Assembly: GCA_020831805.1 (NCBI GenBank) | Contig: JAFIFX010000002.1 | Coordinates: forward strand, 1-64,000 | Length of the DNA: 64,000 nucleotides | Source of the DNA: Planctomycetota bacterium | Lineage (GTDB): Bacteria > Planctomycetota > Phycisphaerae > Phycisphaerales > UBA1924 | Direction: 5' to 3' | Shown here: positions 1 to 64,000 of the stretch, piece by piece | How positions within the stretch are numbered: position 1 is the first letter of the stretch | Layout: each line of letters starts with the position of its first letter | Notes under the pieces: generated by a model | What the model was told of the DNA's origin: nothing | What the model saw: the letters and a program-made list of their open reading frames with translations, nothing else | The model's database searches: none | Position numbers and translations under genes: made by a program

Positions 1-50
1 GCTCAACCCGGCGCAACCCGAGACGCTGATCAAAGAGCCGCGCACGGTGC

Positions 51-77
51 CGTGCTCTTGGCCCCGCCAAGAGCACG
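51..77. terminator. Perfect 11-bp inverted repeat, terminator-like hairpin
   Basis: cgtgctcttgg-ccccg-ccaagagcacg; no clear T-tract. Confidence 0.45.
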
Positions 78-114
78 CCTTTCGCGCCCGATCAACGCAT
101 CATTTCAGCAGCGC

Positions 115-224
115 ACCACAGAGCACACAGAGCATCACAGAGGAACACAGAGATTTCCCAACCGACGCCACCCGCGTCCCATCTCTGCTCTGTGTTACTC
201 TGTGCCCTTTGTGCTCTCTGTGGT
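115..224. repeat. Intergenic CACAGAG-type imperfect inverted repeat, copy 1
   Basis: Left arm accacagagcacacagag...; right arm ...tctgtgccctttgtgctctctgtggt; second copy at 18919-19024. Confidence 0.7.
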
Positions 225-238
225 GAATCCCGTCAAGC

Positions 239-1648
239 TCACGGCCCGATCAACCCCTCCACGACGGTCTCAAACCGGCGCTGCAAGCGCCGGTGCTCAT
301 CCCCCGTCGCCGGCCCGCTGAACCCCGTGTGCACCGCCACGATGGCGTTGTCCGCATCAAGGAAGATCGTCGTCGGGTACGCCCGCACCCGGTCGAGCAC
401 CGGCAGCTCGGCCGAGGCCCGGTCCTTGTCCGAAAGCCCCGCGATCAGCACCGGCCAATCCGCCCCGTGCCGCTGGGTGTACAACCGCACCTGCCGCGCC
501 GAGCGTTCGAAATCCTCGGTCTGCTCGAACGCCAGCCCGACGATCGTGAGCCGCCGGCCGTACTTCTCCTTCAGCCGTTTCATCTCCGCCCCCGCGTCCG
601 CGCAGTTCGGGCACCACGACCCGAAGAGGTACAGCACCCGCGCCGGCACTCCGCCCGCGTCGAGCAGGTCCGCCACCCGCCGCGGCGTGCCGTCCAGATC
701 CCGGAACGCGAGTTCCTCCACCCCCACCCCGGTCGCCGAAGTCTGCCCGAACGCGTCCGGCAACGCCGCCCGATCATCCCGCACCGCCGTCCAGGCGGCG
801 TGATGCCAGTTCCCCGACCAGAAATCCCCTTCGATCGTCCCGTCATCGCGCATCCGCGCATGGAACAGAAACGCGTGCGCCCCGTCGAACTTCGAAAGCC
901 GCATCAGATCCCCGTCCACCCGGCCCGTCAGGTGGCCGTAGTCGCCGGTGGGGGTGAGGAAGGTGCCGAACGCCTCGCCCGAAAACTCGCCCACCCGGAA
1001 CACGCCCACCGCGGCCTCTTCGGATCCATCGAAGCGCACCCGCCAGCGGCCGGCGAACGCCGCGGCCTCGCCGGCCGCCTCCATCCGATCGAACAACGGC
1101 GTGTTCGAACTGGCATTCAAGGCGCGGAACGGGATTTCCGCAACAGTCTCCCCCCGCGGCCGTCTCCACACGCCCGACGAAAGCAACACCGCCAGCGGCT
1201 GCTGTAACTCGTGCCCGGTGTACTCGGTCACGAACTCGGATCCGTACGGCTCAAACGAAAGAACGAGCCGATGGTGCCCGGGCCGCTCTGGGATCGCTTC
1301 CGACCGTGATGCGATCGGGGTTCGAGTCTGATCCGCCGCGCTGGTCGGTGTCATCAAATCGTACTGCCAGAACGCCATCGCATCACCAAGATCGAGCCTG
1401 CGGTAGTTGTCAATCCGAAGGACATCGTCATCTTTGCGATCCACAAAGAAATACCGATGGATCAGCACCGGCAAAGGCCCGCCCGGCGTCTCCAACTCCA
1501 GTCGCACATTGAAGTCACCCGGCGTTCGCGGATCGCCCAAGTGGACGCGCATCGGGACCGGCGGGCCAGATATGAACTGCACAATCCACCAAAGGCCTAC
1601 CAGCCCGAGCAGCACCAGCCCGACCCCGACTGTGGCCTTCCGTTTCAT
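239..1648 (-). CDS. TlpA/thioredoxin-like redoxin domain protein with N-terminal membrane anchor
   Basis: C-terminal thioredoxin fold with LFGSWCPNCADAG (CxxC); start at MKRKATVGVGLVLLGLVGLWWIV. Confidence 0.75.
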   Translation of the reverse strand: MKRKATVGVGLVLLGLVGLWWIVQFISGPPVPMRVHLGDPRTPGDFNVRLELETPGGPLPVLIHRYFFVDRKDDDVLRIDNYRRLDLGDAMAFWQYDLMTPTSAADQTRTPIASRSEAIPERPGHHRLVLSFEPYGSEFVTEYTGHELQQPLAVLLSSGVWRRPRGETVAEIPFRALNASSNTPLFDRMEAAGEAAAFAGRWRVRFDGSEEAAVGVFRVGEFSGEAFGTFLTPTGDYGHLTGRVDGDLMRLSKFDGAHAFLFHARMRDDGTIEGDFWSGNWHHAAWTAVRDDRAALPDAFGQTSATGVGVEELAFRDLDGTPRRVADLLDAGGVPARVLYLFGSWCPNCADAGAEMKRLKEKYGRRLTIVGLAFEQTEDFERSARQVRLYTQRHGADWPVLIAGLSDKDRASAELPVLDRVRAYPTTIFLDADNAIVAVHTGFSGPATGDEHRRLQRRFETVVEGLIGP

Positions 1649-1696
1649 GGCCTCATGATACGAGATCACCCTTCGGCCTGACCTGCGCGTTCTGCC

Positions 1697-1739
1697 TACC
1701 TTTTCTCTCCCCCAGACCCCCATCCCCTCCCTCGCGGTC
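1697..1739. repeat. 43-bp intergenic direct repeat, copy 1
   Basis: taccttttctctcccccagacccccatcccctccctcgcggtc, identical at 3036-3078. Confidence 0.85.
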
Positions 1740-1827
1740 AGAACTATCTACTACGCCGTCTCTTCCTCAACTCCCCCATGCCCACAGCATCCCTCCGCCC
1801 GCACCTGTTCGGCCCGAACCCGCCCGT

Positions 1828-2889
1828 TCATGGTCCGGACCCCTCTCGAACCGCCGTCCAGGTCTCGTGGTGCCAGTTGCCGGACCAGAAGTCGCCCTTC
1901 AGGGTGCCGTCTTGCATCTCTGTTGCGGTGAACAGGAACGCATCGGCGCCGTCGAACCGGGAAAGGATCAGCCTTACCGGCGGGGTCTCCGGACGCGGAG
2001 GGGTGCCGCAAAAAATCGCATAAGCATTTCGTGATCCCGCCAGATGCCGGAAATCATCCGTTGGCGTCGAGAAGGTTCCGCGGAGTGGGATCCGGTATGG
2101 CCCATCGAGCGGCCGTTGCTGTCGCACCGCCCCATCGGTTGTGAGCGTTGCCGCGCCCGGGCCGGACTTGGAGAACTGAACCGACCACCGCGACATGTCC
2201 GCGTCGCCGCCCCCGGCGCGCTCCATCGGTTCGTGGATCCAACCGATGGTCGGGGCTTCCTGATCGCCCAACAGGAACCAAGTCACCGGGTTCTGATGGG
2301 CCGCGGCCTGGAAGGGCAAGCGTTCGAGGCGATCGCCGCGATGTGTGATCCATTCACCCGTGAGCTTCACCATGCGCTGACCGCTGCCGGCGAGAGCGCT
2401 TCCGATACGCATCTCAATCCTTGAGTCGGAGTCCGGGAAACGCCAGACCAGAGAATCATCGGAGATTTCAACGACAGGAACTTTCATCACTTGTTCACCG
2501 TTGCGAATCCACACCGTCAGGTCGAACCTGCGGTCTCCGTCAGGATCGAGGTGCGCGAGCATCCGCCGAGCCCGCTCGGAGAGGTGCTCCGGGAGCGGGC
2601 GGCTCGAGTGGTCGGAGGTGTCGATCACCGCCCACAGGTCGTCCACCCGACGCTGGCTCGCGGCCATGCTCTGCTCGAACGAGTCCTGCTCGGCGACGAG
2701 ATTCCAGGACCAGTCGAAAGGCAGCCATTGCTGGTATGCCCGTCCGGTGTGTTCGTCGGTGAGCGTGTCAACAAGCAGGCCGGCCGCGTGCCATGTCCGC
2801 TCATTGGGCACTCCATCCGGTGCGTCCGAGACTTGAGCGGCATCGGTGAGTGTGGAAAACATCAGTACGAGGGCGACGGGAATCAACAT
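1828..2889 (-). CDS. Exported protein, paralog of the N-terminal part of the neighbouring TlpA-like protein, lacking the thioredoxin domain
   Basis: Shares FDGAxAFLF...DGT-GDFWSGNWHH-WTAVR with ORF 239-1648 and stops just after it; signal peptide MLIPVALVLMFSTLTDA. Confidence 0.65.
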   Translation of the reverse strand: MLIPVALVLMFSTLTDAAQVSDAPDGVPNERTWHAAGLLVDTLTDEHTGRAYQQWLPFDWSWNLVAEQDSFEQSMAASQRRVDDLWAVIDTSDHSSRPLPEHLSERARRMLAHLDPDGDRRFDLTVWIRNGEQVMKVPVVEISDDSLVWRFPDSDSRIEMRIGSALAGSGQRMVKLTGEWITHRGDRLERLPFQAAAHQNPVTWFLLGDQEAPTIGWIHEPMERAGGGDADMSRWSVQFSKSGPGAATLTTDGAVRQQRPLDGPYRIPLRGTFSTPTDDFRHLAGSRNAYAIFCGTPPRPETPPVRLILSRFDGADAFLFTATEMQDGTLKGDFWSGNWHHETWTAVREGSGP

Positions 2890-3035
2890 TCGAGACTGTA
2901 CGCCCAAAAATACTTTTGGCTGCAACTGGTTTGTCACATCCGCCCACCCCATCCCACCCCAACTTCCTCGCAGTCGGGGCTCATCTGGGAACGAAGCAAC
3001 ACTCCGACCTCGTGCCTGCCTCCGCGCCGTCTCCG

Positions 3036-3078
3036 TACCTTTTCTCTCCCCCAGACCCCCATCCCCTCCCTCGCGGTC
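3036..3078. repeat. 43-bp intergenic direct repeat, copy 2
   Basis: Identical to 1697-1739. Confidence 0.85.
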
Positions 3079-3146
3079 GGGGCTCCTTGACTCCCCACTC
3101 CGTCTCTTCGTCTCTCTGTCTCTCCGTCTCTTCCTAAGATGCCCCC

Positions 3147-4319
3147 ATGCCCTCCCCCTTCGCCCCCATCCCCGCCATCCTCGACGAGCTCCGCAACGGC
3201 CGCATGGTCATCCTCACCGATGACGAGGACCGCGAGAACGAGGGCGACATCGTCCTGCCCGCCCAGTTCGTCACGCCCGAGTCGATCACCTTCATGCTCT
3301 CCGTCGCCCGCGGCTACCTCTGCCTCTCGCTGACCGAATCCGACTGCGAACGCCTCGAACTGACCCCCCAGTCCGCCGTCAACACCTCCGTCCGCGGCAC
3401 GCCCTTCACCGTCTCCATCGACGGCCACCCCCGCCACGGCTTCGGCACCGGCGTGTCGGCCGCGGAGCGGGCCAAGACCATCCGGATGGCCATCGATCCC
3501 AAGTTCGGCCCCGCCGACTTCGTCCGCCCCGGCCACATCAACCCCCTCCGCGCCCGCGACGGCGGCACCCTCGTCCGCATCGGCCAGACCGAGGGGTCGA
3601 TCGACCTGTGCCGCCTCGCCGGCCTGACCCCCGCCGCCGTTATCATCGAGATCATGCGCGACGACGGCGAGATGGCTCGTGTGCCCGACCTCATCGAGCT
3701 GGGCAAGAAGCACAACATCAAGATGTGCTCGGTCGCCCAGATCATCGAGCACCGCCTCTCGCGCAGCCCCATCGTCGAACGCCTCGAGCCCAAGTCCGGG
3801 ACCAAGGTCCGCACGCGCGAGGGCGAGTTCACCCTGTTCGCGTTCCGCTCGCTCGTCGACCCGCTGCCCCACCTGGCCCTGACGGTGGGGGGGGTCGGCG
3901 CGCTCGACGAATCCGGCGTCGTCCGCGAGACCACCGAGCCCACACTGGTCCGCGTCCACCGGCGCGACCTGCTCGGCGATATCTTCGGCGACCTCGATTC
4001 ATCCCCCGACGGCTCGACCGGCGAAACCCTCCGCGCGGCCATGCGCGCCATCCAGCAGGAAGGCCGCGGCGCCATCGTCTACCTGCGTCCCACGGTCATC
4101 GGCGACGACTGGCGCGACCGGCTCCAACGCCCCGCCGGCCACCAGGAGCACGACACCCCCCGCAACTCCGTCCCCCCCGGCATGCTCGAGTACGGCACCG
4201 GCTCGCAGATCCTCCGCGCCCTCGGCCTGACCCGCCTCCGCCTGCTCACCAACTCGACAACGCCCTACCCCCAGCTCGAAGCCTTCGGCCTCGAGATCAC
4301 CGAACGCGTCCGCGTCTGA
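3147..4319 (+). CDS. ribBA: 3,4-dihydroxy-2-butanone-4-phosphate synthase with degenerate C-terminal GTP cyclohydrolase II-like domain
   Basis: DHBP synthase signature DDEDRENEGDIVLPAQFVTPESI; C-terminus resembles RibA but lacks the Zn cysteines. Confidence 0.93.
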   Translation: MPSPFAPIPAILDELRNGRMVILTDDEDRENEGDIVLPAQFVTPESITFMLSVARGYLCLSLTESDCERLELTPQSAVNTSVRGTPFTVSIDGHPRHGFGTGVSAAERAKTIRMAIDPKFGPADFVRPGHINPLRARDGGTLVRIGQTEGSIDLCRLAGLTPAAVIIEIMRDDGEMARVPDLIELGKKHNIKMCSVAQIIEHRLSRSPIVERLEPKSGTKVRTREGEFTLFAFRSLVDPLPHLALTVGGVGALDESGVVRETTEPTLVRVHRRDLLGDIFGDLDSSPDGSTGETLRAAMRAIQQEGRGAIVYLRPTVIGDDWRDRLQRPAGHQEHDTPRNSVPPGMLEYGTGSQILRALGLTRLRLLTNSTTPYPQLEAFGLEITERVRV

Positions 4320-4323
4320 ACCG

Positions 4324-4393
4324 TGCCACCGACCCGGTCTTCCGGGTCGGTGCCCGTCCGGGTGCCACGGGTTGACCCGAAGGGCAACCCGTG
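4324..4393. terminator. Tandem hairpins between convergent genes
   Basis: caccgacccgg-tctt-ccgggtcggtg followed by cacgggttg-acccgaaggg-caacccgtg. Confidence 0.6.
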
Positions 4394-4401
4394 CTCTTCC
4401 C

Positions 4402-5736
4402 TCACGCCGCCTTCGCTTCCGAAAACTTGAACACGCTCAGCGGGACGCCATCGCAGTTGATCCGCGTCGATCGGAAGGTCGCCACCCACGGCTTGTGTCC
4501 CGGCTCCAGCAGGTGAACCCGCTCCCCCGCCCGGAACCGCGCCGCGACATTCAGCGTCATCCCCTCGAAGGTCCGCTCGACCAGCTCCCCGGCCAGCCCC
4601 GAACCGTCCGCGCGGCGCACCACGACGGTCCGCCCCGTCGGCGCGTCCGTGCCGGCCGGCACGGATTCCGGCACGGGCATGATCTCCGACAACGCCGGAA
4701 CCTCGGCCCCCGGATCGTCCGGCACCGCCCGCTCCGGGTCGGCTTCCAGCATCCGCTCGACCACCCGCTCCCACGCGCCGAAGACCTCGCCGTCGAACGC
4801 CGTGCCGATCTCCTCGCGCATCTTCGCCAGCACCTTCCGCGGCGCGATCGGCCCGCGGTACGGCCGGGCCGTAGTCATGGCGTCGTAGACATCCACCACC
4901 GCGCAGATCCGCGCCGGCAGCCCGATCTTCGCCTCGACCAGCCCCCGCGGATAGCCCTTCCCGTCCAGCCGCTCGTGGTGCGACAGCGCCATCTCCACCG
5001 CCAGCGGCTCGGGCTGTTCCTGCCCCGACAGAATCTCCGCCCCCGTCTGCGGGTGCGCCCGGATCAGCGCCCACTCCGCGTCGGTGAGCTTGCCTTCCTT
5101 GTTGAGCACCTCCGCCGGCACGCCGCGCTTGCCCACATCGTGCACCAGCCCGCCCAGCACCAGGTCCCGCACCATCGCGTGCTCCGTGCCCAGCAACTCC
5201 GCCCCCAGCAGGCCGCAGCCCACGCCCACATTGACCATGTGGCTGATCGTGTAAAAGTCGTGCTCGGACATGTCCAGCAGGTAGCCGAACTTGGTCTCGT
5301 CCTCCGTGCACCACGCGCTGAAGCGGTCCGCCATCGACGCGATCGTTCCGCCCAGCCCCGGCAGCGTCGGGTCGGCCATGAAATCCTCGATCATCTTCCC
5401 GCACGACCCGCGGACGATCCGGCACCGCTCCGCCCGCCCCAGCGCTGGATCTTCGTAGGCCTCGGTGAGCTGCTTGCTGACGAGGGCCTGAAAGCCCCGG
5501 TGCTGCGTGATCGGGACATACAGGTGCGTAATGCCCCGCTCGGCGAGCAGAGCGCAGTCCGACACCGAGTATGCCGACCCGGTCGACCGGTAAAGCACGG
5601 GTTTGCCCCCGCCGTGGACCAGATACAGGTCCAGCTCCAGCTCGCTGCTGTTGAGGACATCGATCGCGACCGGAAAGTACTCGGCCATCAGCCGGCAGCC
5701 CGCCTCACTGGCCTGATGATTGGGAGAGTTGGACAC
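4402..5736 (-). CDS. HD-GYP domain protein (putative c-di-GMP phosphodiesterase)
   Basis: HDVGKRGVP...HHERLDGKGYPRGL; GTG start preceded by AAGGGGG (ORF extends to 5772). Confidence 0.85.
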   Translation of the reverse strand: MSNSPNHQASEAGCRLMAEYFPVAIDVLNSSELELDLYLVHGGGKPVLYRSTGSAYSVSDCALLAERGITHLYVPITQHRGFQALVSKQLTEAYEDPALGRAERCRIVRGSCGKMIEDFMADPTLPGLGGTIASMADRFSAWCTEDETKFGYLLDMSEHDFYTISHMVNVGVGCGLLGAELLGTEHAMVRDLVLGGLVHDVGKRGVPAEVLNKEGKLTDAEWALIRAHPQTGAEILSGQEQPEPLAVEMALSHHERLDGKGYPRGLVEAKIGLPARICAVVDVYDAMTTARPYRGPIAPRKVLAKMREEIGTAFDGEVFGAWERVVERMLEADPERAVPDDPGAEVPALSEIMPVPESVPAGTDAPTGRTVVVRRADGSGLAGELVERTFEGMTLNVAARFRAGERVHLLEPGHKPWVATFRSTRINCDGVPLSVFKFSEAKAA

Positions 5737-5975
5737 GGAGGAGTCCCCCTTGCAGTTAGGTTTCTCCCTCATCGGACCGGTCCCGGGGGGATATTTCCCC
5801 GATGTGCGGGATTTTCTCGTTCACCCGCGGATACGCCCGTTTCAAGCCCGTAAAGCACGAATCGAGGCCATCCCGACGACCGAATGACCCCCGGTGCATC
5901 GTAGGGAATTCTCCGATTCTCGGTTTGGCCCCATCAGGGAAAGGTGCTATAACAAATGACATGGAGGGGGGCCCC

Positions 5976-6806
5976 GTGACCAAGACACAGACACAGCCAC
6001 AGCCCGGCCCGAAGCCCACCGAGGCGGTCTCGCGCTGGCCGGATCTGTTCCGCCAGGTCGCCGCCATCCTCGGCGAGGTCACCGCCACCCCGGGCGAACC
6101 GCACGAGCGCAAAGCCGCCCTGATGCACCAGGTCGCCGAGCGGATCGGGGCTGACCGCTGGATCTGGCTCGTGACGCGTTTCACGGACGACGGCGTCATG
6201 ATGTCGCTCTCGTTCATGCAGCACGGCCACTCTGAGCGGGAAGTCGCCCTGCTCATGGAGAGCGCGGCGGAAACCAACCCCCCGCTCATCGAGCACAAGC
6301 CGATGATCGAACTGCTGCGGCAGCAAACCCACATCACCCGCCGACGCCACGAGCTGGTCCCCGACGAGGCCTGGTACGAGTCGAACAGCTACAGGCTCTA
6401 CCGCAAGCCCATGGGCCTCAACGAGTTCGTGTACAGCCTGCGAAAGCTGCCGAACAGCCTGTTCAGCGGGGTTGGGTTCCACCGCAACGATGGGCGTGCG
6501 GCCTTCACCGAGGACCAGGCCGCCCTGGTCCACGCCCTCTTCGCGTCCGCCGACGCCCTGCACACCATGGACCTGCCCGACACCAACGGCGCGGACATCA
6601 TGGACCTGCCGCCGCGGGTGCGCACCACCTTCGGGCTGCTGCTCGAAGGCTTTTCGCGCAAGCAGATTGCCGAGCACCTGGGCGTCAGCCCGAACACCGT
6701 CGCCGAGTACAGCTCGCGCGTGTACAAACACTTCCGCGTGCGCGGCCAGCGGGAACTCATGGGGCGATTCCGCAACGGCGACATGCGAACGAACGCAAAG
6801 TCATGA
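5976..6806 (+). CDS. LuxR-family HTH transcriptional regulator
   Basis: C-terminal LLLEGFSRKQIAEHLGVSPNTVAEYSSRVYKHFRV; GTG start preceded by GGAGGGGGG. Confidence 0.8.
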   Translation: MTKTQTQPQPGPKPTEAVSRWPDLFRQVAAILGEVTATPGEPHERKAALMHQVAERIGADRWIWLVTRFTDDGVMMSLSFMQHGHSEREVALLMESAAETNPPLIEHKPMIELLRQQTHITRRRHELVPDEAWYESNSYRLYRKPMGLNEFVYSLRKLPNSLFSGVGFHRNDGRAAFTEDQAALVHALFASADALHTMDLPDTNGADIMDLPPRVRTTFGLLLEGFSRKQIAEHLGVSPNTVAEYSSRVYKHFRVRGQRELMGRFRNGDMRTNAKS

Positions 6807-6906
6807 ATCCGTACACGCTCCCACCTGTTCTGGTGAATGATCCGGTGAAGATTCGGACCGAACCATACTGTATTGCGAAAGTCACACCCTCCCCTCGGAA
6901 GGGGGG

Positions 6907-6934
6907 TTGTATCTGGGGGAAATTTCGATATTCT
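6907..6934 (+). promoter_or_regulatory. Putative sigma70-like promoter
   Basis: TTGTAT-N16-TATTCT. Confidence 0.35.
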
Positions 6935-6940
6935 CAACAG

Positions 6941-7152
6941 TTGGACAGGGGTGCCGCGTCGCGGTTGGGAGGCTGCGACGCGGCTTGAATTCGAACAGGG
7001 ACTGACCCGACGCACAGGACCCGATGCCGGGTGGGTAGGCCCGTCCAGCCACAACGGGAGCGGGGGGGCGATCGCAGGGCGGCGGGCTTGACCCAAGCTC
7101 CTCACACCGCGCCGCCCAGAACGCCCGGGCCGCTGGCCCGGGTGTTTGTTTT
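6941..7152 (+). ncRNA. Candidate structured small RNA of unassigned family
   Basis: No convincing ORF; perfect stem gccgcgtcgc/gcgacgcggc (6953-6984), acccg-atgc-cgggt (7019-7032), gggcggcg...cgccgccc, and intrinsic terminator at the 3' end. Confidence 0.4.
7121..7152 (+). terminator. Rho-independent terminator
   Basis: acgcccgggcc-gct-ggcccgggtgt followed by ttgtttt. Confidence 0.75.
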
Positions 7153-7170
7153 GCGCCGCGGGCCGCCCGT

Positions 7171-8559
7171 TCAGGCCGCGCGGCCCCGTCGCATGGTCTC
7201 GCACTCGAGGATCACCTCGCCGCCCGGCCCGAAGTGGTGATGGCCCACGATCACTTCCACGCCGGGCCGTCCTTCCATCAGCAGCCGGCACCGTTCGCCC
7301 ACGCGCAGCGGCGCGCCCGACAGCACCAGACGCACCCGCCCCGGCCCGATGGCTACCAGCCGCGCCGGTTCGCCCGTCGCGCCGCCCGCCCGGGCGATCC
7401 GCACGGGGATGTCGCACTCGCGCTCGCGAGCGCCCGGCCCGACCACCGCATCCGGGCTGCGCGGGATCGCCTGCTTGGGCGCCGAGGGCACGATCAGGCG
7501 CAGCTTGGGCGTGTCGATGCCCGCGCTGTCCGGCACGCACCGTTCGGGGTGACGCTGGATCAGCCGCTGGATCGTCCGGTCCCATGCGTCCAGGGCGCCG
7601 GTATCGAACAGCGTGCCCGCCTCCTCCCGCAGGCTCGCCAGCACCCTGACCGGCGGCAGCGGGTCACGGTGCTTCCGGGCGGTGGTCAGCGAGTCGAAGG
7701 TGTCCACGATGGCGCAGACGCGTGCGGGCACGCCGATCTCGTGGGCCTTGATCCCGCGGGGGAAGCCGCAGCCGTCCGGCCGCTCGTGATGGTCGCGCAC
7801 CATGTCCATGGCGGCGTGGGAGATCCCCTTGTGGCGTGCGAGCAGCTCGGCCCCGGTGATCGGGTGATCCCGGATCATCGCCCAGGCGTCGTCGTCGAGC
7901 TTGCCCTCGCGATGGATGACATCGTCCGGGATCGCCCGCTTCCCGATGTCGTGCAGCAGTCCGCCCTGGAAGACCTCGCGCAGGCGCTCGGGGTCCGGGC
8001 CCTTGAACTCGCGCCACAGCAGCCCGCAGCCGACCCCGACATTGACCATGTGCGTCGTGCTCTCGTAGTCGCGTGCGGACAGGTCCAGCAACTCGGCGAA
8101 ACGATCCAGGTCGTCCGCGCACCACATGCTGAAGTAGCCGCAGATCTCCCCGAGCGTCTCCGTGATGCCGGGGATCGTGGGGTAGCGCATCAGGTCGTGG
8201 ATCAGCCTGGCGCAGGACGAACGCACCACCCCGCACCGCTCGTCGGGCGGCAGGGCCGCGTCCTCGTACGCCCGCACCAGGTTCTCGGTCAGGATCCGCT
8301 GGAACACCCGGTGCTGCCCGGTGGGCACATACAGCCACGCCACCCCCTGCTCGGCCAGGTTGTTGGTGTCGCCGGGGGTGTAGGGCGAGCCGACGGATCG
8401 GTAGAGCACCGGGTCCTTGCCCGCGTGAATCATGTACAGATCCAGCTCCAACTGACGCGCGTGGAGGGCGTCGATGGACACCGGGAAGAACGCCGTGGCG
8501 GGCGTCTCGGGATGAGGCGTTTGCTGACTCAGGGCGAGACTCCGTATCGTCCCGCCCAC
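7171..8559 (-). CDS. HD-GYP-like domain protein (GYP replaced by GFP)
   Basis: HDIGKRAIP...HHERPDGCGFPRGI; collinear paralog of 4402-5736. Confidence 0.82.
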   Translation of the reverse strand: MGGTIRSLALSQQTPHPETPATAFFPVSIDALHARQLELDLYMIHAGKDPVLYRSVGSPYTPGDTNNLAEQGVAWLYVPTGQHRVFQRILTENLVRAYEDAALPPDERCGVVRSSCARLIHDLMRYPTIPGITETLGEICGYFSMWCADDLDRFAELLDLSARDYESTTHMVNVGVGCGLLWREFKGPDPERLREVFQGGLLHDIGKRAIPDDVIHREGKLDDDAWAMIRDHPITGAELLARHKGISHAAMDMVRDHHERPDGCGFPRGIKAHEIGVPARVCAIVDTFDSLTTARKHRDPLPPVRVLASLREEAGTLFDTGALDAWDRTIQRLIQRHPERCVPDSAGIDTPKLRLIVPSAPKQAIPRSPDAVVGPGARERECDIPVRIARAGGATGEPARLVAIGPGRVRLVLSGAPLRVGERCRLLMEGRPGVEVIVGHHHFGPGGEVILECETMRRGRAA

Positions 8560-8752
8560 ATCGGCCCCAACGGATGGGGCGTTTATCTCATCGCGTGGAT
8601 CCGGCTGAAAAACAGCGTCCCGTCGGCGGATGGACCGGCGCAGACGGCCCGGGCTGCCGGGTGCGAGCGCCCCTCTTTGCCCTCGCCAGGGCCACAGCCT
8701 CGGCCACAGGAACGAACGGCCTGGCCCGAGAACTCAGGGGCCGTCGGCATCC

Positions 8753-9823
8753 TCAATCCACGCCGGTGTTCCCGGATCCCACGGCGTACGCGGCGCCGAT
8801 CGCGAAGAGGAAGAAGAACACATCCCGGAAGCTGAAGCTCAGCAGGAATCCCGCCTCGTGTAGGTGGGGGCGGGCGGCGCGCAGCCGGTCGGCGAGCAGG
8901 TCTTCCGCCGCGAACGCGCGCTGTTCCTCGTCCATCCCCCGCCAGCGTTCATCGGCCTCCTCAAGCACATCTTCCGGGTAGTCGTCGGGATAGACGCCGA
9001 AGTTCATGAGATACTCGTAGTCCTCGCGCGTGTCGCGGTCCATGTCCTGGTAGAGCAGACGGTGGTGCAGGATGTCGCCGACCATGCCGCTGCGAACAAA
9101 GTCGGCCATTTCCTCTGGACCCAGCGTCTCAAGCCAGACATTCGACGCGGCGTGGTCGGCGACGAACTTATCCATCAGGTGGGCCATGCCGAAGTACTTG
9201 CCCCCGAGGATGGACAGGATGGTAAAGACGACGGCGATCACGCCGGTCCCCATCCCGGTCTGGCCGCGGGATCCCAGCGCGGTCCCCAGCCCGCACAGCC
9301 CCCCGACCAGGATGGCGATCCAGCCGATCTGGCGTTCGATGCCGATGATGATGCCCGCCCAGATGAGCCCCCCGAGCGTGGCGGCGACCGCCCCGCCGAT
9401 GGCCGAGCCGAGCAGGAACGCGCCGCCCGCCTTGGCGAACTCCCCCGCACCGCCCGCCATCGCGCCCAGCCCCGCGCCCGCCTTGCCCGGCTTGATCTCG
9501 GAGACCTTGGTCTTCAGCCCCTTGCCCGTCTGCAGGTTGAAGCCACAGCCCGTGCAGATCACGGCCCCGGCTGCCACGCCCCTGCCGCAGCCCGGGCACC
9601 CCGCGCGCAGCCCGTTCGGCCCGGCCGCCGGCTCCAGCACCGGTTCGATGTCGTCGAGCAACGCGCCCATGAGGTCGTCCTCGGGCGGCGTCGGCTCCGG
9701 CTCGCGCCGCGTCGCCTCGGCGCATGCCCGGTGTGCGTACTGACCCTTCCCATTCTTGATCCTGGGCTGGCCCGCGCAGCTCTTCCCGCAGAGCACGCAG
9801 ACCTTCGCGGCGTCATCCGGCAT
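8753..9823 (-). CDS. Zinc-ribbon membrane protein, hypothetical
   Basis: CVLCGKSC...GCPGCGRGVAAGAVICTGCGFNLQTGKG followed by hydrophobic segments. Confidence 0.65.
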   Translation of the reverse strand: MPDDAAKVCVLCGKSCAGQPRIKNGKGQYAHRACAEATRREPEPTPPEDDLMGALLDDIEPVLEPAAGPNGLRAGCPGCGRGVAAGAVICTGCGFNLQTGKGLKTKVSEIKPGKAGAGLGAMAGGAGEFAKAGGAFLLGSAIGGAVAATLGGLIWAGIIIGIERQIGWIAILVGGLCGLGTALGSRGQTGMGTGVIAVVFTILSILGGKYFGMAHLMDKFVADHAASNVWLETLGPEEMADFVRSGMVGDILHHRLLYQDMDRDTREDYEYLMNFGVYPDDYPEDVLEEADERWRGMDEEQRAFAAEDLLADRLRAARPHLHEAGFLLSFSFRDVFFFLFAIGAAYAVGSGNTGVD

Positions 9824-9975
9824 GTCGAACCCCTGTGCGTGTGAACACCCGCCACTGCGGCGGACGACGCAGCGTACAGGGTCCGTACAACCTGCACAAG
9901 AGCCGTGCCGGGTCTTACTGATAATTTCTGGGGCTTCCCCTGCCCGGCGATCAGTGGTTATCGGACTGCCTGGAC

Positions 9976-10320
9976 TCAGCCCCGCGCCCGGCATGCCTCC
10001 AGGAACGCCACCGCCCGGCGGAGGTGGGGGATCACGATCGACCCGCCGACCACCAGCGCGATGTCGAAGGTCTCCCACAGCTCCTGGTCCGTCGCCCCGG
10101 CCTTGACGGCCTGGTCGATGTGGTACGCGATGCAGTCGTCGCACCGCAGCACCATGCTCGCCGACAGGCCGAGCAGTTCCTTGGTCTTCGCGTCCAGGGC
10201 CCCGGCTTCATAGGTCTTGGTATCGAGCGTGAAGAACCGCCTGGTCTGCGTCGTCCCCCGCGCGAGGATCTTCTCGTTCAACTCGGCCCGGAACGCCTGG
10301 AACTCGTCGTAGCGGCTCAT
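9976..10320 (-). CDS. Carboxymuconolactone decarboxylase / AhpD-like family protein
   Basis: LDAKTKELLGLSASMVLRCDDCIAYHIDQAVKAGATDQELWE. Confidence 0.85.
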   Translation of the reverse strand: MSRYDEFQAFRAELNEKILARGTTQTRRFFTLDTKTYEAGALDAKTKELLGLSASMVLRCDDCIAYHIDQAVKAGATDQELWETFDIALVVGGSIVIPHLRRAVAFLEACRARG

Positions 10321-10328
10321 GGGCAACG

Positions 10329-10421
10329 ATAGGGACTGGCCACCAGGGAACAGGGGAAGACCGGGACGGACAGCGCGGTGCCTTCTTCCCAAGTGGCCAG
10401 TGGCCAGTACCAAGTCCCTAT
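10329..10421. repeat. Intergenic imperfect inverted repeat
   Basis: atagggactggccaccagggaa ... ttcccaagtggccag[tggccagtaccaa]gtccctat. Confidence 0.6.
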
Positions 10422-10430
10422 CCTCTTCCG

Positions 10431-11675
10431 TTGAACCCCAAGCAACGCCGCGAACTCGAAGACGCCCTCGAAGCCCTGCCCAAACGCGAGCGGGACCGGC
10501 TGTTCGATGAAGCTCGCAAGCAGCGTTCCGACGCCCAGAAACGCCGCCGGACAAAGTCCCGCGAGTCCGTCGACGGCGAGCGCATCGGCGGCAAGTCCCG
10601 GCCCGACCCGCTGATCGATTGGGTCCTCCGCCTGCTGGCCGACGAACGCAAGCGCGGCTCGACCCCCACCGACGCACCCGACACGCCCGGCGTCGGTCAG
10701 CCCGCGGCCCTGCGCGAGGGCCTGGTCGTCGGCCTGACCCGCCGGTGGGCCGAGGTCCTGCCGGACGCGGACGACGCCGAGCCCGTCGGCTGCCGCCTGT
10801 CCGCCGACCTGGCGTCCCGCCAGCAGTCGGCCATCGCGGTGGGGGACCGGGCCGTGTTCACCGCCGCCGCGGACCCGGAGATCGTCCGCGTGCTGCCCCG
10901 GCGCACGGTGCTCAGCCGGCCCGACCCGCGCGACGCCAACACCGAGCGCGTGGTGGCCGCCAACATCGACGCGGCGGTCATCGTCGTCTCCGTCGTCTCC
11001 CCGCCGCTGCACCCCCGCCTGATCGACCGCTACCTCGTCGCCATCGAGCACGGCGGCGCCTCGCCGATCATCGCGGTCAACAAGGCCGACCTGCTCGCGC
11101 CAGACGCGCTCGATACCGAGCTGCGCCAGCTCGACCCCTACCGCGCCGCGGGCATCCCCGTGGCCGTCTGCCGGGCCGACCCGGAAACCGGGACGCGCGA
11201 TGTCTCCGCGCTGCGCCGCCTGCTTGAAGGCAAGACCTGCGCCTTCGTCGGCCACTCCGGCGTGGGCAAGAGCTCGCTGGCCAACGCCCTGCACCCGGAT
11301 CTCGGCCTGGAGGTCGGTTCGGTCCGCACCCAGGACCGGCGCGGCCGCCACACCACCACCGCCTCGACCATGCACCGCGTCCCCGGCGGCATCCGGGTGA
11401 TCGACACCCCGGGCGTGCGCTACTTCGGCCTGGCCGACATCACGCCGGACGAGCTGCGGTGGATGTTCCCCGAGTTCATCGCATTCGCGCCGGACTGCCG
11501 CTTTGCCGACTGCACGCATGATCACGAGCCGGACTGCGCCGTCCGCGCCGCGGCCGAGTCCGGGCGCATCCCCAAAGTCCGCCACGAGACCTACCTGCGT
11601 TTGCTCGAGGAGCTGCGGACGGGCAAGCCGCCCGGCGAGATCACCGAGCGCATCCGCCCGCCGCGCGACGGATGA
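10431..11675 (+). CDS. rsgA: Ribosome small subunit-dependent GTPase A
   Basis: Circularly permuted GTPase motifs NKAD, GHSGVGKSSL, DTPG and C-terminal Zn cluster CRFADCTHDHEPDC. Confidence 0.93.
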   Translation: MNPKQRRELEDALEALPKRERDRLFDEARKQRSDAQKRRRTKSRESVDGERIGGKSRPDPLIDWVLRLLADERKRGSTPTDAPDTPGVGQPAALREGLVVGLTRRWAEVLPDADDAEPVGCRLSADLASRQQSAIAVGDRAVFTAAADPEIVRVLPRRTVLSRPDPRDANTERVVAANIDAAVIVVSVVSPPLHPRLIDRYLVAIEHGGASPIIAVNKADLLAPDALDTELRQLDPYRAAGIPVAVCRADPETGTRDVSALRRLLEGKTCAFVGHSGVGKSSLANALHPDLGLEVGSVRTQDRRGRHTTTASTMHRVPGGIRVIDTPGVRYFGLADITPDELRWMFPEFIAFAPDCRFADCTHDHEPDCAVRAAAESGRIPKVRHETYLRLLEELRTGKPPGEITERIRPPRDG

Positions 11676-11757
11676 AAAGACGGGCCGGGCGCGTGGGTTC
11701 GTGGCCCATCGCATCCGGCCCGTGCGTGTGGCCCGGCGTTGGCCCGGACAAAGCCCG

Positions 11758-13692
11758 TCACATCGCGTCGCGGTACATCTGCACGAAGCGGGCGATGTCG
11801 AAGAAATCCAGCCGCCAGTTGCCGTCGAGGTCGGCGTTGAGGTCGCCGGCCTTGAACGCCTGGATGAACGCGATCACATCGAGCGCGTCGACCGTGCCCG
11901 AGCCGTCAAAGTCCAGCGGGTGGGCCGGCGCGCTGATCCGCAGCACCTGGTTCGCCGCGACATTCATGAGGGTGGTGTGCGTCCCGTCCGGCCATTCCGC
12001 CCGGACCACATCGACCATGGTGTCCGTGCCCAGGCCGAAGTGGGCCTCCATGGGCGAGGTCGTGCAGTGGTTCGATGCGTTGTCGATCGGCGCGATCCGC
12101 GGGCCCTGGTTCGAGATGATCCGCACCATCGAGCCGATGCCGTTGGGCGCCAGCGTCGGCCGGTCGCTCGTGGTCAGCACGACGCGCAGCCAGTTCGCGT
12201 CCGGCGGCGTGACGCGGTCCGGCCCGATCAGCGTGTTGCGGAACACGGCCATCGGCTGGTTGTTGCAGATGATCACCAAGTCCAGGTCGCCGTCGTTGTC
12301 GATATCCATGCGGATCAGGCCGCGGCCCTGTCCGTTGTGAATGAACCCGAGTTCCTGGGCGCGGTCCGTGAACGAGACCCCATTCCCGTTGTTCATGTAC
12401 AGCAGCGACGGGCTGTTGGCGAACTGCCCGAGCGCGCCGTTCGTCTCGGCGATGTCCAGGTGCCCGTCGTTGTCGAAGTCGGAGATGATCGTGCCCCAGC
12501 CCCAGTAGCCCTCCAGCACGCCCAGCTCCGCCGCCCGGTCGATGAAGTAGCCCTCCTCGTTCTGCACGAACATCAGGTTCCCCGAGCCGAACTGGGTGAT
12601 GTTGGTGACATAGAAATCGAGCAGGCCGTTGTTGTTGATGTCCCCCACATCCACGCCCATGGCGTTGGCGATGCCGATGCGCGGGGCCAGATCGTTGCGC
12701 CGGGTGAAGGTCTCGTCCCCGTTGTTGATGTACACCCGGCTCGTGCCCGTGTCGGCGATCAGCAGCAGGTCCGGGTAGCGGTTGCCGGTCAGGTCGATGA
12801 ACCGCGGCAGGAACCCGTGCACCCGCGTTTCGAGCATCCCCGCCTGCTCGGTGATGTCGGTAAACCGCCACACGCCGTCCTGGTCCGGCCCGTCGTTGCG
12901 GTAGAGCCGGTTGCCCGCGTGCTGGCTGCGGTAGCCGCAGATCATCAGGTCCAGCCGCCCGTTGAGATTGATATCGCCCCAGCCCGAGCCGGTCCCGTCC
13001 ACGAAGTTGCTGAAGAAGTTGTTCAGCCCCGCCTCGTCGGCCACATTGACGAAGTTCCGGTCGTTCGAGCCCGGCTCGCCGTCGTTGCGCAGCAGCAGGT
13101 GCCGACGCGCCTGCGGCAGGCTGTCCGACGGGCCGTAGCTGGTGATCAGCATGTCCAGGTTCCCGTCGTTGTTAAAGTCCGCCACCGACACCCCGTAGGC
13201 GTGGTGCATCCGGTCCAGCCCCCACTGGGGGGCCATGTCGGTGAAGGTGCCGTCGCCGTTGTTGACGAACATCCGGTCGGGGAACACCCCGCCCCCCAGC
13301 ACGAACAGGTCGTGCAGCCCGTTGCCGTTGAAGTCGGCCGCGGCCCCGCCCGCGGCGTGGCTGGCGGCGGGCAGCAGCAGGCCCTGCGTCGTTTTGTGGG
13401 TGTGGATCAGCCCGGTGTCCTCACCTGCAAGGACGAACAGCGGGGCCACGCCCCGGCCGAGCTCCTCGGGGTCCATCCCCGCGAGCACCTGCCGGGCGAC
13501 CTCAAGCGTGAGCGCATCGGGCGTGCCGTCGGACACGACCGGCAGCGTCGCCGCGGGCTTCGCCACCGGCGCCGCCTTCCGCGCCGACGCGGGACCAGCC
13601 CGCTCGGACGCCCACGCGACAGAACCCGCACAGATCAGAAGACCCACGCACACCGCGGCGCGTCCGGGGACGCGCGAAACAAAATGTGACAT
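11758..13692 (-). CDS. FG-GAP/VCBS repeat protein (ASPIC/UnbV-like) with C-terminal dockerin-like repeat
   Basis: Repeated DFNNDGNLDM motifs; C-term DFDGSGTVDALDVIAFIQAF...DLDGNWRLDFFDIARFVQMY. Confidence 0.8.
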   Translation of the reverse strand: MSHFVSRVPGRAAVCVGLLICAGSVAWASERAGPASARKAAPVAKPAATLPVVSDGTPDALTLEVARQVLAGMDPEELGRGVAPLFVLAGEDTGLIHTHKTTQGLLLPAASHAAGGAAADFNGNGLHDLFVLGGGVFPDRMFVNNGDGTFTDMAPQWGLDRMHHAYGVSVADFNNDGNLDMLITSYGPSDSLPQARRHLLLRNDGEPGSNDRNFVNVADEAGLNNFFSNFVDGTGSGWGDINLNGRLDLMICGYRSQHAGNRLYRNDGPDQDGVWRFTDITEQAGMLETRVHGFLPRFIDLTGNRYPDLLLIADTGTSRVYINNGDETFTRRNDLAPRIGIANAMGVDVGDINNNGLLDFYVTNITQFGSGNLMFVQNEEGYFIDRAAELGVLEGYWGWGTIISDFDNDGHLDIAETNGALGQFANSPSLLYMNNGNGVSFTDRAQELGFIHNGQGRGLIRMDIDNDGDLDLVIICNNQPMAVFRNTLIGPDRVTPPDANWLRVVLTTSDRPTLAPNGIGSMVRIISNQGPRIAPIDNASNHCTTSPMEAHFGLGTDTMVDVVRAEWPDGTHTTLMNVAANQVLRISAPAHPLDFDGSGTVDALDVIAFIQAFKAGDLNADLDGNWRLDFFDIARFVQMYRDAM

Positions 13693-13888
13693 CGTGTCAA
13701 CCCCACACGACATGCCCGCCGGGATGGAGCGTCCCGGCGGTAGAACCCACGAGCGTCGCACGACCGAAATGCCGCGCACGGAGTGGACCCCACGAAGACC
13801 CACGCCGCGGCCCAGCGGGAAATCAGTTCCCGACGGGCGGACAATCCCGGATCGCCGACCGTGTAGGAATACCAGAGAACCCCCGCCG

Positions 13889-15430
13889 ATGCAAGAGAAA
13901 ACCAACCAGGCCGACACGAACCCCGCCCCGCCCACGCCAGGCCCGCTGGACCCCGGGCTGTACGAGGCCCTGGTCGCCCAGGTCGCAGCCTGGGGCGCAG
14001 GCTATCTCCGGGGCCTGCCCGATCGCCCCGTCCGCCCCGACGCAAAGCCCGGCGACACCCTCGCCCGGCTCCCCGCCCGGCCGCCCGAATCCGGCCTCGG
14101 CGAGCCCGGCTGGGGCACGATCCTGGCCGACCTCGACCGCGACATCGTCCCGGGCCTGGTCCACTGGCAGCACCCCGGCTTCTTCGCCTACTTCTCCTGC
14201 AACGCCTCCGCCCCCGCCATCGCCGCCGAACTCGCCAGCGCCACCCTGAATACCAACGGCATGCTCTGGGCCACCTCGCCCGCGGCCACCGAACTCGAGA
14301 TGCGCATGATGGACTGGTGCGCCCATCTCTTCGGCCTGCCCGAGTCATTCCGCTTCGACGCCGGCGCGGGCGGCGCGGCCGGGGGGGGCGGGGGCGGCGT
14401 CATTCAGGCGACCGCGTCGGAGGCGACCCTGGCCGCGCTGGTCGCGGCCCGGTCCCGGGCCGTGCGCGCCGGCGCGGCCCGCGACCGGGTCACGGTCTAC
14501 ACCTCCGAGCAGGCCCACTCGTCGGTCGTCAAGGCCGCCATGGTCGCGGGGCTGGCCGACCACCCACTGGACGACGGACGCGTGCGTGTCATCGGCACGG
14601 ACGCGGCGCTGCGGATGGACCCCGCCCGGCTCGCCGCGGCGGTCCGGGCGGACCTCGACGCGGGCCTGGTCCCCGCGCTGGTCGTCGCCACCCTGGGCAG
14701 CACCTCCACCGGCGCGTTCGACCCGCTCCCGGGGATCCACGCGGCGTGCGAGGGCCTCGGCGTCCGCCCGTGGCTGCATGTCGACGCCGCCTGGGCCGGG
14801 GCCGCGATGGTCTGCCCCGAGCACCGCGCCTTCGCGCAGGGCATCGAGCACGCCGACTCGGTCTGCATCAATCCGCACAAGTGGCTGCTGACCAACTTCG
14901 ACTGCGACCTGTTCTGGGTCCGCGACGCCCGGGCCCTGACCGGCTCGATGTCCATCACCCCCGCCTACCTGCGCGATGAGCAGAGCGCCGCCGGCCGAGT
15001 GGTGGACTACCGCGACTGGCATGTCCCGCTCGGCCGCCGCCTCCGCGCCCTCAAGCTCTGGTTCGTCATCCGCCACTTCGGGGCCGAGGGCCTGCGGGCC
15101 CACATCCGGGGTCACATCGCCCTGGCCGAACGCATCGAGGCCTGGCTGCGGGACCACCCCCGGTTCTCCGTTCCCTTCCCCCGGTCGCTCGGCCTGGTCT
15201 GCTTCCGCGTGGGCGACGACGACCGCCAGACCACCGAACTGGTCGCCCGCGTCAACGCGGGACGCCGCGTGCTGATCACCCCAACCTCGGTGCCGCTGGT
15301 CGCCGGCGGCCCGCCACAGCCCGTGGGGCGGATCTCCGTGGGCACGACCACCACCGACGCCCGCGCCGTAGAGCTCCTGCTGGCCGAGCTGGGCGCGGCG
15401 GCCGATGCCGTGGTACAGTCAGCACCGTGA
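13889..15430 (+). CDS. PLP-dependent group II amino-acid decarboxylase (aromatic-L-amino-acid decarboxylase family)
   Basis: HVDAAWAGAAMVCPEHR, SVCINPHKWLLTNFDCDLFWV (PLP lysine). Confidence 0.88.
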   Translation: MQEKTNQADTNPAPPTPGPLDPGLYEALVAQVAAWGAGYLRGLPDRPVRPDAKPGDTLARLPARPPESGLGEPGWGTILADLDRDIVPGLVHWQHPGFFAYFSCNASAPAIAAELASATLNTNGMLWATSPAATELEMRMMDWCAHLFGLPESFRFDAGAGGAAGGGGGGVIQATASEATLAALVAARSRAVRAGAARDRVTVYTSEQAHSSVVKAAMVAGLADHPLDDGRVRVIGTDAALRMDPARLAAAVRADLDAGLVPALVVATLGSTSTGAFDPLPGIHAACEGLGVRPWLHVDAAWAGAAMVCPEHRAFAQGIEHADSVCINPHKWLLTNFDCDLFWVRDARALTGSMSITPAYLRDEQSAAGRVVDYRDWHVPLGRRLRALKLWFVIRHFGAEGLRAHIRGHIALAERIEAWLRDHPRFSVPFPRSLGLVCFRVGDDDRQTTELVARVNAGRRVLITPTSVPLVAGGPPQPVGRISVGTTTTDARAVELLLAELGAAADAVVQSAP

Positions 15431-16011
15431 CCCGCGCCATCGCCATCCCGATCCTCCTGCTCGCACTCGGTTTGCTCGCCCCCGGCTGCGCCTCCGTCCC
15501 GCCCGGGGCCCGCGCCGACGCCGAGATGACGCCCGAGTCCTACCCGGACCTGTTCAACGCCGCCCGGGACGTGCTGACCGAGTACCGCTTCACCCTCGAT
15601 CGCGTGGACGCCGCCCGCGGTGTGATCACCACCGCGCCCAAGCGGACCGCCGGCCTGGCCACCCCCTGGGACCGCGAGCAGTCCACCATCGGCCAGAGCT
15701 TCGAGGACCTCGCCCACCAGCATGAGCGCATCGCCCGCGTCACCTTCGAGCCCGCCGACAACCCGACCCGTGTCGGCGTGGAGGTGGTCGTCCAGCGCGT
15801 GCGCCGGCCGCACTGGCGGATCGAGACCGACGCCATCCGCATGTCCACCCACGCCCGCGACCCGCTGGCCATCCGCGCCGGCGTACCCACCGAGTACCGC
15901 GAGCCGGTCTCTGAGGACCGCGCCCTGGCCGCCCGGCTCATGCACCGGATCATCGAGCGTGCGGGCCTGCCCGTTCCGGCGGACGATCCGCAGCCCGCCG
16001 ACCGCGGATAA
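15427..16011 (+). CDS. Putative lipoprotein, translationally coupled to the upstream decarboxylase
   Basis: Signal peptide with lipobox LAPGC; GTGA start/stop overlap. Confidence 0.65.
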   Translation: MTRAIAIPILLLALGLLAPGCASVPPGARADAEMTPESYPDLFNAARDVLTEYRFTLDRVDAARGVITTAPKRTAGLATPWDREQSTIGQSFEDLAHQHERIARVTFEPADNPTRVGVEVVVQRVRRPHWRIETDAIRMSTHARDPLAIRAGVPTEYREPVSEDRALAARLMHRIIERAGLPVPADDPQPADRG

Positions 16012-16014
16012 AAA

Positions 16015-16036
16015 CACCCCCGCCGGGGCGGGGGTG
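16015..16036. terminator. Palindromic terminator-like hairpin
   Basis: cacccccgcc-gg-ggcgggggtg between convergent genes. Confidence 0.55.
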
Positions 16037-16088
16037 GCCGGTGTGGTGGTGGGGGGGTGATCCGATCCGGCTGGGCTCAGCCCGTTGA

Positions 16089-17000
16089 TCAGCCGGGCCG
16101 GCGGGCGGCCGCGCCGGTCCCCGGCGCCGGTTCGATCTGCGCCGCCGCGCGAACACGCTCGATCACCACCGGGTCCAGCTCGGACTTCTCCCGCGTGCCG
16201 TGGCCAAGGGCCCTGGCCACCAACTCCCCGCGCGAAGACGCGTCGAGCTTGCGGTGCAGGCTCTTGACATGGTCGTGCACGGTGTGCGGGCTGCGCCCGA
16301 GTTCCTCGGCGATCTCGCGGACCGAGCGCCCCAGGATCAGCCGCTCGAGCACATCCTGCTCCCGGTCGGTCATCCAGGAGATGGGCCCCTCCGCCGGCAG
16401 CGCCTTGCGCACGCGTTGGGCCAGCAACGGCAGCAGGGCCCCGAGCGTCCGGGCGTTGGCCCGCGTCGATCCGTTGGGCGCGTGCCCGAGCGCCACGAAG
16501 ACCAGCAGCGATCGATTCGGCTCGCCCTTGCCGATCGGCACGATCCCGATGAGCAGCTTCTCGACCCCGGCGGGGTTCCACACCCGGCTCAGCGGGCCGT
16601 CCCGCCACGGGCCCAGATCCGAGCACACCGCGGCCAGCCCCCGACGCAGGGCCGCGTCCGGCAGCGTGATGCCCAGGTCGGTCATCCGCTCCAGCCGCAC
16701 CCGCAGCCCGAGCATGTCGGCCTTCGGGTCGGTCAGCTGCTCGCGCTCCTTCTCGGAGACGCCCGCCCCGACCGCCTCGATGACATGGACCTGCCCGTTG
16801 GGCTCCAGCGTGGCGATCGCCATGCCCACCCGGCACCACGGGTCGATGCCCGTCAGGGCCGTGGCGGCCTGGTCCACCCAGTCCTGTGTTGCCACCGCGG
16901 GCAACTCCGTGATTTCCCCCGCCACCCGGGCCAGGGTTCGTTGATCGAACCCCGTTTCCCGGTGACCCGGCTGCGTGTGCATGTCCGTCACAGCGTGCAT
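16089..17000 (-). CDS. LuxR-family HTH transcriptional regulator
   Basis: MTDREQDVLERLILGRSVREIAEELGRSPHTVHDHVKSLHRKL; start uncertain (ORF extends to 17108). Confidence 0.78.
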   Translation of the reverse strand: MHAVTDMHTQPGHRETGFDQRTLARVAGEITELPAVATQDWVDQAATALTGIDPWCRVGMAIATLEPNGQVHVIEAVGAGVSEKEREQLTDPKADMLGLRVRLERMTDLGITLPDAALRRGLAAVCSDLGPWRDGPLSRVWNPAGVEKLLIGIVPIGKGEPNRSLLVFVALGHAPNGSTRANARTLGALLPLLAQRVRKALPAEGPISWMTDREQDVLERLILGRSVREIAEELGRSPHTVHDHVKSLHRKLDASSRGELVARALGHGTREKSELDPVVIERVRAAAQIEPAPGTGAAARRPG

Positions 17001-17435
17001 CCTTTCCAACGCGTCGCCGATCCCCCGTGGACGAGTTTGTTTTCGGACCATCATGGTCCTTGTTTTCTGTTCCCCAGAGTCGGGTGTGAGTATCGGTCCT
17101 TTTCCCACTTGGTTGAGGGGCTTCGACCCCGCGATTCAATCAAAATAGGCATCATGCCCTACCAGAAGCCCCCCTCTTTCGGTCCACCGGATTAAGCGTA
17201 CCACAACTTGGTCGGTATGGGGAGTCTGAACTTCCGAAGACAATATACGGACTTCGCCCCCCATTGTGCACCCGAAAATCCGGGAGAACCTTCCGATTCG
17301 CTGGAACCTCTCCAAATTGGAGGCACATTTCGGGTGTCGGCGGCGAAACCGGGGCCGCCGACCCTGACTCACCACCCCCCGGAACGAGAGAGGAACCGAC
17401 GCAGCGCGATTCATCGCGCCCGTGCCGGCTGTGCC

Positions 17436-18083
17436 ATGCACCTGTCTTTGTCGACATCCGGATCTTTCTTTGAGCCCTGCACCTGGCAGCCCGAGGTCTG
17501 CAGCAAGCTCGAAAGCCACCACCTGGTGGCCTGGTCGCGCGATGTCCGATCCCGCACCCGGTTCGCCCCCAGCCTCCAGTCCTACCTCCAGACCCAGCCC
17601 GCCACCGAGGTCTGCATCCTCCACGGCCGGGCCATCCTGGACCTCGAATCCTTCTGCGCCCAGCTCGAACGCCAGATCCTCGTCGACGAACTGGCCCGCA
17701 CCATCGACGGCCCCCGGGGCGTGGTCGCCGCCCTGCGTCAGCGTTCGCTGATCCCCGGCCGCACGCCCCCCCGCCAGCGTGTGCTCATCTGGCACGACGC
17801 CGATGTGCTCTGCCGCGCCCGGCCCGGCCTGTTCGCCGACCTGGCCGAGGCCATCACCGGCGTCTCGGCCGAGCTGGAGTTCGCCAGCGACGCCGGGATA
17901 TTCGTCCAGCGGGCGGTCTTCCTCGGGCCGGAGCGCCTGCGTGACTTCGCCCGCCAGCCCGGCTCCTGCTTCCGGACCTGGAAGGACGACGGCGGCGTGC
18001 CCTTCTGGTCCCTCGTCAGCGGGCTCGACCGGCCCCCGGTCTCCGTCTGCTCGATCGACGCCCTGATGGAAGTCCCCGTCTGA
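17436..18083 (+). CDS. Hypothetical protein
   Basis: Coding-like ORF divergent from the LuxR gene; no family recognised. Confidence 0.5.
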   Translation: MHLSLSTSGSFFEPCTWQPEVCSKLESHHLVAWSRDVRSRTRFAPSLQSYLQTQPATEVCILHGRAILDLESFCAQLERQILVDELARTIDGPRGVVAALRQRSLIPGRTPPRQRVLIWHDADVLCRARPGLFADLAEAITGVSAELEFASDAGIFVQRAVFLGPERLRDFARQPGSCFRTWKDDGGVPFWSLVSGLDRPPVSVCSIDALMEVPV

Positions 18084-18164
18084 CCGAGGCCGACCGGACA
18101 GACCCAGCCTGACAACCCCGCTCCGGCTTGACTTTCTCCCCGTTCCGGTCTTCGGTCCGGGTCC

Positions 18165-18887
18165 ATGCGCATCATCTCCGGCAAGTTCAAGCGTCGGTCC
18201 CTCGCCGGCCCGCCCGCGGGCGCGACCACCCGCCCCATGCCCGACCTGGTCAAGGAGGCCGTCTTCAACCTCCTCCGCGGCCACTGCGCCGACGGGCCGA
18301 CCCTCGACCTGTTCAGCGGCACCGGCACCATGGGCCTCGAGGCCCTCTCCCGCGGCTCGCCCCGGGTCGTCTTCGTCGAAAAGGACCGGCGCGTCGTCAA
18401 GATCCTCGAGCAGAACATCGCCAAGCTCGACGCCGCCGACCAGTGCGAGGTCGTCGTCGGCGACGCCCTCGGCCCCGCCGCCTTGACCCGCTGCCCCCGC
18501 CCGGCCCACCTGATCTTCGTCGACCCGCCCTACGCCCTGGTCAACGAGCCCGACGGCTGGGCCCGCGTCCGTCGCCAGGCGTCGCGCCTGGTCGAGCTGC
18601 TCGACGACACCGGCTATCTCATCCTGCGCACGCCGTGGCCGTTCGTGCACATGATCGAGCCCAAGGCCCCGGACCCCGACGCGCCGGCGACGGTCAGCAT
18701 CGACCTGTCGCAGGAGGACGCCGACGACGCGCTCGACGCCTTCGAGGCCGAGCTGGCCGCCGCCGCGGGCAAGGCCAAGGGCGTGCCCGTCGAGGTCGAC
18801 CTGACGATCGACCACGCCGACGGCCCCGAGACGCACGGCTACGGCACCACCGCCGTGCACCTGTACATGAAGCGTCCGCCCGCCTGA
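18165..18887 (+). CDS. rsmD: 16S rRNA (guanine(966)-N(2))-methyltransferase
   Basis: MRIISGKFKRRSL...TRPMPDLVKEAVFNLL, DLFSGTGTMGLEALSRG, FVDPPY. Confidence 0.92.
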   Translation: MRIISGKFKRRSLAGPPAGATTRPMPDLVKEAVFNLLRGHCADGPTLDLFSGTGTMGLEALSRGSPRVVFVEKDRRVVKILEQNIAKLDAADQCEVVVGDALGPAALTRCPRPAHLIFVDPPYALVNEPDGWARVRRQASRLVELLDDTGYLILRTPWPFVHMIEPKAPDPDAPATVSIDLSQEDADDALDAFEAELAAAAGKAKGVPVEVDLTIDHADGPETHGYGTTAVHLYMKRPPA

Positions 18888-18918
18888 CGCCGACCTGTCC
18901 GCGTCGTGCCCGAACCGA

Positions 18919-19024
18919 ACCACACAGACCACGGAGCAGACAGAGAAACACAGCGCCTGACCCAGGAATGGTTTTCGAGTCTCTATTCTCTGTGCACCTC
19001 TGTGCCCTTTGTGATCTCTGTGGT
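18919..19024. repeat. Intergenic CACAGAG-type imperfect inverted repeat, copy 2
   Basis: accacacagaccacggagcagacagagaaacacag...ctctgtgccctttgtgatctctgtggt. Confidence 0.7.
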
Positions 19025-19080
19025 AAGCCCTGATGCGCGGCGTCCCCGCCCCATCCCATGACGCGCGGTACACTGCCCCC

Positions 19081-22000
19081 GTGAGCCGCACGACGACCCA
19101 GCCCGAACCGCCGACCCTGACGCTCTCCGACGAGCAGCGCGCGGCGGTCGAGCACGACGCCGGCCCGCTGATCGTGCTCGCCGGCCCCGGCACGGGCAAG
19201 ACCCGCGTGATCACCGCGCGGGTGGCCCACATGGTCCGCGAGCGCGGGGTCGACCCGGCCACCATCCTGGCCGTGACCTTCACGAACAAGGCGGCCGAGG
19301 AGCTGCGTGAGCGGATCGGCGCCCTGCTCGATCCCGTCACGGCCCGGGCCGTCAACGCGGGCACGATGCACGCCTACGGCATGGGCCTGCTCCGCCGGTT
19401 CGGCGACATGCTCGGGCTCCCGCCGGAGTTGAAGATCCTCGATGAGGCGCAGATCCGCCGTCTCGCGCGCGAGCTGATCCGCGCCAACGGGCTGTACCGG
19501 ATGTCCATCGGGCGGGGCATCGATCACGCGGTCGAGCACGGGCTGCGCGTCGCCCACGAGCTGGTCAGCGCCGGCGTCGCGCCGCGCGAGGCCCTGACGC
19601 GGATCGACCGCGCCGCGCAGGATCTTTCGTCCGACGGCTCGTCCGAGGCCCGGGCGCGCCGCGCCGAGCTGACCATCGCCCGCGAAGGCGCGGCCCTGGC
19701 CGGGCTGCTCGACGATGCGTGCCTGGAACGCGGCGTCGCCCGCTACGACGACCTGATCGCCTGGCCCATGCTGCTGCTGCGCCGCTCGCCCTTGGCGGCC
19801 GACATCGTGCGCCAGCAGTGCCGCCATGTCGTGGTCGACGAGTTCCAGGACTTCAACGCCACCCAGATCGCCTGGCTGGCCGCGCTCTGCCCGCCGAAGT
19901 CCGGGCCGGACCTGTGCGTCGTCGGCGATGATGATCAGTCCATCTACGGCTTCCGCGGCGCGGACGAGCGGGCCTTCGATCGGTTCGCCGACCAGTGGCC
20001 AGGCTCGACCACCCTGCGCCTGACCACCAACTACCGCAGCGGCGAGGCGATCGTCGGCGCGTCCAACGCCGTGATCGCCAGGGCGGGCTACCGCTTCGAC
20101 GACAGCAAGTTCGGCGTCGCCGGCCCGGGCGTGCCGGAGGGCTCCGCGGTCGAGCTGGTCCGCATCAGCGACGATCTGCGCGTGGGCGAGACCGCCGCGG
20201 CCATGATCCGGGCGCGCCTCGACGAGGATCCGGCGTTGGACCTGGGCGAGATCGCCATCATCGCCCGGACGAACAGGGAGCTGCTCCGCGCCTGCGACGC
20301 GATGGAGGCCCTGGGCATCCCGTTCACCTGCTCGACGCCGGGCGCGAACCCCGAGGACCCCGGCGTCCGCACGGTGCTCGCCTGGGCCGCCCTGGCGGTG
20401 GACCCCACGCGGACCTGGGCCGCCCGGGCAGTCCTGACGCGTCCGCCGTTCTCGCTCGACGCGCCGACGATCGCGACGCTCGACCACCGCTACCGCACGG
20501 CGCGGGCCTGGGCCAACGCGAACCCGGGCGAGGAGGAACCGGGCCCGTTCATCGCGTGGCTGAGCGCCCACGCGCCGGCGGCGACGGAGGACGCCCTCCG
20601 GCGCGCCGCCGAGATCGAGCGCGACATCGCCGAGTTCGCCGCCGCCACCACCGCAGACCACGCGCTGATGCACATCGTGCGGCTCACCGGCGCGGCCCAG
20701 GCGGAGGCGCTGGCCCCCCGGGAACGGGCCGTCCGCGTCCGCGCGATCATCGGGCTGCTCCGCTTCGCGCGCGAACGGCTCGACCGCCTCGACGAGCCCC
20801 GCGGCCTGCGCGAGCTGCTGGCCTACATCGACGACCTGCCCGACAAGGACAAGCTTTACGCCGCCACGCCCGAGAGCACCGTGGCCGGCGCCAACGAGCC
20901 CGATACCGCGGGGCCCGGCGTGCGCATGCTCACCGCCCACGCCAGCAAGGGGCTCGAGTTCGACACGGTCTACCTGCTGCGCTGCAGCAGCCCCCACGGG
21001 TTCCCCAGCCCCGGGGCCGAAGCGTCGGCCCTGCCCGAGGGCGTGCTCGACCCCGACCCGCAGGGGCGACCCCCCCGCGCCCGGCGCGATGACGAGGAGC
21101 GACGCATCTTCTTCGTCGCGCTGACCCGCGCCAAACGCCGGGCCGTGCTGCTCGCCAAGGTGCCGAAGAAGACGAGCGCGATCAACTACCCGCTCGAACT
21201 CCTGGCCGATCTCGGGCCCGGCTTGATCGAGCACGACGAGGCGGATGTCGCCCCGCCCGGCCTGGCCGACGGGCTCGCCGGGATGGAGATCGAGGCGGGC
21301 ACGGCCGGGCAGCGCTCCGCCATGCTGGCCGCCGAGCGACGCGCCGCACGCCGGGACGCCGCCGCCGCCCTCGACCTGGCCGAGACGCGCGACGAGCCGG
21401 ACGACGCCCTGGCCGAACGCCTCCGCGCGGCGGCCGAACGGCTCGCCGTGATCCGCGCCGTCGAACGCACCGGCCGCGTGCCCCGATGGGCGAAGGCCGC
21501 CGGGCTCGACGAGCTGGGCGATCGCCTCGCCGAACGCCTGCGCAAGGGCGAGACGCCGGTCCCCGTGTTCCCGCCCATCGACGGCCCGATGCGGCTGAGT
21601 TACTCCGCCATCAGCCAGTACCTCAAGTGCCCGCGGTGTTACTACATTGACTCCGTGCTCGAGATGCCGCAGGAATCCAGCGACGCGATGAGCCTCGGCA
21701 CAACCATCCACAGCGTGCTCCAGTCCTTTGGCAACGCGTGGTCCGAGGCGGACAACGAGGGCCGCCAAGCCCCCGGCTGGGACGAGCTGGAAGCCGAAAC
21801 CCGCCGCCGCTTCATGCAGGATTGGCCGCGTCACACCGAGTTCGACCCCGAGCAGCTCGAACGCGCCGTGGCCATGTCGCGTATCTTCTTCGAGCAACTC
21901 CACCCACAGAACGCCCACATCCTCCATGTCGAGCAGAAGTTCGAGATGCCCTTCGAGGTCGACGGCGTCGTCCACACCATCACCGGGAAGATCGACCGCA

Positions 22001-22338
22001 TCGACCAGGACCCCGGCGGCGGCTGCCGCCTGATCGACTACAAGACCGGTTATCCCACCAAGGAGCTGCGGGAGCCCAAGAAGAGCGATCTCCAGATGGG
22101 CATCTATGTCATGGCCCTGCCCGCGTTGAAGATCGAGCCGGGACCGGGGTCCGTCTGCGAATACTGGATGCTCGCCTCGGGCGACCGCGGCACGATCGGC
22201 TTCGACCGGCTCGAGATCGACAAGACCCGCGAGAAGATCGCCAAGGTCATCCGGGGCATGGCCGCGGGTGAATGGCACAAGGGATCCGACACCGCCTGCT
22301 CGGGATTCTGCGATTTTCTCGACGGACCACAGGATTAG
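19081..22338 (+). CDS. UvrD/REP superfamily 1 helicase with C-terminal PD-(D/E)XK nuclease domain
   Basis: AGPGTGKTRVI, DEFQDFN, GDDDQSIYGFRGA, TAHASKGLEFD; C-terminal GKIDRIDQ...LIDYKTG. Confidence 0.9.
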   Translation: MSRTTTQPEPPTLTLSDEQRAAVEHDAGPLIVLAGPGTGKTRVITARVAHMVRERGVDPATILAVTFTNKAAEELRERIGALLDPVTARAVNAGTMHAYGMGLLRRFGDMLGLPPELKILDEAQIRRLARELIRANGLYRMSIGRGIDHAVEHGLRVAHELVSAGVAPREALTRIDRAAQDLSSDGSSEARARRAELTIAREGAALAGLLDDACLERGVARYDDLIAWPMLLLRRSPLAADIVRQQCRHVVVDEFQDFNATQIAWLAALCPPKSGPDLCVVGDDDQSIYGFRGADERAFDRFADQWPGSTTLRLTTNYRSGEAIVGASNAVIARAGYRFDDSKFGVAGPGVPEGSAVELVRISDDLRVGETAAAMIRARLDEDPALDLGEIAIIARTNRELLRACDAMEALGIPFTCSTPGANPEDPGVRTVLAWAALAVDPTRTWAARAVLTRPPFSLDAPTIATLDHRYRTARAWANANPGEEEPGPFIAWLSAHAPAATEDALRRAAEIERDIAEFAAATTADHALMHIVRLTGAAQAEALAPRERAVRVRAIIGLLRFARERLDRLDEPRGLRELLAYIDDLPDKDKLYAATPESTVAGANEPDTAGPGVRMLTAHASKGLEFDTVYLLRCSSPHGFPSPGAEASALPEGVLDPDPQGRPPRARRDDEERRIFFVALTRAKRRAVLLAKVPKKTSAINYPLELLADLGPGLIEHDEADVAPPGLADGLAGMEIEAGTAGQRSAMLAAERRAARRDAAAALDLAETRDEPDDALAERLRAAAERLAVIRAVERTGRVPRWAKAAGLDELGDRLAERLRKGETPVPVFPPIDGPMRLSYSAISQYLKCPRCYYIDSVLEMPQESSDAMSLGTTIHSVLQSFGNAWSEADNEGRQAPGWDELEAETRRRFMQDWPRHTEFDPEQLERAVAMSRIFFEQLHPQNAHILHVEQKFEMPFEVDGVVHTITGKIDRIDQDPGGGCRLIDYKTGYPTKELREPKKSDLQMGIYVMALPALKIEPGPGSVCEYWMLASGDRGTIGFDRLEIDKTREKIAKVIRGMAAGEWHKGSDTACSGFCDFLDGPQD

Positions 22339-22403
22339 ACCCCAGCAACCCGGTCTGCCCCCGACCGCAGCGGCGCACGACCGACGCCGGTACATTGGGA
22401 GCA

Positions 22404-25145
22404 ATGGGATCCCTCGCCCGCACAGTCTGGCTGCTGCTCGTCCTCTGCTGCGTGCCCGCGCTGGCGATCCCGCCCGCCGACCCCGCCGGCCTGACACGCT
22501 TCACGCTCGACAACGGCCTGCGGGTCTGGCTCCACCCCGCGCCGCCCGGCAACGCCGGGCCCGAGGCCGGGGTGATGCTCGTCATCCGGTCCGGCGCGAT
22601 CGACGAGGCGGACGACGAGATCGGCGCGGCGTACCTGGCCAAGCGGGCCGCGGGCCTGGGCACCCCCGGGGCCTCGGGCGAGCGGCTCGAGCGCTTGCGC
22701 ACCCGGTTCGGGCGGCCCGGCTCGTCCCTGCCCGCCTCGAAGGGCGGCCACGCACGCCTGACCCACGAGAGCGTGATGTACGCGCTCGTGTTCGAGCCCG
22801 ATGATGACCGCGCCTGGTCCGATGCGCTGGCCCACTACGCCGACCTGCTCGGCGGCTGGTCGCCGCCACCCGCGGTCATCGACCAGGCCCGGGCCATGGC
22901 CGCCGAACGCCTCGGCGCGATGTCGCCCGAGGAGCAGGCCCGCCACCGCTTCATCCCCGACCTGTTCCCCGAGCACGCCATGGGCCGGCGCGCGTTGATC
23001 CCCGCCCCCGAGGTTGGCGCACGCACCGGTCCGGACGCGGTCGCGCGGCACCTCGAACGTCGCTACCGCCCCGAGCTGACGACGCTGATCGTGGTGGGGG
23101 ACTTCGACACGGACCGGGTGCTGGCGCGCGTCCGCGAACGCCTGGCCGGCGTGTCGCGGGATCCGGCCGTGGACGCGGGTGAGCGGGAGCCGCTGCCGCC
23201 CGCGGGTGTCGGCGGGCGCGCGTCGTTCCACGCCGTGCCGGGCTACGCGCCCGGCGAGGTGTCGCTGCTGTCGATCGGTCCGCGGGGGTCCGATGAGGGA
23301 TCGGACCCCCAGCGGGCCGGCGTCTTCGACGCGGTCGCGGCCGAGCTGATCGCCGGGCGCGTGCGTCCCGCGGCCGCGCTGGGCGACGCGGGCGTCGTCT
23401 CGGTCGAGACGGTGGTCAAGGGCTGGATCAACGGCTCCCGGATCGCGGAGATCTCGGTCCGTGCCGAGCCGGACGGCCTGGCCGGCGCGGGCCGCGCCGT
23501 GGCCATGGAGCTGTCGCGCATCGCCCGGGACGGCTTCCGGCCCGAGGAACTGCGGGCCGCCCGGGCCGCCGTGCTCGCCGCGGCGGAGCGCCAGGCCCGC
23601 GCCTGGTCCGAGGCCGCCGCCCCGACCGTCGCGGAGCGGCTGATCCACGCCGCCCGCGGCGACCCCGACGCGTGGATCCCCCCGACCGAAGCCTCCCGCC
23701 ACGCGGCCCGCGTGCTCGCCTCGACGACCGACCGCGCGCTCGACGCCCACGCCCGGCGCGTGCTCGATCCCGGCACGCTCGCCTGCGTGATGCTCGCCAA
23801 GCGCGAGGACGAGGACCTCGACCACGCCACTGCCGAGCGGATCCTGCGCGTCGCCGCCGCCCCCGCCGGGCCGCGCGCCCGCACCGTCCCGGACCAACTG
23901 GCCCCGCCGGGCGAGCCGGGCTCCGTGCTCGAGATCACCCACGATCCCGCGATCGATGTCTGGACCGGCCGCCTGCAGAACGGCGTGGTGGTCCGCGCCA
24001 AGCGGATGCCCAACGCCGAGCGGGCCGTCGTCCGCGTGGGCATCGCCGAGGGCCCGTCGCGTGAGGACGCCGCCACCGCCGGACGCACCGTCGCCGCCCT
24101 GCACGCCTGGTGCTACCCGTCCATCGGCGGGCTGGACGCCGGCCAGGTGCGTGCGTGGTCGATGACGCGCGGGCTGACGCACCGCGTCCTCCCCGGCGAG
24201 GACATGGTGATCCTGGAAGTCGAGGCCGCGGACGCCTCCGGCCTGGGCGATGCGCTCACGCTGGCCGCCGCGATGCTGGCCCGGCCCGGGGCCGATCCGG
24301 CCTACGCCGAACGCTCCCGCCGCGACAAGCCCGACTTCGGCCCGGCCATCCGCCGCCTCGGCGAGCGCATGGTCACCCCCGGCGACCCCCGCGTGACCAA
24401 CCCGCTGGAGGTCCACCGCGATCCCCGCGTGCTCAGCGCCTGGCTGGGGGTCCTGGCCGCCTCGCCGCTGGAGGTTTCGCTGGTGGGCGACTTCAGCGCG
24501 GCGTCGGCCATCGAGTCGGCCGCCCGGACCCTCGGCGCCCTGCCCGATCGCGCCCCGCCGAGCGCCCACCGCGGCGTCCGCTGGGGCCCCTTGCCGGCCG
24601 ACGAATCGCCCGACCGCATCCCCGCCGACGCCACGCCCGAGGCCCTGCTCGGCCTGGTCTTCGGCGACGCGGCCGATGTCGACGCCGTCCGCCCCATGAT
24701 CGTCGCGGCGGCCGCCGTCCGCGCCGAACTCGAACGCATGCGCGACGCCGGCCGGCTCGACGCCAAACCCGCGGCGTGGATCTGGCTCGGCGACGGCCTG
24801 CCCGGCCGGGCCACCCTGGTGGTCCGCTGCGAGCACGCCGCGGACCCGGCCCGGGCGATGGACGCCATCGAGCAGGCCCTGCGCCGGGTGGCCGACGGGC
24901 GCTCCGACGCTGGCGTGATCGAGGCCGAGCTTGCCCGCACCGGCCGCCTGGTCGACCGCGCCTGGGAACAGACCGCGTTCTGGTCCGACCGCCTGGCCAA
25001 GCTGTCGGCGCACGGCCAGGACACCGGCGTGCTCTCCGGCATGCGCGCCTCGTACGAGTCCCTGACCGTGCGCGATGTCCGCGATGCGCTGGCCGCGGCC
25101 CTGGCCTCGGGCGTGCGCAAGCCGGTGCTGGTGGTCCCGGAATGA
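22404..25145 (+). CDS. M16 (insulinase/pitrilysin)-like protein, probably non-catalytic
   Basis: Two-half M16-like architecture with signal peptide; no HxxEH motif. Confidence 0.6.
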   Translation: MGSLARTVWLLLVLCCVPALAIPPADPAGLTRFTLDNGLRVWLHPAPPGNAGPEAGVMLVIRSGAIDEADDEIGAAYLAKRAAGLGTPGASGERLERLRTRFGRPGSSLPASKGGHARLTHESVMYALVFEPDDDRAWSDALAHYADLLGGWSPPPAVIDQARAMAAERLGAMSPEEQARHRFIPDLFPEHAMGRRALIPAPEVGARTGPDAVARHLERRYRPELTTLIVVGDFDTDRVLARVRERLAGVSRDPAVDAGEREPLPPAGVGGRASFHAVPGYAPGEVSLLSIGPRGSDEGSDPQRAGVFDAVAAELIAGRVRPAAALGDAGVVSVETVVKGWINGSRIAEISVRAEPDGLAGAGRAVAMELSRIARDGFRPEELRAARAAVLAAAERQARAWSEAAAPTVAERLIHAARGDPDAWIPPTEASRHAARVLASTTDRALDAHARRVLDPGTLACVMLAKREDEDLDHATAERILRVAAAPAGPRARTVPDQLAPPGEPGSVLEITHDPAIDVWTGRLQNGVVVRAKRMPNAERAVVRVGIAEGPSREDAATAGRTVAALHAWCYPSIGGLDAGQVRAWSMTRGLTHRVLPGEDMVILEVEAADASGLGDALTLAAAMLARPGADPAYAERSRRDKPDFGPAIRRLGERMVTPGDPRVTNPLEVHRDPRVLSAWLGVLAASPLEVSLVGDFSAASAIESAARTLGALPDRAPPSAHRGVRWGPLPADESPDRIPADATPEALLGLVFGDAADVDAVRPMIVAAAAVRAELERMRDAGRLDAKPAAWIWLGDGLPGRATLVVRCEHAADPARAMDAIEQALRRVADGRSDAGVIEAELARTGRLVDRAWEQTAFWSDRLAKLSAHGQDTGVLSGMRASYESLTVRDVRDALAAALASGVRKPVLVVPE

Positions 25146-25148
25146 CAA

Positions 25149-25170
25149 CCGCGGGCCGATCGGCCCGCGG
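25149..25170. terminator. Palindromic hairpin between convergent genes
   Basis: ccgcgggccg-at-cggcccgcgg. Confidence 0.6.
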
Positions 25171-25194
25171 CTGATGGTTTGAACGGGATCGGCT

Positions 25195-26076
25195 TTACTC
25201 CAGGGCCGCGGCGCCCGAGATGATCTCGGTCAACTCCGTGGTGATCTGGGCCTGGCGGGCGCGGTTGAACTGACGCCGCAGGCTGTTGCCCATCTTGCCG
25301 GCGTTGTCGGTCGCGGCCTTCATGGCCACCATCCGCGCGATGTGCTCGGAGACCACCGCGTCGTTGAACGCCTGGAACAGCACGGCCTTGACCGCCGCGG
25401 GCAGGATCGCGTCGAGCAGCTCGCCCGCGTCGGGCGAGAACTCATAGATCTCGGTGCGGCCCGTCGCGCCCTCGCCCTCACCGGTCTCCTTGACCGGGGC
25501 CGAGAACGGCAGCAGCTGGAGCACCTCGGGCCGCTGGCGCCCGGCGGAGAAGTACTTCATGTAGATCACGCGCACGGCCGAGACGCGGCCCTCGGTGAAC
25601 GCGTCGATGAACGACTGGGCCATCCGCTCGATGTCCTCGTAGCGGGGCTTGTCGCCGATGTGGCTGTGATGGGTAAAGCCGGTGTAGCCGTTGAACTTGA
25701 GCGTGTTGGCGCCCTTCTTGCCGATCACCTCGATCGGCCCGCCGGAGGCCTTGGCGTCGCCGCGCAGGTGGTTGAGCGCCGCGCGGACGATGGTGCCGTT
25801 GTACGGCCCGCACAGCCCGCGGTCGGCGGTGATGATCAGCGTCAGCTCCGGCGCATCGCCCTCGGGCGTGCTCAGCAGCGGGTGCCCCTCGCCCACCCCG
25901 GCCGCCCCGAGCTGCCCGACGAGGCCGAACAGCGCCTCGGTGTACGGCTTGGAGGCGACGGAGGCCTGCTGGGCCTTGGAGAACTTGCTGGTGGCGATCA
26001 TCTGCATCGTGCGCGTGATGCGCTTGATGTTCCCGACCGCCTTCATGCGCTTCTTGATCTCGCGGCTTTTTCCCAT
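25195..26076 (-). CDS. atpG: F0F1 ATP synthase subunit gamma
   Basis: MGKSREIKKRMKAVGNIKRITRTMQMIATSKFSKAQ. Confidence 0.96.
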   Translation of the reverse strand: MGKSREIKKRMKAVGNIKRITRTMQMIATSKFSKAQQASVASKPYTEALFGLVGQLGAAGVGEGHPLLSTPEGDAPELTLIITADRGLCGPYNGTIVRAALNHLRGDAKASGGPIEVIGKKGANTLKFNGYTGFTHHSHIGDKPRYEDIERMAQSFIDAFTEGRVSAVRVIYMKYFSAGRQRPEVLQLLPFSAPVKETGEGEGATGRTEIYEFSPDAGELLDAILPAAVKAVLFQAFNDAVVSEHIARMVAMKAATDNAGKMGNSLRRQFNRARQAQITTELTEIISGAAALE

Positions 26077-26369
26077 AGGGCGGAAGGATAGGCGGGGGCG
26101 GGGCGGGTGGGAAGGGGGCAGAGCAGGAAATGATCGGTTTATGATCGGGCACTAAGGCCCGGCCCGCTCCGCTCCGGCCTGACCCAACCCGGCGCAGCCC
26201 AAACCCCGCGCGCCCAAAACCTCGCCACGACCCAAACCGCCCCGAAGGGGCGGCGGTCTGTAGCCATCTATGGGCAGGCTTCTGTCGAGGATGGAGCGAA
26301 ACGCAACCCGTGGACCGCTAGAAAATGGCTAGAAGACCAAGACCTGAGGTTGCCTAGAAATTTATGTGA

Positions 26370-28916
26370 TTAGGTGTCATCGTCCACGATCATTTTGTCT
26401 TGGAGGTCTACGGCCATGCGGTACTCCAGCGACTCAGCCACCTGCGGCCAGAGCAAACCGTAGTATGTGAAAGCTTCTTGAGTCGCAGAATCCAGCGATG
26501 ATTCTGCGGGTCGCACTGTGATCCGCCGTCCCACATTGATGAGCCGCTGCGCCAAGTCCATCATCGACTCCAGCGTGACCACTCTGAGGTCCGGGGGCGG
26601 ATTTGCTTGTGCTACAACGTCGCCTAGGTCGCCGATAATCCATACTTGGCCCATCAGGTGTTTATGGTTCTGACTTAACCACTCTCGACTATCGAGGGCT
26701 TGGCCGATATCGCGTGTCTTCTTGTAGACTACTGGTTTAGTCCTTTGGGTCTTCGCCTCTAGACCAATCGCATCCTTCGACTCGGGGCATAGCCAAGCCA
26801 CATCCGGCCCCTTGTTGTCCGGCTTCTTCTCAGGCCTACTGGATTCGAGCCCGAGCAACGAGCCTAAGTCGCAAAGTGCCTGCTCGTGGTGCTCTGCGTT
26901 CGGCCCCCCATCACCTTGCAACCGCTCTAGGACGGACCTCGCCGCCGTTTCGAGAGAGCCCTTGGCGGCAATGACCGATCTTTTTGCCTGCTCCGATATG
27001 GCCGCAGGCACATGTGCTGCACCCACCGTGGCTCCTGCCGGCGTGGGACGGCCCAGCATCGTCTTCAGATTCGCAGCCTGCTGGAAGGCGATCGCGGCTG
27101 CGGCTGTATCTCCCTCCTGGAGGTGAGCTACACCGCACCAATGGAGGTGCCATGCTGCTAAACCCCGGTCGTTCTCGGTCAACTCATTGCCGAGCCCGTT
27201 CAGTGCATCCGCAGCCGTCCGGTGGCGGCCTTCCCACATATGGGTCCAGGCGTCGTACTCCTTCCTCGCCGCGCCGTCGCCCCATGCGGGCTCTTTGGGG
27301 CGACTCTCGGTGGCGATCTCTGCGAGTTTGGCGTTATAGAGGTCGTCCCAATCCTTCTCACCTTGGATGACCTTCAGCATGAGGTCGGGATAAGCCATTT
27401 CCTCATCGCCATTATCTTCGAGCGATTTACGAATCGCCGCTCCGAGTAATACCTGCTGCTGGAGCAAATCGGGTAGATACGCCATGTTGTCAGGCTGGCG
27501 AAGCCAGCTTTGCAATACCTTGTCAGCTAGCACTACAACGCCGTGGTCGGTGTTGCTGCGGAAAATTCGGCCAATTGCCTGAGTCAATCGGCCTGCCGTT
27601 TGCGAAAGGCGAAACTTCTTTGAGTCCAACTGGTCCTCCACAAAACGATCGTGAAGGCAGGCTCCTCGTGGAATGCCGTCTAGTACTAGAATCTTACATG
27701 CTTTGCCAGGTAAGTCGATCCCATCGAAGAGGCCCGCGAGGATAATCTTGTGGGTGTCCGTCGCATCAGCGAAAGCCTTGATGCCAGTATGTCCCGATTT
27801 GCTGTCGTATACGGTTCCGATGTCCTTCCATCGTTCGGCTGCACGCTTTGATGGGACGATGATGCAGGCTTTGTGTTCACCGACCATCTCGCGTGTTTGG
27901 TCGTAGGCGTTCGTATTCAAGTCACCCTGCGGGAATGCAAACAATCGCTGTGCTGCACCGATTTTTCCGGAAGGGGAGATGACATCGGCACGGTCCACAC
28001 CGAAGGTGCGGATGCATTCGTATCGGGAAGGAAGTGTTGCTGTTAAGTACAAGCGTCGTACATCTTGTCCAAAGTAGGAAAGGGAATGCGTGGGTATAAC
28101 CGGTGGCGTTATCTCAATTCCGCCCTGTGAAATGAAAAAAGCGCAATCCGCCAAATGATCCTGTAGGTGCCGGTAGGCGTAGCGAGTTGAATGGGACTCC
28201 GGTGCATCTACGCCATTCCCGGCCAGTACTTGTGCGATTTCTATGCGATGCTCCCAGACGAACCACGCCGGAACGAACAGCACGCCTTCTTCATATCGTT
28301 CCGATTGTATGAAACGTGAAAAACGGGCGGCGTACGGAGAGTGCTCAAAATGGGTGCGGAAAATGCTCATAAGAGGCCCCCATGCGGAGTGCTCTGAGGG
28401 GACGAGCATGGTGAAGCATGAGCGGATCGTAGCGGGTGCGACATGGGCATCATCAAATAGCACTGCTCGGATTGTGTCATCCAAGAAAGGGCTTCCCCCG
28501 CGGAATGCGGCATGATAGTTGGTCACGCAGCAGCAATCAGCCGAGTCGTACTGATCTCGGTTTGTCCAAGTCTGGGATCCGTATGTCGCAACAGTGATGC
28601 CGCAATCTTCAGCCTGTGCGGCTGTCTGTTGTACAAGTTGATTGGTGGGGCAGATGTACAGCACCTTTCCCCTTGTCTCATTTACGAGGGATTGTGCAGC
28701 GAGGAGTCCAACGAGGGTCTTCCCGCCCCCAGTGTTCATCGAAAACAGGACATCGGGTTTGGACCGGTACTTCTCGTGCCAAAGATTTAGGGCCTCTTGC
28801 TGGGGACCGTAGAGCGTCTCTACATTTCCTCTCTGCGTCAGCCCGCCAAATATTAGAATTGGATTTGTCTCTCGCTTCTTTGCCCCTAGGTCGAGCTTGA
28901 GCTTCGAAAGGTCCAT
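26370..28916 (-). CDS. SF2 (DinG/XPD-like) helicase with C-terminal PD-(D/E)XK-like nuclease domain; putative defence protein
   Basis: SMNTGGGKTLVGLLAAQ, VLFDDAHVA, LTATLPS, LFDGIDLPGKACKILVLDGIPRG, QAIGRIFRS; C-terminal GPDVAWLCPESKDAIGLEAKTQ. Confidence 0.8.
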   Translation of the reverse strand: MDLSKLKLDLGAKKRETNPILIFGGLTQRGNVETLYGPQQEALNLWHEKYRSKPDVLFSMNTGGGKTLVGLLAAQSLVNETRGKVLYICPTNQLVQQTAAQAEDCGITVATYGSQTWTNRDQYDSADCCCVTNYHAAFRGGSPFLDDTIRAVLFDDAHVAPATIRSCFTMLVPSEHSAWGPLMSIFRTHFEHSPYAARFSRFIQSERYEEGVLFVPAWFVWEHRIEIAQVLAGNGVDAPESHSTRYAYRHLQDHLADCAFFISQGGIEITPPVIPTHSLSYFGQDVRRLYLTATLPSRYECIRTFGVDRADVISPSGKIGAAQRLFAFPQGDLNTNAYDQTREMVGEHKACIIVPSKRAAERWKDIGTVYDSKSGHTGIKAFADATDTHKIILAGLFDGIDLPGKACKILVLDGIPRGACLHDRFVEDQLDSKKFRLSQTAGRLTQAIGRIFRSNTDHGVVVLADKVLQSWLRQPDNMAYLPDLLQQQVLLGAAIRKSLEDNGDEEMAYPDLMLKVIQGEKDWDDLYNAKLAEIATESRPKEPAWGDGAARKEYDAWTHMWEGRHRTAADALNGLGNELTENDRGLAAWHLHWCGVAHLQEGDTAAAAIAFQQAANLKTMLGRPTPAGATVGAAHVPAAISEQAKRSVIAAKGSLETAARSVLERLQGDGGPNAEHHEQALCDLGSLLGLESSRPEKKPDNKGPDVAWLCPESKDAIGLEAKTQRTKPVVYKKTRDIGQALDSREWLSQNHKHLMGQVWIIGDLGDVVAQANPPPDLRVVTLESMMDLAQRLINVGRRITVRPAESSLDSATQEAFTYYGLLWPQVAESLEYRMAVDLQDKMIVDDDT

Positions 28917-29014
28917 TTGTACTCCAATGTTTGGATGACGAACCCGATTCGTATATCTATGACGACATATTCGAATGCTGCGATTGAGATGGCCTCGCAC
29001 CTCACGCTAGTAGT

Positions 29015-29224
29015 TTAGGCGTCAGGCCCTCCTTCGGCCCTCCCCATCGCGTCGAGGATCCGCATTGCCAGCTCCACCGTGATCCCGTGATACTCGTTTC
29101 GCTCGTCCCACGAGACCGTCCACTTGTTCACGCCAAGATGCTCCACCTGATGTTCTTCCTGCCCGAGACGGTTCAGGCAGCCCTGTTCCCCGACTGTCTC
29201 ATGACCCTTCCAGTGTCGCATCAC
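29015..29224 (-). CDS. Small hypothetical ORF upstream of the helicase
   Basis: 69-aa ORF, same strand as helicase; no family recognised; may be a remnant. Confidence 0.25.
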   Translation of the reverse strand: MMRHWKGHETVGEQGCLNRLGQEEHQVEHLGVNKWTVSWDERNEYHGITVELAMRILDAMGRAEGGPDA

Positions 29225-29258
29225 TCATGGGATATCGCAGCATGGTCAGAAACACCCC

Positions 29259-29286
29259 TTGACACCAATCAAAAACCTGATAACCT
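29259..29286 (+). promoter_or_regulatory. Sigma70-like promoter
   Basis: TTGACA-N16-TAACCT immediately before ATG 29293. Confidence 0.5.
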
Positions 29287-29292
29287 GCCCGC

Positions 29293-29976
29293 ATGACCCA
29301 ATCAAAACCCAATCAGAGTATCCCCCACCCCCTCCTCACCGACCTCCTCGACCACGCCCTGGCCCTCCCCGAGGTCGCACGGCGGCACGACATGCCGCTG
29401 CCCGAGATCGCCCGCATCCTCGAATCACCCGCCTTCGCCGAGGCTGCGGCGGCGTTCGCCCGGGCCGTCGAGATCCGGGCCGGGGCCCTGCGGCCGCTGG
29501 CCAACGCCCGGGCCCTGGCCGCGGCCTGCCGCGTCATGAACCAGGAGATCACCTCCGCCGCCCGGGCCGAATCGGTCCGCAAGGCGGTGGGCATGGTGCT
29601 GCGGTGGCAGGATGGGGCATCGCCGGAGCCCGACGCCGGCCGGTCGCCATCCGGGGCCGCATCCTCCGAGGACGCGGTGCGGCCCGGGCGAGCCGGGCGG
29701 CCCGACGGGGCCGGGTTCACCGCCGAAAAGCCGGCTGGGCGCATGGATCCGCGGCCCGGCCCCCCGTCCGATCGGGCCGCCAAGCCCCTTGTGAGGCCAT
29801 CCGACGATGAAGTGGAGTCTGGCGCCGCGGCGCTCCGGCCCGGCACATCGCCCGCGGCTCAGCTCCAGGCGGCCGCCGGTGAGGGGCCGCCGCCGTGGAC
29901 GCGCGGGATCGGGTCGTTGCGGCTGGAAGAACTCGAAGCCCTGGTCAAAGCGGGCGTGCCCGCCGCGGTGGGCTGA
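29293..29976 (+). CDS. Hypothetical protein
   Basis: Coding-like ORF with Ala/Arg-rich helical N-terminus; no family recognised. Confidence 0.55.
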   Translation: MTQSKPNQSIPHPLLTDLLDHALALPEVARRHDMPLPEIARILESPAFAEAAAAFARAVEIRAGALRPLANARALAAACRVMNQEITSAARAESVRKAVGMVLRWQDGASPEPDAGRSPSGAASSEDAVRPGRAGRPDGAGFTAEKPAGRMDPRPGPPSDRAAKPLVRPSDDEVESGAAALRPGTSPAAQLQAAAGEGPPPWTRGIGSLRLEELEALVKAGVPAAVG

Positions 29977-30006
29977 GATCGCCAGCGGCGGCCGGCCGCA
30001 TTGGGC

Positions 30007-30174
30007 TTATTTCCCGGCGTTCAGCGAGTTCGATTGGGCCTGGGTCCGGTTCTCGGGCTTGACGGGGGGCCGAGCGATGGGCAACGGCTCGTCGAGCCGC
30101 AGGGGGAACATCGAAACCAGGGCTGTGCGGCCGGGCGGCGGGTCTTGGGGACGGTTGGGGGTCGGGTTCGACAC
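30007..30174 (-). CDS. Small proline-rich hypothetical protein (55 aa)
   Basis: GGAGGAGAGAGCC-GTG start; MSNPTPNRPQDPPPGRTALVSMFPLRLDEPLPIARPPVKPENRTQAQSNSLNAGK*; not in ORF track. Confidence 0.4.
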   Translation of the reverse strand: MSNPTPNRPQDPPPGRTALVSMFPLRLDEPLPIARPPVKPENRTQAQSNSLNAGK

Positions 30175-30282
30175 GGCTCTCTCCTCCGGTCTTGGCGGGC
30201 CGAAAGAGACGCGGCCCGATCAGTTCAGTACGGAGCGACCATGACACAAGGTCGGCAAGATTGCCAGCGAAACTGACACCCG

Positions 30283-31116
30283 TCAGGTCACGGTCAACCC
30301 GTCATACGCCAGCATGACCCCGTCAGGCAGCCCCGCCTGCGTCTCCGCATGCCCCAGATCGTGGGTCATGTGGACGAAATAGGTCCGAGAAGCCCCGATC
30401 CGGGTGGCGGCCTCGGTGGCCTGGGCGATGGTCAGGTGGCTCGGGTGCGGCCGGTGCCGCAGGGCGTCGAGCACCAGCGTCTGCACGCCGGACAGCAGCG
30501 GCCAGGTGCCCTCCGGGATGGCCGAGCAATCGGTACAGTACGCCAGCGGCAGCAGCGTGCCGGGGTCGGAGGGGGATGCCGACCCAGGCGGCGTGGGGGG
30601 GTCGAAGCGGAAGCCGAGAATGTGCCGGCGACCGTGGATCAGGTCCAGCGGCGTGACGGTCAACCCGAAAAGGTCAAAGGGCGTGCCCGGCGCGACATGC
30701 CGGGGGATCAGCGTGGCGACGAAGGACTCGGGCGGCTTGTCGCCGCGGGCGAGGATGTAGGGATAGACACGCCGCAGCGACTCGTGGGTGAGGGCGTCGG
30801 CGTAGACCTCGATCGGGGCGTCCATGAGCACATTGAACCGGCGGACCTCGTCGAGTCCGAAGATGTGGTCCACATGATCATGGGTGATCAGGATGGCGTC
30901 GACCCGCTCGAACCCGGCCTGCAGCGCCTGGCGGCGCAGATCGGCGGAGGCGTCGATCAGGATCACACGCTCCTGGCCGGAGGCGTCCGTGAACTCGAGC
31001 GTCGCGCTGGTCCGCGTGCGGTCGTCCCTCGGGTCGGTGGAGGTGCAGACGGCGCACCCGCAGCCGATCACGGGGACGCCGCTGGAGGTTCCGGTGCCGA
31101 GGAAGCGGAGGCGCAT
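30283..31116 (-). CDS. MBL-fold metallo-hydrolase (PhnP-like)
   Basis: LGTGTSSGVPVIGCGCAVC, ILITHDHVDHIFGLDEVR. Confidence 0.87.
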   Translation of the reverse strand: MRLRFLGTGTSSGVPVIGCGCAVCTSTDPRDDRTRTSATLEFTDASGQERVILIDASADLRRQALQAGFERVDAILITHDHVDHIFGLDEVRRFNVLMDAPIEVYADALTHESLRRVYPYILARGDKPPESFVATLIPRHVAPGTPFDLFGLTVTPLDLIHGRRHILGFRFDPPTPPGSASPSDPGTLLPLAYCTDCSAIPEGTWPLLSGVQTLVLDALRHRPHPSHLTIAQATEAATRIGASRTYFVHMTHDLGHAETQAGLPDGVMLAYDGLTVT

Positions 31117-31134
31117 GACGGGAGGGTAGAACAA

Positions 31135-31162
31135 CGCCGGCCCGGGCGTGGCCGGGCCGGCG
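31135..31162 (-). terminator. Hairpin downstream of FG-GAP gene
   Basis: cgccggcccgg-gcgtgg-ccgggccggcg. Confidence 0.55.
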
Positions 31163-31185
31163 GGGTTGCTGGGGCGGCTGAGCGT

Positions 31186-33582
31186 TTACGGGCAGCCGGC
31201 GTTGAAGAGCCGGAAGAACACGACAAAGTCGAAGAAGTTCAGGAGTCCGTCGCCGTTGAAATCGGCCCGAGGGTCACCGGCGTTGAAGAGCTGGATGAAA
31301 CGGGCGATGTCATAGAGGTTCAGGACGCCGTCGGTGATGAGGTCCGGAAGGCAGGGCTCGATCGAGCGGTTGTAGAGGATGGTGGCGCCCGACCCCGTGG
31401 CGTAGATGACATCCGGCAGGCCGTCGGCGTTCAGGTCGATGAACTCGGCGGCGACTGGGTTGAGGGCGGAGTAGGAGCGGGACCGTGCCTCGAAGTTTCC
31501 CTGGGGGTTGGCGTGCAGCACCTCGATCACGCGGCCTCGGACAGCGACAAGGTCCAGCCTGCCGTCGGCGTTGACATCAAAGGGCTGGATCCACTCGATC
31601 GACGAAGATGCGATCGGTGTGGAGATGGTTTGCGGCGGCGTGTACTGGCGCGGGCCTGTGGCGTAGTTGACGGCGATCGTGGAGGTCGATGCGACGGCGA
31701 TGTCGAGCAGCCCGTTGTTGGTAAAGTCCGCGGCGACCAGGCGGACGCCTCTCGTGCTGCCCCCGGCGTTGTTGAAGGTTGGGATGCTGACGGGCGCCTC
31801 GAAGCTGCCGTCCGGACGGCCGTAGGCGACATAGACGGCGCCGTTGCCGCTGGTGAGGCGGTTGAGGCAGAGCAGGTCGGGATACCCGTCGGCGTCCAGG
31901 TCGGCGACCGCGAGCGATCCGGGGCTGGATGTGAGCGAGAGGGTGGCGGTGGTCGGTTCGGAGAACGATCCGTCTGGCTGTGCGTGGTAGATGTATGCGA
32001 TGCCGTCCGAGCGGAGGAGGACGAGGTCGTCGCGGCCGTTGGCGTTCAGGTCCGTGAGGACGGGGTTGGTGGGGTTGGACAGGCCGAAGTTCTGAAAGAT
32101 CGCTTCTTCGAAGCCGCCATCGGGCTTGCCGAGGAGCACGACGGATTGGCCGTGGCCGATCGAGATGAGGTCTGGGATGCCGTCGCCGTTGATGTCGGCG
32201 TTGGTGATGAAGCCTCTGGCGGCGGACGGGATGCTCGGTTCGGGGATGTCTTCGATTTCGAGTCGGTGCCCGGCGCCATCGGGGACCGGGGTGAGCCTGC
32301 GGAACTGTCTCGGGCCTTCGCCGTAGGCCAGGATGAAGGACGGCGTGCCATCGAGGAGGTCATTTCGCAGCATGGCCTGGAAGAGGTTCGTGCTCGGGCT
32401 CGGGAGGGCGGTTCTCGTGTAGGTCGCGCTCTCGCGGTAGGAGTCCTGGTCGTCGGTGGGGAAAGCGACCCAGCCGAAGGGGCTCGTGGTGGCGTAGATG
32501 ACATCCTGGCGTCCGTTGCCGTTGATGTCGCCGAGCGTGACATGGCGGAACTCGGCGAACTGTCCGATGGGCGGGATGATCTCGCGGAAGATGCCCGGTT
32601 CGTCGGTGTCGGCGGAGATCACGCTGGCGACGCCATCGCCCATGAATGACGGGAAGATGTCGGCCCGCTGCACGGAGCGGTCTGTGGTGGCGACGGCGCC
32701 CGTGATGGTGACGGCGCCGTACGCCTGTGTCCCGGGTCCGGCCGGTTCACGGACTTCGTAGGCGTTCGTGCCGGGGTTGAAAACATAGTGGCCGGCCCGG
32801 TAGTTGGTGGTGTTGACCCATACGAGATTCTTGACGCCGTCGTGGTTCACATCGGCGGCGAGTATCGTCGCGGCGCTTCCCCCGACGAGGTTGACGCTGA
32901 TCCCGAGTTGCCACGACCCGGCCGGCGTGGCATGGATGATTCTCAGTCGGCTCGCCGCGTGCAGGACCGCGACATCGAGAAGGCCGTCCGCGTTGAAATC
33001 CTCGATGACCAGCTTCTGGACATTGCCCAGGTCTGACTGAAGGTTGAGCAGGAACTGGGGGACCGAGAAGACGGCGTCTCCCAGGTTGTGATGGACAAGG
33101 GCGGAGACCGAGCTGGCGACCACGATGTCGGTCTTGCCGGACTGATTCATGTCCGCGGCGACCAGGATCTCGCCGTTGGCGGTCGGCATCGGGCTTTCCG
33201 GAGCAGGCGTGAGTTGCCCGTCGGCGTTGTTGAGCAGGATGTGGACGATGCCGTGGGTGTTGGAGAGGATCAGGAGGTCTTCGAGGCCGTTGTTGTTGAT
33301 GTCGGCTTTGGTGAAGCTCGCCAGGTTCGTGCCGAGGAGCGTGACGATCTGCTGCGGCTCGAACTCACCGTCGTCGAGGGCGTGGAAGATCTGGTATCGG
33401 ACGGGGTTGGTCCCGAGCACGATCACATCGTCCCGCCCGTTGCCGGTCAGGTCGGTCGCGAGGATGCCGGCCGGCTGGAAGGTCAGCGGCTGGTAGGTGC
33501 TTGTGGTGCGGATGTTGTCCCCCGCGGCAGCGGCGGTGAGGAACATCGATGCCATGACGACGGGGGCGAGACGCGTTCTCAC
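31186..33582 (-). CDS. FG-GAP/VCBS repeat exported protein with Cys-framed dockerin-like C-terminus
   Basis: Repeated DxNxNGxxDLL motifs; C-term CLPDLITDGVLNLYDIARFIQLFNAGDPRADFNGDGLLNFFDFVVFFRLFNAGCP. Confidence 0.82.
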   Translation of the reverse strand: MRTRLAPVVMASMFLTAAAAGDNIRTTSTYQPLTFQPAGILATDLTGNGRDDVIVLGTNPVRYQIFHALDDGEFEPQQIVTLLGTNLASFTKADINNNGLEDLLILSNTHGIVHILLNNADGQLTPAPESPMPTANGEILVAADMNQSGKTDIVVASSVSALVHHNLGDAVFSVPQFLLNLQSDLGNVQKLVIEDFNADGLLDVAVLHAASRLRIIHATPAGSWQLGISVNLVGGSAATILAADVNHDGVKNLVWVNTTNYRAGHYVFNPGTNAYEVREPAGPGTQAYGAVTITGAVATTDRSVQRADIFPSFMGDGVASVISADTDEPGIFREIIPPIGQFAEFRHVTLGDINGNGRQDVIYATTSPFGWVAFPTDDQDSYRESATYTRTALPSPSTNLFQAMLRNDLLDGTPSFILAYGEGPRQFRRLTPVPDGAGHRLEIEDIPEPSIPSAARGFITNADINGDGIPDLISIGHGQSVVLLGKPDGGFEEAIFQNFGLSNPTNPVLTDLNANGRDDLVLLRSDGIAYIYHAQPDGSFSEPTTATLSLTSSPGSLAVADLDADGYPDLLCLNRLTSGNGAVYVAYGRPDGSFEAPVSIPTFNNAGGSTRGVRLVAADFTNNGLLDIAVASTSTIAVNYATGPRQYTPPQTISTPIASSSIEWIQPFDVNADGRLDLVAVRGRVIEVLHANPQGNFEARSRSYSALNPVAAEFIDLNADGLPDVIYATGSGATILYNRSIEPCLPDLITDGVLNLYDIARFIQLFNAGDPRADFNGDGLLNFFDFVVFFRLFNAGCP

Positions 33583-35924
33583 GGGCAGCCCTCCTGATAG
33601 AGCTGCAGGAAGCGGGCGACATCGAAGAAGTTGAACTCACCGTCCCAGTTCAGGTCGGCGACGGGGTCGGCGTCGTTGTAGGCGTCGATGAAGGCGGCGA
33701 GGTCGAAGAGGTTGATCTCGCCGTCCGGGACGAAATCGATCGGGCAGTAATCGCCGGTGGAGCGGTTGGGCATGAAGGTGAAGCCGGAGCCGTTGGCCAG
33801 GTAGATGTCGGGGATGCCGTTGTCGTTCGAATCGGCGAGCATGACGCCGATGGGGTTCGCGGGCGTATAGAACCGGTGCCTGCGGCTGAAGAGTCCCTGC
33901 GGTCCGTGTCCGACAATTTCCGCGTTGCTGTTGAAAAAAGTGATGACTTCGTTCCGGCCGTCGCCGTTCATGTCAGCGATCTGGACGGAGCGGATGCCCG
34001 AGCCGGACGATACGGTGAGGGGGGGCAGGTAGGAGCGTGGGCCGTCGGAGAGGTAGACGACGGTGTTGTTGCCCTGGGCGACCGCGAGGTCGAGGTACGG
34101 GCTGTTGTTGATTCTGCCGGCGGCGAGGACATCGTTCTGTGTCGAGCCGTTGTTTCCGGCGGCCGGCAGCACGATGGGCTGTTCGAATGTGCCGTCCCCG
34201 CGGCCGTAGGCGATGTGCATGCGGTTGAGCGCGCCGCTGCCGGCCTGGGACTGTGTGGCGATGAGGTCGGCGTGGCCGTCCAGATCGAGGTCCGCGGTGA
34301 TGAACGAGCTAAAACCGCTGGACGCGCTGAACTGGACGGCGACCGGGGCCGAGAGGAAGCCGGACGGCTGACCGAAGAGGATGAACGCGGTCCCGTTGAT
34401 GCCCAGGGTGGCGATGTCGGCGATCCCGTCGCCGTTGAAGTCCGCCGAGACGATGTGGTGGATGGTGGTGGTGTCGGTCACGGGCCGGTTGATGGGGATG
34501 CCGAACGAGCCGTCGGCGTTGCCGAGCTGCCACCGGATGATGGCGGGCCCGGAGCCGCTGGCGACAAAGACGAAGTCGTCGATGCCGTCGCCGTTGATGT
34601 CCGCGAGCAAGAACCGGCCGCTCGAGTTGGTTGTCGGGCGCGTCTCGGATTGGATCGAGAAGGATTCGAAGCCGGGGATGATGCTGAAGATGGTCGTGGG
34701 CTGGAAGTTCGTTCTTTCGACGGCGAGTGCCGGCGTACCGAAAACGGTGGTGTAGGGCCTGGTGGCTCTGATGGTCGTATCCGTATCGACCGTGGCCCCG
34801 TTACCCGCGAAGCCGCCCTGGCTGCCCTGCTCGAAGATGATGATGCCGGGCGGGTTCATGCCGATATACGCGATGGCTTTCTTACCGTCGCCGTTGTGGT
34901 CGAGAATCGCGGGGAAGCGGAGATCGTTGTAACGACCGAACGGGGGCTGGGTCTCCCTGTAGAAAGTGGTGGGGACGGGGTCCCAGTAGGAGACGGTGGT
35001 CAGGCCGCTGCCGCTGAAGCCGTAGACGATATCCGGCATCGAGTTGCCGTTGACGTCGCCGAAGGTGACGGATGCCGCGTTGAGGGCTCGTCCGGTGGGC
35101 GGGATGAAGAGGGTGTAGGCGTTCTGGACCGGGTTGTACCGGACGACGCCGACGCGGGCGGCGTTGGTGACCGGGATGATCAGGTCGGAGCGTGAGTCGA
35201 GATCGACATCGGCGACGCCGATCGCGAGGCCGTTGCTGCCGAGGTTGATCGTCTGGGCGAACGCGTAGGTCTGGCCGGCGGTCTCGTAGATCGCGAGGTT
35301 CGCGCTGTTGAGGATGGCGATTTCCTTTGTTCCATCGCCTCTGAGGTCGGCGGCCGCGATGATCACATTCGTGTTCGTCGCGGGGATGGGGAACTGCGTG
35401 GGGAAGTTGAAGCCGCTGCCGCCGCCGAGATTCTGGTGGATGGCCACGGCGTCGTTCGAAACGACCAGGATGTCCGGGAATCCGTCGGCGTTCGTGTCGG
35501 CCACGGTGATGTTCCTGGCGCCCGTGATCGTCGGGACGGGCGACCAGATGGGCTCGACCAGGCCTTGCTCCTCGGTGTTGAGGAACACACGCACCGCGAG
35601 GGAGGATTGCGAGAAGATCAGCAGGTCCTGGCGTTGGTTGCCGTTGATATCGGCGATGACCGGACGATGGACGGATCCGGTGAGATTCGTGGTCGGTCCC
35701 GGCTCAAATCCGCCTTCGGGCGTGGCGTAGTAGATCTGGAAGCGGTTGGGCGAGTTGAAGAAGAGGATCAGGTCGTCCCGCCCGTCGGCGTTGGCGTCGA
35801 AGGAGATCATGTCCGTTGGTGAGGTGTCGAGGGGCAAGAACGAGCCTGCTGTGCTGAAATCGGTCTGGGCCGCAAGGGCGGCGTGTCCGATGGCGATCGG
35901 GAGCAACGCGAGCAGTGGCTTCAT
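33579..35924 (-). CDS. FG-GAP/VCBS repeat exported protein with Cys-framed dockerin-like C-terminus
   Basis: Paralog of 31186-33582; 4-nt overlap with it; C-term CPIDFVPDGEINLFDLAAFIDAY...FNFFDVARFLQLYQEGCP. Confidence 0.82.
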   Translation of the reverse strand: MKPLLALLPIAIGHAALAAQTDFSTAGSFLPLDTSPTDMISFDANADGRDDLILFFNSPNRFQIYYATPEGGFEPGPTTNLTGSVHRPVIADINGNQRQDLLIFSQSSLAVRVFLNTEEQGLVEPIWSPVPTITGARNITVADTNADGFPDILVVSNDAVAIHQNLGGGSGFNFPTQFPIPATNTNVIIAAADLRGDGTKEIAILNSANLAIYETAGQTYAFAQTINLGSNGLAIGVADVDLDSRSDLIIPVTNAARVGVVRYNPVQNAYTLFIPPTGRALNAASVTFGDVNGNSMPDIVYGFSGSGLTTVSYWDPVPTTFYRETQPPFGRYNDLRFPAILDHNGDGKKAIAYIGMNPPGIIIFEQGSQGGFAGNGATVDTDTTIRATRPYTTVFGTPALAVERTNFQPTTIFSIIPGFESFSIQSETRPTTNSSGRFLLADINGDGIDDFVFVASGSGPAIIRWQLGNADGSFGIPINRPVTDTTTIHHIVSADFNGDGIADIATLGINGTAFILFGQPSGFLSAPVAVQFSASSGFSSFITADLDLDGHADLIATQSQAGSGALNRMHIAYGRGDGTFEQPIVLPAAGNNGSTQNDVLAAGRINNSPYLDLAVAQGNNTVVYLSDGPRSYLPPLTVSSGSGIRSVQIADMNGDGRNEVITFFNSNAEIVGHGPQGLFSRRHRFYTPANPIGVMLADSNDNGIPDIYLANGSGFTFMPNRSTGDYCPIDFVPDGEINLFDLAAFIDAYNDADPVADLNWDGEFNFFDVARFLQLYQEGCP

Positions 35925-36092
35925 GTTCTGATTCCGTGCGGAGGGGGGGTGGTGGGGCTCGGCGCGACCGAGTGGATACAGCGTACCCGACTGGGGGTTG
36001 TGTTCGTAGAGTTTTCCAGAAAAGAATTTTGTGGGAACAATCTCCGGGCGGCAGGAACGGGGCGGAGTAGGAAAAGTGGGAAGGGTGGGGGT

Positions 36093-36740
36093 TTAGGGGC
36101 ATCCCTCGTTGTAGAGGGCCATGTAGGCGGCGATGTCGAAGAAGTTCCAGACGCCGAAGGGGGGTGCGAGGTCGGCTCGGGGGTCCTGGTTGTTGTAGAG
36201 GGCGATGAAGTCGGCGACATCGAAGAAGTTGAGCAGGCCGTCGCCGTTGATGTCGGCGGGGCAGACGAGGCGGACGAAGACATTGGGGTCGTCGAGGTTG
36301 ATCCAGCCGATGTTCTCGCCCCATGCGAAGCCGCGGAAGCGGTTGTTCTCGATGCGGGCGGGGTTGGCAGGGGAGGCGAGGGCGCCGCCGGAGAAGTTGA
36401 TCCAGCCGACATTCTCGGCCCAGGCGAAGCCGGAGAGGTGGCCGTTGTCCGGGTCGCGGTTGACGCCGAAGTTCAGGCCGGTGGTGTTGGCGTAGGGCCC
36501 GTCGCCGTCGCCGAGGTTGATCCAGCCGATGTTCTCGCCCCAGACGAAGCCTTCGAGGTGGGTGGGGTATGCGAAGACGCCCTGGGCCCCGGGGGGGTTG
36601 CCGGCGTCGGCGAAGTTGAGGAAGCCGATGTTCTCACCCCAGGCGAACTTGTGGTTGGGGTCGACCTGCTGGGCCAGGGCGGGGGCGGCGGTGAGGGCGA
36701 GGGCGACGAGGATGGTCAGTGTTTTGCGAATGCGGTGCAT
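36093..36740 (-). CDS. WGENIGWIN-repeat exported protein with dockerin-like C-terminus, copy A
   Basis: Signal peptide; four GF(A/V)W(G/A)EN(I/V)G(W/F)(I/L)N repeats; C-term CPADINGDG...YNEGCP. Confidence 0.8.
   Translation of the reverse strand: MHRIRKTLTILVALALTAAPALAQQVDPNHKFAWGENIGFLNFADAGNPPGAQGVFAYPTHLEGFVWGENIGWINLGDGDGPYANTTGLNFGVNRDPDNGHLSGFAWAENVGWINFSGGALASPANPARIENNRFRGFAWGENIGWINLDDPNVFVRLVCPADINGDGLLNFFDVADFIALYNNQDPRADLAPPFGVWNFFDIAAYMALYNEGCP
36095..36705. repeat. 611-bp exact direct repeat, copy A
   Basis: Compared by eye line by line, identical to 39375-39985 (offset 3280). Confidence 0.95.
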
Positions 36741-36784
36741 GGTCTTTACCACGAATGGATCGGCGGTACGGGTCTGTGACGGCA

Positions 36785-37954
36785 TCAGATTGTGAAGTTC
36801 GCGTTGGGGTTGGTGGATCCGGGGGAGGTGCCGCCGGAGTTGCCGCTGAAGGCGGGGGCGAGTGTGGCGTTGACGACAATGCACGCGTTGTTGGCGGCGA
36901 TGCTCCAGTTCACGGAGTTGGATCGGCAGGTGTTGCGTACGATAAAGTTGCCGCTGCTTTCTGCAAGGATTCCGATATTGTTGCTGTTGCAGATGTTGTC
37001 CTCGATGCGATTGCCAAATGCAGTTCGGATTCCAGAAGATCCGGCAGTGGTGTTATTATTGCAAGTGTTTCCTGTGATAAAGCAGTTGGAATTGGCGGAG
37101 ATTCCGTGGCTTGTGTTGTTTGCGGTGAGGCAGCGAGCCACGGTGCATGAGTTCGACACCGAGATTCCGACGGTATTTGACTGAACTGTGCAGGCATGCA
37201 CCAGGCTGTTGGTGCCGGCGAGGATACCGACATTTGCATTTTGGAGCACGATGCAGTCGGCGATCGTCTTTGCACTACTGCTGCTAGCTCGAATTCCGTA
37301 GTTTCCGTTTCCCCGTGCAGAGCATTCAAGAATCATGACTTCGCTCGGGGCGTGGATGCCATCGTTGCCATTGTCTTCTGCGAGGCACGCTCGGACGATG
37401 GAGTTGTGCAATGCATGTATTCCATAAAACCCATTCGCTCGAGCGATCACGTTCTCGATCAATGCGTTTCTTCCGATGAGTGCATCGGGCAAGCCGATGC
37501 CGCTCGATGGCCAGTTGCTGACGGTGCCGTTTCGGATGATGACATCACGGAGTCCACTCGAACCAATAATGCCTCGGGACAAGCCTTGCCCGCCAGGTCC
37601 GAGCACGGCGAAGCCGTTGAGGTCGACGGTGACATTGGGTGCGTCGATTCGGATCCCGTGCTTGCCGACCTCGCCGATGATGTTGTTTTCGAGATAGTAG
37701 CTGCCTGGCTGGGTGATGCGGAAGCTGTTAGCGGCATCGCCAGGCGTGTTCGTCTGGTTGATGGGGATGCGGGGCTCCGGCCCGGGGGTGGAGGTGATTG
37801 GGCCGGTCGGCGGGTTCAGTGGGCCGGCGTGGGCCTTTCCGGCGAGGAATGCGCCAGCGGCGATTCCGCCGAGGCCGGCCAGCATGGCGCGGCGGTCGGT
37901 GGTGTGGCTGGAGGCGGTGACTTCGGGCGAATGATCCATGGGTGACTGATCCAT
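36785..37954 (-). CDS. Tat-signal right-handed parallel beta-helix repeat protein
   Basis: DRRAMLAGLGGIAAGAFLAGKAHAGPLNPP; NxxGI rungs; SD AAGGA before MDQSP. Confidence 0.82.
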   Translation of the reverse strand: MDQSPMDHSPEVTASSHTTDRRAMLAGLGGIAAGAFLAGKAHAGPLNPPTGPITSTPGPEPRIPINQTNTPGDAANSFRITQPGSYYLENNIIGEVGKHGIRIDAPNVTVDLNGFAVLGPGGQGLSRGIIGSSGLRDVIIRNGTVSNWPSSGIGLPDALIGRNALIENVIARANGFYGIHALHNSIVRACLAEDNGNDGIHAPSEVMILECSARGNGNYGIRASSSSAKTIADCIVLQNANVGILAGTNSLVHACTVQSNTVGISVSNSCTVARCLTANNTSHGISANSNCFITGNTCNNNTTAGSSGIRTAFGNRIEDNICNSNNIGILAESSGNFIVRNTCRSNSVNWSIAANNACIVVNATLAPAFSGNSGGTSPGSTNPNANFTI

Positions 37955-38007
37955 CGTTTTTCCTTCCATTGCGTGCTTGGGAGCAATGGGCTGTGAAACT
38001 GAGGTAT

Positions 38008-39141
38008 TCAATAGGTGTAGTTCGCGTTGGGGTTGGTGGATCCGGGGGAGGTGCCGCCAGAGTTGCCGAGGATGGGCAACAGGCTGGGTGACGCGTTGAC
38101 GACGAGGCAGATGTTGTTGGGCGCAATGCTCCAGTTAAAGGCGTTACCCGAGCACGAGTTGCGGGCGATAAAGTTGCCAGGCGATACGACGCGGATTCCG
38201 ATACTGTTTCCGTTGCAAGTATTTTCCTCGATACAGATATTGTTCTGGCCCGAGTCGACAAAGATTCCGGCCCCGCTGGTTGTATCGCCATTGTCGGAGC
38301 AGAGGTTGGAGCGGGCAACACAGTATCTGGCGAGTTGCAGGCCGTGCAGGCCAGAAAAGACTCCGTTTCTCGTGATCGTGCAGTGGGTGACCAGTGATCC
38401 CTTGGCGGCGAGGATGCCGGTATCACGATTGACGGAGACCGTGCACTGACTCACCGTGGACCCGCTGCCAACTGACACGCCGATACCCCGGTTCTCTCGC
38501 ACGGCGCATGCGTATATCAGGCTGGATTCACCTGCACGGATGCCTCCGTAGGCGTCCGACGTTAAGCTGCCGTTCAGATGCACGCCGCATTCGTTGACAC
38601 GGAGCATAAAACCATCCTGGTTGCTGATTCCCCACATGCGGTTGGAGTGCGCGTGTACGCGTTCGATGGCCCCGTCGTCGATGGCGGTGAGCAGCCCGTG
38701 CTCACCCCAATTGGAGACCTGGCCGTTGCGGATCACCACACCGATGCGATAGTTTGGCATGAAGACGCCCGATCGTGATCCGGGCACGCCTTGGAGTTGA
38801 AAACCCATCAGATCCAGCGTGACATTGTTCGCGATGATCATGATGCCGTGACGGCCGGATTGCCCGATGATGTTGTCTTCGAGGTAGTAGGAACCTGGCT
38901 GTGTGATTCGGAATGTCGCGCTGGTGTCCCCGGGGGTGTTCTGGGCATTGACGGGGATGCGCGGCTCGGGCCCGGGGGTGGGCGCGATGGGGCCAGGGGG
39001 TGGGTTGAGGGGTCCGGCGTTGGCCTTGCCGGCGAGGAGCGCGCCGGCGGCGAGGCCGCCAAGGCCGGCGAGCATGGCGCGGCGGTCGGTGGGAAGGGTC
39101 GGCGGGTGCTCGGGCTTGTTTTCGGGGTGATCGTCTTGCAT
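38008..39141 (-). CDS. Tat-signal right-handed parallel beta-helix repeat protein
   Basis: DRRAMLAGLGGLAAGALLAGKANAGPLNPPPGPIAPTPGPEPRIPVN; paralog. Confidence 0.82.
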   Translation of the reverse strand: MQDDHPENKPEHPPTLPTDRRAMLAGLGGLAAGALLAGKANAGPLNPPPGPIAPTPGPEPRIPVNAQNTPGDTSATFRITQPGSYYLEDNIIGQSGRHGIMIIANNVTLDLMGFQLQGVPGSRSGVFMPNYRIGVVIRNGQVSNWGEHGLLTAIDDGAIERVHAHSNRMWGISNQDGFMLRVNECGVHLNGSLTSDAYGGIRAGESSLIYACAVRENRGIGVSVGSGSTVSQCTVSVNRDTGILAAKGSLVTHCTITRNGVFSGLHGLQLARYCVARSNLCSDNGDTTSGAGIFVDSGQNNICIEENTCNGNSIGIRVVSPGNFIARNSCSGNAFNWSIAPNNICLVVNASPSLLPILGNSGGTSPGSTNPNANYTY

Positions 39142-39372
39142 GGGTGGGATCCGGACGGTTCAGGGGGCTTGCTGGGCGTTTCGGTTACTGGGGGACCGCA
39201 GGCGTGGGTCAGGGAAACGGAGGGGTGGGGGTCTGAAGCTGCTTCGAAGCATGAGACTAGCGGAACAGGGGAGATTTTGGCGCAGGAAAACCGCTCTTTG
39301 AAGAGGAAAACCAAGCGCCGTCGCCGCGATGTCTGGGGGTGTGAAAGTTATCAGGACTTTTCGCTGGAGCCG

Positions 39373-40008
39373 TCAGGGGCATCCCTCGTTGTAGAGGGCC
39401 ATGTAGGCGGCGATGTCGAAGAAGTTCCAGACGCCGAAGGGGGGTGCGAGGTCGGCTCGGGGGTCCTGGTTGTTGTAGAGGGCGATGAAGTCGGCGACAT
39501 CGAAGAAGTTGAGCAGGCCGTCGCCGTTGATGTCGGCGGGGCAGACGAGGCGGACGAAGACATTGGGGTCGTCGAGGTTGATCCAGCCGATGTTCTCGCC
39601 CCATGCGAAGCCGCGGAAGCGGTTGTTCTCGATGCGGGCGGGGTTGGCAGGGGAGGCGAGGGCGCCGCCGGAGAAGTTGATCCAGCCGACATTCTCGGCC
39701 CAGGCGAAGCCGGAGAGGTGGCCGTTGTCCGGGTCGCGGTTGACGCCGAAGTTCAGGCCGGTGGTGTTGGCGTAGGGCCCGTCGCCGTCGCCGAGGTTGA
39801 TCCAGCCGATGTTCTCGCCCCAGACGAAGCCTTCGAGGTGGGTGGGGTATGCGAAGACGCCCTGGGCCCCGGGGGGGTTGCCGGCGTCGGCGAAGTTGAG
39901 GAAGCCGATGTTCTCACCCCAGGCGAACTTGTGGTTGGGGTCGACCTGCTGGGCCAGGGCGGGGGCGGCGGTGAGGGCGAGGGCGCCGAGGAGTGCTGTG
40001 GTTTTCAT
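39373..40008 (-). CDS. WGENIGWIN-repeat exported protein with dockerin-like C-terminus, copy B
   Basis: Mature region identical to copy A; different signal peptide MKTTALLGALALTAAPALAQQ. Confidence 0.8.
   Translation of the reverse strand: MKTTALLGALALTAAPALAQQVDPNHKFAWGENIGFLNFADAGNPPGAQGVFAYPTHLEGFVWGENIGWINLGDGDGPYANTTGLNFGVNRDPDNGHLSGFAWAENVGWINFSGGALASPANPARIENNRFRGFAWGENIGWINLDDPNVFVRLVCPADINGDGLLNFFDVADFIALYNNQDPRADLAPPFGVWNFFDIAAYMALYNEGCP
39375..39985. repeat. 611-bp exact direct repeat, copy B
   Basis: Identical to 36095-36705. Confidence 0.95.
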
Positions 40009-40040
40009 GCTCGTCTCCGTATCGTGTGAGAGGGGTGGCT

Positions 40041-41264
40041 TTAGTAGGAGAAGTTGGCCAGGGGGTCGGGGGTGTTGCTGCCGAAGGGGGAGAACCCGCC
40101 GCCGGCGACGCCGTTGATGGCGGCGGTGGTGATGATGCTCGGGGCCCAGCAGTAGTTGCTCGGGGCGATGTCCAAGTTGGTGCCGTTGCCGTTGCAGGTG
40201 TTGGCGAAGATGAGGTTGGCGCTTGCGGTGCTGCGGATGCCCACGGCGTTGCCGGTGCAGTGATTGGAATCGATCCGGTTCCGCGAGCTGCTCATCAGAA
40301 TGCCGGGTGCGCCGGATGAGCCGTTGCCCGAGCAGTTGTTGCCGCGGACGATCGAGCGTTGGAAGACGCGGATGCCGCCCTCGCCGTTGGAGCGGACGGT
40401 GCAGTCGGTGATGCTGCAGTCGCCGTTGAGCGTAAAGATGCCGAACTCGCCGTTGCTGATGACGGTGCAGTGGGAGACGATGCTGGCCCAGCTTGTCTCG
40501 ATCCCGCGCGAGCCGTTCGACCGGGCGATACACGAGATGACCGTGCTGTCGGCGTTGACGGCGATGCCGCGGGCGATGTTGTTCCCGGCGACGGAGTCGA
40601 GCACGGACGCCCCAGCGCCGAGGACGATCCCGTCCGTCCCGTTGTTCGAGCAGTTGCACCCAGAAACGGAACAGTTGAAATCCCCGAAGATGCCTCGTTG
40701 CGCGTTGTTCGACGCCGTCGAGTTGGTGACGGCGCCCCGCAGCCCGATGCGGATGCCTGAGCTGGCGTTGTCGGCGGCGATGATGTCGGAGATACGCGTG
40801 TTCGAGGACAGCGCCGAGACGCCCATCGAACCCCAGCCGGCGGTCACTCCGTTGCGGATCTGGATGTTCTTGCGCGAGGCGGTCGCGGTGATGCCGTTGA
40901 GCGATCCGGGGACGCCGACGAGGGCGTAGCCCATCAGGTCGACGGTGACATTGTCCGCGTTGATGGCCAGGCCGTTGCGCCCGCTGACGCCGCTGATGTT
41001 GCCGGTGAGGTAGTACGAGCCGGGCTGGGTGATGATGAAGTTGCTGTTGCTGGACCCCGGGGTGTTAGTGCTGTTGATGGCGATGCGCGGCTCGGGGCCG
41101 GGGGTGGGGGCGATCGGGCCGAGGGGCGGGTTGAGCGGGCCGGCGCTGGCCTTGCCGGCGAGGAGCGCGCCGGCGGCGAGGCCGCCGATACCCGCGAGCA
41201 TGGCGCGGCGGTGGGTGGCCGGGTCGGTGGGGTTGGCGGTGTCGGTCTGGCTGGCGTGATCCAT
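40041..41264 (-). CDS. Tat-signal right-handed parallel beta-helix repeat protein
   Basis: HRRAMLAGIGGLAAGALLAGKASAGPLNPPLGPIAPTPGPEPRIAIN. Confidence 0.82.
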   Translation of the reverse strand: MDHASQTDTANPTDPATHRRAMLAGIGGLAAGALLAGKASAGPLNPPLGPIAPTPGPEPRIAINSTNTPGSSNSNFIITQPGSYYLTGNISGVSGRNGLAINADNVTVDLMGYALVGVPGSLNGITATASRKNIQIRNGVTAGWGSMGVSALSSNTRISDIIAADNASSGIRIGLRGAVTNSTASNNAQRGIFGDFNCSVSGCNCSNNGTDGIVLGAGASVLDSVAGNNIARGIAVNADSTVISCIARSNGSRGIETSWASIVSHCTVISNGEFGIFTLNGDCSITDCTVRSNGEGGIRVFQRSIVRGNNCSGNGSSGAPGILMSSSRNRIDSNHCTGNAVGIRSTASANLIFANTCNGNGTNLDIAPSNYCWAPSIITTAAINGVAGGGFSPFGSNTPDPLANFSY

Positions 41265-41299
41265 GGCGTGTCTCCGTGTGGTTCCCGTGTGCGGCGTGC

Positions 41300-42535
41300 T
41301 CAGAATGTGTAGTTGGCGTGGGGGTTGTTGCTCGAGGCGATGTTGGCGGAGGTGACGGTGGGGCCGGTGGTGTTGCCGCCGGCGAGGCTGAAGGGCGGGT
41401 TGGCGGCGCGGAGGGAGTTCCGGATGATGAGGTTGCCGCCGCCGACGGCGTCGATGCCCGGGGCCTGCAGGACGATGTTGTTGGCTTCGATGCGGTTGCC
41501 AGCGCCGGTGACGCGAATGCCTGAGCCCTGGTTGGAGGCGTTGCGGTTGTTGACGATCGTGTTGCCGATGATGGTGCTGTCGCTGCTGGCCGCGATTCCA
41601 CCGCCGGTGTTCTCGCTGATGGTGTTTTCCAGGATGCTGCATCGTGATCCGGCAGTGATGCCTCGGCGTTCAAGAGTGTTTCCGTTGCCGTCGATTGTGC
41701 ACTTCTGTATCGACCCACCATTACCGATGACGATGCCTTCGCGTCCGTTGTTCCGCGCGACGCAGTCGAGAACCGTGCTACCTGAGCCCGCGTTGATCCC
41801 TTGAAAACCGTTGTTTCGCGTGACACATTCGAGCACTGAGCTTCCAGCGCCAGCGACGATTCCATCTCTGCCATTGTTTTGCGAGTTGCAGTTGTGAATC
41901 AGGCCCCCGCCCGCGACGAGGAACGCGGGACCGCTGAGGCAGTTTGTCGCAATGCAGTGACGGATGACTGACCCGGGACCCACACTGACGCCGCCTGCAC
42001 GGTTGTTGTGCAGGACGAGGTTCTCGATGACACAGTTTTCGGCATTGGTCAGGTTAACACCATACGAGTTTGAATTCGTCCAATCGTGGATGGTTCCGTT
42101 TCGGATCACGATGTTTCTGAGCGTTCCAGAGCCGGTTGATAGTTGAATCGCGGATTGAAAGGTCGTGCTGTTTCCTGCCAGTCTAAAGCCCATCAGATCG
42201 ATGGTGACATTGCTCGCAGCGATGGCGATCACTCCAAATGCACCGGTAGAGTTACTATTGGCGGTGAGGTAGTAGCTGCCGGGTTGCGTGATCTGGAACA
42301 CGCCGCCGCCCCCGAAGTCGAAGTTCCTGCCCAGCATGGGGGTCCGCGGTTCGACCTCATCGAGCGGCTTCATGGTTGGTGCGATGGGGCCGGTAGGCGG
42401 CTCGAGAGGACCGGCGTGGGCCTTGCCCGCGAGGAGCGCGCCGGCGGCAAGGCCGCCGAGGCCGGCAAGCATGGCGCGCCGGTCGGTGGGGAGGCTTGCG
42501 TGCGGGGGGGTGTGATCGGCGGGTTGGTCATGCAT
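41300..42535 (-). CDS. Tat-signal right-handed parallel beta-helix repeat protein
   Basis: DRRAMLAGLGGLAAGALLAGKAHAGPLEPPTGPIAPT; FQITQPGSYYLTAN. Confidence 0.82.
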   Translation of the reverse strand: MHDQPADHTPPHASLPTDRRAMLAGLGGLAAGALLAGKAHAGPLEPPTGPIAPTMKPLDEVEPRTPMLGRNFDFGGGGVFQITQPGSYYLTANSNSTGAFGVIAIAASNVTIDLMGFRLAGNSTTFQSAIQLSTGSGTLRNIVIRNGTIHDWTNSNSYGVNLTNAENCVIENLVLHNNRAGGVSVGPGSVIRHCIATNCLSGPAFLVAGGGLIHNCNSQNNGRDGIVAGAGSSVLECVTRNNGFQGINAGSGSTVLDCVARNNGREGIVIGNGGSIQKCTIDGNGNTLERRGITAGSRCSILENTISENTGGGIAASSDSTIIGNTIVNNRNASNQGSGIRVTGAGNRIEANNIVLQAPGIDAVGGGNLIIRNSLRAANPPFSLAGGNTTGPTVTSANIASSNNPHANYTF

Positions 42536-42571
42536 GCGTCTGTTCCTTTGCGGACGAACGGATTCAGGCGG

Positions 42572-43648
42572 TCAGAATGTGTAGTTGGCGTGTGGGTTGT
42601 TGCTGGAGGCGATGTTGGCGGAGGTGACGGTGGGGCCGGTGGTGTTGCCGCCGGCGAGGCTGAAGGATGGGTTGTTGGCGCGGAGCGAGTTTCGGATGAC
42701 GAGGTTGCCGCTGCCGGTGGCCTGGATGCCGGGCGCCTGGAGGACGATGTTGTTGCCCTCGATGCGGTTGCCGGCTCCGGTGACGCGGATGCCGGCGCCC
42801 TGGTTGGAGGCGTTGCGGTTGTTGACGATGTTGTTGTTGCTGATGACGCCGTCGCTGACCGCAAAGATGCCGCCGCCATTATTGTTGTTGATTTTGTTCT
42901 CTTGGATGGTGCATCTTAATCCGTTTTCAATAAGAACGCCTTGTCCTTTGTTGTTACTGATGACATTGCTTTGGATGAGGCAATCGTCAGCAGCTCTGAC
43001 ACCGCTGAGGGCGTTGCCGTGCGACACGGAGCTGAGCAGGGCGCTCCGGTTCGAGAGGCTGAATCCAAACCCGCCATTGTTGTGGGCCGTGCAATGGCGA
43101 ATGATCGCCTGGCTGTTGGACCAGATTCCGGTTGACTGATTATCCGCAAGAATGAGGTGCTCGATCATGCAGTTGAAGGTGTTGAAGACGCCGAGTAGAT
43201 TGAGTGCCACCCCTGCCGAACCCCATGAGCGGATGGCGCCATTGCGAATGGTGGTGTTGCTGATCAAGACGGAGTTTCGGATGCCGTGAACGGAGCCGGG
43301 CACACCAATCAGCGAATAGCCGTTCAGGTCGATGGTGACATTGCTTGAGGCGATCGTGATTCCGCTGCGGCCGGATAGTCCGGTGATGTTGCTCTCGAGG
43401 TAATACGAGCCGGGCTGGGAGATGACGAAGCTGCTCTGGCTGGATCCCGGGGTGTTGGTGCTGTTGATGGCGATGCGCGGCTCGGGGCCGGGTGTGGAAC
43501 TGATCGGGCCGGGTGGCGGGTTGAGCGGGCCGGCATTGGCCTTGCCAGCGAGGAGCGCGCCGGCGGCGAGGCCGCCGATGCCGGCGAGCATGGCGCGGCG
43601 TGCCTGGGTTTGGGTTTCGTGCGGATCGGCTTGATGATTCTGATGCAT
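42572..43648 (-). CDS. Tat-signal right-handed parallel beta-helix repeat protein
   Basis: ARRAMLAGIGGLAAGALLAGKANAGPLNPPPGPISSTPGPEPRIAIN. Confidence 0.82.
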   Translation of the reverse strand: MHQNHQADPHETQTQARRAMLAGIGGLAAGALLAGKANAGPLNPPPGPISSTPGPEPRIAINSTNTPGSSQSSFVISQPGSYYLESNITGLSGRSGITIASSNVTIDLNGYSLIGVPGSVHGIRNSVLISNTTIRNGAIRSWGSAGVALNLLGVFNTFNCMIEHLILADNQSTGIWSNSQAIIRHCTAHNNGGFGFSLSNRSALLSSVSHGNALSGVRAADDCLIQSNVISNNKGQGVLIENGLRCTIQENKINNNNGGGIFAVSDGVISNNNIVNNRNASNQGAGIRVTGAGNRIEGNNIVLQAPGIQATGSGNLVIRNSLRANNPSFSLAGGNTTGPTVTSANIASSNNPHANYTF

Positions 43649-43727
43649 AGGCGTGGTTCCTGTCGTTCTGTTCACTCGCAGGAGGCGGCGTTGGTCCAGG
43701 CCGCATCGCGACCACGGCGGGCCAGAG

Positions 43728-43880
43728 ATGGACGGGTATGTGGGCGTGGACCCCCGGGTGGTCAGGCTGATCCGGTCAGACTACCAGATCGGGGGGACAT
43801 GGCCAAGGTTCTTTCGATACATTCAGCGCACCATGGGGCCCGTCATCACGCGGATTGGGCGTGAAACCCGCGCGGTGTGA
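43728..43880 (+). CDS. Possible small protein (50 aa)
   Basis: MDGYVGVDPRVVRLIRSDYQIGGTWPRFFRYIQRTMGPVITRIGRETRAV*; no strong SD. Confidence 0.25.
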   Translation: MDGYVGVDPRVVRLIRSDYQIGGTWPRFFRYIQRTMGPVITRIGRETRAV

Positions 43881-43882
43881 TC

Positions 43883-43913
43883 AAAAAAACGCCCCGGGCG
43901 GGCCCGGGGCGTT
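43883..43913 (-). terminator. Rho-independent terminator of the protease gene
   Basis: aacgccccgggc-gg-gcccggggcgtt with T7 tract on the minus strand. Confidence 0.8.
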
Positions 43914-43946
43914 GCTTGGATGATCGGGTTGTCTGTGGTCACAACA

Positions 43947-46148
43947 TCACGGGCAGCCGGCGTTGTAGAGATCCAGGTAGATCGACACATCAAAGAAGTT
44001 GAACAGCCCGTCCTGATTGAGATCCGCGGCGGGGTCCTGGTCGTTGAACAGGTCCATGAAGGCGGCCAGGTCGAAGAAGTTGACCTGGCCGTCGCCGGTG
44101 ATGTCCGCGGGGCATGCATCGGTGCAGGCGATGTCGAAGACGCGGAAGGCGTCGACGCCGGACTCGGTGATGGCGTTGTTGGGGTTGTCCTCGGAGCTGA
44201 AGCGGAAGATCATCGTGCCGGTCGGCTCGATGAAGTCGGCGATGCGGAACTCCATCCAGTTCCAGTCGATGCTGTTGAGGACGGTCTCGACGGTGATCCA
44301 GGACGCCCCGCCGTTGTTGGAGATCTGGAAACGGAAGGGGTCGTTGCCGTTGGAGCGGTGCCAGCGGGCGTAGGAGACGCGGGGGTCGTCGTAGCCGGAC
44401 AGGTCCATCGTCGGGGAGATGAGGTAGGTCGGGCCGCCATCGACATCCTCGAGCGGGCGGTTGTCGGTGACATAGCATTTGCCGGAGCCGTCGGCGTCGT
44501 GGGGCGGGTCGAAGCGGCCGTAGTTGCCGGGGACCGCGCGTTCCCAGGCGCCGGCGGTGAGGCTGGTGTGGTTCTCGACGGTCCAGCCGAGGTCCTGCTC
44601 GAAGTCGTCGCTGATGGCGATGGTCATGTTGGCGGCGACGGTGGTGCGCAGGGCGGCGTCGGGCGCGTTGTCGGGGAGAAACCAGGTGCTCCCGGCCGTG
44701 TCCTGGGCGGTGAAGTAGAAGGACAGCTCGATGCCGCAGTCGGCGGGGGGGAAGGCGCCGGTGTAGACATCGCCGCCGGCGTGCTGCATGGCCAGTGGCG
44801 AGAATCCCGAGCCGGTGTCGACCCACATGGTGACGACGCCGGACGGATCGCGGCCGTTGTCGGGCGCGACGATGATGGAGAACTCATCGCCGCCGTTGGG
44901 ATGGACAAAGTTGGGCCGTTCGCTGAGGAACTGCAGGTCCAGGCCGAGGGGGATGGTGATGCCCAGGGGGTTGTTCAGGGCGTCCTGGAAGTTGGGGTTG
45001 TTGAGGCTGGTGCCCTGGTTGGAGCCGCCGGTGGAGGTGCAGCCGGCGTGGGTATGCACGCCGATGGCGCGGTTGTTGTTCTCGTCGAGGACGGCCGAGC
45101 CGGAGTTGCCGCCGGTGGTGTCGGTCGCGTAGCGCAGGGTGTTGCCGGAGTTGACGACGAAGGGGCCGACATGGGTCTTCTGGGCGAGGCGCCAGGTCTG
45201 CGGCACGGGCGAGGAGACGGTGCCGTAGCCCGTGATGCGGATCGGGCGGCTGTCGGCGGGGGGGACGGTGGCGGTGAGGATGTAGGAGTCGCCCATCGCA
45301 TCGCGCGGGGCCAGGCCCGTGTTGGCGTTGGCGAACGCGCCGAAGAAGGCCCAGTCGATGCCCACGCCGCCGGACTGGCGCTGCACGGAGACCATGTCGA
45401 TGGGGTACTGGTCCTCGGGCGGGGGGTTCTGGGGGGTGCCGCTGGAGGTGGAGAGCGGCACATTGAACTGGACGACGCTGCCGGCGGCCGGGCCGCAGTG
45501 GCCGGCGGTGATCATCGAGTGCGGCTGGTTTCCGAAGAGCCAGGCGGTGCAGCCGATGGGCATGAGGCGGGCGGCGCGGGGGTCGTTGGAGAGGATGCGG
45601 TCGTCTGTGGTGCCGCAGATCGAGCGGGGCATGATCGTCGGCTCGGAGACGGTGGCGCCGGTGACCTGGACGCTGTTGACGCCGGCGAGGTTGCCGGGCG
45701 AGGCCATGATCTCGACGCGGACGCGGCCGCCGTTGAAGTAGGCGGAGGTGTACTGCCACTCGGCGAGGGACTGGCGGTCGAGGTACTGCTCGTGGCCGTC
45801 ATAGAGCGAGGTGATGCGCAGGTAGGACTCGCGGGCGAACTCGGTGGCGGGGGCGAGTTGGACCTCGCCGAAGCGCAGGCGGATCCAGCCGGCGTCGGGG
45901 ACCTCGATCTCGGTCGACCAGACGGGGACCTGTGCGGGGCGGCCCTCGAGGCCGCGGGGGCGCGGCTCGGGCCGGACCTCGCCCGAACTGACATTGAGGG
46001 CGAGGGCGCGGCGTTCGATGGGGTTGGTCAGGCCGTTGAACTCGACCTCGAGCGCGATGGGGTCCTCGGGGTCGACGGTGAAGGGCTCGACGCCGGCGGC
46101 AGCGCCGGACGCCAACAGAAGGGCGGACAGGACGGAAAAGCGGATCAT
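43947..46148 (-). CDS. Trypsin-like serine protease with dockerin-like C-terminus
   Basis: MITAGHC, GGNSGSAV; C-term CPADITGDGQVNFFDLAAFMDLFNDQDPAADLNQDGLFNFFDVSIYLDLYNAGCP. Confidence 0.85.
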   Translation of the reverse strand: MIRFSVLSALLLASGAAAGVEPFTVDPEDPIALEVEFNGLTNPIERRALALNVSSGEVRPEPRPRGLEGRPAQVPVWSTEIEVPDAGWIRLRFGEVQLAPATEFARESYLRITSLYDGHEQYLDRQSLAEWQYTSAYFNGGRVRVEIMASPGNLAGVNSVQVTGATVSEPTIMPRSICGTTDDRILSNDPRAARLMPIGCTAWLFGNQPHSMITAGHCGPAAGSVVQFNVPLSTSSGTPQNPPPEDQYPIDMVSVQRQSGGVGIDWAFFGAFANANTGLAPRDAMGDSYILTATVPPADSRPIRITGYGTVSSPVPQTWRLAQKTHVGPFVVNSGNTLRYATDTTGGNSGSAVLDENNNRAIGVHTHAGCTSTGGSNQGTSLNNPNFQDALNNPLGITIPLGLDLQFLSERPNFVHPNGGDEFSIIVAPDNGRDPSGVVTMWVDTGSGFSPLAMQHAGGDVYTGAFPPADCGIELSFYFTAQDTAGSTWFLPDNAPDAALRTTVAANMTIAISDDFEQDLGWTVENHTSLTAGAWERAVPGNYGRFDPPHDADGSGKCYVTDNRPLEDVDGGPTYLISPTMDLSGYDDPRVSYARWHRSNGNDPFRFQISNNGGASWITVETVLNSIDWNWMEFRIADFIEPTGTMIFRFSSEDNPNNAITESGVDAFRVFDIACTDACPADITGDGQVNFFDLAAFMDLFNDQDPAADLNQDGLFNFFDVSIYLDLYNAGCP

Positions 46149-46470
46149 GGCGTGATACCTCACGAGGATTTCGGTCGCACGGGCCCACGCCCGTTGCGTG
46201 GCCGCCCGGCGGGTGCGAGCCGCCGGACTTTGGGGAGATGGACGATCCGGGCGGACCCAGAACGGGCCGCCGCATGCGTAACCTATCAAAATTGTCTGGT
46301 TGGCACAAGGATTTGGTTTGGACAGGACAATCCCCGATGTGGGGATAGCCGTCGGCGATTCCGGGGTGAGCGGGTGCTCGACGCCGCATCCGGCCCGGGG
46401 TTCTGTGGGTATCAACTCGGCACGCCGCCCCGCCCAGGCTTTGCCTGGGGGTCGGAGAAGGAGAGCACGC

Positions 46471-49221
46471 ATGCGAGCGGATGTTTGGGCGATGATGGGT
46501 GTGCTGGCGGTGCCGGCCTTGGTCGTGGCGGGGCAGGACCAGTTCGCGCCGTTCGAGAAGGTGATCGAGGGCTACGAGCGGGTCAGCGTGCCCACCGGCC
46601 AGGCGGAGATGTACACCATCTATCAGCGCGAGCGCGACGCCCAGTTGCTGGCCGAGCTGCCGCGGGATTTCGAGGGCAAGCGGTTCTATGTGGTGGCGAC
46701 GGTCGCCGGGGGGCACCCGCAGGCGGGGGTGTACTCGATCTGGCACAGCGCGGTGCGCGTGCCGACGAAGACGGTCTACTGGTCGCGCCGGGGCGATCAG
46801 CTCGCGCTGATCGAGCCGAACCTGTCGGTGCGCAGCAGCGGGGATGCGCAGTCGCGGGCCGGCGTGGAGCGGGTCAACACGGACCGTGTGGTGCTGTCGG
46901 TGCCGATCCTGGCCATCGGGCCGGGCGGCGGGCCGGTGATCGACCTGGACCGGGCCTTGCTGGGCAGCTCGCAGGAGTTCGTGGGGGGATTCCTGCGCGG
47001 TTCGAACGCCTCGCTGGCCCGGATCACCCGGGTGAAGGTCTTCCCGCGGAATGTGGAGGTGGGTTTCGAGCTGCCGCGGGCCGGGGGGCAACTCGCGGAG
47101 GTGCGGTTCTCGCTGGGCATGCCGGAGAAGGCGCCGAACTTCAAGCCGCGCATCGCCGACCGGCGGGTCGGGATCTACTACGAGTCGTTCCAGGACCGGG
47201 CGATCAACGACGGTACCTCGCAGACGGTGCGGTACGCCAACCGTTGGCACATCGAGAAGGCGGACCCCAGGCTGAGCATGAGCCCGCCGAAGGAGCCGAT
47301 CGTGTTCCACATCGAGCACACCACGCCGCTGCGTTACCGGCGCTGGGTGCGTGAGGGCGTGCTGGCGTGGAACAAGGCCTTCGAGCGGGTGGGCATCATC
47401 GACGCGATCGAGGTGCGCCAGCAGGACGCCTCGTCCGGGGCGTTCATGGACATCGATCCGGAGGACATCCGCTATTCGTTCGTCCGTTGGACCAACGCGG
47501 GCATGGGCTTCGCGATCGGGCCGGTGCATGTCCACCCCGACACCGGGCAGATCTACGAGTCGGTGATCGTGATGGACGAGGGGTTCATCGGCTCGTACGC
47601 GAACCAGTACCTCCAGTCCGAGCTGGCGGCGACGGCGATGAGCGTCATCTCGCCGGAACTCTCGTCGTGGCTGGCCGAGCACCCGGGCTGGGATCCGCGG
47701 GTCATCCTGGCCGAGCCGGGCGATCAGGCCCGCGTGCGTGCCCTGACGCGGGCGCTGGCCGAGCGGCCCGACCGGGCCCCGGAGCTGCTGGTCGGCGCGC
47801 CGCCCACCATGTCCCCGGCGGTGTGGGAGGGCCACCGCATGGACAACCCGGCGTGGCACCGCATGTGCCTGATGCAGCCGGGGCTGTCCTCGGGCGTATC
47901 CGCGGCACGGCTGGCGATGGACCTGGGGATCGGGGCGCTGGGCCTGGCGAACAAGCCTGAGAACAAGGACGACGCGTCGCTGCTGGACGGGCTGCCCGAG
48001 TGGTTCGTCGGCCCGCTGCTGCGTGATGTGGTGATGCACGAGGTCGGCCACGCCCTGGGCCTGACCCACAACTGGAAGGGCGCATCGCTCCATTCCATCG
48101 CGGAGATCAACTCGGAGGGCTTCAACAAGCCGATCCAGTCGACGGTGATGGATTACGCCGCGACGAACATCATCGTGGAGGACCCCGAGCGCGGGCTGGT
48201 CCAGGGCGACTATGTGCCGATGGACATCGGCCCGTACGACATGTGGGCCATCGAGTGGAACTACACCTTCGGGGATCCGGACGAGGTCGCGTCCCGCGCG
48301 GCGATGCCCGAGCACGCCTTCATGGCCGAGGACGGCCAGTTCTCGCCGGACCCAACCGCGAAGACCTGGGTGCTGGGGCGCGACACGCTGGACTTCGCGG
48401 AGGAGCGGATCCGCTTCGTCGACAAGGCCCGCTCCGAGCTGCTCGACCGCGCGGTCAAGGACGGGGAGAGCTGGGAGAAGGCCCGCCGGGTCTACCAGCA
48501 GCTTCTGGGGATGCAGTTCGGCGCGGTCAACACGGCGATGCACTGGATCGGCGGGGCCCACATCCACCGCTCGATGAAGGGCGACCCGGACGCGCCCCCG
48601 CCGCTGCGCCCGGTTGAGGCGGCCCAGCAGCGCCGCGCCCTGGCGTTCATCATCGATCACGCCTTCGACAGCGCCTCGTACGGGCTTGATCCCGAGGTGC
48701 TGGCCTATCTGCAGAGCGACAACTGGTACGACGAGGGCTACGGCACGCCGCACGCCTGGCCGGTGGCCCAGAGCGTGCTGGGGGTGCAGGCGTCGGCCAT
48801 CACGGGGCTGATCAACCCGCAGCGGCTGTCCTGGGTGATGGACAATGAGCTGCGCACGCCGGAGGGCGAGGACGCGCTGACCGTGCCGGAGATCTTCGAC
48901 GCCCTGCGGGAGAAGATCTGGGCCCTGCCCGATCCGGACGGGACCTACACGAACCGCGACCCGCTGGTCGGCCAGCTCGAGCGCAACCTGCAGATGGAGT
49001 ACCTGACCCGCATGATCAACCTGGCCACCGGGATGCGTTGGCCGGGGGCGAACGGGCGGACCATCCAGGCCCTCGCCCGGCAGGAGCTGGCCGCGCTGCA
49101 GGCCAAGGTGCTGATCTACTCCAAGGCCCGCGGCATCGACGCGTACAGCTCGGCGCACCTGCGCGACGCCAACGAACGCATCACCCGCGCCCTCGAGGCG
49201 GCGTACCTCCGCACGGAGTAG
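46471..49221 (+). CDS. Zinc-dependent metalloprotease (DUF5117/DUF5118-like)
   Basis: HEVGHALGLTHNWKGAS (HExxHxxGxxH), signal peptide, SD GGAG upstream. Confidence 0.87.
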   Translation: MRADVWAMMGVLAVPALVVAGQDQFAPFEKVIEGYERVSVPTGQAEMYTIYQRERDAQLLAELPRDFEGKRFYVVATVAGGHPQAGVYSIWHSAVRVPTKTVYWSRRGDQLALIEPNLSVRSSGDAQSRAGVERVNTDRVVLSVPILAIGPGGGPVIDLDRALLGSSQEFVGGFLRGSNASLARITRVKVFPRNVEVGFELPRAGGQLAEVRFSLGMPEKAPNFKPRIADRRVGIYYESFQDRAINDGTSQTVRYANRWHIEKADPRLSMSPPKEPIVFHIEHTTPLRYRRWVREGVLAWNKAFERVGIIDAIEVRQQDASSGAFMDIDPEDIRYSFVRWTNAGMGFAIGPVHVHPDTGQIYESVIVMDEGFIGSYANQYLQSELAATAMSVISPELSSWLAEHPGWDPRVILAEPGDQARVRALTRALAERPDRAPELLVGAPPTMSPAVWEGHRMDNPAWHRMCLMQPGLSSGVSAARLAMDLGIGALGLANKPENKDDASLLDGLPEWFVGPLLRDVVMHEVGHALGLTHNWKGASLHSIAEINSEGFNKPIQSTVMDYAATNIIVEDPERGLVQGDYVPMDIGPYDMWAIEWNYTFGDPDEVASRAAMPEHAFMAEDGQFSPDPTAKTWVLGRDTLDFAEERIRFVDKARSELLDRAVKDGESWEKARRVYQQLLGMQFGAVNTAMHWIGGAHIHRSMKGDPDAPPPLRPVEAAQQRRALAFIIDHAFDSASYGLDPEVLAYLQSDNWYDEGYGTPHAWPVAQSVLGVQASAITGLINPQRLSWVMDNELRTPEGEDALTVPEIFDALREKIWALPDPDGTYTNRDPLVGQLERNLQMEYLTRMINLATGMRWPGANGRTIQALARQELAALQAKVLIYSKARGIDAYSSAHLRDANERITRALEAAYLRTE

Positions 49222-49254
49222 GCCCCGCGGCGCCAACACGGATTGGGGACCGCG

Positions 49255-49298
49255 TACGCCCGGGCTTGTCCCGGGCGTGCGTGCTTTTGGTGTGCGTG
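49255..49298 (+). terminator. Terminator after metalloprotease gene
   Basis: gtacgcccggg-cttgt-cccgggcgtgcg followed by tgctttt. Confidence 0.65.
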
Positions 49299-49307
49299 GC
49301 AAAGACG

Positions 49308-49341
49308 ACGCGGGCCGGTTCGTCCCTGAACCGGCCCGCGT
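49308..49341. terminator. 14-bp perfect hairpin between convergent genes
   Basis: acgcgggccggttc-gtccct-gaaccggcccgcgt. Confidence 0.6.
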
Positions 49342-49368
49342 GAGGTATGAATTGGTTGTCGTGGATGA

Positions 49369-49989
49369 TCAGGCGGCCTGCGACGGGTTCTGGCCGGGGA
49401 AGGGGAAGGGCGCGAAGCCCCAGGGGAACGCGAAGCCCTGGGGCTGGTCACCCTTCTTGCCGTTGTTCTTCGCGTCGCCGTTGTTGTTCCACTGGAAGCC
49501 GAAGGGCACGAAGCCGTTGAAGGGGAAGCCGAAGGCGAAGGGGTTGAAGCCCTGGAAGCCCTGGCCGACGCCGGGGAAGCCCGGGAAGCCGGGGACCCCA
49601 TTGAAGCCGGTGCCGAAGCCGGGGAAGCCGCCGAAGCCGTTCGCGCCGGGGAAGCTGTTCGCGCCCGGGAAACCGCCGAAGCCGTTCGCGCCGTGGAAGC
49701 CGCCGAAGGCGTTGGGGGTGTTCGCGCCGCTCCAGTTGTTCCAGGGGGTCGAGCCGTTCCAGAAGGTGTTCTGGCCGGGGTTCCAGGGGGTGTTCCAGCC
49801 GCCGAAGTTGTTCCAGGGGGTCGGGGCGTTGAAGCCGGCGCCGGTGCCCGGGAAGCCGCCGAAGCCGGGGAAGGACTGGCCGAAGGACCACGGGGTGCTG
49901 TTCCAGGGGTTGTTCCAGCCGGAGAAGCCCCAGGGGGTGGCGTTCCAGGGGGCGCCGGGGAAGTTCGGGGCGACGGGGGTGCTCTGCAT
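49369..49989 (-). CDS. Gly/Asn/Phe/Trp-rich low-complexity protein
   Basis: GFGGFPGxxSFPGANGFGGFPGF and PWNNxxGWNTPWNP repeats; SD AAGGAA before ATG at 49989. Confidence 0.6.
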   Translation of the reverse strand: MQSTPVAPNFPGAPWNATPWGFSGWNNPWNSTPWSFGQSFPGFGGFPGTGAGFNAPTPWNNFGGWNTPWNPGQNTFWNGSTPWNNWSGANTPNAFGGFHGANGFGGFPGANSFPGANGFGGFPGFGTGFNGVPGFPGFPGVGQGFQGFNPFAFGFPFNGFVPFGFQWNNNGDAKNNGKKGDQPQGFAFPWGFAPFPFPGQNPSQAA

Positions 49990-50181
49990 GGCGTGTTCCT
50001 TTTGCTGCATCGTGTTGGTCGCGGCCACGCGGCCGCCGATGGAGTCATCGGGCGGCGCGGCCACCGACTTCGGGGGCATTGAGCATGCCGGCGCAGGGTG
50101 TATTTTCCCGGGTCCGAACACACCCAGAACCCGCGCAAAAACCGCGCGTCGCAGCGTTCACCGGGAAGCGGTCCGCCTGGT

Positions 50182-51147
50182 TCAGCGACGCCGACGGGCG
50201 GCGATCAGGCCCAGCCCGGCCAGGATGCCGGTCGCGCCCGGCGACGGGATGATGGCGAAGGTGACCCCGCCAAAGCCCGCGACCGTGCCCGTGTAGGCCC
50301 CGGCATCCGCCGATCGCCGACCGGTTTGGAGGAAGAAGTACTGGCGGTCGGCTTCGAGGTCGAAGGCGATGGTGCGGTCGCCGAAGGGCGTGGTGCCGGG
50401 CGCGGTGCCGGCCCACAGGTCGATCCTGTTCGCGTTGGGGTTCGCGGGATCGAAGCTGTCCTGATAGATCGCGATCACGCCGTTCCACTGGCCGTTGGTG
50501 CTGGTCCTGAACTGGTAGATGCCGTCGGTGTCGACATAGAAGGGGGTCGCTTCGTAGCGGATGTTGGTGATCAGGCTCGGGAAGTCGCCCGCCCCCTCAC
50601 GCGGGTCGCGGAAGCGGGTCCAGGTCGGGGCGTTGCTGGTGTCGCCGGAGAAGGTGCTTGTCACGACCTGGCGGGCGTCGAGGGTCAGTTCGATGTTGCT
50701 CCAGGTCGTCCCCGTGAATGCGTCGAACTGGGCCCAGTTGAAGTACAGGTCGTTCCCGCCGGGGACGGGCGTGTTGAACGCGCCGACCCAGCTGATGTTG
50801 CCCGGTTGAAACTGCGGCACGAGCGTGATGGCTGCGTTGGTCGAGGGGCCCGGGTCGGCATAAAAAGTCGCGCCGGGGCCGGCGGGGGCATCGGTCAGCG
50901 CCCAGATCGCGTTCCACTGCCGCGCGTTGAAGTCCAGGTCCGGCGTCCAGTCGAAGTTGATCCGGAAGAAGTTGTACGCCGTTCCGGGCTGCATCACCCC
51001 GCCGGGGAGGAGCATGGACTGGAGCGTGTTCGCCCCGGAATCGTTCGGCGTGGTCACGGTGAAGGGCGAATACGAAACGGTCTGGCCCTGGGCGGACCCG
51101 GCCAGAGCGACCAGCAGATACAGCGGGGCGGCGGTACGACGCGGCAT
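50182..51147 (-). CDS. Exported protein with PEP-CTERM-like C-terminal sorting signal
   Basis: Signal peptide; C-term IPSPGATGILAGLGLIAARRRR. Confidence 0.75.
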   Translation of the reverse strand: MPRRTAAPLYLLVALAGSAQGQTVSYSPFTVTTPNDSGANTLQSMLLPGGVMQPGTAYNFFRINFDWTPDLDFNARQWNAIWALTDAPAGPGATFYADPGPSTNAAITLVPQFQPGNISWVGAFNTPVPGGNDLYFNWAQFDAFTGTTWSNIELTLDARQVVTSTFSGDTSNAPTWTRFRDPREGAGDFPSLITNIRYEATPFYVDTDGIYQFRTSTNGQWNGVIAIYQDSFDPANPNANRIDLWAGTAPGTTPFGDRTIAFDLEADRQYFFLQTGRRSADAGAYTGTVAGFGGVTFAIIPSPGATGILAGLGLIAARRRR

Positions 51148-51337
51148 GGCGGTTCTCCTTCGATCTCTGACGGGCCCCAAGACAGTGACGAGGCCCGAAC
51201 TTCTCTCAGGACCGAAGGTACCGTGATCGCCAGGCCGTCTCAAGGCCTTTCGCGCCCGACACGCCGAACCTTCATAAACGGGCGTGTTTCGCGCTCTGTT
51301 TGTTCAGATTGTCTTCAGAAACGGCGTCGATTGTCCC

Positions 51338-52426
51338 TCACCCCACCCGCTCGTCCTTGGGCTCGCGGCTCATGAGCAGGCCGATGGCCTCGACCGGGTC
51401 CAGTCCCTCGAAGAGCACCGCGTGCACAGCCCGCGTGATGGGCATATCGACCTTGTAGCGGTCGGCCAGTTCGACGACGGCCCGGGTGGTCTCGACGCCC
51501 TCGACGACGAACATCGAGTCGGCCAGGTAGGTCTTGAGGCTGGCGCCCTTGCCCAGGGCTTCGCCGCAGGAGCGGTTGCGGCCTTCCGGGGAGAAGCAGG
51601 TGGTGGCCAGGTCGCCGGCGCCGGCGACGCCGAAGAAGGTTTCGGTCTGCGCGCCCATGGCGGACCCGAGGCGGGCGATCTCGGCCAGGCCGCGGGCGAG
51701 CAGGGCGGACTTGGCGTTGTGGCCGGCGCCGAGGCCGTCGATGATGCCCGCGGCGATGGCGATGACATTCTTGGTCGCCCCTGCCAGTTCCACGCCGAGC
51801 AGGTCGGGGTTGGTGTAGACGCGCAGCCAGCTGGTGGTGAAGAGGCGCTGGACCCGCTCGGCGAAGCCGGGGTGGTCGGAGGCGGCGACCATGGTGGCGG
51901 GCAGGCAGCGGGCCAGTTCGGTGGCGATGGTGGGGCCGGAGAGGCAGCCGAGGGGCCGGGGTTTGGCGTCGGGGTCGTCGGCGAGCACCTCGGCGATGAT
52001 CTGGGTGGGGCGGAGGATGGTGCCGGTCTCGATGCCCTTGGCGACGGAGAGGACCGCCGCGCCGGGCGGGACATGGGGACGCAGGCGGGTCCAAGCCTCG
52101 CGCATGAACTGGACGGGGATCGCGCTGACGATCAGGTCCACCCCGCGGAGGGCGTCGGCGTCGGAGATCGCCACGCGGACCGCGTCGGGCAGTTCGAAGC
52201 CGGGCAGGCGGGGGGACCGGCGGGTCTGGGCGAGGTTGCCCCGCTCGGTCTCGTCGTGGCCCCACATGACCACGCGGGCCCTGGGATCGGGCCGGTCCGG
52301 GTCCGGCTGGGCGAGGATGCCGGCGCAGACCAGGCCCATCTGGCCCAGGCCGAGCACGCTCACTTTGGGGTTTTCTTCGGATGCGGCTCGGTCGTCGGGC
52401 ACGGTGTTTGGCTCCGGGGCGTCCAC
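51338..52426 (-). CDS. gpsA: Glycerol-3-phosphate dehydrogenase [NAD(P)+]
   Basis: VLGLGQMG, SVAKGIETGTILRPTQII, GPTIATELA, ATKNVIAIAAGIIDGLGAGHNAKSALLARGLAEI. Confidence 0.93.
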   Translation of the reverse strand: MDAPEPNTVPDDRAASEENPKVSVLGLGQMGLVCAGILAQPDPDRPDPRARVVMWGHDETERGNLAQTRRSPRLPGFELPDAVRVAISDADALRGVDLIVSAIPVQFMREAWTRLRPHVPPGAAVLSVAKGIETGTILRPTQIIAEVLADDPDAKPRPLGCLSGPTIATELARCLPATMVAASDHPGFAERVQRLFTTSWLRVYTNPDLLGVELAGATKNVIAIAAGIIDGLGAGHNAKSALLARGLAEIARLGSAMGAQTETFFGVAGAGDLATTCFSPEGRNRSCGEALGKGASLKTYLADSMFVVEGVETTRAVVELADRYKVDMPITRAVHAVLFEGLDPVEAIGLLMSREPKDERVG

Positions 52427-52622
52427 GGCGGCGTGCTCGGAACGCTGATCGCCCGAACCGCGGGGGCCGGGGCCCCGTAAGGGTAGCGGCAGGACCGAAC
52501 GGACGCCCTGCGCTCCCTATGCTTCCCACCCTCCACGCCCGGGCTCACGACCCGGGCCCCGGAACTGTCCCCCCGGGCGTCGCCCGGACAGCCGCGTTCC
52601 AACGCGACGAGGTGTGATTCCG

Positions 52623-54734
52623 ATGGCCGATGCCTCCCATTCCCATGTCCATGTGCATGAGCCTGTGAACGATTCGGGTTCGAGCAGTTACATGCATGGC
52701 TCACAGTCCGTGCAATGTTGCTCGCACCACGACATGGATGTGGAGCGGTATCTCGGGCTCTACCTGATCGGCGGCGTGCTGGCGCTGGTCTCGTGGATCG
52801 CCCACCTGACGAACATGACCAGCCCGCTGGTCGCGACGCTGCCCGCGGTGGCCGCCGCGTTCCTGCTTGGCTTCTGGCTGTTCAAGGCGGCCGTGGTCGA
52901 GGTGCTCAACAAGCGGGTCTCGTCGAGCTCGCTGGCGGCGCTGGCGATTCTCGCGGCGATGGCGGTGGGCAACTACGGCACCGCGGCGTTCCTGGCCTTT
53001 ATTCTGCTGGTGGCCGACCAGGTCGTGCGTCGGACGGCGTCGGGGGCGCAGCGGGCGATCGAGCAGCTCGTCAAGCTGACGCCGACGGAGGCCCGCGTGG
53101 TCGATCGCGACGGGACCGAGCGGACCGTGCCGGTCGCCGAGGTCGCGGTGGGTTCGACCGTCCGGGTTCGTCCGGGCGAGAACCTGCCAGTGGACGGCCG
53201 GGTGCTCACCGGGCAGTCGAGCGTGAACCAGGCCTCGCTGACCGGCGAGGCGATGCCCGTCGAGGTCCAGAAGGGCAGCGATGTGTACGCGGGCACGACG
53301 AACCTGACCGGGGCGGTGGACATCGAGGTGACGGCGGCCGGGGCGGACACGACCATCGGCAAGGTGTCGAGCCTGATCCGCGAGGCGGAGAGTGCCCGCA
53401 CCCCCCGCCAGCTTCTGATCGAGCAGGTGGCCAAGTTTTATGTGCCGGTTGCCATTTCGGTCGCGGCGATTGTGTTCTTCTTCAACGCCCGCTCGCCGGA
53501 CCCGCTGGTGCGCGACACCGCGGCGCTCAAGGCCGTGACGGTGCTGGTGGTGACCTGCCCGACGGCGTTGCTGCTCTCGAGCCCGTCGGCGATGGTCGCC
53601 GCGTTCGCGGCGGCCGCTCGCCTGGGCGTGATGGTCAAGCGGACGGAGTTCCTTGAGTCGGCGGCGACGATCGACGCGGTGGTCATGGATAAGACCGGCA
53701 CGCTGACCACGGGCCGCTTCGAGGTCTCGCGCCTGGCCCCGGCCGAGGGCGTGGACGGGGCCGAGTTGCTCAAGGCGGCCGCGGCGGCCGAGGCGCGGTC
53801 CAACCACCCGCTGGCCCAGTCGATCATCCGCACGGCCGAGCAGGCCCGGATCACCGTCGATCCCGGCGGGGAGTACGAGGAGATCCACGGGGCGGGCGTC
53901 AAGGCCCGGACCTCGCTGGGCGAGCTTGTCGCGGGTCGCGGCAACTGGATCCGCACGCAGTTCCCCGAAGCGGCCGCCCAGATCGCGGCGGTCGAGGCCC
54001 GGACCGAGGGCATGTCGGGCGTGCATGTGGTCAAGGACGGTCGGTACCTCGGGGCCGTGGGCCTCGAGGACAAAGTCCGGCCCAACGGCAAGAGCGTGGT
54101 CGAGCGGCTGCGTGAACTCGGCGTGCGGACGGTGGCGATCTTCACCGGCGACCGGCTCAGCGTGGGCAAGCGCGTGGGACTGGCGACGGGCGTGGACATG
54201 GTCGAGGCCGAGTGCCTGCCCGAGGAAAAGCACGAGCTGATCAAGCAGCTCAACGCCGACGGCTACCGCGTGATGATGGTCGGCGACGGCATCAACGACG
54301 GCCCGGCCCTGGCCGAGGCCGATGTCGGCGTGGCGATGGGCCTCTCGGGCTCGGACATCGCGGCCAACTCGGCGGGCGTGGCGCTGATGACCGACGAGCT
54401 CAACCGCCTGCCGTTCCTGATGGAACTGGCCCGGCGGACCCGCGGCATCATCGGCCAGAACATCACCATCTCGGTGCTCTCGGCCATCATTGGACTCTCG
54501 CTGGCGGCATCGGGCGTCCTGGTCGATGTCGGCGGTGCGAGCCTGGGCGTCGCCGCCGCGGCGCTGCTGCACTTCGTGCCCGACGTGCTCGTCATCGCCA
54601 ACTCGTTCCGGCTGTTCCGTTTCGGGGAGGACTTCCTCGACGCCGAAACGGCCGCCCGCGAGCAGGCCGAGGCCGCGGCCCGCCGTTTGCGCCGGGAAGC
54701 CTCGGTCCGGAATCTCACCCCAGAGCCGGCGTGA
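52623..54734 (+). CDS. Heavy-metal P1B-type ATPase with His-rich N-terminus and atypical TCPT membrane motif
   Basis: DKTGTLTTG, SLTGEAMPV, GDGINDGPALAEADVGVAMG; HSHVHVHEP...CCSHHD; LVVTCPTALLLSSP. Confidence 0.9.
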   Translation: MADASHSHVHVHEPVNDSGSSSYMHGSQSVQCCSHHDMDVERYLGLYLIGGVLALVSWIAHLTNMTSPLVATLPAVAAAFLLGFWLFKAAVVEVLNKRVSSSSLAALAILAAMAVGNYGTAAFLAFILLVADQVVRRTASGAQRAIEQLVKLTPTEARVVDRDGTERTVPVAEVAVGSTVRVRPGENLPVDGRVLTGQSSVNQASLTGEAMPVEVQKGSDVYAGTTNLTGAVDIEVTAAGADTTIGKVSSLIREAESARTPRQLLIEQVAKFYVPVAISVAAIVFFFNARSPDPLVRDTAALKAVTVLVVTCPTALLLSSPSAMVAAFAAAARLGVMVKRTEFLESAATIDAVVMDKTGTLTTGRFEVSRLAPAEGVDGAELLKAAAAAEARSNHPLAQSIIRTAEQARITVDPGGEYEEIHGAGVKARTSLGELVAGRGNWIRTQFPEAAAQIAAVEARTEGMSGVHVVKDGRYLGAVGLEDKVRPNGKSVVERLRELGVRTVAIFTGDRLSVGKRVGLATGVDMVEAECLPEEKHELIKQLNADGYRVMMVGDGINDGPALAEADVGVAMGLSGSDIAANSAGVALMTDELNRLPFLMELARRTRGIIGQNITISVLSAIIGLSLAASGVLVDVGGASLGVAAAALLHFVPDVLVIANSFRLFRFGEDFLDAETAAREQAEAAARRLRREASVRNLTPEPA

Positions 54735-54752
54735 GCCTGTTCATGTCTCGTT

Positions 54753-54806
54753 AAAACGCCCGGTTCCGCCGTCTTGCATGTCAAGATTGCGTGAACCGGG
54801 CGTTTT
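54753..54806. terminator. Bidirectional terminator
   Basis: aaaacgcccggttc ... gaaccgggcgtttt, 14-bp perfect stem with A/T tracts. Confidence 0.75.
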
Positions 54807-54922
54807 CCATGCGCCGTCTGTCGCCGGTCATCGGATGATCTCACCAGTGGCGTCTCGCGGAGACGCAGGCCCGGAGATGTTCCGCTCGCGGTGTTCACGC
54901 ACCGACGGGCCGGGAGCGTCCC

Positions 54923-56071
54923 GTGGTGACGGTCGATCTTGGACGGAGAAGATGGATGCGTACTTCACCGGTTGTGCTGGCGGGATCGTTCGGCAGGCGT
55001 GCCGGGCAATCGCTCGTGCGTGAGGCGATCGGGCGGCTGACGCCTTGGGAGCCGCTCGAGCGGTGCGAGGACGGCTACTCGATCATCCTCGGCGTGCCGT
55101 GGATTCTGCGGCACATCCTCGATGTCAATCTGCGTGCCATCGCGCGCTGCGATCTCGGGCGGCTGACGGACATCCACATCGTGTTCGACCGCGGGGAGAA
55201 GCCCGGGATGGCCGATTTCGCCTCGATGGTCGCGGCCGAGTGGCCGGGCCTGCCCCTGAGGTTCTCGTGGTACGCCCAGCCGGTAGGCAGGCTGTGCGAA
55301 GCCGTCAATGTATCGACCTTCTACAACGGTCTGAACATCCTGACCGCGCTGTCCCAGTGCCGCACGCGGGCCGCGGTGCTGCACGATTTCGACCTGTACC
55401 CGTTGCATGAGGACTACTTCGACGCCCTGGCCGGCATGGTGCTCGACCGCGGGATGCGCTTTGCGGGCATCGAGCGGACCAGGTATGACGGTTTGCGCGA
55501 CGAGGACGACATCTACGGCACCTGGGGCCTGGCGATGGATGCCGCATGGCTTCGCAACGAGCGCCGCCCGGTGGACATCCTGCACCGCCAGTCGAGGCTG
55601 CCGGACGGGCGTCTGATCCGCCTGGACCCGTTCAGCTGGCTTCAGCTCTCGGAGCCCAGGCGTGCGGCGGTCGATGGCCTGACGCCGGATGATGTCTGCC
55701 ATGTAAAGAACCTGTGCAGCACCTACCTGAGGCTCAACGGCGGCAAGAAGGTCGGCGTGGCCTGGCGGCTGCACTACCTGGCCTATCTCGAGGATGTCTC
55801 CCTGGGCAGCACCGATCGCATGGAAGAACTCACCGCGTCCATGGACAGCGCCCATGACCGGTCGCTGACGATCAACGGGCAGGTCATCGACTTTTCGAAT
55901 GTGCATTGGACCTGCGCCAATGTGCTCCGGCGCGAGCTGTTCAAGCTGGACGAGTTCCTCTGCGGCGAGGTCCGGGGAGTGGTCCGCGACTTTGTCGCGT
56001 CCTCCGCCCGATTCTTCGGCGGCGCCGAGACGGTTCGGGCCGAGCACCAGACGATCCTCGTCCCGGCGTGA
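54923..56071 (+). CDS. Putative GT-A-like glycosyltransferase
   Basis: AVLHDFDLYPLHEDYF (DxD-like) and galactosyltransferase-like ...YGTWGLAMDAAW; start uncertain. Confidence 0.5.
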   Translation: MVTVDLGRRRWMRTSPVVLAGSFGRRAGQSLVREAIGRLTPWEPLERCEDGYSIILGVPWILRHILDVNLRAIARCDLGRLTDIHIVFDRGEKPGMADFASMVAAEWPGLPLRFSWYAQPVGRLCEAVNVSTFYNGLNILTALSQCRTRAAVLHDFDLYPLHEDYFDALAGMVLDRGMRFAGIERTRYDGLRDEDDIYGTWGLAMDAAWLRNERRPVDILHRQSRLPDGRLIRLDPFSWLQLSEPRRAAVDGLTPDDVCHVKNLCSTYLRLNGGKKVGVAWRLHYLAYLEDVSLGSTDRMEELTASMDSAHDRSLTINGQVIDFSNVHWTCANVLRRELFKLDEFLCGEVRGVVRDFVASSARFFGGAETVRAEHQTILVPA

Positions 56072-56168
56072 CCGGGCGGTCCGCCCGGGAGCCGCCGCCT
56101 GCGGTGACACCGCGACCTAGTGAAACATCCGGCACGCCAACCCGTAGAAGCATGCGAAGGAGGTTCGC

Positions 56169-57329
56169 ATGCCACGCACACGCCGCCTGCTCGCCCGGAG
56201 CCGCTCCGTTCTCGCGTTGATGGGGCTGGTCGCCGCCATCCCGGCTTCGGCCCAGACGCCACGGCCGCAGGATCCGCCGGCGGAGGTCCCGTACAGCAGT
56301 GAGCCGTTCGAGGTCGTGGTGCCTGTCGGGGAGGACGGGGATGGCGGGCACACGCTGGCGGGGACGGTCACGCTGCCCGATCCGGCCCGCTTCGGGGACG
56401 GGCCGCACCCGGGGGTGGTGCTGATCTCGGGATCGGGGCCGCAGAACCGGGACAGCGAGTTCTTCGGGCACCGGCCGTTTTTGGTGCTGGCGGACCGGTT
56501 GACACGGGCGGGGATCGCGGTGTTGCGGTACGACGACCGGGGGGTGGGGGCGTCCACCGGGGTGTTCGCGGAGGGGACGATCCCGCGCTTTGCGCACGAC
56601 GCGGCGGCCGCCGCGGCGGCGCTGCGGGCCCATCCCGGCGTCGACTCCGGGCGGGTCGGCCTGATCGGGCATTCCGAGGGCGGGACGGTCGCGCCGCTGG
56701 TCGCCGCGGAGCACCCCGAGACGGCGTTCATCGTCCTGCTCGCGGGGATGGGCGTGGGCGGGAAGGAGATCCTGCTGTACCAGTCGGCGCTGATGTACGA
56801 GCGCGGCGGGCAGCCGCGGGAATGGATCGAGGAGAACCGGCGCGTGCGGTCGGAGCTGTTCGACGCGGTCGCGGCCGGGCTGGCGGAAGACGAACTGCGT
56901 CCGCTGGTGCGGGCGCTGGTCGACCAGGAGATGACCCACATCCAGAACGAGGACGGGCGGGAGCGGATGGTCGGGATGCTCATCGGGCAGTTCGCGAACC
57001 CCTGGATCCGCGGGTTTGTCTCCATCGACCCGGCGGAGGCGTTGCGGCGTGTGCGGGTTCCGGTGCTGGCGCTCAACGGCACGCTGGACACGCAGGTGCC
57101 CGCGGACATGAACCTGGACGGGATCGAGCGGGCCCTGGCCGAGGGGCCGTGCCCGTCGGCGACGATTGTCCGGCTGCCGGGGCTGAATCACCTCTTTCAG
57201 CCGGCGGAGACCGGGATGCTCGGCGAGTACGGGGCGATCGAGACGACCTTCGACGAGGCGACGATGGGGCTGATCGCGGGGTGGATCAAAGCGGTTGCGG
57301 GCAGGTCACCGAACAAATCTCCAGAGTGA
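56169..57329 (+). CDS. Exported alpha/beta hydrolase
   Basis: GVVLISGSGPQNRD, YDDRGVGAS, GLIGHSEGGTVAPLVA; signal peptide. Confidence 0.85.
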   Translation: MPRTRRLLARSRSVLALMGLVAAIPASAQTPRPQDPPAEVPYSSEPFEVVVPVGEDGDGGHTLAGTVTLPDPARFGDGPHPGVVLISGSGPQNRDSEFFGHRPFLVLADRLTRAGIAVLRYDDRGVGASTGVFAEGTIPRFAHDAAAAAAALRAHPGVDSGRVGLIGHSEGGTVAPLVAAEHPETAFIVLLAGMGVGGKEILLYQSALMYERGGQPREWIEENRRVRSELFDAVAAGLAEDELRPLVRALVDQEMTHIQNEDGRERMVGMLIGQFANPWIRGFVSIDPAEALRRVRVPVLALNGTLDTQVPADMNLDGIERALAEGPCPSATIVRLPGLNHLFQPAETGMLGEYGAIETTFDEATMGLIAGWIKAVAGRSPNKSPE

Positions 57330-57402
57330 GTTCAGCAAGAATTCCAGGATCCTGTGCCGCCACGACTGTTAGGTTTTTGGACTGTTGTGATACAGTGCCA
57401 GC

Positions 57403-57870
57403 ATGCCAAACCATGAACAGTACACCTTGTCGATCGTTGCTTCGTCGTTCTCTTGGATCGCGGCTCTCGGGATCCCGGTGGTACTTTTCCTTGGTCGGAT
57501 CACTTTTCTGATGTGGGCGTCACGGCTCAGTGATGACGAGAAATCTTTGCTCGCTACCGTCTACGCCACCGACTACCAGACGATCGCAATGGAGCGTGCG
57601 ATGGGCATCATGGACCATCTGGTAATCAATAAAGTATCAATCTACCCATGGAAGGAGAGCGATGGTACCGAACCCGCATTGCACAAAGACGAAAGGACGC
57701 ACTGGATTTCAGTCTTTGAGCGACTTTGCGAGCGCGGGTACTTTACAAGGACTGGAAGAGACATCTACAGGATGACCGGTCGCGGTGCTGAAGCGGCAAA
57801 GTCCGCTGGGCTACCCAGAAATTTTGAAGCCGAGCGGGAACAGTTGCTCTCTGGAATCTTGACTGGTTGA
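57403..57870 (+). CDS. Hypothetical protein with N-terminal TM segment
   Basis: AT-richer ORF; MPNHEQYTLSIVASSFSWIAALGIPVVLFLGRITFLMW; C-terminal winged-helix-like stretch. Confidence 0.5.
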   Translation: MPNHEQYTLSIVASSFSWIAALGIPVVLFLGRITFLMWASRLSDDEKSLLATVYATDYQTIAMERAMGIMDHLVINKVSIYPWKESDGTEPALHKDERTHWISVFERLCERGYFTRTGRDIYRMTGRGAEAAKSAGLPRNFEAEREQLLSGILTG

Positions 57871-57945
57871 GTGCCATTCAGGAATCAGAGGCTTGCTCCA
57901 CAGCGCCACGATCAGAAATGAAGAGTCACTGGGAGTGAGCCGGGC

Positions 57946-59334
57946 TCAGAGCACCGTGCCGGTCAGCAGCACCACGGCGGTGGTGAAGTAGATCAGCAGC
58001 CCGCTGACATCCATCAGGGTGGCGATCAGGGGCGTGCTCGAGGTGGCCGGGTCGATCTTGATGCGGACCATGAGGATCGGCAGCAGCGAGCCGATGAGGG
58101 TGGCCCAGGTCACGATCATCACCACGGCGGTGCCGATGGCGAAGCCCACGCGGATGGGCGCGTCGGTCTGGACGAAGCCGAGTTGCGAGGCGACGGCCAC
58201 GGTCAGGAAGCCGAGCATGCCGAGCAGCGACCCCAGGCCGATGCCGGTGACCAGTTCCTTGCGGGCGACGCGCCACCAGTCGGAGGTGGAGATGTCGCCG
58301 ACGGAGAGGGCGCGGACGAGCATGGTGGCGGCCTGCGAGCCGGTGTTCCCGCCGCAGGAGATGACCAGGGGGATGAACAGGGCCAGGACGACGGCCTTCT
58401 CGAGGGTTTCCTCGAAGCGGCTGATGACGCCGATGGTGCCGACCTGCATGATGAAGAGCATGGCGAGCCAGACGCCGCGTTTGCGGAGCATCTCGACCGT
58501 GCCGGTGGACATGTAGGGCATGTCCAGGGCGGACATGCCGCCGAGCTTGTGGACATCCTCGGTGAACTCGGCCTCGGCGACATCGGCGATGTCGTCCACC
58601 GTGACGATGCCCACGAGCAGGCCGAGCGAGTCGATGACGGGCAGGGCGGTGCGGTCGTAGCGGGCCATCTTGCGGACGGCCTCTTCGCGGTCATCGTCGG
58701 CGCGGAGTGCGAGGAACTCGTTGTCCATCAGATCGCTGATCAGCGCGTCGGTATCGGCGAGCAGCAGCTTGCGGATGTGGATGTCATCGATCAGCGTGCC
58801 GTCCTTGTCGGCGACATAGACCCAGTGGATGGTCTCGGCGTCGTGGCCGTAGCGGCGGATGTGATCCAGGGCCCGGGCGACGGACCAGTCCGAGCGGACG
58901 CGGACATAGTCCGGCGTCATGATGCGGCCGACGGATTCGGCGTGGTAGCCCAGGATGGCCTGGGTGATCTTGCGGTTGAGCGGGCTGAACCGCCCGATGA
59001 GCTGGCTGGCCACCTCGACGGGCAGCTCGTCGAGGACCGCGGCGCGGTCGTCGGGGTCCATGGACTCGATCAGCTTGGCGGCCCGCTCGTCGCCGAGTTC
59101 CTCGAGCAGGTGCTCCTGCTGCTCGGCGGACAGCTCCGCGAAGGCGTCGGCCGCGAGTTGGCGGGGCAGCACTCGGAAGGCGATGATCGCCTCGTCGTGG
59201 TCGAGGCTGTCAACCAGGTCGGCGATGTCGGCCGGTTCGAGGTTGGCCAGGGCGTCGCGGACCTGCCGGAACGACCTCTGGGCGATGAGCGCCTTGAGTT
59301 CCGGCTCGAGCAGCAGCGTGGTGGGTGAGCCCAT
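57946..59334 (-). CDS. mgtE: Magnesium transporter MgtE
   Basis: MgtE_N repeats, CBS pair, VLALFIPLVISCGGNTGSQAATMLVRAL. Confidence 0.95.
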   Translation of the reverse strand: MGSPTTLLLEPELKALIAQRSFRQVRDALANLEPADIADLVDSLDHDEAIIAFRVLPRQLAADAFAELSAEQQEHLLEELGDERAAKLIESMDPDDRAAVLDELPVEVASQLIGRFSPLNRKITQAILGYHAESVGRIMTPDYVRVRSDWSVARALDHIRRYGHDAETIHWVYVADKDGTLIDDIHIRKLLLADTDALISDLMDNEFLALRADDDREEAVRKMARYDRTALPVIDSLGLLVGIVTVDDIADVAEAEFTEDVHKLGGMSALDMPYMSTGTVEMLRKRGVWLAMLFIMQVGTIGVISRFEETLEKAVVLALFIPLVISCGGNTGSQAATMLVRALSVGDISTSDWWRVARKELVTGIGLGSLLGMLGFLTVAVASQLGFVQTDAPIRVGFAIGTAVVMIVTWATLIGSLLPILMVRIKIDPATSSTPLIATLMDVSGLLIYFTTAVVLLTGTVL

Positions 59335-59361
59335 GAGGGATCATGATACGCGGGCGGGCGG

Positions 59362-60897
59362 TCAGGCCCCTTCGGCGTGGATCCCCGGGCTGCGCTCGTG
59401 GTGAATCTTCTCGGCGGTGCGGCGGATGCCCCCGAGCATGCCGCGGAAAACGATGTGGTGGAGCGGCAGGACGCTGTACCAGTACAGGATGCCGAGCAGG
59501 CCCTTGGGGCGGAACCGGGCGGACATGGTCAGGTCGCATCGCGCCTCGGGGCGTTGTTCATCCGGCCGGATGCGGAAGGTCAGCATGGCCTCGCCGGGCA
59601 GCTTCATCTCGGCGCGGAGCGCGAGCAGGCGGTCGCGTTCGAGGCCGACCACGCGCCAGAAGTCCAGTGCTTCGCCGAAGGCGACCTGCTCGGGGTGGCG
59701 TCGGCCGCGTCGGAGGCCGGGCCCACCGACGGCCTTGTCCATCCAGCCGCGGACGCGCCAGAGCCATTGGGCGGCGTACCAGCCGTGGCCCCCGCCGATC
59801 CGGCAGATCGCGCGGTACACGGCGTCCGCCGGGGCGTCGATGACGACCGACCGTTCGTCCTGGTAGCTGGTCCCGCCGGCCCAGTCCGGGTCGCCCGGCA
59901 CCACGCCGGCGGACGACCAGACGGTCTCGATCTCCCGGGCGTTGGTGCGGCTGACCGCCAGGCGGACGGCCTCTCGCGTGCCCAGGCGTTCGCGGGGCAG
60001 CAGGCGGTCCATCGCGTCGGTGGTCACGACGACGCGGTTGCGCAGGCCCTCGGCGAGCGGGCGGGCGATGGCGGGGGTGACGGGGGTCACCAGGCCGATC
60101 CAGAGCGAGCTGAGTTTCGGGGTCAGCACCGGCAGAGGGATGATGATCCGCCGGCGCAGGCCGAGTTCCGCGGCGGTGATCTGCATCATCTCGGCGTAGG
60201 GCAGAACATCCGGGCCGCCGATCTCGATGACCTGCCCGGTGGTTTCAGGCTTCTCCAGGCAGGCGACCAGGTCGGTGAGCACATCGCGGATGGCGATCGG
60301 CTGGCACTCGGTGCGGACCCAGCGCGGGGTGGTCATGACGGGCAGCCGCTCGGTCAGGTAGCGCAGGATCTCGAAGGAGACCGAGCCGGATCCGATGATC
60401 ACCGCGGCGCGGAGCACGGTGACGGGGATGCCCGTGACGCCCAGGGCCGACTCGACTTCGCGCCGGGAGGCGAGGTGCTCGGAAAGGTCCTCGCCCGCGC
60501 CGCCGAGGCCGCCGAGATAGATGATGCGTTCGACGCCCGCTTGACTGGCGGCCCGGGCGAACGCCTCGGCGAGTTCGCGGTCCTGGCGGGCGAAATCGGC
60601 GTGCTTGCCGGCGCCGCCCATGGAATGGATGAGGTAGTACGCGACGCGGCAGCCCCGCATCGCGTCGGCCAGTGCCTGCACATCGTTCACATCGCCCGGG
60701 CAGACACGCACGCGCGGGTCGACCGACCAGGTGCGCGTGTCGAGCTTGCGCGGCGAGCGGGCGTAGCAGCGCACGGCGTAGCCGGCATCGAGCAGGCGGG
60801 GCACGAGCCGACCGCCGACATAGCCCGTGGCGCCAGTGACGAAGACGGGGGCGCTGTCGTGGTGGGCGTGGCTTTGGTTGAATTCTTCGTGTTCCAC
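59362..60897 (-). CDS. NAD(P)-binding SDR-type protein with DUF2867-like C-terminus
   Basis: VFVTGATGYVGGRLVPRLLDAGYAVRCYARSP; C-term WRVVGLERDRLLALRAEMKLPGEAML. Confidence 0.85.
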   Translation of the reverse strand: MEHEEFNQSHAHHDSAPVFVTGATGYVGGRLVPRLLDAGYAVRCYARSPRKLDTRTWSVDPRVRVCPGDVNDVQALADAMRGCRVAYYLIHSMGGAGKHADFARQDRELAEAFARAASQAGVERIIYLGGLGGAGEDLSEHLASRREVESALGVTGIPVTVLRAAVIIGSGSVSFEILRYLTERLPVMTTPRWVRTECQPIAIRDVLTDLVACLEKPETTGQVIEIGGPDVLPYAEMMQITAAELGLRRRIIIPLPVLTPKLSSLWIGLVTPVTPAIARPLAEGLRNRVVVTTDAMDRLLPRERLGTREAVRLAVSRTNAREIETVWSSAGVVPGDPDWAGGTSYQDERSVVIDAPADAVYRAICRIGGGHGWYAAQWLWRVRGWMDKAVGGPGLRRGRRHPEQVAFGEALDFWRVVGLERDRLLALRAEMKLPGEAMLTFRIRPDEQRPEARCDLTMSARFRPKGLLGILYWYSVLPLHHIVFRGMLGGIRRTAEKIHHERSPGIHAEGA

Positions 60898-60901
60898 TGG
60901 C

Positions 60902-61231
60902 CTAGGGCTCCCGGCGGGCAGCGTACCACACCCGAGTCAGCGGCAGCCCGAGCAGGCGTCCGATCAGGCGGGCGGGCAAGGTGGCGCGAGCCCCGCCTCG
61001 GCCGGTTCCGCCCAAGACCGCCCGCCAGCGAGTCCCGACATGGATCTCGATATGCTGAAACTCGGCGAGTCTGCCCAGAGGGGCCTGCAGGCATCGGAAA
61101 TCCCTGCCGATGCGCCGGGCGTTGCGGATGTTCTCGACCACAATCCGCGGTTCGCCGCCTTCGCCGATGATGACGAAGGAATCGTCGCCGCGCCGTGCTT
61201 CGACGCGGCCTTCGAAGGCGAGGTGACTCAC
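60902..61231 (-). CDS. Hypothetical protein
   Basis: GTG start overlapping upstream stop (GTGA); SHLAFEGRVEARRGDDSFVIIGEGGEPRIVVENIRN. Confidence 0.45.
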   Translation of the reverse strand: MSHLAFEGRVEARRGDDSFVIIGEGGEPRIVVENIRNARRIGRDFRCLQAPLGRLAEFQHIEIHVGTRWRAVLGGTGRGGARATLPARLIGRLLGLPLTRVWYAARREP

Positions 61232-61437
61232 TCCTCTGCGCCGTCTCGCGTGCGGATGCGCATGGTCCCGTTGAGCGTCCATTCCGCCCGTTCGGCGCCG
61301 TTGCCGGTGCCCGAGGGGACGCCGACGGTCATGTTGTCGAAGTCGTAGGTGATCTCGGCGTTGCGCCCGGTCAGCCGGTCATACAAGCCGATGGCCAGGT
61401 CCGGCCAGGTCTTAGTGTGCTCATTCTGCTCTGCCAT
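61228..61437 (-). CDS. Small hypothetical protein (69 aa)
   Basis: MAEQNEHTKTWPDLAIGLYDRLTGRNAEITYDFDNMTVGVPSGTGNGAERAEWTLNGTMRIRTRDGAEE; SD GGAGG upstream. Confidence 0.6.
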   Translation of the reverse strand: MAEQNEHTKTWPDLAIGLYDRLTGRNAEITYDFDNMTVGVPSGTGNGAERAEWTLNGTMRIRTRDGAEE

Positions 61438-61529
61438 GGGAAGCCTCCTTGTGTGTGATTCAGGTTGGCTTCGTTCCCGGCGGGCTTGCGGATTCGGGCC
61501 CGGCGTGGAACGGGTCCGGGGCGGCCGGT

Positions 61530-62270
61530 TCAAGGGGTCTGTTCGTACCCGGTTTCTGCGTCGGTGGCGGGTTGCTCGGGCGACTCGCGTCCCTCGTCGG
61601 TGATGATCGCCGGGATGTCACGCTGCGGCAGCTTGCGGTACACATCGTTGACGCCGTTGATGACAAACTGCACGGCGATGACCGAGAGGATCAGCCCGAA
61701 GAGCTTGGTGACGATGTCCTTGCCGGTCTCGCCGAGGAAGCGGACGAGGACCTTGGAATGGATCATCGCGTAGTAGGTGGTCCCCGTGGTGATGAGGATG
61801 GCCAGGAACACCAGGCCGACATGCCAGATGCTGGGGGCTTCGCTGGTGAGGATCATGACGGTGGCGATCGAGCCGGGGCCGCTGATGAAGGGGATGGCCA
61901 GGGGGATGATGGAGACATCCTGGGCCGGGCCGGCCTTGGCGGCTTCGGGGCCGTCCTCGGCGACTTCCTCTCCCTCGTCGCGACCCTTGCGGATCATGCC
62001 CATGGCGATGCCGAACAGGATGATGCCGCCCGCGATGCGGAAGGCCTCGATGGTGATGCCGAAGAGTTGGAAGATCACGCCGCCGAGCAGGGCGAAGGTG
62101 AGGAAGATGCCGGTGGAGACGAGCGCCGCCCGCTTGGCGGTCTCCTTCCGGCGTGCGTCGCTGGCGCGCGGCAGCAGCGACATGAAGACGAACGCCGTCG
62201 TCAGCGGGTTGACGATGACGAAGATCGCCGCGATGGTGATCAGGAGGTACTCGAAGGCGGAGAGGATCAT
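61530..62270 (-). CDS. MarC family integral membrane protein
   Basis: FVIVNPLTTAFVFMSLLP, FGIAMGMIRKG, MarC-like topology. Confidence 0.88.
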   Translation of the reverse strand: MILSAFEYLLITIAAIFVIVNPLTTAFVFMSLLPRASDARRKETAKRAALVSTGIFLTFALLGGVIFQLFGITIEAFRIAGGIILFGIAMGMIRKGRDEGEEVAEDGPEAAKAGPAQDVSIIPLAIPFISGPGSIATVMILTSEAPSIWHVGLVFLAILITTGTTYYAMIHSKVLVRFLGETGKDIVTKLFGLILSVIAVQFVINGVNDVYRKLPQRDIPAIITDEGRESPEQPATDAETGYEQTP

Positions 62271-62327
62271 GGTGGTATGGTGGGTCCGTGGGAAAGAGGT
62301 TGAGGGCCGCGGCGGGCCGCGGGCGGG

Positions 62328-64000
62328 TCAGCCGGCCGCGAGCGCGTGGGCGCCGAGGGCCGCGGCGTCGGCTTCGAGCGTACGCCTCGCCTCGGTGTCC
62401 AGCCCGTCGAGCAGGCCGAGGCGTTCGTAGGTGCGCAGGAGGGATTCGGCCTCCAGCCCGCGGTAGACCGACGCCGCGTCGACGATCGGGCGGCCGAGGA
62501 TCTCCTCCAGATCGGCCTGGGTGTAGACCGGCTTCTCGGCGGCGGTGGTCCGCGTGCCGTACTGATTGAGGTTCGAGGCGAAGATCCCCGCGGCCGAGAC
62601 GGGCAGGAAGTCCTCGTACCGCAGGCCCTCGAAGCGGACGAGCCCGTCGGCGATCAGGCGGGTCAGGTCGGTTGTGCTGATCGATCCCGCCGCGTCGATC
62701 CCGGCGCGGGTCGGCTCGTAGCGGGCGTGGACCAGGCCGGCGGCGACGAGTTCGGGCAGCGTCTTGGGGAAGCGGTCGAAGGCGGCGGCGTACATCCGCT
62801 CGTAGGTATCGAAGTCGCGGGTGACCAGACCGGGGTCGGCGGCCTTGGCCTTCTCGACCTCGGCCAGGCAATCGTCGTAGAGCGTGCGGCCCTTGGGCGT
62901 GGTGGCGTAGCCGCGCTGCTCGATCTCGCCGAAGCGGGCGGTGTGCACCGTGTCGAGTGCGGCGCCGTCGGGGTTGGTGAAGGTCACCGGCTCGGTCAGG
63001 GCCTTGTAGGCGTCCTGGCGAAGGAGCACGGGGGTATCCTCGCTGGGGCCCTCGGTCGAGTCCTTGAAGCCGGCGTGGGGCAGGCGGGACAGATCCAGGT
63101 CGGGCTGCTTGAGCCGCTCGGCAAAGGCGTTGACCAGCCGGGCGATGTCCGCGGGGGTCGCGTCGGCGCGGCCGAACGCGGCGATGGCGTCCGGGGTCAG
63201 GTGGCGGAAGAGCAGGCGCATCGCGTGTGCGTCGCTGCGTGCGGCCAGGCGGGTGAGGCTGACCATGGCCCGATTCCGCAGCATGGCCTCGTCGGATTCG
63301 CCCATGCAGAAGCGCATGGCCGCGGTGTAGAGGTCCATGCAGAAGGTGTTGGGCGTGAGGTGGTTGAGGTGGTGCGAGCGGAAGCAGGCGATGTCCGCCG
63401 CGATCTTGAAGCCGGCGTCGCAGAGGTGCTTGTAGAGATCGTGGTCGCGGGCCTGGCCGGTCCATTTGAAGATATGGTCCGCGCCGGCGCGGATCAACGA
63501 GTCGGCGTCGTGCCGGTCGAGGCCGCCCTGCGCCTCGGCCTTCTCGATCAGGGCTTTGGCCGCGTCTGAAAAGACCTGACGGGTGGCGAGCAGGGCCTCG
63601 ATGCGCTGCTTCGTGGCGTCGTCGAAATAGTCGGTCAGCAGCAGCGAGGTGAACACGCGGTGCTCGGGGTTGATGGTCGAGCGGAAGGCGGTCGCGATGA
63701 TGGGCTGGCTCTTGGCCCCGACATTGGCCATGTCGTAGAAGTTGTGCGGCTCCATGGCGAAACAGGCGAAGAAGCGCCCGATCCAGCGGTACTCGTCCGG
63801 GCGGCCGATGCGGATGGCCCCGTGGCGCTCGCCGCTGGTCTTTTCGATCAGCTCATCGGTGATGGAAAAGCCCGGGTGGACGACGGCCAGCAGGTCGCAG
63901 ACGGCGCGGTTGCAGGCCCGGTTGACCAGCAGCGACTTGTCGTAGAGCGGGACCTCCTGCCCGAACATCCGCGAAAGCTCGGCGAAGAGGCGGTGCTGCA
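62328..64000 (-). CDS. DUF1338 / 2-oxoadipate dioxygenase/decarboxylase (HglS/YdcJ-like), partial at window edge
   Basis: RHGAIRIGRPDEYRWIGRFFACFAMEPHNFYDMANVGAKSQPIIATAFR, SHHLNHLTPN; frame stays open to the window end. Confidence 0.8.
   Translation of the reverse strand, partial: QHRLFAELSRMFGQEVPLYDKSLLVNRACNRAVCDLLAVVHPGFSITDELIEKTSGERHGAIRIGRPDEYRWIGRFFACFAMEPHNFYDMANVGAKSQPIIATAFRSTINPEHRVFTSLLLTDYFDDATKQRIEALLATRQVFSDAAKALIEKAEAQGGLDRHDADSLIRAGADHIFKWTGQARDHDLYKHLCDAGFKIAADIACFRSHHLNHLTPNTFCMDLYTAAMRFCMGESDEAMLRNRAMVSLTRLAARSDAHAMRLLFRHLTPDAIAAFGRADATPADIARLVNAFAERLKQPDLDLSRLPHAGFKDSTEGPSEDTPVLLRQDAYKALTEPVTFTNPDGAALDTVHTARFGEIEQRGYATTPKGRTLYDDCLAEVEKAKAADPGLVTRDFDTYERMYAAAFDRFPKTLPELVAAGLVHARYEPTRAGIDAAGSISTTDLTRLIADGLVRFEGLRYEDFLPVSAAGIFASNLNQYGTRTTAAEKPVYTQADLEEILGRPIVDAASVYRGLEAESLLRTYERLGLLDGLDTEARRTLEADAAALGAHALAAG

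Follow-up and report, generated by a model that had tools for sequence, protein, structure and literature searches.

The gene examined here, a homologue of hna, lies in a window of 64,000 bp (positions 1 to 64,000 of contig JAFIFX010000002.1, from a planctomycete). The features at the locus are listed below.

26370..28916, minus strand: hna homologue, 848 aa, an intact ORF with an alternative GTG start at 29000
26607..26900, minus strand: PD-(D/E)XK nuclease core, residues about 673-770, with catalytic residues conserved in homologues
26901..27506, minus strand: linker region spanning residues about 471-672, predominantly helical in the AlphaFold model
27507..28916, minus strand: DinG/XPD-like SF2 helicase core, residues about 1-470, recognised from Pfam matches and near-invariant columns
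29015..29221, minus strand: 68-aa ORF upstream of hna, resembling the second (recognition) half of an XRE/HTH_3 domain
29293-29976, plus strand: GC-rich 227-aa ORF within the gap between atpG and the MBL gene, belonging to a repeated family and with no Pfam match

The frame of the hna homologue runs without interruption from an ATG at 28916 to a stop codon at 26370 and encodes 848 aa; the length of 849 aa given in the original prediction had included the stop codon. The ATG at 28916 was favoured over the longer start at the GTG because a GGAG sequence is found at Shine-Dalgarno distance, a few bases upstream, and because the start seen in homologues (MxDFxKL) agrees with it. The gene has a GC content of 0.557 and a GC3 of 0.61, compared with a GC3 of 0.86-0.97 in the flanking genes, and was therefore correctly described earlier as AT-richer than its surroundings. 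The stretch of foreign composition spans about 26.27-29.25 kb. All of the motifs that had been named were found in the protein, namely NTGGGKT (61-67), DDAH (155-158), TATLPS, FDGIDLPGK, QAIGRIFR and GPDVAW...LEAKT.

As noted previously, the neighbouring gene (25195-26076) is atpG. A methyltransferase partner or a defence island in the window was also considered and rejected. No methyltransferase was found among the PADLOC matches listed for the 38 other ORFs in the window, as had been predicted, and the families listed (25 of 37) were UvrD-type helicase models only, with no defence island. Each of the listed families (GajB and RTasHel models) was matched by one of these ORFs, and the matches are due to a UvrD/PDDEXK protein at 19033-22338 that is kept in the same-genus genomes. 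The 227-aa ORF was rejected as a partner of hna, as it has host-like GC and belongs to a family that is repeated in this genome and in one same-genus genome (four and five matches, respectively). Further along, at 31186-35924 on the minus strand, two adjacent genes encode FG-GAP repeat proteins, each of about 800 aa. The pair look like tandem duplicates, and the second also matches dockerin weakly.

The 68-aa ORF has no Pfam match of its own but is 61% and 56% identical, across 34-38 aa, to HTH-like proteins from two genomes. Both genomes belong to the same order, and one also to the same family. On this resemblance it is probably a degraded regulator or the remnant of an antitoxin, and the case for it as an antitoxin partner is weak because it looks like an HTH remnant. 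A lone gene flanked by such a probable remnant, with a GC content that has not been ameliorated, might be a dormant passenger, acquired intact and now either unexpressed or non-functional. The complete 848-aa frame, the retention of all catalytic residues and the Shine-Dalgarno-like site argue against this explanation, and we consider it unlikely.

The preferred reading, that the gene belongs to the Hna family, draws on matches over the full length of the protein. The PADLOC candidate PDC-S28 is represented by two models, and the first of these (PDLC04987) matched residues 2-833 with an E value of 1.8e-208 and a score of 693 bits, while the second (PDLC04986) scored 483 bits (E 3.5e-145). In the PDB, full-length similarity was confined to one protein of 845 aa (10uj, 9yhn and 9ykj; phmmer 2.1e-47, residues 13-749), which is Hna of Sinorhizobium meliloti (PMC13381803). 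Hna (helicase-nuclease abortive infection) was originally reported from S. meliloti, which it protects from phage, and both cryo-EM structures and biochemistry have been published (PMC13381803, PMC12445080). When the S. meliloti protein, encoded by SMa2245 on pSymA, was compared with the same two PDC-S28 models it matched both over its whole length, with 1020 bits for the sister model and 400 bits for the other. As this validated Hna matches both models, PDC-S28 and Hna are one family. In a study of defence in Bacillus cereus, PDC-S28 was among the PADLOC candidates that DefenseFinder names as another system (PMC11811056). Nearly all complete homologues are 812-868 aa long, and the window protein is about 25% identical to S. 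meliloti Hna, the sole Hna with biochemical data.

The helicase core contains Q39, GGGKT at 63-67, DDAH at 155-158, AT at 293-294, DGID at 398-401, QxxGR at 446-450 and R453, and was matched by the Pfam families ResIII (9.4e-14), DEAD (1.1e-11) and Helicase_C_2 (7.3e-10). In an alignment of 85 near-full-length homologues, Q39, the glycines and lysine of Walker A, both aspartates of DDAH, G399, D401, Q446, the GR at 449-450 and R453 are invariant. The histidine of DDAH is near-invariant, so that this form of Walker B, which had been called unusual, is the norm for the family. The four-cysteine set of an Fe-S cluster was not found in the family, in which only C258 and C407 are strongly conserved cysteines.

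The middle region is only 16.8% identical to the corresponding part of S. meliloti Hna. It had been described as TPR-like, and the AlphaFold model agrees that it is helical, but Pfam gives no support for a TPR domain (TPR_2, E=0.31). The model was built from 56 aligned sequences and has a mean pLDDT of 88.6. In the nuclease core, residues 674-761 of the model follow the order helix-strand-strand-strand-helix-strand, and P704, D705, E720 and K722 align with P712, D713, E727 and K729 of Hna, the last of which is the residue replaced in the nuclease-dead K729A mutant (PMC13381803). Among the homologues D705 is found in 85/85, E720 in 82/85 and K722 in 84/85. The proposed D-x(n)-ExK signature and PD-(D/E)XK C-terminus thus stand, and the nuclease is likely to be conserved relative to Hna. 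Over the last 78 residues there is hardly any identity to S. meliloti Hna (4.4%).

Departures from this catalytic set were seen in other homologues. The one other Hna-like protein detected in the family (G028, L042:2686-5292) carries E-D-Y where the nuclease site otherwise reads E-x-K, and its nuclease may be inactive or changed. Two archaeal homologues from Candidatus Methanoperedens (L094 and L099) keep the catalytic lysine, while their catalytic glutamate is replaced by A or S.

When the model was searched against the PDB with Foldseek, the top three matches were the Hna monomer (9yhn) and both chains of the Hna dimer (9ykj), with E values of 5.6e-40, 4.5e-31 and 4.9e-17, and XPD and DinG ranked after these. 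Superposition on 9yhn gave TM scores of 0.64/0.66 and an rmsd of 14.4 A, a high value that may reflect domain movement. Together, the full-length family and structure matches back the original prediction of a DinG/XPD-like helicase fused to a PD-(D/E)XK nuclease. They also support its proposal of single-gene defence, in that the family acts as a single-gene anti-phage system, but the architecture is not an unnamed one, since it is that of Hna and is also covered by PDC-S28. Nothing was found for the anti-plasmid activity that had been suggested as an alternative.

Because DinG and XPD come next in structural similarity and a Helicase_C_2 domain is present, we considered whether the protein might serve in housekeeping DNA repair, as a helicase of the DinG/XPD type (an ExoDinG-like 3'-5' exonuclease), and not in defence. 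However, the full-length match goes to Hna and not to DinG, and the NCBIfam models for DinG, YoaA and Rad3 gave only 19-29 bits, against cut-offs of 247-789. A search for conserved presence or synteny within the genus or family found neither, consistent with the earlier expectation. The hna homologue was absent from both same-genus genomes (0/2), and a single divergent copy was detected among 36 genomes of the family, while atpG was present in 37/37 genomes searched. In the phylum, long matches were found in 7/393 sampled genomes including that of the window (~2%); the frequency quoted for bacteria is also about 2% (PMC13381803). One same-genus genome retains the gene order UvrD-M16 peptidase-atpG-MBL, and in it the site between atpG and the gene for the MBL-fold protein is empty, with a gap of about 0.34 kb compared with 4.2 kb in the window. 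The same adjacency, with a gap of about 0.3 kb, was seen in a more distant genome of the family. This patchy presence, the empty site, the foreign composition and the protection from phage conferred by Hna (PMC12445080) all speak against a role in repair. A housekeeping helicase was therefore ruled out on distribution, empty site and family scores, and we regard it as highly improbable.

The hna homologue was acquired horizontally. The conserved gene order around atpG in the same-genus genome lacking hna also rules out an interruption of the atp operon. A mobile element or target site duplication was sought at the borders of the insert, but there is no tRNA, no convincing flanking repeat and no clear duplication. 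Elsewhere, homologues were found on 231 plasmid records, of which 188 cover at least 80% of the query. An Hna-like helicase gene was also seen in a Salmonella integrating conjugative element that is filed in a phage collection (L161, AFYI01000007.1).

A phylogeny of 85 rows, built quickly and including several homologues from metagenome bins, contained branches of 34 and 47 rows with SH-aLRT support of 98 and 100%, respectively. S. meliloti Hna fell in the larger branch. The window protein was found in the smaller one, where it grouped (100% SH-aLRT) with proteins from Acidobacteriota, Rhodothermota, Fidelibacterota and other Planctomycetota. The planctomycete sequences were scattered over several positions, which in a quick tree with some metagenome-bin sequences agrees with transfer between phyla. 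Beside 16 of the nearest homologues, the matches listed (25 of 287 families) included strong ones to GajA, GajB, HmaB, HmaC, a DruM-like methylase, type I specificity proteins and SoFic; with the window itself as the sole control, this enrichment is supporting evidence only. Overall, the gene very probably belongs to the Hna family, whose members are single-protein abortive-infection systems, and was acquired horizontally by a planctomycete, the closest named relative coming from a Phycisphaerae genome.

S. meliloti Hna is a 3'-5' ssDNA exonuclease that is held in a nuclease-off state by ATP and triggered by the ssDNA-binding protein of phage 5A (PMC13381803). On this model, the DinG/XPD-like ATPase module of the window protein would bind ATP and ssDNA without unwinding and keep the PD-(D/E)XK domain inactive. 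A factor made during phage replication, a part played by the ssDNA-binding protein of phage 5A in the S. meliloti case, would lift the inhibition, and the freed nuclease would degrade ssDNA in the 3'-5' direction such that the infected cell would fail before phage release. For the window protein we infer the polarity of the nuclease, the phage trigger, the abortive outcome and activity in the host from S. meliloti Hna.

The dimer-loop residues T30, D31 and P34 of S. meliloti Hna correspond to G30, N31 and T34 in the window protein, and R36 of the ATP site is replaced by Y. Since these residues are not conserved in the smaller branch, ATP-driven autoinhibition may not carry over to the window protein. 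However, T30/D31/P34 are variable across the 85 homologues, and even within the S. meliloti branch only a minority of members have them, and for this reason they were not treated as defining membership of Hna. With T30/D31/P34 and R36 lost and the nuclease and ATPase kept, the switch and the phage trigger may differ while catalysis is expected to be shared.

It is possible, though we would not call it probable, that the window branch belongs to the same family but is regulated otherwise, without the T30/D31/P34 switch and with W or Y for R36, and senses ssDNA ends or another phage protein. The well-supported separation of the two branches fits this, as do a G/x/D-type loop and the presence of W at position 36 in 33/34 members of the smaller branch. 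On the other hand, the loop is short and the alignment there uncertain, Q39 and every ATPase motif are kept, and the scarcity of T30/D31/P34 on the S. meliloti side may mean that dimerisation uses other contacts. Our suggestion for the PDLC04987 branch, that it has kept the nuclease and ATPase but differs from S. meliloti Hna in its autoinhibition surface and phage trigger, is accordingly a tentative one. Membership of the Hna family is common to both readings. The dimer loop has been described as highly conserved, yet the residues that were mutated vary across the 85 homologues, which brings the generality of the switch into question, and as a divergent orthologue the window protein could be used to examine how widely the published dimer switch and SSB trigger apply.

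Among known systems, Hachiman, Gabija and Nhi also couple a helicase-like module to a nuclease (PMC13381803), but they have other components and gave no full-length match among the PADLOC models. DinG, ExoDinG, CRISPR-associated DinG and XPD share the fold and motifs of the helicase core, but their scores were weak and partial with no full-length match, and their nuclease is absent or of another kind. PDC-S28 (PDLC04987 and PDLC04986) matches the window protein over its full length but is a computational label only for the same family as Hna, and this candidate is now tied to a system that has been studied mechanistically. S. meliloti Hna (pSymA SMa2245; 9yhn, 9ykj, 10uj) is alike in length, domain order, ATPase motifs including DDAH and PD-(D/E)XK residues and is the top structural match. 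It differs in that it is only about 25% identical, lies on the other deep branch, has an unrelated C-terminal tail and has dimer-loop residues and an R36 that are not conserved in the window protein. The window protein is a distant new member of an already described system, not a new type of system, and it documents Hna, together with a clean empty site, in a phylum that has received little study.
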